A DNA stretch of 26,417 bases from a virus, in IMG/VR virus record IMGVR_UViG_3300034957_000026, positions 1 to 26,417 of that record; one strand, written 5' to 3'. The translations under genes were made by a program, and so were the position numbers. Shown piece by piece: positions 1 through 26,417 of this stretch; positions within the stretch are counted from its first letter, which is position 1; the number at the start of each line of letters is the position of its first letter. Under the pieces are notes generated by a model, which saw only the letters and a program-made list of their open reading frames with translations, had not been told where the DNA came from and did no database searches.

Positions 1-113
1 CCGGCAAGCCGCAGGGTGTGATGTACCGGGTGGGCGACCCGAGCCGGATGCTGCGGTTCTACGATCCGCAGATCAGCCTGGAGGAGGGGCTGGCGCGCGC
101 GCTCGGTTCCTAG
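1..113 (+). CDS. C-terminal end of an unidentified protein (5' end outside window)
   Basis: Codons read in phase from base 3 to a TAG stop at 111-113 and give 36 residues ending in LARALGS. The segment has the GC-rich third positions of a real phage gene and contains an MYRVGDPSRMLRFYDP stretch. It is too short to assign to a family. Its stop codon lies inside the palindrome CTAG (110-113), which also supplies the stop of the convergent gene on the other strand, so the two genes overlap by 4 bp. Confidence 0.6.
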   Translation, partial: GKPQGVMYRVGDPSRMLRFYDPQISLEEGLARALGS

Positions 114-301
114 CTCCGGCCCCGGGCCTTACGGGTCTTGGCAGCCTTGCGCGCCATGGCGCTGCGGCCCGGGAACGCCCGCCCGGCGTTGCTGATGCGG
201 GCCGCCTTGCTCTTGCTCATCCCCTGCTTGCGCAGGGCGCGGTAGGCCTTCTGCCGCGACCGGTAGACGAAGCCGTACTTGCCACCTCGGGCACTCACCA
301 T
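110..301 (-). CDS. Small Lys/Arg-rich protein (DUF7218-like motif)
   Basis: The product is 63 residues, very basic, and ends in a run of Arg, Lys and Ala. The ATG at 301 was chosen because GAGGTGAGG sits just upstream at good spacing; the frame stays open further upstream without a better start. The central motif, in which a GMSKSKAARISNAG segment follows aromatic and basic residues, resembles a small phage and actinobacterial family of unknown function (DUF7218-like). The charge suggests nucleic-acid binding, but that is inference. It is the only - strand gene in the left block and converges on the gene ending at 113. Confidence 0.6.
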   Translation of the reverse strand: MVSARGGKYGFVYRSRQKAYRALRKQGMSKSKAARISNAGRAFPGRSAMARKAAKTRKARGRS

Positions 302-380
302 GATCCTCACCTCGCCCCCAGGGTAGCGCCCGGTGTCAAAGACCCAGGTCAGCGGGTATGTACGCGAGCCGGGTGCAGCT

Positions 381-398
381 GTACATTTAGTTAAAGCA
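381..398 (+). promoter_or_regulatory. AT-rich motif upstream of the WYL gene, promoter or operator candidate
   Basis: The sequence GTACATTTAGTTAAAGCA stands out in GC-rich DNA and recurs with one inserted base and one substitution at 5553-5571, again just upstream of a large gene. TACATT (382-387) could act as a -10 box. A partial -35 (TGTACG, 359-364) lies 17 nt upstream. Further upstream, 338-351 carries AAAGACCCAGGTCA, which recurs at 2036-2049 in front of another promoter. The motif could instead be a regulator binding site. Confidence 0.4.
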
Positions 399-426
399 GC
401 ACCGACCACCGACCAAGGAGTAGATC

Positions 427-1044
427 ATGAACAAGGCCACCGGCTCCCGGACCATCGAGACCACCAACTTCACGGGCAGCCAGGCCGCCACCGCCCGCTG
501 GACCCCGGCGCAGACCGCCGAGGCGGAGCAGGTCATCGCGGATTACAGCGAGATCCACCTGACCAGCGGGCTGGACGTTCACAGCTACCGCGAGGACGTG
601 CAGGTGTGGGAGTACGAGCTGCCGGGCCTGCGGGTCGTGGCGCTGGTCCGCAACGGGTCCGTCGAGACGGTGTTCACGGTCGCCGACCGTACGGCCGCCC
701 GCCTGCACACCGCCGTCCGCAAGGCCCGGCCGGTCACGGTCACCTACGTCAAGGCCGACGGCACCGAGACCGTGCGGACCATCGAGCCCCGGTCCCTGAC
801 CCTGACCAAGGCGGGCGACGTGATCGTGCGCGCAGCCGACCGCGCGTCCGGAGAGCAGCGCTCGTTCCGCCTGGACCGGATCCGGTCCTACACCCTGCAC
901 CGCACGGCGTTCCTGGTCCGGGTCGAGGCCCCGGCGCCGACCAAGGCCGAGCTCGTCGAGGCGTTCCGGGCGTTCCGGCCCGAGCCCGTCCCGGCCGATG
1001 GACAGCTCCTGTGGGACCCGTCCGGGCACTACGTACAGGCCTGA
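427..1044 (+). CDS. WYL-like domain protein
   Basis: The product has 205 residues. The ATG follows ACCAAGGAG at good spacing. Residues about 95-160 match the WYL pattern: an ARPVTVTYVKADG strand pair, TVRTIEPRSL, a GDVIVRAADR strand where a classical member has the WYL residues, then RSFRLDRIRSYTL. WYL domains are ligand- or nucleic-acid-sensing beta barrels in transcription regulators and in some defence and CRISPR-associated proteins. Here no helix-turn-helix is visible. The N-terminal 90 residues form a separate, unrecognised region containing an ELPGLRVVALVRNG strand pair. The gene heads the first + strand group, is preceded by the AT-rich motif at 381 and followed by a strong hairpin at 1052. 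A regulatory role is inference. Confidence 0.7.
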   Translation: MNKATGSRTIETTNFTGSQAATARWTPAQTAEAEQVIADYSEIHLTSGLDVHSYREDVQVWEYELPGLRVVALVRNGSVETVFTVADRTAARLHTAVRKARPVTVTYVKADGTETVRTIEPRSLTLTKAGDVIVRAADRASGEQRSFRLDRIRSYTLHRTAFLVRVEAPAPTKAELVEAFRAFRPEPVPADGQLLWDPSGHYVQA

Positions 1045-1051
1045 CCGAACC

Positions 1052-1075
1052 GGCCCGGGGCTGCTGCCCCGGGCC
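1052..1075 (+). terminator. Perfect 10-bp intergenic hairpin
   Basis: GGCCCGGGGC (1052-1061) and GCCCCGGGCC (1066-1075) pair perfectly around a TGCT loop, eight bases after the stop of the WYL gene. There is no T-tract, so it may be a weak actinobacterial-type terminator or an mRNA-stabilising or processing hairpin within the transcript. Confidence 0.6.
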
Positions 1076-1098
1076 CTACCCGTCCAAGGAGAACGAAC

Positions 1099-1374
1099 AT
1101 GGCCAGCATCAACCAGATGATCGACGCGGCGGAGGCCGCCGGGTTCGAGCGCGCCGAGTGCGCGCACGACGACCCGCAGCATGTCGTCCTCGACTACCCC
1201 GAGGCGCTGACGGACAACGGCCGGAGCGGCCCGTTCTGGCGCATCCACTGCGACACGTCCCGGCGCCCGCACGTGACCCGGATCTCCGGCACGGACACGC
1301 CGGACCAGCGCGTGAGCCTGAAGAACGCGATCGACTTCGCCGAGCGGGTCGCGGCCCAGAACCCGAAGGACTGA
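1099..1374 (+). CDS. Hypothetical protein, 91 aa
   Basis: The ATG follows CCAAGGAGAACGAAC, a strong ribosome-binding site of the type used throughout this block. The product is soluble, acidic to neutral and predicted mixed alpha/beta. It contains a two-Cys central part (RAECAHDD and RIHCDTSRR), and its C-terminal helix contains NAIDFAERVA. I do not recognise the family. It lies between the hairpin at 1052 and the next gene, which starts 2 nt after its stop, so it is probably cotranscribed and translationally coupled with that gene. Confidence 0.75.
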   Translation: MASINQMIDAAEAAGFERAECAHDDPQHVVLDYPEALTDNGRSGPFWRIHCDTSRRPHVTRISGTDTPDQRVSLKNAIDFAERVAAQNPKD

Positions 1375-1376
1375 CC

Positions 1377-1991
1377 ATGCGCAAGCAGCAGGGCCTGTAC
1401 CAGGGCCCGGACGACGCCGAACCCCAGTGGAGGACGACCATGGGACACACGACCTACTACGTGAGCAGCGAGGGCGCGGGCATCCTGAACCCGGGCGAGC
1501 GGCCGTTCCGCTCCCTGGACCGGGCGCTCGCGCTCGCCGCCAAGGCGGCCGAGGAGTGCAGCTGGAGGTGCCTGACGCCCCCGGCGCCGGACAACGAGCT
1601 GCATGTGGGCCGGGGCAACTTCCGGTGCGGCGTGACCGCCGCCCACGGCATCCACGTCCGGGAGAGCGTGGACGGCTACTGGGGTGCGGAGCACGACGTG
1701 CCCGAGGAGAAGTTCCGCCGGGCCAAGGGCGCCGGACCGCACGTCGACTGGACCCTGGAGGTCGTCATCGACCGGGGCACGGGCGCGCTGGCTGACGGGC
1801 ACGACGTGCTCTTCTTCGCCGGGCCGGAGCAGACCGACACGGGCTGGGGCAAGGTCGTGGAGGACATCGCCGACGGCGACGAGATCGTGGAGGCGATCGT
1901 CCGGCCGGTTCCCCAGGGCCGCTACGCCGACGAGTCCGGCAACAACGGCAACAGCTACCCGATGACCTGGAAGGCAGGCTACGGGTTCTGA
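1377..1991 (+). CDS. Hypothetical protein, 204 aa
   Basis: The product has 204 residues if the ATG at 1377 is used. That start is preceded by GAAGGA and opens a stretch whose codons all look genuine. An internal ATG at 1440, with the stronger GGAGGACGACC upstream, would give 183 residues, and both may be used. The protein has three Cys in its first half (ECSWRC, NFRCG), an acidic middle (HDVPEEKF), and a Gly/Asn-rich C-terminus ending WKAGYGF. I do not recognise a family. It is the last gene of the first group and is followed 12 nt later by an intrinsic terminator. Confidence 0.75.
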   Translation: MRKQQGLYQGPDDAEPQWRTTMGHTTYYVSSEGAGILNPGERPFRSLDRALALAAKAAEECSWRCLTPPAPDNELHVGRGNFRCGVTAAHGIHVRESVDGYWGAEHDVPEEKFRRAKGAGPHVDWTLEVVIDRGTGALADGHDVLFFAGPEQTDTGWGKVVEDIADGDEIVEAIVRPVPQGRYADESGNNGNSYPMTWKAGYGF

Positions 1992-2002
1992 GCCTGAGCG
2001 AG

Positions 2003-2033
2003 GCCCCGGTGATCGTTCCGGGGCTTTTCTCTT
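2003..2033 (+). terminator. Intrinsic terminator
   Basis: GCCCCGG (2003-2009) pairs with CCGGGGC (2018-2024) around an 8-nt loop and is followed directly by TTTTCTCTT. This is the clearest rho-independent terminator in the window, and it closes the group of genes 427-1991. Confidence 0.88.
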
Positions 2034-2464
2034 GGAAAGACCCAGGTCACCGAGGCTTTACAGGGCCCCGGTCTAGCGGTTTAATTAAACCAGTAAGGCA
2101 GTACAGGGCGAGGGCAAGATCCACTCCCGGGAAACGCCAGGCGGGACAGGCGCACCGGTTGAGACAGAGGTCAGACCCGAACCACAGCAGGTGGGCCAGG
2201 CGAGAGGTCCGTAGCAGCAAATGCAGACTCGGAGACAGGGCACCGGCCCTCCCCAAGAAAACGGCAGGCCAGACCCGACGAGATCGCAAAAGGGCGGACG
2301 GCCGCAGGCACGGTGAGGGAGACACGGAACCCACCGGCCAGCGGAGAGAACCCCGGAGCGTACCGAGAGCGGACGGCCGAGCGACACGGCGGAGAGACCG
2401 CCGTACGTACACAGACCAAGCACAACCCCCTTAGACAACCGGCCGGGTCGCCCCAGCCGGACAG
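2034..2464 (+). other. Non-coding block, T-poor on the + strand
   Basis: There is no convincing gene in this stretch. Open frames exist only because the sequence is GC-rich, they carry no ribosome-binding site, and their products are composed largely of Arg, Pro and Gly. The block begins with AAAGACCCAGGTCA (shared with 338-351) and a good promoter (2057-2085). It then runs as purine-rich, T-poor sequence with repeated GGCGGACGGCCG- and GAGAG-type words, and contains a 7-bp hairpin (2386-2392 with 2398-2404, loop AGAGA). It ends at the tRNA-like element at 2465. It may be an untranslated leader or a phage small RNA. Confidence 0.55.
2057..2085 (+). promoter_or_regulatory. Sigma-70-type promoter
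   Basis: TTTACA (2057-2062) and TTTAAT (2080-2085) are separated by exactly 17 nt, and each matches the bacterial consensus at five of six positions. The -10 box is embedded in the palindrome GTTTAATTAAAC. The site lies just after the terminator at 2003-2033 and would transcribe the non-coding block, the tRNA-like element and the genes from 2569 onward. Confidence 0.65.
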
Positions 2465-2540
2465 GGCAGCGAGGCGATAGACACCGGCTGGTAGCCGGGA
2501 CCGAGAGGCGCCTAGCCGGGTTCGACTCCCGCCGCTGCTA
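2465..2540 (+). tRNA. tRNA-like element with non-standard interior
   Basis: GGCAGCG (2465-2471) pairs with CGCTGCT (2533-2539) as a 7-bp acceptor stem with one G-T pair, followed by a discriminator-like A. A T arm is present: CCGGG-TTCGACT-CCCGC (2516-2532), four of five pairs, with a consensus T loop. The 44 nt between them do not form separate D and anticodon arms. The best fold is GGCG (2473-2476) with CGCC (2509-2512), enclosing the hairpin CCGGC-TGGTA-GCCGG (2484-2498). If 2488-2494 were an anticodon loop it would read GGT, but then the D arm is missing. No CCA is encoded. It may be a degenerate tRNA or a tRNA mimic. Confidence 0.35.
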
Positions 2541-2568
2541 CGCAGGCACAGAGACCAAGGAGAAGATC

Positions 2569-2724
2569 ATGCGCTTTGAGATTCTGGTAGACGGACAGGT
2601 TCTCCGCCGGGTGCGCACCCCCGAGCGGATCACAGACGAGGAGTTCGCCCGCCGGGTGATCGTCGCCAACCTCCGCAAGACGGGCCTGCGGGGCACCGTC
2701 ACCATCAACCGGCTGCACGCCTGA
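2569..2724 (+). CDS. Hypothetical protein, 51 aa
   Basis: The ATG follows the repeated leader GAGACCAAGGAGAA at 2551-2564. The 51 residues begin MRFEILVDGQVLRRV and end TVTINRLHA, suggesting a beta-strand, a helix and a final strand. Third positions are GC-rich, as in neighbouring genes. No family is recognised. It is the first gene downstream of the promoter at 2057 and the tRNA-like element. Its stop codon begins an imperfect TGAGC...GCTCA hairpin region (2722-2781). Confidence 0.75.
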   Translation: MRFEILVDGQVLRRVRTPERITDEEFARRVIVANLRKTGLRGTVTINRLHA

Positions 2725-2803
2725 GCCCCGCTCGGGACCGCGGTAGGCTCCGGCCACCCGTGGTCCCCGTGAGGCCGCTCAGGCCGAGACCAAGGAGAAG
2801 ACC

Positions 2804-3061
2804 ATGACCATACGGACCCTCACCGCCCGGCCCAGCCACGTGGGCGCGGAGATCATGAACCACGGCCGGTACGAGATGCACATCGCCTCCTTCGAGGCGC
2901 TGATGGCCGAGTACGGCAGCTGGTCCCTGGCCAAGTTCAAGGCCGAGCTCCAGAAGCTGTCCGATGAGCAGCACGGCGGCACCCTCGACTACAGCGACCT
3001 CAAGTCCGTCCTCGCCTGCCTGTTCGTCATGGGCGAGCTGTCCGGCATGGCCACCAACTGA
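2804..3061 (+). CDS. Hypothetical protein, 85 aa
   Basis: The start follows the repeated GAGACCAAGGAGAA leader (2786-2799). The product is a mostly helical soluble protein: an N-terminal basic segment (MTIRTLTARPSHVG), then helices containing SFEALMAEYGSWSLAKFKAEL and a C-terminal LACLFVMGELSGMA helix that is hydrophobic but too short and mixed for a clear membrane span. The function is unknown. The next gene starts 13 nt downstream with GGGAGAGATC as its ribosome-binding site. Confidence 0.8.
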   Translation: MTIRTLTARPSHVGAEIMNHGRYEMHIASFEALMAEYGSWSLAKFKAELQKLSDEQHGGTLDYSDLKSVLACLFVMGELSGMATN

Positions 3062-3074
3062 CCCGGGAGAGATC

Positions 3075-3299
3075 ATGAGCAACCCGATCCTGGACGAGGC
3101 CCGGCGCATCGCCGGTCAGCCCCGGGGAGACAAGCTGGACGGCAAGCAGGGCCAGGAGGCCCACGCCGTGATCATCCGGCTGCTGGAGGAGGCCGGGCTC
3201 GACTACGCGGACGGCCTGAAGCTGCTGGGGGCGTTCGAGTGGGACCGCTGGAAAGCCGGGTACCGCTCGGCCCGTGAAGACCTGAACAAGGAGATCTGA
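3075..3299 (+). CDS. Hypothetical protein, 74 aa
   Basis: The ATG at 3075 is preceded by GGGAGAGATC. The product is helical and contains HAVIIRLLEEAGLDYADGLKLL, ending in YRSAREDLNKEI. It has no Cys and no membrane segment, and no family is recognised. The next gene starts 2 nt after its stop; the AAGGAG within the last codons (DLNKEI) serves as that gene's ribosome-binding site, so the pair is almost certainly translationally coupled. Confidence 0.8.
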   Translation: MSNPILDEARRIAGQPRGDKLDGKQGQEAHAVIIRLLEEAGLDYADGLKLLGAFEWDRWKAGYRSAREDLNKEI

Positions 3300-3301
3300 T
3301 C

Positions 3302-3649
3302 ATGAGCTTTGACCCGAAGGTGATCGAGGCGCTGGCGCTGTTGCGCGACTACGCCAAGCACAGCATGGTGGCCGGACCTGTGTGCGAGGCCATCGAGACC
3401 CTGGACAACGCGGGCGTGTTCGCGGCCCTCGACGAACAGGCCGACTACGCGTCGGCCGAAGAGATCCTGGCGGAGTCGGCCTTGATGAGCATGGAGCAGA
3501 AGTCCGGCAGGTGGGCCGTGGCCGACCCGGACCCGGACGAGTGGTCCGCCCGTGCGCGGGCAATCGAAGACCTCCGGCCCAAGGGCCGCCGGTCGCATGC
3601 CGAATCGTGCGTGTTCGGGGACGAGTGCCCCTACCCGCACGCGCACTGA
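3302..3649 (+). CDS. Hypothetical protein, 115 aa, C-terminal Cys/His cluster
   Basis: The product has 115 residues. The N-terminal half is helical (KVIEALALLRDYAKHS, EAIETLDNAGVF, YASAEEILAESA). The C-terminal end, SCVFGDECPYPHAH, groups two Cys and two His within 13 residues and could bind a metal ion; this is inference from spacing only. The ribosome-binding site is the AAGGAG inside the end of the preceding gene. The gene is followed by a hairpin and the tRNA-like element at 3683. Confidence 0.75.
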   Translation: MSFDPKVIEALALLRDYAKHSMVAGPVCEAIETLDNAGVFAALDEQADYASAEEILAESALMSMEQKSGRWAVADPDPDEWSARARAIEDLRPKGRRSHAESCVFGDECPYPHAH

Positions 3650-3660
3650 GCACCACGGCC

Positions 3661-3683
3661 CGGCCGGAGCCGCAATCCGGCCG
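3661..3683 (+). terminator. 8-bp hairpin, overlaps the start of the tRNA-like element
   Basis: CGGCCGGA (3661-3668) pairs with TCCGGCCG (3676-3683) around GCCGCAA. There is no T-tract. Its last base is the first base of the acceptor stem of the tRNA-like element, so it may help define RNA processing there rather than terminate transcription. Confidence 0.45.
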
Positions 3684-3775
3684 CCCCCGCATGAGCGCTG
3701 ACCGGCTGTCCGGAACAGCACCGAACCGGCCTCACGGCCGAGGGACTTCAGCCCGTTCGAGCCGGGCCGGGGGCA
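3683..3775 (+). tRNA. tRNA-like element, type II length (93 nt), anticodon unclear
   Basis: GCCCCCG (3683-3689) pairs perfectly with CGGGGGC (3768-3774), followed by A at 3775. The T arm is perfect: GCCCG (3751-3755), loop TTCGAGC, CGGGC (3763-3767). The interior is long, as in Leu, Ser and Tyr tRNAs, with a variable-arm-like hairpin CGGCC-TCAC-GGCCG (3727-3740). The anticodon arm is ambiguous: TCCGG-AACAGCA-CCGAA would give CAG but has one mismatch and A at position 33, while GCTG-TCCGGAA-CAGC would give CGG with C at position 33. The D arm is short (AGC/GCT). It could be a divergent or degenerate tRNA. Confidence 0.4.
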
Positions 3776-3793
3776 CGCAGAGAGGAGATCATC

Positions 3794-3904
3794 ATGAGGC
3801 GCGTCTTCCCGAAGAAGATCGGGTTCTACCAGACCGTCTTCAGCCAGCCCTTGTTCTGGGGGCTGGTCGTCGTCGTGGCGGTCGCCCTGACCGTCTTCCG
3901 CTGA
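3794..3904 (+). CDS. Small single-span membrane protein, 36 aa
   Basis: The ATG at 3794 follows GAGAGGAGATCATC, a strong ribosome-binding site. The product begins MRRVFPKKIGFYQ, a positively charged N-terminus, and then has one continuous hydrophobic segment (residues about 20-34, LFWGLVVVVAVALTV) ending FR. It is probably an inner-membrane miniprotein with the N-terminus in the cytoplasm. The function is unknown; a membrane-directed host-takeover or exclusion role is possible but not shown. The gene is followed after 16 nt by the next gene. Confidence 0.7.
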   Translation: MRRVFPKKIGFYQTVFSQPLFWGLVVVVAVALTVFR

Positions 3905-3920
3905 ACAAGGAGAACTGATC

Positions 3921-4184
3921 ATGGCCGTGAAGGTCGTAGGCCGCCGGAACACCGACCGGTTCCTGAAGTGCCGGAGCTGCCGGTCCATGGCGGCGTACGT
4001 CCTGATCGTTCCGGACGTGGAGGTCACCGCCATCTACCCGCCGCTCGCCGCTGGGCTCAAGGACGAGACCGTGACCCGGCCGTGGTCCGTGTCCACGTGC
4101 GAGCGGCACGCACAGCTGAACCTCAAGCGAGCCCAGAAGGCGGAGCCGGTCACGATCGACCGCCGCCCGGACAAGGAGAACTGA
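3921..4184 (+). CDS. Hypothetical protein, 87 aa, CxxC...CxxH zinc-site candidate
   Basis: The start at 3921 follows ACAAGGAGAACTGATC. The product has a CRSC pair at residues about 17-20 and an STCERH motif at about 58-63, which together resemble a four-ligand zinc site seen in small phage and actinobacterial proteins. The region between is beta-rich (AAYVLIVPDVEVTAIYP). No named family is assigned. The last codons (PDKEN) contain the AAGGAG used by the next gene, which starts 2 nt after the stop. Confidence 0.75.
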   Translation: MAVKVVGRRNTDRFLKCRSCRSMAAYVLIVPDVEVTAIYPPLAAGLKDETVTRPWSVSTCERHAQLNLKRAQKAEPVTIDRRPDKEN

Positions 4185-4186
4185 CC

Positions 4187-4447
4187 ATGCCCGTGACCAA
4201 GGAGCAGGCGCTGGAAGCCGACGAGTTCCACCGTGGCGAGTGCCATGTGGAGCGCGGCCCCCGGGGCGGCGAGAAGGAGCACATCGAGCGCTGGCGCCGG
4301 ATGGGCCAGACCAGGCTCTGGAAGACCCGGCCTGACGACTTCCGGGTCCCGATCAAGTTCGGGATGCGCGCCCGGGACTCCTGGTACCTGACCCCGGACA
4401 ACGCGCACGACTTCCACACGGCGGACGAGTGCCCGCTGAACGACTGA
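4187..4447 (+). CDS. Hypothetical protein, 86 aa
   Basis: The product is a hydrophilic 86-residue protein rich in His, Arg and acidic residues, with DEFHRGECHVERG near the start and HDFHTADECPLND at the end. The two Cys and several His could bind metal, but the spacing matches no motif I know. The start at 4187 uses the AAGGAG inside the preceding gene, so translation is probably coupled. Its stop codon is the first triplet of the 63-bp repeat at 4445. Confidence 0.75.
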   Translation: MPVTKEQALEADEFHRGECHVERGPRGGEKEHIERWRRMGQTRLWKTRPDDFRVPIKFGMRARDSWYLTPDNAHDFHTADECPLND

Positions 4448-4507
4448 GCCTCAGTCGGGTGCCGGTCCCGTACCGGCGCCCCCTCGGGCGGCTCAGCCCG
4501 GAACAGA
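4445..4507 (+). repeat. 63-bp intergenic repeat, copy 1 (structured RNA)
   Basis: This copy differs from 4900-4962 at only three of 63 positions. It starts at the stop codon of the preceding gene. GGGTGCCGGT (4457-4466) pairs with ACCGGCGCCC (4472-4481) around CCCGT, and TGAGCC (4445-4450) pairs with GGCTCA (4490-4495) as an outer stem. One T-G pair here is T-A in copy 2, which supports conservation of the RNA structure. It is probably a terminator-like or processing element duplicated together with a gene end. Confidence 0.85.
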
Positions 4508-4525
4508 GACCAAGGAGAACCGATC

Positions 4526-4813
4526 ATGAGCATCACCTTCGAGACCCTGTCCGGCGACCAGATCCGCAGCATGGACGACCTGGCGAACAGCCGGAAGCTG
4601 GAAGTGCTCCAGGTGCCGGTCCTGGAGGAGTCGGCCGTCCGCTACGTGATGCCGTACTTCGCAGCGATGCGCACGTACGAGCGGCACGTGGACGCGTGCC
4701 CGACCTGCCAGACCTCGCCCGTGTGGGACATCGGCTGCGAGGAGGGTGCAGCCCTCGCGCACATCGCCGCCGACGCCATGGCGGCGCAGGACGACCTGTC
4801 GGTGCAGAACTGA
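4526..4813 (+). CDS. Hypothetical protein, 95 aa, HxxxCxxC motif
   Basis: The start follows the repeated GAGACCAAGGAGAA leader (4506-4519). The product is helical, with ERHVDACPTC at residues about 51-60 and a further Cys in DIGCEEGAA. The H-x3-C-x2-C spacing is the zinc-binding signature of anti-sigma (ZAS/zf-HC2-like) domains, in which such a motif sits between helices; membership is suggested only by this pattern. If real, the protein could bind an RNA polymerase sigma factor. The gene lies between the two 63-bp repeats and overlaps the next gene by one base (TGATG). Confidence 0.7.
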   Translation: MSITFETLSGDQIRSMDDLANSRKLEVLQVPVLEESAVRYVMPYFAAMRTYERHVDACPTCQTSPVWDIGCEEGAALAHIAADAMAAQDDLSVQN

Positions 4814-4902
4814 TGCGCCGGATCCAGGTCCAGAAGCAGCCCCGGCCTGCCCGGCCGGAGCCCGACCTGCGGACGCCCTCGGGCCGCCCGCTCCCGTACT
4901 GA
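4813..4902 (+). CDS. Proline/arginine-rich miniprotein, 29 aa
   Basis: The ATG at 4813 overlaps the preceding TGA, and the frame ends with TGA at 4900-4902, the first triplet of repeat copy 2. The product, MRRIQVQKQPRPARPEPDL and ten more residues, is basic and proline-rich and probably unstructured. Coupled translation and GC-rich third positions support it, but its small size leaves some doubt. The function is unknown. Confidence 0.5.
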   Translation: MRRIQVQKQPRPARPEPDLRTPSGRPLPY

Positions 4903-4962
4903 GCCTCAGTCGGGTGCCGGTCCTGCACCGGCACCCCCTCGGGCGGCTCAGCCCGGAACAGA
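4900..4962 (+). repeat. 63-bp intergenic repeat, copy 2 (structured RNA)
   Basis: This is the second copy of the element at 4445-4507, again beginning at a stop codon. GGGTGCCGGT (4912-4921) pairs perfectly with ACCGGCACCC (4927-4936) around CCTGC, and TGAGCC (4900-4905) pairs with GGCTCA (4945-4950). Two of the three differences from copy 1 fall in the loop; the third turns a T-G pair into T-A. Confidence 0.85.
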
Positions 4963-4975
4963 TCAAGGAGGACGC

Positions 4976-5335
4976 ATGAGCACGAGCACACGGATCAAGC
5001 GCGGCGGGTTCGCGGGCGACCTGCGGACCGGTCAGGTCGTCAAGGTGATCGAGATGGGCGGTCAGGAGGCCATGGTCCGCCCGGCGTACAAGAGCGACGG
5101 CTACTGGGTGGACAAGAACCAGCTGGCCCCGGTCGAGGACCCGCACGCCTGGACCGGGAAGACCTTCTTCCTGTTCCTGGTCGCGCTGGCCATGGCGGTG
5201 GGCTCGTCCTACGGGCAGTGGACCGACCTGCACCGGCACGGGATCAGCGGCTGGGACGCGACCGTCTACACCCTGCCGGGCGGGCTGCTGGTGTTCGCGC
5301 TCCTGACGCTCTGGTTCAAGGTGTCCCGGCCGTGA
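4976..5335 (+). CDS. Two-span membrane protein, 119 aa
   Basis: The start follows AAGGAGGACGC. Residues 1-55 form a soluble basic region containing a short beta-type segment (LRTGQVVKVIEMGGQEAMVRP), somewhat like a small KOW or SH3-type barrel. Two hydrophobic spans follow, at about 63-78 (FFLFLVALAMAVGSS) and about 98-115 (LPGGLLVFALLTLWF). The N- and C-termini are probably cytoplasmic. The function is unknown. The next gene's GTG start overlaps its stop by 4 bp (GTGA). Confidence 0.75.
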   Translation: MSTSTRIKRGGFAGDLRTGQVVKVIEMGGQEAMVRPAYKSDGYWVDKNQLAPVEDPHAWTGKTFFLFLVALAMAVGSSYGQWTDLHRHGISGWDATVYTLPGGLLVFALLTLWFKVSRP

Positions 5336-5517
5336 GCGATACGCTCGTCTGGAAACTTCCCGGCCAGCCTCTGCGCCGGGTACACGGGGCTCCGGCGGCC
5401 GTACGGGAGCTGTTCGGGCTCCTTGTGGCCGCCGGGGTCGACTCAGTCTCGATAGCCTCTGAGACGGACGCTCAGGCGCCCGGTCCGGAGTGCGGCGAGA
5501 CTCGCTGGGCCCACTGA
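5332..5517 (+). CDS. Hypothetical protein, 61 aa
   Basis: The GTG at 5332 overlaps the TGA of the preceding gene (GTGA), so translation is coupled. The product starts MSDTLVWKLPGQPLRRV, has a helical middle (AVRELFGLLVAAGVDSV) and ends TRWAH. Third-position GC is slightly lower here than in neighbouring genes. No family is recognised. It ends this group and is followed 5 nt later by a hairpin. Confidence 0.65.
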   Translation: MSDTLVWKLPGQPLRRVHGAPAAVRELFGLLVAAGVDSVSIASETDAQAPGPECGETRWAH

Positions 5518-5522
5518 ACAAT

Positions 5523-5546
5523 CCCGGCGGGGTTCGCTCCGCCGGG
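5523..5546 (+). terminator. Hairpin terminator candidate
   Basis: CCCGGCGG (5523-5530) pairs with CCGCCGGG (5539-5546). The stem can be extended by two inner pairs to leave a TTCG loop. It lies immediately after the stop of the 61-residue gene and before the promoter-like motif at 5553. There is no T-tract, as is common for actinobacterial terminators. Confidence 0.6.
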
Positions 5547-5552
5547 CTCCGG

Positions 5553-5571
5553 GTACGATTTAGGTAAAGCA
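5553..5571 (+). promoter_or_regulatory. AT-rich motif upstream of the DUF932-type gene, promoter or operator candidate
   Basis: GTACGATTTAGGTAAAGCA is the second copy of the motif at 381-398, differing by one insertion and one substitution. TACGAT (5554-5559) is a plausible -10 box. No good -35 is visible because the hairpin occupies that position, so an activator or a non-housekeeping sigma factor might be needed. The gene starts 22 nt downstream. Confidence 0.45.
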
Positions 5572-5592
5572 CGAGACCAAGGAGAACAGACC

Positions 5593-6840
5593 ATGACCGA
5601 CACCCTCCGCAAGACGGACTTCGAGACCCTGCTGGCCACGCTCGACGAGCAGCAGGAGCGCAAGGTCGACGTGATCCTCCCGGCGACCAACCTGTGCTTC
5701 AAGGACGGGAACCTGCGGGTGCTGCGCTCCGACCTGGAGCCCCAGCTGACCCCGACCGGCACCACGTCCCCGGTCCAGGTGTTCGCCCCGAACGAGGTGT
5801 TCGACTCCGGCTTCGCCGACCGGCTCGGCGGCCCGGTGACAGCGACCTTCATTCGCAAGCTGCGGGCCGAGGGCTGGACGGACATCCTGGACGGCACGCT
5901 GAACGCGATGATCCACGGCAAGCGGGTCCGCCGGAGCAACACCAACTCCCTGACTGTGAGCGGGGACGCCCGGACCACCGGAATGGAGCAGTTGGTCCCG
6001 GACGGGACCGACGAGTGGCTCCGCGAGCCGCAGACCAAGTCGGTCCTCCTGCGGGCTCTCAAGGACGCGGACGGCCAGCCGGTCGGTACCGCCCGCGCGC
6101 TGCTCAGCAACGCGTACAAGATCATCGACCACGTCGACACCCTGCGTGCGGCGATGCAGGGCATGCGGGCCGCCGGGCTCGGGGCGGAGAATGTCACCCA
6201 GTGCGACCTGACCGCCCGCCGCATGTACGTCACGGTCGAGGTCCCCGAGGTCCGGGCGCAGGCAGCGAGCCTGCTCAAGGACTACGTGAGCCCCTTCACC
6301 GGCAACCGGGGCGCGGACAACCCGGTCGTCCACGCGGGGTTCGTGCTCGGGAACTCCGAGGTCGGCGACGGGACGTTCTTCCTGTACCCGCGCATCGTGG
6401 CCGAGGTCTGCACCAACGGCATGACGATCAAGAAGGACGTCGGCGCGCTGGTGCAGCGGCACCTCGGGGCCCGGCTGGACGACGGGCTGGTGACCTACTC
6501 GGACGCCACCCACCGCGCCAACCGCGAGCTCATCACCCGCATGGCGGAGGACACGGTCCGGACCTTCCTGACCGAGGACTACCTGCACAGCGTCATCCGC
6601 AAGCTGGAGGAGCGCGCAGGTGAGCCGGTCGCCAAGCCCGAGGCCGCCATCAAGGAGGTCACCCGGAAGCTGGAGATCCCCGCCCTGTACGACGACGTGC
6701 TGACGCACTTCATCAAGGGCGCGGACCTGAGCCGGGGCGGCATCATGCACGCGGTGACGGCCGCCGCACAGTCGGCCGACCTGGACGCCGACACGGCGTT
6801 CAAGATGGAGGAGCGCGCCACGGCGATGCTCCTCGGGTAA
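5593..6840 (+). CDS. DUF932-type phage protein, 415 aa
   Basis: The start follows the repeated GAGACCAAGGAGAA leader (5573-5586). The middle and C-terminal parts fit the phage/plasmid DUF932 family: a LLRALKDADGQPVGTARALLSNAYKIIDH region (residues about 152-180), then DLTARRMYVTVEVPEV, HAGFVLGNSEVGDGTFFLYP, a CTNGM motif at about 274-278, and a long helical C-terminus. The biochemical role of this family is unknown; members are abundant in large phages and on plasmids. It is the largest gene in the left block and appears to form its own unit, with the motif at 5553 upstream and paired hairpins at 6848 downstream. Confidence 0.75.
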   Translation: MTDTLRKTDFETLLATLDEQQERKVDVILPATNLCFKDGNLRVLRSDLEPQLTPTGTTSPVQVFAPNEVFDSGFADRLGGPVTATFIRKLRAEGWTDILDGTLNAMIHGKRVRRSNTNSLTVSGDARTTGMEQLVPDGTDEWLREPQTKSVLLRALKDADGQPVGTARALLSNAYKIIDHVDTLRAAMQGMRAAGLGAENVTQCDLTARRMYVTVEVPEVRAQAASLLKDYVSPFTGNRGADNPVVHAGFVLGNSEVGDGTFFLYPRIVAEVCTNGMTIKKDVGALVQRHLGARLDDGLVTYSDATHRANRELITRMAEDTVRTFLTEDYLHSVIRKLEERAGEPVAKPEAAIKEVTRKLEIPALYDDVLTHFIKGADLSRGGIMHAVTAAAQSADLDADTAFKMEERATAMLLG

Positions 6841-6847
6841 CCCGAGA

Positions 6848-6914
6848 CGGCCGGAGGGGACGCCCCCGTCCCGCCCTCCGGCCGCCCGCCCCGGCACTCC
6901 CCGCCGGGGCGGGC
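6848..6914 (+). terminator. Two abutting strong hairpins
   Basis: Hairpin 1 is CGGCCGGAGGG (6848-6858) with CCCTCCGGCCG (6874-6884), plus a further inner 4-bp stem GACG/CGTC around CCCC. Hairpin 2 is GCCCGCCCCGGC (6884-6895) with GCCGGGGCGGGC (6903-6914), a perfect 12-bp stem with loop ACTCCCC. They share base 6884, so they compete for one position. They follow the DUF932-type gene and lie 5 nt before a tRNA-like element. They may serve as terminators or as tRNA-processing structures. Confidence 0.7.
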
Positions 6915-6919
6915 CACCC

Positions 6920-7002
6920 GCCCCTGTAGCTCAACGGTAGAGCGCCAGGCCCTCGCTCCCAGAGGACACCGGACGACACGGGATCAACACCCGTCAGGGG
7001 CA
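6920..7002 (+). tRNA. tRNA-like gene with enlarged anticodon arm
   Basis: GCCCCTG (6920-6926) pairs perfectly with CAGGGGC (6995-7001), followed by A. T8 is present. The D arm is textbook: GCTC-AACGGTA-GAGC (6929-6943). The T arm ACGGG/CCCGT (6978-6982 with 6990-6994) is perfect, but its loop is ATCAACA rather than the usual TTCRANN. Between position 26 and the T arm there is no 5-bp stem with a 7-nt loop. Instead 6945-6972 can form a longer interrupted arm capped by CCTC-GCTCCCA-GAGG (6951-6965). The anticodon is therefore undetermined. No CCA is encoded. It may be an inactivated tRNA or a functional mimic. Confidence 0.5.
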
Positions 7003-7046
7003 CTCCGGCCGACCGGCCGGGCCAGGAGCGTACGAGGGAGAACAGC

Positions 7047-7250
7047 ATGATCAAGCTCGGAGACGCAGAGCTGCGTACGTCCAGCTACACCGTGACCAAC
7101 GCGTGTGTCGAGGTCGGCTCGGACAGCCCCGACCGGGTGCTCGTCGCCGACTCGAAGTTCAATCACACCGAGCAGGGCCTCGCGGCCAAGACCGCTCTCG
7201 CCCTGTCCCCGGCGGCCTTCACGGCCCTGATCGAGCACGTGCGCGTCTGA
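7047..7250 (+). CDS. DUF397 (BldB-type) protein, 67 aa
   Basis: The 67-residue product fits the DUF397 pattern well: an RTSSYT strand, NACVEVG with its conserved Cys, VLVADSKF (the DSK motif at residues about 36-38), and a C-terminal LSPAAFTALIEHVRV helix. DUF397 is a streptomycete family that includes the developmental protein BldB; members are usually encoded next to Xre-type regulators. No such regulator is adjacent here, so the phage copy may act on host partners; this is inference. The ribosome-binding site is GAGGGAGAACAGC. The gene is flanked on both sides by tRNA or tRNA-like elements and ends before a 12-bp hairpin. Confidence 0.75.
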   Translation: MIKLGDAELRTSSYTVTNACVEVGSDSPDRVLVADSKFNHTEQGLAAKTALALSPAAFTALIEHVRV

Positions 7251-7261
7251 CCGCCTGAACG

Positions 7262-7297
7262 CCGGTCCCTGCCTGCCGATGACCGGGCAGGGGCCGG
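7262..7297 (+). terminator. 12-bp hairpin between DUF397 gene and tRNA-Glu
   Basis: CCGGTCCCTGCC (7262-7273) pairs with GGCAGGGGCCGG (7286-7297), 12 bp with one T-G pair and a 12-nt loop. It is followed by TTCC and then, four bases later, by the tRNA. It may be a terminator or a 5' processing structure for the tRNA. Confidence 0.6.
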
Positions 7298-7301
7298 TTC
7301 C

Positions 7302-7372
7302 GCCCCTGTTGTGTAACGGATGCATGCCGCCCTCTCAAGGCGGAGGTACCGGATCATGACCGGTCGGGGGTA
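7302..7372 (+). tRNA. tRNA-Glu (anticodon CTC)
   Basis: All arms fold. The acceptor GCCCCTG (7302-7308) pairs with CGGGGGT (7365-7371), including two G-T pairs, with A at 7372. The D arm is GTGT-AACGGAT-GCAT. The anticodon arm is CCGCC-CTCTCAA-GGCGG with T33 and anticodon CTC at 7334-7336. The T arm is ACCGG-ATCATGA-CCGGT. It would decode GAG, the preferred Glu codon in GC-rich genes. The T loop starts ATCA instead of TTCR, a departure shared with the element at 6920. No CCA is encoded, so host tRNA nucleotidyltransferase would have to add it. Confidence 0.85.
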
Positions 7373-7535
7373 CGGGCAGAACAGTTCCTCCACGCGAGCA
7401 ACCAGCCGGGACCGGGAGTCATGCCCTGGGGCCCTAACCGGCAAATTGAAGCCGTGGACGCCCGGGTGGGCAGCGAGACTCATCCCCTCTGCGCCCGGAG
7501 GTGAAACGGGTGTCCCGACACAGGGGCGTAGTACC
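7373..7535 (+). other. Non-coding, structured region after tRNA-Glu
   Basis: There is no gene with a ribosome-binding site here. The region contains CGGC-AAATTGAA-GCCG around 7438-7454 and a longer interrupted stem CCGGG...GCAG (7462-7473) with CTGC-G-CCCGG (7489-7498). I looked for a further tRNA and found no complete cloverleaf. It ends at the perfect hairpin 7536-7562. Confidence 0.4.
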
Positions 7536-7562
7536 GGCCGGGGTCCACTCAGGACCCCGGCC
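7536..7562 (+). terminator. Perfect 11-bp hairpin
   Basis: GGCCGGGGTCC (7536-7546) pairs with GGACCCCGGCC (7552-7562) around ACTCA. It lies just upstream of the ribosome-binding site of the next gene and probably ends the tRNA transcript. Confidence 0.65.
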
Positions 7563-7582
7563 CTTCGACCAAGGAGAAGGCC

Positions 7583-7738
7583 ATGACAACTGAAGAGGTG
7601 CGTGCCACGGAGCTGCTGGAGCAGCGGCACGCCCTGTACGACCTGGACGAGGACTCCGTCCGGGGAGAGTTCACCTACGGCCCGGCGGGCGACGCCGAGC
7701 CTCACATCATCGGCTGCATCACACTGAGGGAGAGCTGA
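7583..7738 (+). CDS. Hypothetical protein, 51 aa
   Basis: The ATG at 7583 follows ACCAAGGAGAAGGCC. The 51-residue acidic product starts MTTEEVRATELLEQRHALYD, a helix, and ends HIIGCITLRES, a strand with one Cys. The pattern of a helix followed by beta-strands is common in small phage proteins, but I do not recognise it. The next gene starts 2 nt after the stop; GAGGGAGAGC within the last codons is that gene's ribosome-binding site, so the two are coupled. Confidence 0.75.
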   Translation: MTTEEVRATELLEQRHALYDLDEDSVRGEFTYGPAGDAEPHIIGCITLRES

Positions 7739-7740
7739 TC

Positions 7741-8442
7741 ATGGCCATGGGCCGACGCACACGAGATGAGGCGGAGCGGGCGATCCGCAACTGCCGCCCG
7801 TTCCAGAACAGCACGGGGTCGATGTGGGGCACCCGGGGCAGCACCCGGGGCCTCGGGTGGCTGTCCAACCACCGGGAAGCGAACCAGATCAAGGAGCTGC
7901 TCAGCCGGGCGACCTATGTCGTGTGGTCGTACAGCACGCCGATCGGGTGCGTGACCGAGGACGACGACGGCAACATCACCAAGTTCTACTTCGACGAGTA
8001 TCACACCACGACCACCAGCCACCACCAGGGCGTTCTTCGAGTGGCGTTCAGCGACTTCGAGACCGTCGGTACGGGGCCCTGGTCCCGCAGTCACGGACGC
8101 GGGGACGGGCCGGTGCGCTCCCGCCCACAGACCGCCTCGGTGCAGGAGCTGGGGGGCCGGATGGCCACCAACCACCGAGGGGTCCAGTACGACCCCCGGG
8201 TGGAGCGGGACACGTCGTGGGAGCGGGACATGGCCGAAGCCCGGCGCCAGGCCGCCCCGGTCAACAGCCCCGGCTACCAGCTCGGCCGGACCGAGACCGA
8301 GCAAGAGGGCACATTCCGGCGCCTGCTCGATCCCCGGTACGCCGACCCGGACTGGGTCCCGAACCGGGACCGGGAGGCCGACTGGGTTGCCGAGGAGCGG
8401 GACGCTGCACGCGTCGAGCGTGAGGGGTCGTGGCGGCCGTGA
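7741..8442 (+). CDS. Protein with TYVV-SY-TPI domain, 233 aa (paralogue of 9066 gene)
   Basis: The product has 233 residues. The N-terminal 105 residues contain ATYVVWSYSTPIGCVTEDDDG, a Tyr-rich strand, and YHTTTTSHHQG. The protein at 9066-9641 has the same ordered pattern (ATYVVYSYATPIAWV, then YTVTTGQHQA), so the two share a domain. It resembles an uncharacterised actinophage domain in which a YSYxTPI strand is followed by a THxHQ-type turn. The C-terminal half is hydrophilic, rich in Arg, Asp and Glu, with repeated WERDM, DPDWVPN and ADWVAEE elements; it is probably extended or a scaffold. The function is unknown. The gene is coupled to its neighbours on both sides. Confidence 0.7.
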   Translation: MAMGRRTRDEAERAIRNCRPFQNSTGSMWGTRGSTRGLGWLSNHREANQIKELLSRATYVVWSYSTPIGCVTEDDDGNITKFYFDEYHTTTTSHHQGVLRVAFSDFETVGTGPWSRSHGRGDGPVRSRPQTASVQELGGRMATNHRGVQYDPRVERDTSWERDMAEARRQAAPVNSPGYQLGRTETEQEGTFRRLLDPRYADPDWVPNRDREADWVAEERDAARVEREGSWRP

Positions 8443-8708
8443 AGCGCATGACGCAGAAGGAGTTCCTGACCATGCCCTGCGGCGAGGTGCTGGAGGATTT
8501 CCGGGTCAGCCTGGACATCGGCGAGCGTGTGTACGAGTGGGCCGTCGGCACGGCGGAGACCGAGGGCCAGCTCCCCCGCGCCTCCGCCGCAGCGTTCGCC
8601 CAGTGGATGGACGACGACTGGGCCAACTGGACCGACGAGCCGGAGGTGCTGGTCCAGAAGATCCTGGAGGGCGCCGTGTCCGACTGGTGCGGTGGGAGGA
8701 CGTTCTGA
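8439..8708 (+). CDS. Hypothetical protein, 89 aa
   Basis: A GTG at 8439 overlaps the preceding TGA (GTGA) and has GAGGGG 11 nt upstream. GTG at 8430 and ATG at 8448 are in-frame alternatives. The product is an acidic helical protein with MTQKEFLTMPCGEVLEDFRV and a Trp-rich C-terminal half (QWMDDDWANWTDEPEVLV, SDWCGG). No family is recognised. The adjacent gene begins on the last base of its stop codon. Confidence 0.7.
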   Translation: MKRMTQKEFLTMPCGEVLEDFRVSLDIGERVYEWAVGTAETEGQLPRASAAAFAQWMDDDWANWTDEPEVLVQKILEGAVSDWCGGRTF

Positions 8709-9064
8709 TGAGCGAGATCCCCGGCGAGCGCAGGGCCGAGCTGCGCCGTAACTTCCACGGGACCCGGGGCGAGCACCTGTTCCCCCACCCGGCCACGTAC
8801 GCACGCCGGTCGGACTGGACGGCCTGGGAGCGCCGGTACGCCGCGCACCTGAACCGGCACAAGGAGCTGACCGACAGCCCGGAGCCGCAGCCCGGCGACC
8901 CGCAGGTTGTGACCGACCTGTTCGCGCACATCGCGATCCTGGAGCAGGTCATCGCCAAGGAGAAGAAGCTGATCGCCGCCTTCCGGGAGCAGGCCGCTGC
9001 CGGAGGCGAGCCCGACGAGAAGGACGCGCGGGCCGTCCGCATCATCACCCGGGGAGGGCAGTGA
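8708..9064 (+). CDS. Hypothetical protein, 118 aa, helical C-terminus
   Basis: The ATG overlaps the preceding TGA by one base (TGATG). GGGAGGACGTTCTG upstream provides a ribosome-binding site. The product begins MSEIPGERRAELRRNF. It has a basic Tyr/Trp-containing middle (YARRSDWTAWERRYAAHLNRH) and a long helix (DLFAHIAILEQVIAKEKKLIAAFREQA) likely to form a coiled coil. No family is recognised. It is probably cotranscribed with 7583-9641. Confidence 0.75.
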   Translation: MSEIPGERRAELRRNFHGTRGEHLFPHPATYARRSDWTAWERRYAAHLNRHKELTDSPEPQPGDPQVVTDLFAHIAILEQVIAKEKKLIAAFREQAAAGGEPDEKDARAVRIITRGGQ

Positions 9065-9065
9065 C

Positions 9066-9641
9066 ATGAGGCCGAAGCGGACCGTGTTCAAGAACGCGGA
9101 GATCCCGGGGCGCATCCATGCGCTCCAGCCGTTCCTGTCCGAGGGCACGCTGCCCGACGGCACCCGGCGCTGGTCCGGGTTCAGGTGCCCGGCCGTGTCG
9201 TTCGGGCACCTGCCCGCCCGGTACCGCGCCACGGCCCGGCTGGCCACGTACGTGGTGTACAGCTATGCGACGCCGATTGCCTGGGTCTGGAGCCCCGAGG
9301 CGGAGGGGGACGACCGGGGCGACTGGACCGAGTGGTACGAGGTCCCGGACGTCGGCTACACCGTCACCACCGGCCAGCACCAGGCAGCCTGCCTGGAGGC
9401 GTGGGCCGACGAGCTCCGCCGTCAGGGCACCCACCGCCGGGGGCCGGGCTCGCACCGCGAGACCGTCCGCGTGCCCGGCAACGCCGAGTACTACGGCCGG
9501 TCCATCCGGGCTCGGGCCGGAGGCATGGACGGGGTCCGGCCGGGCGAGGAGGTCGGCCGGATGAGGGGAGACCTGGGCAGGGACGCCATGGCCTGGGGTC
9601 CCGCCGGAGCGACGGACGGGGTCCAGCGCTCCCACCCCTGA
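9066..9641 (+). CDS. Protein with TYVV-SY-TPI domain, 191 aa (paralogue of 7741 gene)
   Basis: The product has 191 residues. The start follows GGGGAGGGCAGTGAC, overlapping the end of the preceding gene. Residues about 40-120 carry ATYVVYSYATPIAWV and a YTVTTGQHQA motif, matching the domain of the protein at 7741-8442 in order and spacing. Before it comes a segment with FRCPAVSFGHLPARYRATARL. After it the chain becomes Arg/Gly-rich (GSHRETVRVPGNAEYYGR). No function can be assigned. It is the last gene of this group and is followed by the hairpin at 9664. Confidence 0.7.
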   Translation: MRPKRTVFKNAEIPGRIHALQPFLSEGTLPDGTRRWSGFRCPAVSFGHLPARYRATARLATYVVYSYATPIAWVWSPEAEGDDRGDWTEWYEVPDVGYTVTTGQHQAACLEAWADELRRQGTHRRGPGSHRETVRVPGNAEYYGRSIRARAGGMDGVRPGEEVGRMRGDLGRDAMAWGPAGATDGVQRSHP

Positions 9642-9663
9642 GCCGTACATGTAACAATTCGGT

Positions 9664-9685
9664 AACCGGGCCCTCGGGCCCGGTT
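9664..9685 (+). terminator. 9-10-bp GC hairpin upstream of the WhiB gene
   Basis: AACCGGGCC (9664-9672) pairs with GGCCCGGTT (9677-9685), with one further C-G pair closing the loop. It ends the 7583-9641 gene group. The preceding AT-richer stretch GTACATGTAACAATTC (9645-9660) may hold regulatory signals for the WhiB gene. Confidence 0.65.
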
Positions 9686-9690
9686 GTCGT

Positions 9691-10143
9691 GTGTCTGGCG
9701 TAGTGACTTTCCTCCCCCGTCGATGGACAGTTGAACGAAATCCAACCGTCGCATTCCGGGAGGAAGGTGCCACCATCGACCGTTTCCTCGCATCCGAGGT
9801 GGCCTGGATGGACGAGAGCCGCTGCAAGGGCGCCACGTTCGATTTCGTGCCCGCCACAGAGAGCACCCAGGAGATCCAGGACGTCCGGAGGGTCTTCTGC
9901 AACCTCTGCCCGGTCCGGACCGAGTGCCTCGCCTACGCCCTGCTGTACCACCTGAGCGGCTACTGGGGCGGGACCGACACGGCGGAACGCCGCCGTCTGG
10001 CTGTGCCCCGGAACCGGGTCAGGTGCCCGGAGTGCCGGGGCAAAGCAGTTATCCCCACTGAAGAGGGCCATGAGATCTGCCAGCACTGCGGAGTGTCCTG
10101 GACAGGGTTGCGCCCTCGCCTGCCCGAGGAGGCAGCTGGATGA
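9691..10143 (+). CDS. WhiB-like Fe-S regulator with C-terminal zinc ribbon
   Basis: Counting from the GTG at 9691 (150 residues), the four WhiB cysteines are C45, C70, C73 and C79 (C...C-x2-C-x5-C), followed by GYWGGTD at 90-96, the WhiB tryptophan/glycine turn. WhiB-like proteins bind a [4Fe-4S] cluster and contact the housekeeping sigma factor. A C-x2-C...C-x2-C zinc ribbon (C112, C115, C130, C133) is appended, which is not part of the usual family architecture. The start is uncertain: no ribosome-binding site precedes 9691. A strong GGGAGGAAGGTG lies before codon 29, an ATC at 9775, where a typical WhiB N-terminus would begin. Phage WhiB proteins are known to interfere with host WhiB regulators. 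Confidence 0.85.
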   Translation: MSGVVTFLPRRWTVERNPTVAFREEGATIDRFLASEVAWMDESRCKGATFDFVPATESTQEIQDVRRVFCNLCPVRTECLAYALLYHLSGYWGGTDTAERRRLAVPRNRVRCPECRGKAVIPTEEGHEICQHCGVSWTGLRPRLPEEAAG

Positions 10144-10331
10144 TGATGATGACCATGCCCGAGCTGCGTGAGAGCGCGGTGAGAATCCGCAGGGAACTGG
10201 ATGCGTTCCAGGACCAGCTGGAGCACAGCGGTAACAGCCCGTACATCAAGTCGTCCCTGGGCCGGGAGATCAGTGAGTCCCGGGCCCGTCTGGATCAGAT
10301 CATCCTGGCGTGCGCGGCTCCGGCCGCCTGA
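10140..10331 (+). CDS. Small helical protein, 63 aa
   Basis: The ATG overlaps the WhiB stop (ATGA), with GAGGAGG upstream. The gene opens with four consecutive ATG codons, so the exact initiation codon is ambiguous. The product is helical throughout (MPELRESAVRIRRELDAF, SRARLDQIILACAA) and may form a coiled coil. It is cotranscribed with the WhiB gene and could be its partner, though this is inference. The last 37 bp overlap the end of the convergent glycosyltransferase gene. Confidence 0.7.
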   Translation: MMMMTMPELRESAVRIRRELDAFQDQLEHSGNSPYIKSSLGREISESRARLDQIILACAAPAA

Positions 10332-11395
10332 AACGAGCGAGCCCGCTCCCACGCCTCAAGGAAGCGCCACGCGTTGTCCCTCAGCTTCAGCTGAGCGGCG
10401 ACGGAACGTCCGGCCTCCGCCCTGACCATGCGGAGCCCGGGGTCTTCCTTCAGCCTCAGCAGCTCCCGGTACCAGCGCCTCGGAGTGTCCGCCAGGACCC
10501 CGGCGCCCCGCCGGTTGAGCCGTTCGTACTCCGCCCGGGGAGAGCCCACCCACGGCACCCCCACCGCACTCATCTCCAGCGGCTTGAGCCAGCTCTTGCA
10601 CATGTTGAACCGTGTGTCGGCGAGCGGGGCGATCCCGATGCCGAGCTTCGCGACCTCCCGCGGCCAGTCCGTGATGTGCACCGCCCCGGGATTGCCCGGA
10701 GGGTCCTGTGAGAGCCCGAACGCGGCTCCGGTGCCCACGGGGTCGGCCACGACCCGGAAGTCCTCCCTGCGGGCGCTCAGGCGCGCGACGGCCCCTCCCA
10801 GCACAGCCGGGTCGTCCGGGTGCGACTGGAGCGCGGCGGGCCAGCCGATCATGTCGCTGTCCTCGTGGGGCACACCGTAGTAGTGATCGGGCAGATAGTT
10901 GTAGACCACATGCCCGCGGCCGTGCGCCGCGTACCGGGCCAGCAGCGCCGGGGTGCTGACCGTCACCAGCGTCGCTGCACGGCAGGCGTCGGACAGATGC
11001 TTCCAGCTGTGCCGGTTGGGCTGGCGGGTCCGGGGGTCCCGGCGGCCGAGGCTGCGGGGGTGGTAGGCGTCGTACGCCGGGTTGCGCGGGTGGATGGACC
11101 CGAGGTCGTCGTCCACGTCGATGACGACGGCCGCCCCGGCGGCCCGCAGCAATGGGACGGCCTGCGCCATCCAGCTGTGGGTCAGGCGCTGGAACACGTA
11201 GACCGCGTCCGGCTCCGGGTCCACGACCTCCACGACCCGCTCGCCCTCCATGCGGAGCTTGAGGTCACGGTCCGTGGGCGGGAGAACTTCGATCTCCGTG
11301 TCCGCCGGGAGCGAGTCCTTCAGGTACTCGGCCGGGAACATCAGGCGGAGCCAGCCGCACCCGGTCATGTCCGCCGGGTACACCTTGATCTTCAC
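10295..11395 (-). CDS. Glycosyltransferase (GT4-like)
   Basis: The product has 366 residues. The GTG start overlaps the stop of the upstream small gene (GTGA). It has an N-terminal Rossmann-like half with AVVIDVDDDLGSIHP (residues about 88-102) and VTVSTPALLARY, and a C-terminal half with LGIGIAPLADTRFNMCKSWLKPLEMSAVGVPWVGSP. This is the nucleotide-sugar-binding region of GT-B enzymes of family GT4. The likely substrate is an activated sugar transferred to a virion protein or to the host surface. Lying at the end of the late operon, virion glycosylation is the better guess; virion-decorating glycosyltransferases are known in actinobacteriophages. It is the last gene of the - strand operon. 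Confidence 0.8.
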   Translation of the reverse strand: MKIKVYPADMTGCGWLRLMFPAEYLKDSLPADTEIEVLPPTDRDLKLRMEGERVVEVVDPEPDAVYVFQRLTHSWMAQAVPLLRAAGAAVVIDVDDDLGSIHPRNPAYDAYHPRSLGRRDPRTRQPNRHSWKHLSDACRAATLVTVSTPALLARYAAHGRGHVVYNYLPDHYYGVPHEDSDMIGWPAALQSHPDDPAVLGGAVARLSARREDFRVVADPVGTGAAFGLSQDPPGNPGAVHITDWPREVAKLGIGIAPLADTRFNMCKSWLKPLEMSAVGVPWVGSPRAEYERLNRRGAGVLADTPRRWYRELLRLKEDPGLRMVRAEAGRSVAAQLKLRDNAWRFLEAWERARSFQAAGAAHARMI

Positions 11396-11595
11396 TCAGT
11401 CCCCTTGGCGTCCGCCTTGGCTGCGGCCGGGCGTGCATGTGCGGTGACGGCCTTCTTGGCCGGGGCGGTCTTCTGCGCCGGGTGCTCCAGCTCGCTGACG
11501 CGCTTGGTCAGCTCGGCCAGCCCCTGGATGAGCGGGGCGACGGCCGCCGCGACCGCGAGTTCGATCTGCGCCTGGATCTGTCCTGCGCCGCTCAT
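11392..11595 (-). CDS. Small coiled-coil / Ala-Lys-rich protein, 67 aa
   Basis: The ATG follows GGAGGAGCAGGC and overlaps the endolysin stop (ATGA). The N-terminal 38 residues form a helix with heptad-like hydrophobics (IELAVAAAVAPLIQGLAEL, RVSELEHP). The C-terminus is Ala/Lys-rich and disordered. Its position just after the endolysin suggests a holin slot, but the helix contains Gln, Glu and Lys and has no clear membrane span, so I do not call it a holin. The function is unknown. Confidence 0.75.
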   Translation of the reverse strand: MSGAGQIQAQIELAVAAAVAPLIQGLAELTKRVSELEHPAQKTAPAKKAVTAHARPAAAKADAKGTE

Positions 11596-12887
11596 GCCTG
11601 CTCCTCCAGTACGATCTTCAGCTTGGCCAGCTTGGCGGCCACGGCGTCCGGCAGACCGGACAGGTCCAGTGCAGCCAGGGTGGTCTTGATCTCCGTGAGT
11701 ACGGCCCCGCTGGCCTTCACCTGAGCGATGGCCTCCTCCAGTGCGGACTGCACGGCGCGCACGGTCGTGGTCTGCGCCTGGACGTGCGTCTGGAAGGTCC
11801 AGAACGGGTTGGTCGCGTGGTCGGACGCGTCCGGCGGTGAGGCCAGCACGTCGTCCGTCTTGAACATCTTGGTGAAGACCGCGTCGGCCGCCGCTGCGGC
11901 GACCTTCTTGATCTCTGCATCGGTGAGCGGCACGTCTCCTCCTCCTCCTGCCCAGGCGGCCATTGCCGCCCGGTCACTGAACTGAGCCACGTCGTGGTCG
12001 AGGCCCCCGGCGGTCGAGTACTGGTGGATCAGCCAGGGCGACTTGATGCCCGGGAACCCGGCCGGGTAGGCCGAAGGCGGGCCAGTGGCAATCCACAGGC
12101 CATCCCCGGCGAAGCCCGTCCGGTCCCGGTTGAGCCAGAAGTCCCGGTTGCAGTACAGCACGACGCGATGACTGGTCTTGCCCTGCACGTAGCTGATCCA
12201 GGCGTCCTTCTGGGCGTTGGTGACTCCGGCGTCCTCCCAGTCGAACGCCAGCACGTCCCCCGGCTTCAGGGAGATCTTCGACAGGAAGAAGTCGGCCTGC
12301 GCGACCATGTCCCCCGGCCGGGCAAAGTGGTAGTAGCCGACGACGAGCCCGGCCGCACGCGCCGTGTCCCGCTGGGCAACCCAGCGGGGATTGACGTAGC
12401 TCGTGCCCTCGGTGACCTTGGTGAACGCGAAGTCGACTCCGCCCTCCCAGCCGCTGTTGGCCTGGTAGGCCGAGACGTCCACACCCTTGATCATTGCCGG
12501 GCTCCACTGCTCGTCCTGGAAGTACGGGAGAGCCCACCCCAGGTACGGCAGGCCCCACCGGGAACTGATCGTACCGGCCGGAGCCAGGGACACCGTTCCC
12601 GGACCGGCGATGTCGATCGAGAAGACCGCTCCGGACCCGGCGCTGATGGCGACATGCCCGTGCCCGGCGCTGCCCCCGCCCCAGAACAGAAGCGCCCCCG
12701 GAGGGGCGTCCGTACGCAACGGGAACTTGAGGCGGGAGGGGGTCCGGTTCCACTGGGTGACCGCGTCCCGGTAGCCGGAGAAACCGTAGCCGTACATGGC
12801 AGCGCAGAACTGCCCGCACATACCGGCGGACCAGCGGCTCGTACGGGCGCACTGGTCAAGGGCTGCGATCACGGACGAGACAGGCAT
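11592..12887 (-). CDS. Endolysin: CHAP/NlpC-like peptidase plus GH25 muramidase
   Basis: The product has 431 residues from the ATG at 12887 (GAGG 7 nt upstream; a GTG at 12893 is less well placed). Residues 1-125 resemble a CHAP/NlpC-type peptidase: the likely catalytic Cys is C24 in GMCGQFC and the His is H78 in GHGHVAI. From about 134 a GH25 muramidase begins with GVDVSAYQ (D137) and has the acidic pair in FDWED (D216 and E218). Together they would cut both peptide and glycan bonds of peptidoglycan. The last 120 residues are helical (LTDAEIKKVAAAAADAV, VQSALEEAIAQV) with no familiar wall-binding module. It lies between the four tail paralogues and a small coiled-coil gene. Confidence 0.88.
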   Translation of the reverse strand: MPVSSVIAALDQCARTSRWSAGMCGQFCAAMYGYGFSGYRDAVTQWNRTPSRLKFPLRTDAPPGALLFWGGGSAGHGHVAISAGSGAVFSIDIAGPGTVSLAPAGTISSRWGLPYLGWALPYFQDEQWSPAMIKGVDVSAYQANSGWEGGVDFAFTKVTEGTSYVNPRWVAQRDTARAAGLVVGYYHFARPGDMVAQADFFLSKISLKPGDVLAFDWEDAGVTNAQKDAWISYVQGKTSHRVVLYCNRDFWLNRDRTGFAGDGLWIATGPPSAYPAGFPGIKSPWLIHQYSTAGGLDHDVAQFSDRAAMAAWAGGGGDVPLTDAEIKKVAAAAADAVFTKMFKTDDVLASPPDASDHATNPFWTFQTHVQAQTTTVRAVQSALEEAIAQVKASGAVLTEIKTTLAALDLSGLPDAVAAKLAKLKIVLEEQA

Positions 12888-12894
12888 GGCCACC

Positions 12895-13437
12895 TCAGAA
12901 CGGGAAGACGGCGAGGGTCCGCACGGCGAAGGTCGACACCCCGGAGGAGGACCGGTACTGCGCCGTGAAGGTGTTCAGTCCCGGGGTCAGGTCCGTGTGG
13001 AAGATAACGGCCCCGATGCGCTGCCCGCCACCGTCCGCATTGATCATCTGGATGGAGTGGTCGTCGCCGGGGTCCTGGGTGGTGGCGCCGTCCACCCGGT
13101 AGCTCATGAACGCGGCGATCGACGTCGAGGCGTTCTGGACCGAGCCGTACAGCGTGACGAACGCGGTCTCCCCGGTGACGATGGACACGGCCGGACCGAG
13201 GGTGGTGTCCAGGTCGGTGTAGCTGGTGGAGGAGGTCGTGTCCGGCGTGCCCGGGTCCACGAAGCCCGAGCCCGCCACGCGCTCGGCGAGCTGGTTCATG
13301 CCGGTGGTCACGTAGTAGCCGCCGGTCGTCTGCGCACGGCTCACCTCCGTCTCCAGCATCGAATCCCTGAAGCCGTTGAACTGGGCAGCCGTGTAGGGCG
13401 TCCCGCTGATCGCGGTGAAGGGAACGGTCCAGGCCAC
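12895..13437 (-). CDS. Tail/receptor-binding paralogue D, 180 aa
   Basis: This is the last-transcribed of four tandem paralogues. The GTG start has AGGAGGGCTCC upstream. The conserved N-terminus is MAWTVPFTAISGTPYTAAQFN followed by FRDSM; the C-terminus has PGLNTFTAQYR and ends RTLAVFPF. The centre (T/S/A/V-rich strands, SSTSYTDLDTTLGP, YRVDGATTQ) is beta-sandwich-like and diverges from the others. This is the layout of small phage tail-tip or receptor-binding proteins, with a conserved attachment N-terminus and a variable body. It lies between the tail genes and the endolysin. Confidence 0.75.
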   Translation of the reverse strand: MAWTVPFTAISGTPYTAAQFNGFRDSMLETEVSRAQTTGGYYVTTGMNQLAERVAGSGFVDPGTPDTTSSTSYTDLDTTLGPAVSIVTGETAFVTLYGSVQNASTSIAAFMSYRVDGATTQDPGDDHSIQMINADGGGQRIGAVIFHTDLTPGLNTFTAQYRSSSGVSTFAVRTLAVFPF

Positions 13438-13446
13438 GGAGCCCTC

Positions 13447-13983
13447 CTAGAACGGCCAGACGGCGAGGCGCCGTGAGGAGAAGTAGCTGGTGCCCACGCT
13501 GGTCCGGAACTTGGCGGTGAAGGTGTTCAGGCCCGGGGTCAGGTTGTCCAGCAGGAAGCAGGCCCCGCAGTGCTGGCCGGAGGCGAGCTGGAGCTGGAGG
13601 GCGAAGTTGTCGGAGGCGGCCTGCGTCGTCGCGCCGGAGACTTCAAAGGACATCCACGAGCCGGTCCCGCCCGCGGACGTGTTGGAGTTGTTGTACAGGA
13701 ACACCGCCGCGACCGTCCCGGTGCGCCGGGTGACGGTCGGGCCGACCACCCCGCTGGCGAGGTCGGCGTACGAGGTGGAGGTGGTGTTGCTCAGGCCGCC
13801 GATGTACTGCGCGCCCGGGATGCGCTCCTCCAGCTGGTTGGTGCCGATGGTGGCGAACACGCTGCCCAGCGTCGTGGTGAGCGCGGGCATGGTCTGGAGC
13901 AGGTTGTCCCGCACGACCTGGTTGTAGACCGCGGACGGGAACACGGAGCCGCTCACGGCCGTGATCGGTGCCGTCCAGACCAT
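13447..13983 (-). CDS. Tail/receptor-binding paralogue C, 178 aa
   Basis: The ATG at 13983 has GAGGAGGCGAGC upstream. It shares the N-terminus (MVWTAPITAVSGSVFPSAVYN, then VVRDNLL) and the C-terminus (PGLNTFTAKFR, then RRLAVWPF) with its neighbours. The body is beta-rich and Thr/Ser-rich, and carries a unique GQHCGACF segment with two Cys near residue 140. A STSYADL motif sits where paralogue D has SSTSYTDL. The separation from paralogues B and D is about 10 bp on each side, so the array is one transcript. Confidence 0.75.
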   Translation of the reverse strand: MVWTAPITAVSGSVFPSAVYNQVVRDNLLQTMPALTTTLGSVFATIGTNQLEERIPGAQYIGGLSNTTSTSYADLASGVVGPTVTRRTGTVAAVFLYNNSNTSAGGTGSWMSFEVSGATTQAASDNFALQLQLASGQHCGACFLLDNLTPGLNTFTAKFRTSVGTSYFSSRRLAVWPF

Positions 13984-13993
13984 GCTCGCCTCC

Positions 13994-14527
13994 TCAGAAG
14001 GGGATCACGCCGATGCGGCGTGTGGTGTAGGTGCCGGTGCCCCCGCTGACCCGGTACTTCATGGTGAAGGTGTTGTTGCCCGGGGTGAGGGTTCCGTTCA
14101 GGTAGAACGGCGTCCCGAACCGGCGGCCTCCGGTGTGGTTCTGCATGAGCGCCATGGTGTCGCTCGCGGCGATGGTCGTCGCGCCGGAGACGGAGAAGCT
14201 GACCCAGGTGTTGTTGACGGCCGAGTTGGAGAAGTTGGCGTACAGCAGCACCCAGGCGGACGTCCCAGTCGCCACGGTGACGGAGGTGCTGACCGCATCG
14301 GCGAGGTTGGTGTAGGTCGTGCTCGTGGTCGTGCTGGACGTCAGGGTGTTGTTCTGCGCCGGGATGCGCTCGGCGATCGCGTTGGTCCCGGTGCCGGTGA
14401 ACCAGGAGCTGATCGTGGTGGCCTGAGCGGGGGCGGTCGCGTTCAGGTTGTCCCTCATCTGGGCGTTGAACAGCGCCGCGGTGAAGGGCTGCCCCGCCAC
14501 GGCCGTCGCCGGGACCATCCACGCCAT
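13994..14527 (-). CDS. Tail/receptor-binding paralogue B, 177 aa
   Basis: The N-terminus MAWMVPATAVAGQPFTAALFN followed by MRDNLNATAPAQ and the C-terminus PGNNTFTMKYR, ending RRIGVIPF, place it in the same family. The centre is Thr/Asn/Ser-rich (STTTSTTYTNLADAV, FSVSGATTIAASDTM). The VSGATT-AASD element is shared with paralogues A and C. The ATG start has GGGGATCTGAC upstream, a weaker site than those of paralogues C and D. It is separated from paralogue A by the unrelated 94-residue gene. Confidence 0.75.
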   Translation of the reverse strand: MAWMVPATAVAGQPFTAALFNAQMRDNLNATAPAQATTISSWFTGTGTNAIAERIPAQNNTLTSSTTTSTTYTNLADAVSTSVTVATGTSAWVLLYANFSNSAVNNTWVSFSVSGATTIAASDTMALMQNHTGGRRFGTPFYLNGTLTPGNNTFTMKYRVSGGTGTYTTRRIGVIPF

Positions 14528-14528
14528 G

Positions 14529-14813
14529 TCAGATCCCCGTCACCGGAGCTGTGTCCCAGGGGACCGGGTGCTCCGGCTCCCGGCCGGGCTGCCAGGGGGA
14601 GTTGCGTACCGCATTGATCGCGGCCAGCAGCTCCGCGTCCGTGATGACCCCCTTGTCCACCAGGGCCTTGACCAGGATGGCCTGGGTGACGATGCCCGAG
14701 ATGGCCAGGGCGCGCTCGGTGACGGTGACGGTGGACATGTCGATCCCGAGGCGCATGCAGACGTCCCACTGTGCGTTGCGCATCGCCTGTGCGTACTGAG
14801 GGATGGTGGTCAT
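14529..14813 (-). CDS. Hypothetical protein, 94 aa, within the paralogue array
   Basis: The ATG at 14813 is supported by AGGAGG 8 nt upstream, overlapping the stop of paralogue A. A GTG at 14822 would sit on top of that site and is rejected. The product is helical in its first 70 residues (QYAQAMRNAQWDVCMRLG, ALAISGIVTQAILVKALVDKG, AELLAAINAVRN) with a proline-rich tail ending PVTGI. It is unrelated to the flanking paralogues. It could be a chaperone or fibre-assembly factor for them, but that is only inferred from its position. Confidence 0.75.
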   Translation of the reverse strand: MTTIPQYAQAMRNAQWDVCMRLGIDMSTVTVTERALAISGIVTQAILVKALVDKGVITDAELLAAINAVRNSPWQPGREPEHPVPWDTAPVTGI

Positions 14814-14825
14814 GCCGGACACCTC

Positions 14826-15368
14826 CTAGAAGGGGAAGACGCAGATCTCCCGGTCGGCCCAGGTGCCGGTACCCGAGCCCACCTTGTACTGCACGGTGAA
14901 GATGTTGGACCCGGCGGTCAGGCCGGTGAACACGTGGAAGCCCGCCACGCGGTTGACCTGGTTGGCGGACACGCCGTCCAGCACGGTCCGCCACGCGTCC
15001 GAGGCGGCCACCGACGTCGCGCCCGAGACGGCGACCGAGGTGTCCGTGGCGCTGTTGGCGTTGGTGTTGGAGACGGCCGCCGTGAACAGCACGACGGCGA
15101 TCGTCCCCGTCGTCACGGTGACCTGGGGCCCGACGGTGGCGAGGTTGTTGCCGTAGGTCGTCGTCCCGGAGCTCTGGGAGGTGGCGACGGTGGCGGTCTG
15201 GATGGACCGGGCCGCGAGCGCGTTGACCCCCGTGGCGACGAAGTACTGGCTCGCCGCACTCGCGAGCGCGACCGCGGTCGCGTTCAGGTTGTCCCGCACG
15301 GTGGCGTTCCACGTCGCCGCGGGGAGGGTCGCGTTGGCGACCGCGGTCGCCGGGGCTGTCCAGGCCAT
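14826..15368 (-). CDS. Tail/receptor-binding paralogue A, 180 aa
   Basis: This is the first-transcribed member of the array. The ATG overlaps the stop of the upstream zinc-site gene (ATGA). It has MAWTAPATAVANATLPAATWN followed by TVRDNLNATA at the N-terminus, VSGATSVAASD in the middle, and GSNIFTVQYK at the C-terminus, ending REICVFPF. The body is very rich in Ala, Thr, Val and Ser, as expected for stacked beta-strands. The N-terminal segment shared with paralogues B-D probably binds a common virion site. Confidence 0.75.
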   Translation of the reverse strand: MAWTAPATAVANATLPAATWNATVRDNLNATAVALASAASQYFVATGVNALAARSIQTATVATSQSSGTTTYGNNLATVGPQVTVTTGTIAVVLFTAAVSNTNANSATDTSVAVSGATSVAASDAWRTVLDGVSANQVNRVAGFHVFTGLTAGSNIFTVQYKVGSGTGTWADREICVFPF

Positions 15369-15736
15369 CAGTCCACCCCGTACTCTGCGTTCTCGGCGAG
15401 GAGATCTTCCACGCTCTGTCCGTGCTCTTTGATCCTCTGCCGGACGGCGAACGGGAGATCCGCCGGGAACCAGTTCCGCGTGTGCGGGACGGGCCGCCTG
15501 TTCAGGGCGTCCATGACCCCGGCCAGCAGCTCCGGCTCGGGCCACTCGATGGGGACCCGGAGCCCGCAGTGGGAGCAGGTGAATTCCCCCTTGGGCAGCA
15601 GCCGGGGGGAGGTCGGCACCCGGGGGTTGACCTTGTCGAACAGGTGCTCCACGTTCCCGCAGTAGGGCATGGGGCACTCGGCCACCCAGTCCCCCGAGTA
15701 GACGAACGCGACCGCGCGTTCCGTGATCAGTTTCAT
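15368..15736 (-). CDS. Small protein with CxxxxC...CxxC zinc site, 122 aa
   Basis: The start has GGAGGG 10 nt upstream, and the ATG overlaps the stop of the large minor tail gene. Residues about 20-60 contain CPMPYCGNVEH and FTCSHCGLRVPIEWP, a four-Cys zinc-ribbon pattern. The remainder is helical, with LPFAVRQRIKEHGQSVEDLL at the C-terminus. I recognise no named family. It is embedded between tail genes and probably acts in tail assembly or as a minor component; a zinc-binding role is inferred from spacing. Confidence 0.75.
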   Translation of the reverse strand: MKLITERAVAFVYSGDWVAECPMPYCGNVEHLFDKVNPRVPTSPRLLPKGEFTCSHCGLRVPIEWPEPELLAGVMDALNRRPVPHTRNWFPADLPFAVRQRIKEHGQSVEDLLAENAEYGVD

Positions 15737-18111
15737 GTGGCGAACAGCCCTCCGTCGAACGTGCCCTGCACAGGATCGTCCCAGAGCCAGATCGTATGCG
15801 GGTCGTCGCTCGCCACCGGGTCGAAGACCCCCTGATCGAATCCCGCACCACGCTTGTCGAAGGTGAGGGGGTTGGCCGGTGCGGCATCCGGCGCCTTCTC
15901 GCACCCGAGCACCACGGCGTGCACGGGAGGCTTGTTGGTCCAGATGCGCTCGATCGTGTGCGCCACCGACTCCACGAAGAAGTCGCCGCTCAGGCCGAGC
16001 TCGTCGTGCTGGATGGTGATGCGGTCGCTGATGGTCCGGCCGACGACCTGCTGCCAGTGGGAGGGGTTCTCGGAGACGATCCGCAGCTGGACGGTCGGCA
16101 GCCGTTCCGCATAGTGCTGGAGGATCAGCGTGGCCAGCGCGTAGGCGTCGTTCGGCCCGGCCCACGGGGCCGAGTCGGGGTAGTCCTTGCGGCCGTGCTC
16201 CCCGATGGAGACCCCGTCCTGGAGCTCCACCTTGACCGTGCTGGTCACCTTGACGGCCTGCGCCCTCAGCTGGAGGGAGAGCACCTGTACCGCCCCGCCG
16301 ACGGCCGTGAGGGTGATCCGGGCCGAGGCCCCGGAGGTCCGGTCCAGGCTGACGGTGACCGTCCCGGCGCCGGACAGGGAGAAGTCCGTCCCGGCCACGG
16401 GGACGACCGCGTTCAGGAACGGGTCGCTCCCGCTGACGTTGAGGACCCGGACCTCCCCGTTGGAGAGGGTGATGGTGTCGCTGGACGTCCAGACGGCGCT
16501 CAGGTCCAGGTCGGCCTGGCGCACATCGACGTCGAACGACACTGCGTTGACGATGTCCCGCCAGCCGTTGCTGTAGGTGAACGGCTCGGTGAAGTGCAGG
16601 CCCGTGACCGCCGGGGCCGCACAGTTCATCAGCAGGGGCGCCGCGAACCGGGCCTGGCTCGTGACCGAGGAGGAGTCGAGCAGCCGGTGGTGCCGGTCGC
16701 GGAAGACGAACGTCCCGTCGGGTGCCTGGTAGGCGATGGAGGGCGGGCCCTCCGACTTGACCACGTCCTGAATGGCGGAGAGGGCGTCCGTCCCCTCCAC
16801 CCACCAGAACGGCATCACCGTGGCGCCGTTGTCGATGTCCCGCGGGCCGGTCCACCCCGCAGCGTCCAGGATCGTGTTGATCACCTGGCCGGTGCGGACG
16901 GCCTGGTAGAGCGGGGTGCTGAGCTTGATGCCGTTCAGTAGCGCCAGCCCGTCCAGGAAACTGAAGCTGACCGTCCTGTTGGTCCGGCTGACCTGGACGT
17001 CGAAGTCGTCGATCCGGCCGGTGAACAGGTACGTCGTGCTGCCCTGGAAGGTGACCTTGGCCTGGGCGTTCCTCGCTGGGTCGAGGTTGCCGTACAGGGC
17101 GGAGGCGGAATTCTCGGGGCTGTACTTGCGGCTGGAGTTGTTCACCCGCAGGGCCATCGTCCCGGCCGCGCCGGGGGACAGCTGACGGGACTGGTCCCGG
17201 CCGTAGGAGATGGCGATGCCGCCGGTCAGGTCGTCCCCGGTGATGTTGTCCCCGGGGTCGGTGAAGGTGCCGTTGCCCGCCCAGTCGATGGAGGTGGTGT
17301 AGACGGGCATGCCGAGCGCACAGGCGGCCCACGGCCCGTTGACCGCCGACGCCAGGGGGCTCTTGGCCAGGAAGGAGATCGAGGCGCTCTGCGCGCTCGC
17401 GACGGTCTGGGTGGCCGAGCTCGGCTTGAGGACGATCGAGACCGCGAGTCCGCCGTAGGTGGCGGCCCGGCTGGCCGTGGTCGTCCGCTGGGTCTGGAGC
17501 CCGGCGGTCAGTCCGGCGTTGCTGTCGTAGGTCGCGCAGGAGAGCTCGTTGATCGTGTCGATGTCGTCCTGGAGCTCGGTGTCCGTGCCGACCGAGTTGG
17601 TGAACGTCGCGCCCGGGGAGTCGGAGCTGATGGCCCTGAAGGAGAGGAGCCAGTCGTTGGCGGCACTGGTGGTCTCCTGCGGGTGGGCCTGTGCGGCCGT
17701 GGTGGCCGTGGTGGCGAAGAAGTCCCAGCGCTCCACGGGCCCGGTCTGGTCGGCGCCGGAGTACGCCACGGTGTACGCGATGACCGAGGGGTTGCCCGCA
17801 GGCCAGGCCGCATTGGAGAACGAGACGTTGACCGAGGAGCCCAGCGAGCCGTTATCGATGATCGTGTAGCACTTGGTCCGGACGCGCGGGGTGTACGGGC
17901 TGTTCGTGCTGGTGCCGTTGGTGATGTAGAAGAGCCGGGTCCAGCCGGAGGGGTCGGCCGTGGTGTTGGTGTTGTCGTCGGTCGTGACGAACAGGAGGAT
18001 CACGTTGCCGCTGACGTGCCCCGTGGGCAGCGCGACGGACAGGGTGTAGCCGCCTCCGGCCGAGGTGTCGGCCTTGGTGCGGGCACCGACGGCTACGCGT
18101 GCGATGGCCAT
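15733..18111 (-). CDS. Minor tail protein (distal tail / tail-tip type), 792 aa
   Basis: The product has 792 residues. The N-terminal 235 residues form a beta-sandwich-type domain (SGNVILLFVTTDDNTN, then DPSGWTRLFYI) that often occurs in actinophage tail proteins. From about 270, YTTSIDWAGNGTFTDPGDNI, then DQSRQLSPGAAGTMALRVNN and FTGRIDDFDVQ, is the tail-protein core common in streptomycete phages. A helical and strand-rich C-terminus follows (IVSENPSHWQQVVGRTISD, FFVESVAHTIERIW). It comes directly after the tape measure, where siphoviruses encode their distal tail and tail-associated proteins. It is expected to form part of the tail tip. Confidence 0.8.
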   Translation of the reverse strand: MAIARVAVGARTKADTSAGGGYTLSVALPTGHVSGNVILLFVTTDDNTNTTADPSGWTRLFYITNGTSTNSPYTPRVRTKCYTIIDNGSLGSSVNVSFSNAAWPAGNPSVIAYTVAYSGADQTGPVERWDFFATTATTAAQAHPQETTSAANDWLLSFRAISSDSPGATFTNSVGTDTELQDDIDTINELSCATYDSNAGLTAGLQTQRTTTASRAATYGGLAVSIVLKPSSATQTVASAQSASISFLAKSPLASAVNGPWAACALGMPVYTTSIDWAGNGTFTDPGDNITGDDLTGGIAISYGRDQSRQLSPGAAGTMALRVNNSSRKYSPENSASALYGNLDPARNAQAKVTFQGSTTYLFTGRIDDFDVQVSRTNRTVSFSFLDGLALLNGIKLSTPLYQAVRTGQVINTILDAAGWTGPRDIDNGATVMPFWWVEGTDALSAIQDVVKSEGPPSIAYQAPDGTFVFRDRHHRLLDSSSVTSQARFAAPLLMNCAAPAVTGLHFTEPFTYSNGWRDIVNAVSFDVDVRQADLDLSAVWTSSDTITLSNGEVRVLNVSGSDPFLNAVVPVAGTDFSLSGAGTVTVSLDRTSGASARITLTAVGGAVQVLSLQLRAQAVKVTSTVKVELQDGVSIGEHGRKDYPDSAPWAGPNDAYALATLILQHYAERLPTVQLRIVSENPSHWQQVVGRTISDRITIQHDELGLSGDFFVESVAHTIERIWTNKPPVHAVVLGCEKAPDAAPANPLTFDKRGAGFDQGVFDPVASDDPHTIWLWDDPVQGTFDGGLFAT

Positions 18112-18114
18112 CGC

Positions 18115-21018
18115 TCACCCGCCCGGACGGGTGATCACGCGGATGCGGTGCGTCCGCTGGAGCTGGTCGAAGGTCCGCACCAGCCAGTCCTCCAGCTCGC
18201 GCTGCGATCCGATGGGCGCCTGGAACAGAAGCGTGAGGTTCTGGATGGTCACTCCGCCGCCGGACTGCCCCGGCGGCAGGATCCGCTCCGGCCGCCCTGT
18301 GCCGTTGTAGGCCATCGTCGCCCCCGGCATCAGCCAGCCTCCCTGGTCGTACCAGTGGGGGCTGCGGTGCTGCCAGGTGGACCACGCCCGCGACGGGGTG
18401 CCGTACACCGAGTGGATGTAGCTGGCCATCCAGCGGACCTGGGTGGCGGGGTTGGTCCGCCAGTCCGCACCCGCGCTCGCCATCTTCCCGGCCGGGAGCG
18501 CCTGGGGGATGCCGTACGCGCCGGAGGACTTGTTCAGCGCATTCCAGCGCCATCCCGACTCACCCATGCCCAGGGAGCGCCACGCGGGCCACTGGGCGGA
18601 CGTCCAGCCGTAGATGTGCGCGCCCAGGAGGTTCTGTGCGTAGCGCATGGCGGCGGCGGCACTGGCCCCCACCTTGCCCCCGAGGCCGATGAACGAGGGC
18701 CCGGCCTGTGCAGCCAGCATCTCCTTGAACGCCTTGATCAGGGTCCAGACGTTCGCCTTCATGAAGTTGGCGAAGGCGGAGTTGGTGCCGGAGTTGATCT
18801 GCCGTCCGCTCGGGGCCGAGGTCCGCACCCCGACGGCTCCGCCCGAGGCGAAGCGGCCCATGCCGCCGGACAGGACGGCCTGCCGCAGGGCGATCACGGC
18901 GCCGTGGCCTCCGGCGGCCCGGACCTCCTTGGCGGTCCACATGTGCTCGTTCTTGGACGCCATGACCGGGACGCTGTCGGAGGTCTCCGTACCCGGCCCG
19001 TAGATGGGGCCGCCCGTGGCGCGGGCGATGCCCCCGATGTTGACCAGTCCGGCGTTCTTGCCGGTGGCGATCTTCATTCCGACGGCGATCGTGGGGTGCC
19101 GGTCCTTGATGCCTCCGAGCGCCTTGTTGACGTCGTCGCGGAACTTGTTGAACGCCCTGACCGCGCTCTTCAGGTGCCCGCCGACGCCAGGCACCCAGCC
19201 GAAGAGCTTGGCGGCACCCTTGATGATCATCCCGAAGGAGTCCAGTACCGCCAGGGCCATCCGGCGGACGAAGCCCATGATCGCGTCTCGCATGGACCGG
19301 CCTGCGTTGGGGATCACGACCGTGAAGAAGTGGACCAGCGGGTCGATCGAGTTCCGCTTGATCACCCCCCAGGCGGAGACGAAGAAGTTCTTGACCGAGT
19401 CCCAGTGCTTGATGATCCACACCACGGCGAGGCCGATCGGCCCGGTCAGCGCACCGAGGATCCAGGGCCAGTTGCGGGCCACCCAGTCCCGTGTCACCTG
19501 GAAGGCGTGCGGGATCGTCTGGGTGAAGAAGTTGACGAAGTCGTGAGCGAACCAGTGGCCGATGGCCTTGCCGACCATCAGCACCCCACCGAAGGCCGCC
19601 TGGACGATCCGCCGGAAGGTGGCGCTCTTGTTGTACGCGATGACGAGTGCGACACCGAGCGCGATGATCGCCGTGATGACGAGGCCGATCGGGCTCGCGG
19701 TGAAGGCCAGGGACAGCAGGCGCCAGGCCAGCGCCGCGATACGGGTGGCCGCCGACCAGGCGAGGATGGCGATGCGTGCGGCCCGCATGGCGACCGTCAT
19801 GGCGATGGTGGACAGGCCGCCCGCCCGGACCACGGCCGTGTGGACGGTCTGGACGGCCGTGTTGATGGCCGTGGCGATAGCCCAGGCCTTCATGGCGACG
19901 TTGACGGCGAGGATCGTCGGCACCAGGACCCTCAGCACCGGCATGGGGATCGAGTCCAGCAGCCGGGCCATGGCTTCGGCGATCCTCAGGCTGAGCCCGG
20001 CGAACGGACCGGCCGCGACTGTCAGCTTCCCGAAGACGGAGATCAGCTGACCCAGGGCCGTGAACAGCTTGGGGATCTCTTCTCTCATCCGGCTCAGGAA
20101 GTCCTGGAAGGACTTGCTCTTGCCGAGCCCGGCCGACCAGTCGGCGAACTTCTTGGTCATCTGTTCCAGGCCGCCGGTGACCCCCTTGGAGGCAGGCATG
20201 AACGCGTTCAGCAGCCCGATGACCCCGGCCAGCACGTTGGTCGCGATGCGCAGGAACGAGCCCAGGGCGCCGGAGCCGTTCTTGGTGACGTTGCGGCCGA
20301 ACTCCTTGAAGATCCGCCCGGCGCTGCTCTCCCCCAGCGTGTCCAGGAAGAATGTGATCTCCCCGGCCACGCTCTGCACCATGGGGGTCAGCCGGGGCAG
20401 CAGGCCCTGGAGGAACTGGATGCCCTTGGTGAAGATCGGCATGGTGTTGGCGGCCAGGGTGTCGGACCACTTCTTGCCCGCGTCCTTCAGCTTCTCCAGC
20501 GCGAGGGCTGTCTCCTTGGTGGCCGGGGGCATGGCGTCCAGCTTCTCCTTGTAGAGAGCCTGGGACTTGGCTGCACCCTTGGTGGCGGTCTGGGCGGAGG
20601 CCAGCGCACGGTTGTACTCCTGTGCTTGTGCCTTGGCCTGGGCGGACATCTTGGACGTGATCTGGACCTGCTGGCCGTACTTGAAGCCGCCCTCCTTGGC
20701 GAGCTTCTGGGCGGCGGCCACAGCGAGCTGAGCCTTGGACTGCTGGTCGTCGGCGGTGGACTTCTGCTGGGTGGCCTTGGTGATGGCCTGGAACTGGGGG
20801 ACGACCGCCGCACCGAAGGCCGTCGCCGCACCGCCCGCCGTGGCGAACGCCCCGGCCAGCCCGAGCGTGGCCGTGGTGATGGGCGCGATGGCTCCGCCGA
20901 GAGCGCCCAGAGCTCCGAGCGAACCGATCGCTCCCAGGGCCTTGATGGCCTTCTCAGCGGGCTTGGTGTCGGCGTCGATCCGGACGAAGCCCCGGCCGAC
21001 CAGGGTTCCCAGGCCCAT
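18115..21018 (-). CDS. Tape measure protein with C-terminal lytic transglycosylase-like domain
   Basis: The product has 967 residues. An N-terminal helical, coiled-coil region (Gln/Lys/Ala-rich, about 60-180) is followed by several long hydrophobic segments (about 360-510, VLVPTILAVNVAMKAWAIA; SPIGLVITAIIALGVALVIA). It ends in a domain with GESGWRWNALNKSSGAYGIPQ, in which the Glu near residue 820 is the expected catalytic acid of an SLT-type transglycosylase, then ATQVRWMASYIHSVYGTP. Tape measures set tail length and enter the cell envelope during DNA ejection; the enzymatic domain would open peptidoglycan locally. The length suggests a tail of about 140-150 nm by the usual rule of 0.15 nm per residue. 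It follows the frameshifted chaperone genes, as expected. Confidence 0.9.
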   Translation of the reverse strand: MGLGTLVGRGFVRIDADTKPAEKAIKALGAIGSLGALGALGGAIAPITTATLGLAGAFATAGGAATAFGAAVVPQFQAITKATQQKSTADDQQSKAQLAVAAAQKLAKEGGFKYGQQVQITSKMSAQAKAQAQEYNRALASAQTATKGAAKSQALYKEKLDAMPPATKETALALEKLKDAGKKWSDTLAANTMPIFTKGIQFLQGLLPRLTPMVQSVAGEITFFLDTLGESSAGRIFKEFGRNVTKNGSGALGSFLRIATNVLAGVIGLLNAFMPASKGVTGGLEQMTKKFADWSAGLGKSKSFQDFLSRMREEIPKLFTALGQLISVFGKLTVAAGPFAGLSLRIAEAMARLLDSIPMPVLRVLVPTILAVNVAMKAWAIATAINTAVQTVHTAVVRAGGLSTIAMTVAMRAARIAILAWSAATRIAALAWRLLSLAFTASPIGLVITAIIALGVALVIAYNKSATFRRIVQAAFGGVLMVGKAIGHWFAHDFVNFFTQTIPHAFQVTRDWVARNWPWILGALTGPIGLAVVWIIKHWDSVKNFFVSAWGVIKRNSIDPLVHFFTVVIPNAGRSMRDAIMGFVRRMALAVLDSFGMIIKGAAKLFGWVPGVGGHLKSAVRAFNKFRDDVNKALGGIKDRHPTIAVGMKIATGKNAGLVNIGGIARATGGPIYGPGTETSDSVPVMASKNEHMWTAKEVRAAGGHGAVIALRQAVLSGGMGRFASGGAVGVRTSAPSGRQINSGTNSAFANFMKANVWTLIKAFKEMLAAQAGPSFIGLGGKVGASAAAAMRYAQNLLGAHIYGWTSAQWPAWRSLGMGESGWRWNALNKSSGAYGIPQALPAGKMASAGADWRTNPATQVRWMASYIHSVYGTPSRAWSTWQHRSPHWYDQGGWLMPGATMAYNGTGRPERILPPGQSGGGVTIQNLTLLFQAPIGSQRELEDWLVRTFDQLQRTHRIRVITRPGG

Positions 21019-21024
21019 GTCCGG

Positions 21025-21689
21025 TCACTCCATTCCCATAGCGGCCAGCTGCTGCTGGCTCTCCGTCTCGTCGTCCGTCCACCAGTCCGGGATCTTCAGC
21101 CCGTCCTCGGTGACCCGGGGTTTGTCGTCCCGCACGATGCTCAGCGGGGTACGCCACTGCGCGACCCCCAGGTCCAGGTCCGTCTGCTTCAGCGTCTCCG
21201 GGGCGATCTCCCCGACCTCGTTCCGTGGAAGGTGCTGGAGGTACGCGGCGTAGACGACGTTCAGAAACTGGTCGAAGGGGAGTCCAAGGAGATCGACACC
21301 ACGTCCGGTGTGCTCTCCGTCGAGCTGGTGCCAGATTCCAGGCTGACTTGCCCATCCGAGGAGTCGGAGGGCAGCTCGGTAGGGCGCAGCCCGTACTCCT
21401 CGAACAGCCAGGTGATGATCTCCTCCACCTGGTCGATGGCAATGGGCTCCTCCGGGTCGTCCATCCGGCGCCGGAACACCTCCAGGCTGGCAGGCATGAG
21501 TACCAGCTCCAGCACGCTATTGAACGCCCTGAGCTGTTCGACCACGGAAGAGGCCGTGCTCAGGCCGGAGAAGGTCGCGGCGAAGTCGATGAGTGTCTGG
21601 GCGGGGATGGGCGACTTGGCCGTGAAGACGTCGTCGTCGACCTGGAATTCGATCTTCTTACGTTCCCGGGTGAAATCTCGCATGGTCAT
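21025..21689 (-). CDS. Tail assembly chaperone G-T fusion by predicted -1 frameshift
   Basis: The G frame runs from 21689 to 21261. In the -1 frame relative to G, an open stretch covers the end of G and continues to a TGA at 21025-21027, 7 bp before the tape measure start. Its sequence, with GIWHQLDGEHTGRGVDLLG, FDQFLNVVYAAYLQHLP and KIPDWWTDDET, is protein-like, unlike the Arg-rich third frame, and has no start site of its own. This G/T arrangement is universal in siphoviruses. The slip site is not obvious. The overlap begins near codons for EEYGLRP; candidate single-codon slips are CGC-CCT (21387-21392) and TCC-CCT (21270-21275). The span given is the whole fusion. Confidence 0.75.
21261..21689 (-). 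CDS. Tail assembly chaperone G, 142 aa
   Basis: The start is taken as the ATG at 21689; ATG 21683 and TTG 21692 are alternatives, and none has a strong ribosome-binding site. The folded part, up to about residue 105, is acidic and helical (VDDDVFTAKSPIPAQTLIDF, VLMPASLEVFRRRMDDPE, VEEIITWLFEEYG). The last 35 residues are Ser/Thr-rich and disordered (SDSSDGQVSLESGTSSTEST) because this stretch is constrained by the overlapping T frame. G and G-T bind the tape measure and guide tail-tube polymerisation. Confidence 0.85.
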   Translation of the reverse strand: MTMRDFTRERKKIEFQVDDDVFTAKSPIPAQTLIDFAATFSGLSTASSVVEQLRAFNSVLELVLMPASLEVFRRRMDDPEEPIAIDQVEEIITWLFEEYGLRPTELPSDSSDGQVSLESGTSSTESTPDVVSISLDSPSTSF

Positions 21690-21722
21690 CAAGGTACTGC
21701 CCGGGAGCGCAAGATCTCCCCG

Positions 21723-22100
21723 CTAGCGTGCCGCGGCCCGCAGGGCCTTCGCCAGGAAGTTGTTGGGGTGCCGGTTGCCGGGGTGCCAGACGAACTTGGT
21801 GAAGACGATGCCCTGCCTGCCCTTGAACCGGAGGCGCTTGCGCGGGGGGTTGGGCCGGATGGCGTGCGGCTGGGTCTTGCGGACCACGTAGAGCGTGGCC
21901 GGGTGGGAGCACTCGACCCGGACGTGCCCGCTCTCCAGGTTCACGGAGATCTTCCGCTTCATGCTGCCGGGGGCGTACTGCCGGGCGAGCTTGCCGACGT
22001 TGCGGCCCCGGCGTTCCAGGTCCCGGCTGACCGGGCCGCCCCGGCCGTTGAGCATACGGTTCACGGCTGCATCGTCGATCCGGATCTTCGCTGTGGCCAT
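21723..22100 (-). CDS. HK97 gp10-like / tail-completion protein, 125 aa
   Basis: The ATG at 22100 overlaps the upstream stop (TGATG region). A GTG at 22103 is an alternative. The product is very basic: it starts MATAKIRIDDAAVNRMLNG, continues RRGRNVGKLARQYAPGSMKRK with a strand HVRVECSHPATLYVV, and ends HPNNFLAKALRAAAR. The size, the basic N-terminal helix, a central APGSMK beta-strand start and the position between the connectors and the tail chaperones fit the gp10-like neck/tail-completion family. Its likely role is joining the head connector to the tail tube. Confidence 0.65.
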   Translation of the reverse strand: MATAKIRIDDAAVNRMLNGRGGPVSRDLERRGRNVGKLARQYAPGSMKRKISVNLESGHVRVECSHPATLYVVRKTQPHAIRPNPPRKRLRFKGRQGIVFTKFVWHPGNRHPNNFLAKALRAAAR

Positions 22101-22600
22101 CACGCACGCTCCAGTGAGACGAGCACCTGGAGATTGAAACCGACGCAGGCGCCCTCGGGCCCGGCCGACTCGGCCGGGGAGATCATGTAGTCGCTGATGA
22201 GGTCGCTCTGCTTCAGGGAGCAGAGGATGGCAGAGACGGCGTCCATCGTCTCGGCCATGTCCTGGAGCAGCAGTGCAGCGGAGGCGTTCAGGTCGGCCGC
22301 CGTGGGGGCGAGATCCTGCCCGGCCGGTTGCGGCGCGCAGCGCAGCACGGTGACGGTGAACTGGCCGACCTCATAAGGGGGCTGGCAGATGACGCCGATG
22401 GTGCTCTCGGCCTCGGCCGGGAACTCCTCGGACAGGTAGATGCGGGGCGTGGTGACGGCGAGCAGGCCGTCGCAGCACTCGTCCCAAGCGAGCTCCCCGG
22501 GCACCTGTCCGACGCGCTCCGCCGGGACGGACAAGCCGTCGTCGACCGCCTGCACCAGGTAGCCGCCCACGGTGTACCAGCGTGCGGAGCCACTGATCAT
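22100..22600 (-). CDS. Tail terminator-like protein, 166 aa
   Basis: The ATG at 22600 overlaps the upstream gene's stop (ATGA) and has GGAGGACCAACAC before it. The product contains LAWDECCDGLLAVTTPRIYLS, QPPYEVGQFTVTVLRCAP and a long helix LNASAALLLQDMAETMDAVSAILCSL, then a C-terminal VGFNLQVLVSLERA strand pair. The order of strand, helix and strand and the position fit the tail-terminator or neck family. It carries several Cys (CC pair, RCAP, ILCSL, GACVG), which is unusual. The assignment is by context and is tentative. Confidence 0.65.
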   Translation of the reverse strand: MISGSARWYTVGGYLVQAVDDGLSVPAERVGQVPGELAWDECCDGLLAVTTPRIYLSEEFPAEAESTIGVICQPPYEVGQFTVTVLRCAPQPAGQDLAPTAADLNASAALLLQDMAETMDAVSAILCSLKQSDLISDYMISPAESAGPEGACVGFNLQVLVSLERA

Positions 22601-23388
22601 GTGTTGGTCCTCCGGACGCTCGGGTGGTCCACGTTGTACACCCGGGCCCGCTGGGTGAGCTTGTGGGGGTTCTCGGAGACCAGGAACATGTCCACGAGGT
22701 ACAGGCCGGTCCGGCCGTCGCGCAGGAGCTCCCCGAAGTCGGGGATCGAGATGTTGACGCCCTGCCGGGCCAGGTTGGTCACTCCCGGGGGCAGGCGGCA
22801 GTCGGTCCCGGTGGCCGCCTTGATCAACTCACAGGCGAGCTCGCCGACAGCGAACCGGGCGGCCTGGGGGACGTCCTCGCCGTAGTTGGCGGTGACGGAC
22901 CAGGTGCCCACCTGCGTGTCGTCCTTGTTCAGGTTGTTGCAGTAGGGCCAGGTCTGCCCGTCCGTGCGCACCAGGAGGCGGTTGTTGTCGACCCGGTAAG
23001 CGCCCGTGACGAGCGGCGTGCCGTCGACCTTGACCTGAACGATGGAGCTGACCGGGCTCGGCAGCACGGTCTCGCTGACCGAGGAGCACGAGCAGTCGCT
23101 CCCGCACGAGCCGCACCCGACCGGGAACCAGTAGCGGTAGCTGCTGTCGGTCCAGGTGCCGAGCGGGGGCCGGTCCCACAGACTCCAGCCCCACGGCCAT
23201 GTGTCGTAGCAGTCCCGGCGGCATGGCCGCAGCGTCACCTGGCAGGTGCCGTACCGGCGCCCGGACAGCGCCCACAGCACGCGCGTCGCCGCGTTGAGCG
23301 CGTAGCCGGTGAGCGCCGGGGAGACGGCCGAGATGTCGCAGGTCCAGTACGGGGTCCAGTCGGAGCAGGGACCGGTGTCCAGGCTCAT
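22597..23388 (-). CDS. Head-to-tail adaptor-like protein, Cys-rich, 263 aa
   Basis: The start is set at the ATG at 23388 because AGGAG lies 6 nt upstream; the ATG at 23394 would abut that site. The N-terminus has helix SPALTGYALNAATRVLWALSGRRYG, a typical adaptor start, then a Trp-rich region and a remarkable CGSCGSDCSCSS cluster (residues about 95-106). A beta region follows (VSSIVQVKVDGTPLV, YRVDNNRLL, GTWSVTANYGEDVPQAARFAV), then a C-terminal loop and helix. Adaptors dock the tail onto the portal. It is the first gene after the regulatory gap at 23395. Confidence 0.75.
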   Translation of the reverse strand: MSLDTGPCSDWTPYWTCDISAVSPALTGYALNAATRVLWALSGRRYGTCQVTLRPCRRDCYDTWPWGWSLWDRPPLGTWTDSSYRYWFPVGCGSCGSDCSCSSVSETVLPSPVSSIVQVKVDGTPLVTGAYRVDNNRLLVRTDGQTWPYCNNLNKDDTQVGTWSVTANYGEDVPQAARFAVGELACELIKAATGTDCRLPPGVTNLARQGVNISIPDFGELLRDGRTGLYLVDMFLVSENPHKLTQRARVYNVDHPSVRRTNT

Positions 23389-23406
23389 GGTCATCTCCTG
23401 CGGTTA

Positions 23407-23436
23407 GGTATACGGCTCAGTCTCCTACGCCGTCAT
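23407..23436 (-). promoter_or_regulatory. Promoter candidate for connector-to-lysis genes
   Basis: On the - strand ATGACG (23436-23431) and TATACC (23412-23407) are 18 nt apart, four of six matches each to the consensus. Transcription would start near 23400, giving a short leader before the AGGAG of the adaptor gene. The -35 box overlaps one of two TACGCCGT repeats, which could be operator half-sites. Confidence 0.35.
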
Positions 23437-23525
23437 ACGCCGTATCATCGCACCCTGCCTGACCAGCCACTATCCCGAGGAGAACGAGCTGGTACGACCT
23501 ATGAGGGGCTCCTCTGTTCGCTCCT

Positions 23526-23550
23526 CAGAAAGGAACCTCGGGAGTTCCCT
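23526..23550 (-). terminator. Terminator after the SGNH hydrolase gene
   Basis: Read on the - strand, GGAAC (23548-23544) pairs with GTTCC (23536-23532) around a 7-nt loop, followed by TTTCT. The stem is short, so termination may be partial and allow read-through into the connector genes. Confidence 0.5.
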
Positions 23551-23621
23551 ACTCTACGTGTCAGTAATTTAGCTAATTCTTACTCAGGGCTACCGTATGG
23601 GTATACGGACGGCTGTATGCG

Positions 23622-25385
23622 TCAGTTGGTGGGGTTGATGTTGACCTGGAAGCCGATGTACGGGGCGTTCGCCGTTGCGACGCCACCGGACGGCCACGAC
23701 GTTGGCATGGCGCTCGTACTCTGGCCCGTCAGCTTGTAGCCGTTCGGGTGCGTGGCGAGCGTCATGGCTCCGAGAGCTCCGGTCGTCGTTGTGTTCGGCA
23801 TGATTCCGTTCGGGCCCTGGATTGAACGCAGGACGACCGGGGTGCCAATGGTGACGATCAACAGGCTGAGCCAGTACAGGCCCGGGTCCATGACCGTCTG
23901 GAAGGAGCCGTTGCCGCTCGTCGGCGAGAAGACTGCACCCGCGGCAGTGCCCGTGGACAAGGCCCCACTCGCAGCCGTCGGCTCGCTGACGATCTCTCCC
24001 GGATAACCGGACCAGGCAACGTCGTCGTAGATCCCCCAGCGGATGGACCCTGCTGCGGCGACGGTCGTGGCCAGTTCGATAGCCAGCCGGTTCCAGAACT
24101 CCCGGGCCTCGCTCACCTGGACCGGGATCGCCCAGAGATCGCCTGCAACGATCGTCGCCGCGCTCGTCGCGGACGGCGGGGGCACATAGTCGGCGGTGTA
24201 CCACAGGGCCGACCGCCTCGGCCGCCGGATGGCCGCGGTACGAGGAGCGGGGACGTTCAGGTTCCGGGTCTGGCTGGTGCTGGTCGTGGTCAGGTTCCGG
24301 CGCGCGCTCTGGATCGCGTCCACCACGGCCGCCGCACCGTACTCGTTCGGGTGCAGGCCGTCGCTGGAGTAGAAGCTCGCCTGCTTGTTGATGATCGAGT
24401 CCACGTCGGCCAGCTGCACCATGCCGTCGAACTCGGCGATCACCGAGGCCAGGTTGCTGTTCAGGTCCAGGCAGTCCTGGTCCCGGCTGGCCTCGGTACC
24501 GCTCCAGCTCGCGTAGTTGCTGGTGTAGCCGCTGGCCGTCAGCCGGGCCGTGTTGCAGCAGATGATGGGCGGCGGGTCCTTGGCTTCCAGGCCCCAGTAG
24601 TCGAGCATCACGGCGCCGCCCGCGTCCAGGGTGTTGACCGTGCCGGTGATGGTCTGCCCGGCGTTGGCGGCGGTCAAGCCGGTGAAGCGCTTGGTGACCG
24701 GGCAGTGGCTGACGGCCGAGCTCGGCAGGATGTCGCTCGTGCTGGTGGTGCCGGAAACGCCGGTCGTCCCGCCCCAGGTGACCACTCCGCCGGACACACC
24801 GCCCGCACCGACGAAGGTGACGGCCACGGTCTCGCCGTTGTAGTCGCTCGGGAGGGTGAGGGTGAAGTTGGCGTTCGTCGTGCTCGTGCACCAGTGGGCC
24901 GTGTCATTGCTGGTGTAGCCGGTCGCGGCGACGGAGCCGAACCCGGCGCCGTAGCTGGTCCGGGTGCCGACCTGGAAGTCGTTCTCGTAGATCACGCCCA
25001 TGCGCCACCGGCTGATACAGGTGCGCATCGCATGGGAGAAGGCGGTCTTGACCTGCGTCGTGTTGCCGACCAGGCCAAGGTCGTTGATGCCCCAGCAGAA
25101 CAGCGCCGCTCCCCCGTCGGCCACGTACGGACCGCCGCGCTGCGGCTTCTTGGACCCGTTGTAGAAGCGGCGGAAGCCGCCCGTGCTCGCGCCCTCGATC
25201 GTGGCCCGGCTGCCGTTCACAGCCCAGTTGCGGCGGTTGAAGGGCTCGATGTCCATGGCGGCGAAGAAGAGGGCGTCGGCCCGGCCGTTCTGGGTGTAGG
25301 TGCCGAAGGCGTACTGCATCCAGCTGTGGCCGAAGACGTTCCAGAAGTCGGACGTCTGGGCCAGGGGCTTGGGGGTGATGGGCAT
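23622..25385 (-). CDS. SGNH/GDSL-hydrolase tail protein, 587 aa
   Basis: The product has 587 residues. The SGNH signature is visible: GHSW with the nucleophile S21, NGSR at 57-60, WGIND with N101 and D102, and DGLHP with D342 and H345. The family hydrolyses esters, often acetyl groups on cell-surface polysaccharides. A beta-rich insertion (about 150-250, TLPSDYNGETVAVTFVGAGG) may be a carbohydrate-binding module. The last 180 residues are a jelly-roll-like region with PTSGNGSFQTVMDPGLYWLS, typical of fibre or decoration proteins. It is therefore a likely adsorption protein that trims or binds host wall glycans. The ATG overlaps the upstream stop (ATGA). Confidence 0.8.
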   Translation of the reverse strand: MPITPKPLAQTSDFWNVFGHSWMQYAFGTYTQNGRADALFFAAMDIEPFNRRNWAVNGSRATIEGASTGGFRRFYNGSKKPQRGGPYVADGGAALFCWGINDLGLVGNTTQVKTAFSHAMRTCISRWRMGVIYENDFQVGTRTSYGAGFGSVAATGYTSNDTAHWCTSTTNANFTLTLPSDYNGETVAVTFVGAGGVSGGVVTWGGTTGVSGTTSTSDILPSSAVSHCPVTKRFTGLTAANAGQTITGTVNTLDAGGAVMLDYWGLEAKDPPPIICCNTARLTASGYTSNYASWSGTEASRDQDCLDLNSNLASVIAEFDGMVQLADVDSIINKQASFYSSDGLHPNEYGAAAVVDAIQSARRNLTTTSTSQTRNLNVPAPRTAAIRRPRRSALWYTADYVPPPSATSAATIVAGDLWAIPVQVSEAREFWNRLAIELATTVAAAGSIRWGIYDDVAWSGYPGEIVSEPTAASGALSTGTAAGAVFSPTSGNGSFQTVMDPGLYWLSLLIVTIGTPVVLRSIQGPNGIMPNTTTTGALGAMTLATHPNGYKLTGQSTSAMPTSWPSGGVATANAPYIGFQVNINPTN

Positions 25386-25783
25386 CAGGACTCATTCCCC
25401 GGGGTGAACTCGACGGTCCCGGTTCCGGACGTGGCCGCGACCACCGAGACCGGCATCTGGCACAGCCCGTACGGCACCTCGAACCGGTCGCCGGGATCCA
25501 GGTACCACTTGGCGTTGGTTCCGGCGGAGACGGGGAGCGTGGTGTCGAACCGGAGGTAGATCTTGCACGTGCTGTTGTTGTAGATCAGCATCGCCACCCG
25601 GCTCTCGTTGGCAGCGATCGGGGTGGCCCCGGTGGTGACTGCGGTCCAGCTCGGGGTGCCTCCGGTGTCGATCGTGTCGGCGCACACCTGCCGGATGATC
25701 TGCTGGTAGTCGCCGTTGCCGACCTGGTGGGCGTCGATGCTCGCTCCGGCGCCGGGGGTGATCGGCACTGAGGCATTGGCCAT
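25385..25783 (-). CDS. Fibre-associated protein, 132 aa
   Basis: The ATG has CTGAGGAGCAGACC upstream. The product is beta-rich with little charge (SVPITPGAGASIDAHQVGNG, SRVAMLIYNNSTCKIYL, WYLDPGDRFEVPYGLCQMPV, ATSGTGTVEFTPG). Such a jelly-roll or Ig-like pattern with a YNNS loop is common in small tail-fibre or head-decoration proteins of actinophages. Translation is coupled to the SGNH hydrolase by a 3-bp overlap, so the two probably act together. Confidence 0.7.
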   Translation of the reverse strand: MANASVPITPGAGASIDAHQVGNGDYQQIIRQVCADTIDTGGTPSWTAVTTGATPIAANESRVAMLIYNNSTCKIYLRFDTTLPVSAGTNAKWYLDPGDRFEVPYGLCQMPVSVVAATSGTGTVEFTPGNES

Positions 25784-25793
25784 GGTCTGCTCC

Positions 25794-26123
25794 TCAGATG
25801 CTCGGGACCGGGCCGACGGAGACGGCGACGTTGAAAGTGATGTCCACCGAGGCGAAGCGGTTGGTGCCGTTCCCGGCCCAGAACTCCGCCCGGTACCGAC
25901 CGGCCGTGGCGAACTCCGTCCCGGTGAAGGTGTAGGTCACCTTGCCGTCCGTGGGGCTGCTCACGGCAGCGTTGGCCACGGTGGCGGCACCGTCGTGCTC
26001 CTGGTAGCTGAACTTGGCCGTGTAGCCGGTCAGGTTGATCGGGGCGCCGTCGCTGTCCAGGAACTGGTAGGTCAGCGGGGCAGGCTTCTCGCCCATCACG
26101 TATGGGCCGATCGCTACGCTCAT
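25794..26123 (-). CDS. BppU-like Ig-fold protein, 109 aa
   Basis: The ATG has GGGAGGGAAGG upstream and overlaps the preceding gene's stop (ATGA). The sequence APLTYQFLDSDGAPINLTGY, then TAKFSYQEHDGAATVANAAV and TDGKVTYTFTGTEFATAGRY followed by RAEFWA matches the pattern of the N-terminal domain of baseplate upper proteins (BppU-type): a DSDGxPxNLTG turn, then paired strands. Such domains anchor receptor-binding proteins to the virion. It lies directly after a repeat-rich protein and before the two fibre-type genes. Confidence 0.7.
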   Translation of the reverse strand: MSVAIGPYVMGEKPAPLTYQFLDSDGAPINLTGYTAKFSYQEHDGAATVANAAVSSPTDGKVTYTFTGTEFATAGRYRAEFWAGNGTNRFASVDITFNVAVSVGPVPSI

Positions 26124-26417
26124 CCTTCCCTCCCACTGATCTCGTCGTCCGGCGTTTCGCCTGATCGTGAAGATACCGGCTCCCGGCCGGTGAGCCTTAC
26201 GGTGCCCTCCCGGCCCGAGGCGGAGCCCGTCGGCTCCCGGCCGGTGGCGGTGGTCAGGGTCTCCCGGCCGCTGATGACCTGGCCGTGAGCGGCCTGGGGG
26301 ACGGTCACGGTCGCGTCCACGGCGGTCAGGCCGATCGTGGCGGTTCCCGGCCGCACGCCCGTCCCGGCCGCCGGGGAGAGGGCGGTGAGGGCGGACGTGG
26401 CGGTTCCCGGCCGCACA
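26120..26417 (-). CDS. Repeat-rich fibre-like protein, C-terminal part (5' end outside window)
   Basis: The visible 98 codons run to a TGA at 26120-26122, and the frame is open past the window edge; the GTG at the edge is probably an internal Val. Two 20-residue repeats (VRPGTATSALTALS and VRPGTATIGLTAVD) are followed by about five 9-residue units with the pattern (S/T)GRE-x5 (TGREPTGSA, SGREGTVRL, TGREPVSSR). Short tandem beta-like repeats are typical of fibre stalks or disordered tails. No family is assigned. Confidence 0.65.
   Translation of the reverse strand, partial: VRPGTATSALTALSPAAGTGVRPGTATIGLTAVDATVTVPQAAHGQVISGRETLTTATGREPTGSASGREGTVRLTGREPVSSRSGETPDDEISGREG
26180..26269 (-). repeat. 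27-bp tandem repeats (four copies of core CTCCCGGCC)
   Basis: On the + strand CTCCCGGCC occurs at 26180, 26207, 26234 and 26261, exactly 27 bp apart. A degenerate fifth (TTCCCTCCC at 26126) keeps the same phase. Each encodes one 9-residue (S/T)GRE unit on the - strand. Confidence 0.9.
26336..26416 (-). repeat. 60-bp tandem repeat with 21-bp identical core
   Basis: The same 21 bp (beginning CGTGGCGGTTCCCGG) stand at 26336-26356 and 26396-26416. The 60-bp spacing gives a 20-residue protein repeat beginning VRPGTAT. The array may continue past the window edge. Confidence 0.85.

Follow-up and report, generated by a model that had tools for sequence, protein, structure and literature searches.

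Candidate non-decoding tRNA-like RNAs with an exchangeable or missing anticodon arm at an actinophage-like locus and in other phages, phiC31 among them

The presence of tRNA genes in phages has long called for an explanation, and the usual one invokes codons. The 83-nt gene considered here resembles the tRNAs modelled by Rfam RF00005 in its acceptor, D and T arms, its variable loop and its elbow, and scores above the gathering threshold of that model; unlike them it has no decoding anticodon stem-loop, the place of which is taken by 28 nt in this copy and by nothing in some relatives. Other tRNA-like folds lie within longer transcripts, namely MALAT1 mascRNA/menRNA and the t-elements of plant mitochondria (PMC4919922), and we propose a comparable processing role for the phage element. 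Those RNAs are eukaryotic and their cleavage by RNase P and RNase Z has been shown experimentally, whereas the phage element has full D and T arms and its processing is predicted. The C4 antisense RNA of phages P1 and P7 (cited in PMC11143913) is a phage RNA matured by host RNase P, as is predicted for the present element; by its description in that source, on which our comparison is based, C4 is an antisense RNA and not a full tRNA core. Phage-encoded tRNA genes with changed anticodon loops are also known, in which mutations of the loop evade tRNases (PMC10264068); these are treated as decoding and carry point changes, whereas the present element has a different arm altogether. Engineered tRNA scaffolds (e.g. 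PMC3753655) likewise bear a foreign hairpin on a tRNA body; they are artificial, whereas the phage element is natural and its arm was swapped in evolution. A literature search yielded no description of the class proposed below, and the original phiC31 genome papers may hold a remark on it. A conserved, codon-blind class would, if real, mean that what phages exploit is the shape of tRNA, whether to signal RNA processing or to serve as a decoy.

The window, that is, the whole stretch of DNA analysed, is a virus record of 26,417 bases with actinophage-like content (a WhiB-like regulator, tape-measure and head-tail proteins). The tRNA-like gene lies between two genes of its own strand, and the features of the locus are as follows.

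5593-6840, + strand: upstream gene (phrog_1362, function unknown), anchor of the orthologous locus
6849-6883, + strand: first strong hairpin 5' of the tRNA-like gene (region z -5.1)
6884-6914, + strand: 12-bp perfect hairpin, ending 5 nt 5' of the tRNA-like gene
6920-7002, + strand: tRNA-like gene, 83 nt (Rfam RF00005 match, MFE fold)
6920-6926/6995-7001, + strand: acceptor stem, with A73 at 7002
6929-6943, + strand: D arm
6945-6972, + strand: replaced anticodon arm, 28 nt, CC.GG.CCTC (GCTCCCA) GAGG...CCGG, from the MFE fold
6973-6977, + strand: variable loop ACGAC (positions 44-48)
6978-6994, + strand: T arm
7047-7250, + strand: small downstream gene, DUF397-like
7261-7298, + strand: 15-bp hairpin, ending 3 nt 5' of tRNA-Glu, the hairpin-plus-tRNA module again
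7302-7373, + strand: ordinary tRNA-Glu(CTC), T loop ATCATGA (ARAGORN and Rfam)

An earlier note on this DNA had placed a tRNA-like gene with complete acceptor, D and T arms at 6920-7002, and both the Rfam match and the MFE fold show this to be correct. RF00005 matches the gene at 45.9 bits (gathering 29; E 5.7e-7 across all Rfam), leaving the anticodon arm unaligned as a local end or insert, and the fold pairs the acceptor 7/7, the D stem 4/4 (loop AACGGTA) and the T stem 5/5 (loop ATCAACA). Chance does not explain such a tRNA core, and over its full 83 nt the element also folds more stably than shuffled sequences (z -2.0). ARAGORN, which the note had proposed as a check, passed over 6920-7002 and called tRNA-Glu(CTC) as the sole tRNA. 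The element thus has the stem lengths of a tRNA (acceptor 7 bp, D 4 bp, T 5 bp) and is detected by the covariance model; it has A15-C48 in place of the Levitt pair (G15-C48 or A15-U48), which most of the wider class possess, and A54 in place of the T54-Psi55-C56 of a canonical T loop. Its T loop had been said to deviate in the same way as that of the neighbouring tRNA-Glu, which holds for the first four bases (ATCAACA against ATCATGA) and not for the rest. The tRNA-Glu loop itself, ATCATGA instead of TTCGAAT, is found both in the window and in a related contig (L007 1209-1280).

The oversized interior of about 28 nt with an interrupted stem, also seen by that first reading, was recovered in the MFE fold as a hairpin at 6945-6972, where a normal anticodon arm has 17 nt. 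Instead of a 5-bp stem and a 7-nt loop with U33 and a purine at 37, the arm ends in GCTCCCA, which has C33 and C37 and is therefore not a decoding loop. A class II long variable arm was rejected for this element, as the extra length precedes a normal 5-nt variable loop. Intron or BHB splicing was rejected too: the bulges lack the archaeal motif, and splicing would restore no 7-nt loop with U33. That we are dealing with a working but unusual tRNA, for example one with a spliced or expanded anticodon loop, is highly improbable: some relatives do have 9-nt loops on 5-bp stems (phiBT1 and the L221-L332 series), and the elements of AbbeyMikolon and Lilbooboo bear tRNA annotations, but in the window C33 and C37 sit atop an extra interrupted helix, no intron that can be drawn gives the required loop, and armless forms cannot decode. 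The exact structure of the window's arm is a model, which a single sequence does not prove; the arm alone (34 nt) folds no better than shuffles (z -0.12). No homologue of this arm was detected among the loci examined, so its function has to be read from the class and from the locus.

With the phrog_1362 gene as anchor, five further contigs were found. Directly 3' of this gene L005, L007/L008 and L009 carry, like the window, elements with oversized arms and 7/7 acceptors. That of L005 has 79 nt (stem 5-7 bp, loop 11 to 7 nt), that of L007/L008 has 92 nt (CCGGA-c-CCCCAC(GTTTGACA)GTGGGGG-ta-TCCGG) and that of L009 has 83 nt. At the orthologous position L006 has a normal tRNA-Trp(CCA), the 5' acceptor strand of which (GCCCCTG) is identical to that of the window. 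Judged from these sequences, the arm is replaced wholesale between relatives while the tRNA body is retained, and one of the states at this locus is a normal tRNA. The earlier note would have given up its reading had relatives shown a normal arm and the present copy a frayed one; L006 does have the normal arm, but the acceptor, D and T arms of the window are unfrayed. Since three other lineages have oversized, unrelated arms and one has tRNA-Trp, the window's element does not represent private decay. Upstream in the L005 contig lies a second odd tRNA-like element (L134 2415-2510; acceptor 6/7, CCCCG/CGGGG plus a 7-bp inner stem), unreported by Rfam. The same related phage contig has a type II hammerhead ribozyme match (L005 1973-2039, 46.5 bits).

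The route to a wider class was a weak match in Streptomyces phage RemusLoopin. A homologous element was found in phiC31, phiBT1, Vash, Euratis, Lilbooboo, Samora, Heather and Sebastisaurus. In phiC31 it occupies 31424-31510 of AJ006589 (L175 1516-1602), unannotated, between genes 13 and 14 (Rfam tRNA, 53.6 bits); as this is a standard laboratory phage the question is testable at once. All eight scanned records of the phiC31 class (RemusLoopin included; Vash as L051) exceed the Rfam tRNA cut-off, and among the records of this class only Lilbooboo is annotated at the spot, as tRNA-Gly. Related genes of AbbeyMikolon are labelled tRNA-OTHER. If the class is real, then, annotation pipelines conceal it by dropping such genes or giving them wrong labels. 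Identity among six phages of the phiC31 family is 98-100% in the tRNA body, against averages of 73-78% in the flanks and 74% in the arm. The body of phiBT1 is that of phiC31 letter for letter, and its arm, CCCCC(GACGTTCGA)GGGGG, is unrelated.

We define the phiC31-type element here by an outer 4-bp stem, an ACCCGGG-type internal loop and an inner hairpin capped by GNRA or UUCG. The outer stem shows the pairs CG/UA, CG/AU/GC/UA and CG/GC (the last counted on a hand alignment), the inner hairpin CCC/GGG or CGC/GCG with GNRA and UUCG caps exchanged, and the hexamer of the internal loop stays self-complementary (CCCGGG, TCCGGA and, in AbbeyMikolon, CCATGG). In an alignment of 14 sequences the 24-pair structure is 98.2% paired (0/500 shuffles as good), with 38 double-sided changes against 10.2 in shuffles (0/500), and compensatory changes occur in the acceptor and T stems too. 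Controls slid by one to three columns collapse to a pairing of about 52% or less. The stems of the phiC31-type arm thus covary; the window's arm has no detected homologue. The window's element was rejected as a member of this cassette family because its arm has neither the hexamer nor the tetraloop hairpin; homology of the window's upstream gene with phiC31 gp12 was likewise rejected, the gp12 translation looking unrelated by inspection.

These data bear upon the idea of a decaying tRNA, or of a tRNA pseudogene whose anticodon arm has taken up an insertion. The tRNA-Trp of L006, the atypical T loop of the window and an arm that folds like its shuffles would all agree with it. It is nevertheless improbable, as no stem outside the arm is damaged in the window or in relatives, the phiC31 family conserves the body to 99%, the acceptor and T stems show compensatory changes and bases 15 and 48 covary.

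Viral contigs were searched with a pattern combining a common D arm (GTAGCTCA..AGAGC) and an overlong interior, which gave at least 123 distinct matches. At least 59 of the 123 long-interior matches listed, the window and its orthologues included, have a 7/7 acceptor and a 5/5 T stem without a canonical anticodon stem-loop. Second and third viral scans, for slightly long and for short interiors, each added at least 48 genes with intact cores, and in 19 of the 48 short-interior genes listed a linker of 6-10 nt stands where the anticodon arm should be. Arm length consequently ranges from none to more than 50 nt, with acceptor 7/7 and T stem 5/5 throughout. Armless examples with complete acceptor, D and T arms are L357, L361, L370, L376, L404, L412, L463 and others. 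Among the 59 long-arm genes listed the outer anticodon-stem positions pair in 38, against 12.6 in shuffles (maximum 20). Bases 15 and 48, which form a tertiary contact of the L-shaped tRNA core, covary as G-C or A-U in 47/59 long, 45/48 mid and 42/48 short genes among the matches listed (p<5e-5 per group, by a permutation which ignores relatedness). The viral scans are tied to one D-arm sequence and so demonstrate existence, not frequency. True class II-like genes were set aside; several of these (L017, L019, L020, L025, L070, L078, L086) have the loop CTTATAC (anticodon UAU) and a long variable arm with a CAGATTA-like motif.

From all this the window locus very probably encodes a selected, non-decoding tRNA-like RNA. 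The earlier preference for a re-purposed tRNA or tRNA mimic over random decay holds up, the class recurring at the locus and in many phages with a core under purifying selection and a variable arm. Anticodon-nuclease pressure, which had been suggested as the cause, is not borne out: wholly armless relatives exist, and because arms can be absent, an anticodon arm that is not needed fits better than a loop mutated to resist a nuclease. Whether there is an overlooked class in phages of many hosts, phiC31 among them, composed of non-decoding tRNA-shaped RNAs whose arm is a swappable cassette or missing and which are selected for some job outside translation, we regard as an evenly balanced proposition.

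Certain arms recur. The 9-nt loop GACGTTCGA stands at the anticodon position in phiBT1, AbbeyMikolon and L210, and it occurs on three different tRNA bodies (L176, L178, L210) with stems CCCCC/GGGGG or CTCCC/GGGAG. A second cassette, CCCC-TACCCGGGTCTTGTAAC-GGGG, is carried on several bodies (L185, L191, L198, L199, L201, L204, L206); all cassettes of this type contain the self-complementary CCCGGG, which the search pattern partly required. Further arm sequences are shared across different bodies in L012 and L100, and in L029, L076 and L106 (CCCTCA-GGTGAAGG..., GCATTTGCG...). The same cassettes on different bodies show that some arms, at the least, do something in their own right. One might therefore think of a scaffolded regulatory RNA, in which the tRNA body would stabilise and process a functional hairpin that binds RNA or protein, as engineered tRNA scaffolds do. 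Both recurrent loops, and in the phiC31-type cassette the constant self-complementarity of the hexamer, the covarying stems and the GNRA/UUCG exchange, speak for such a role. For most arms, among them that of the window, no homologue was detected, and some members have no arm whatever; we consider this explanation unlikely.

As a control the long-interior pattern was run on 395 actinomycete genomes, where it gave 13 matches, all of them ordinary tRNAs with a chance second GGWTCRA. In 40 genomes this D-arm type was counted 366 times, about nine per genome, and so some 3,600 normal tRNAs, by extrapolation, were covered. The short pattern found, in 198 genomes, eight ordinary tRNA-Arg and one possible short element. 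The viral counts are lower bounds, and their per-base density is not comparable with that of the actinomycete genomes. That the long-arm form is unseen in these 395 genomes is in keeping with the main rival to our preferred explanation, a decoy or competitor: the phage would flood the cell with tRNA-shaped RNA, unusable as tRNA, which binds host enzymes whose target is the acceptor end or the elbow of tRNA, such as defence nucleases and nucleotidyltransferase toxins. An intact core combined with an arm that is rapidly exchanged as a whole, at an unchanging locus, is what one would expect of it, and phage tRNAs which counter tRNA-targeting defences (PMC10264068, PMC11555353) count in its favour as well. 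Against it, no target is known and many elements lack the anticodon loop that an anticodon nuclease would bind. We look upon the decoy as possible but not probable.

The explanation which we prefer overall, if tentatively, is that punctuation of phage messages is the main job of the element. Selection would act on what RNase P, RNase Z and the CCA-adding enzyme read, namely the acceptor-T stack and the elbow of D and T arms, and would not constrain the anticodon arm, which could be lost, lengthened or exchanged. For cleavage by RNase P the acceptor-T domain is needed and the anticodon arm is not, which would explain why the arm can be anything or nothing. We infer that the element is transcribed as part of a polycistronic phage message, and it is probably cut by host RNase P and RNase Z; its excision would divide the message, with a stable small RNA as by-product, and this division would be the selected function. 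Cleavage of tRNA-like elements by RNase P is known from other transcripts, among them phage RNAs (PMC4919922, PMC11143913). The conserved cassettes on different bodies are not what pure punctuation would predict, and the window copy, with its non-Levitt A15-C48, a T loop lacking T54 and an arm lacking a close homologue, also argues against it.

In the phage group of the window a hairpin ends 2-7 nt before 16/19 tRNA or tRNA-like genes, normal tRNAs included; the exceptions are the L007/L008 element, with a spacing of 10-11 nt, and L064, which has no hairpin. This fixed spacing fits a module in which the 5' cut by RNase P would leave a hairpin-shielded mRNA 3' end: in this group the upstream message would end a few nucleotides past a strong, exonuclease-blocking hairpin. 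A hairpin at -5 may, on the other hand, hinder RNase P, and it may be that the hairpin serves to terminate transcription. Neither a sigma-70 promoter nor a U-tract terminator was found between the genes around the tRNA-like gene, which counts in favour of punctuation. That the hairpin association is confined to the window's phage group also counts against punctuation; as a general rule for odd phage tRNAs the upstream hairpin was rejected, because the association fails outside this group. An ORF-based test of co-direction was swamped, controls too, by spurious long ORFs in GC-rich DNA. To the left of the tRNA-like gene the window also contains a 77-nt repeat, 90% identical and with a hairpin, at 4431-4507 and 4886-4962.
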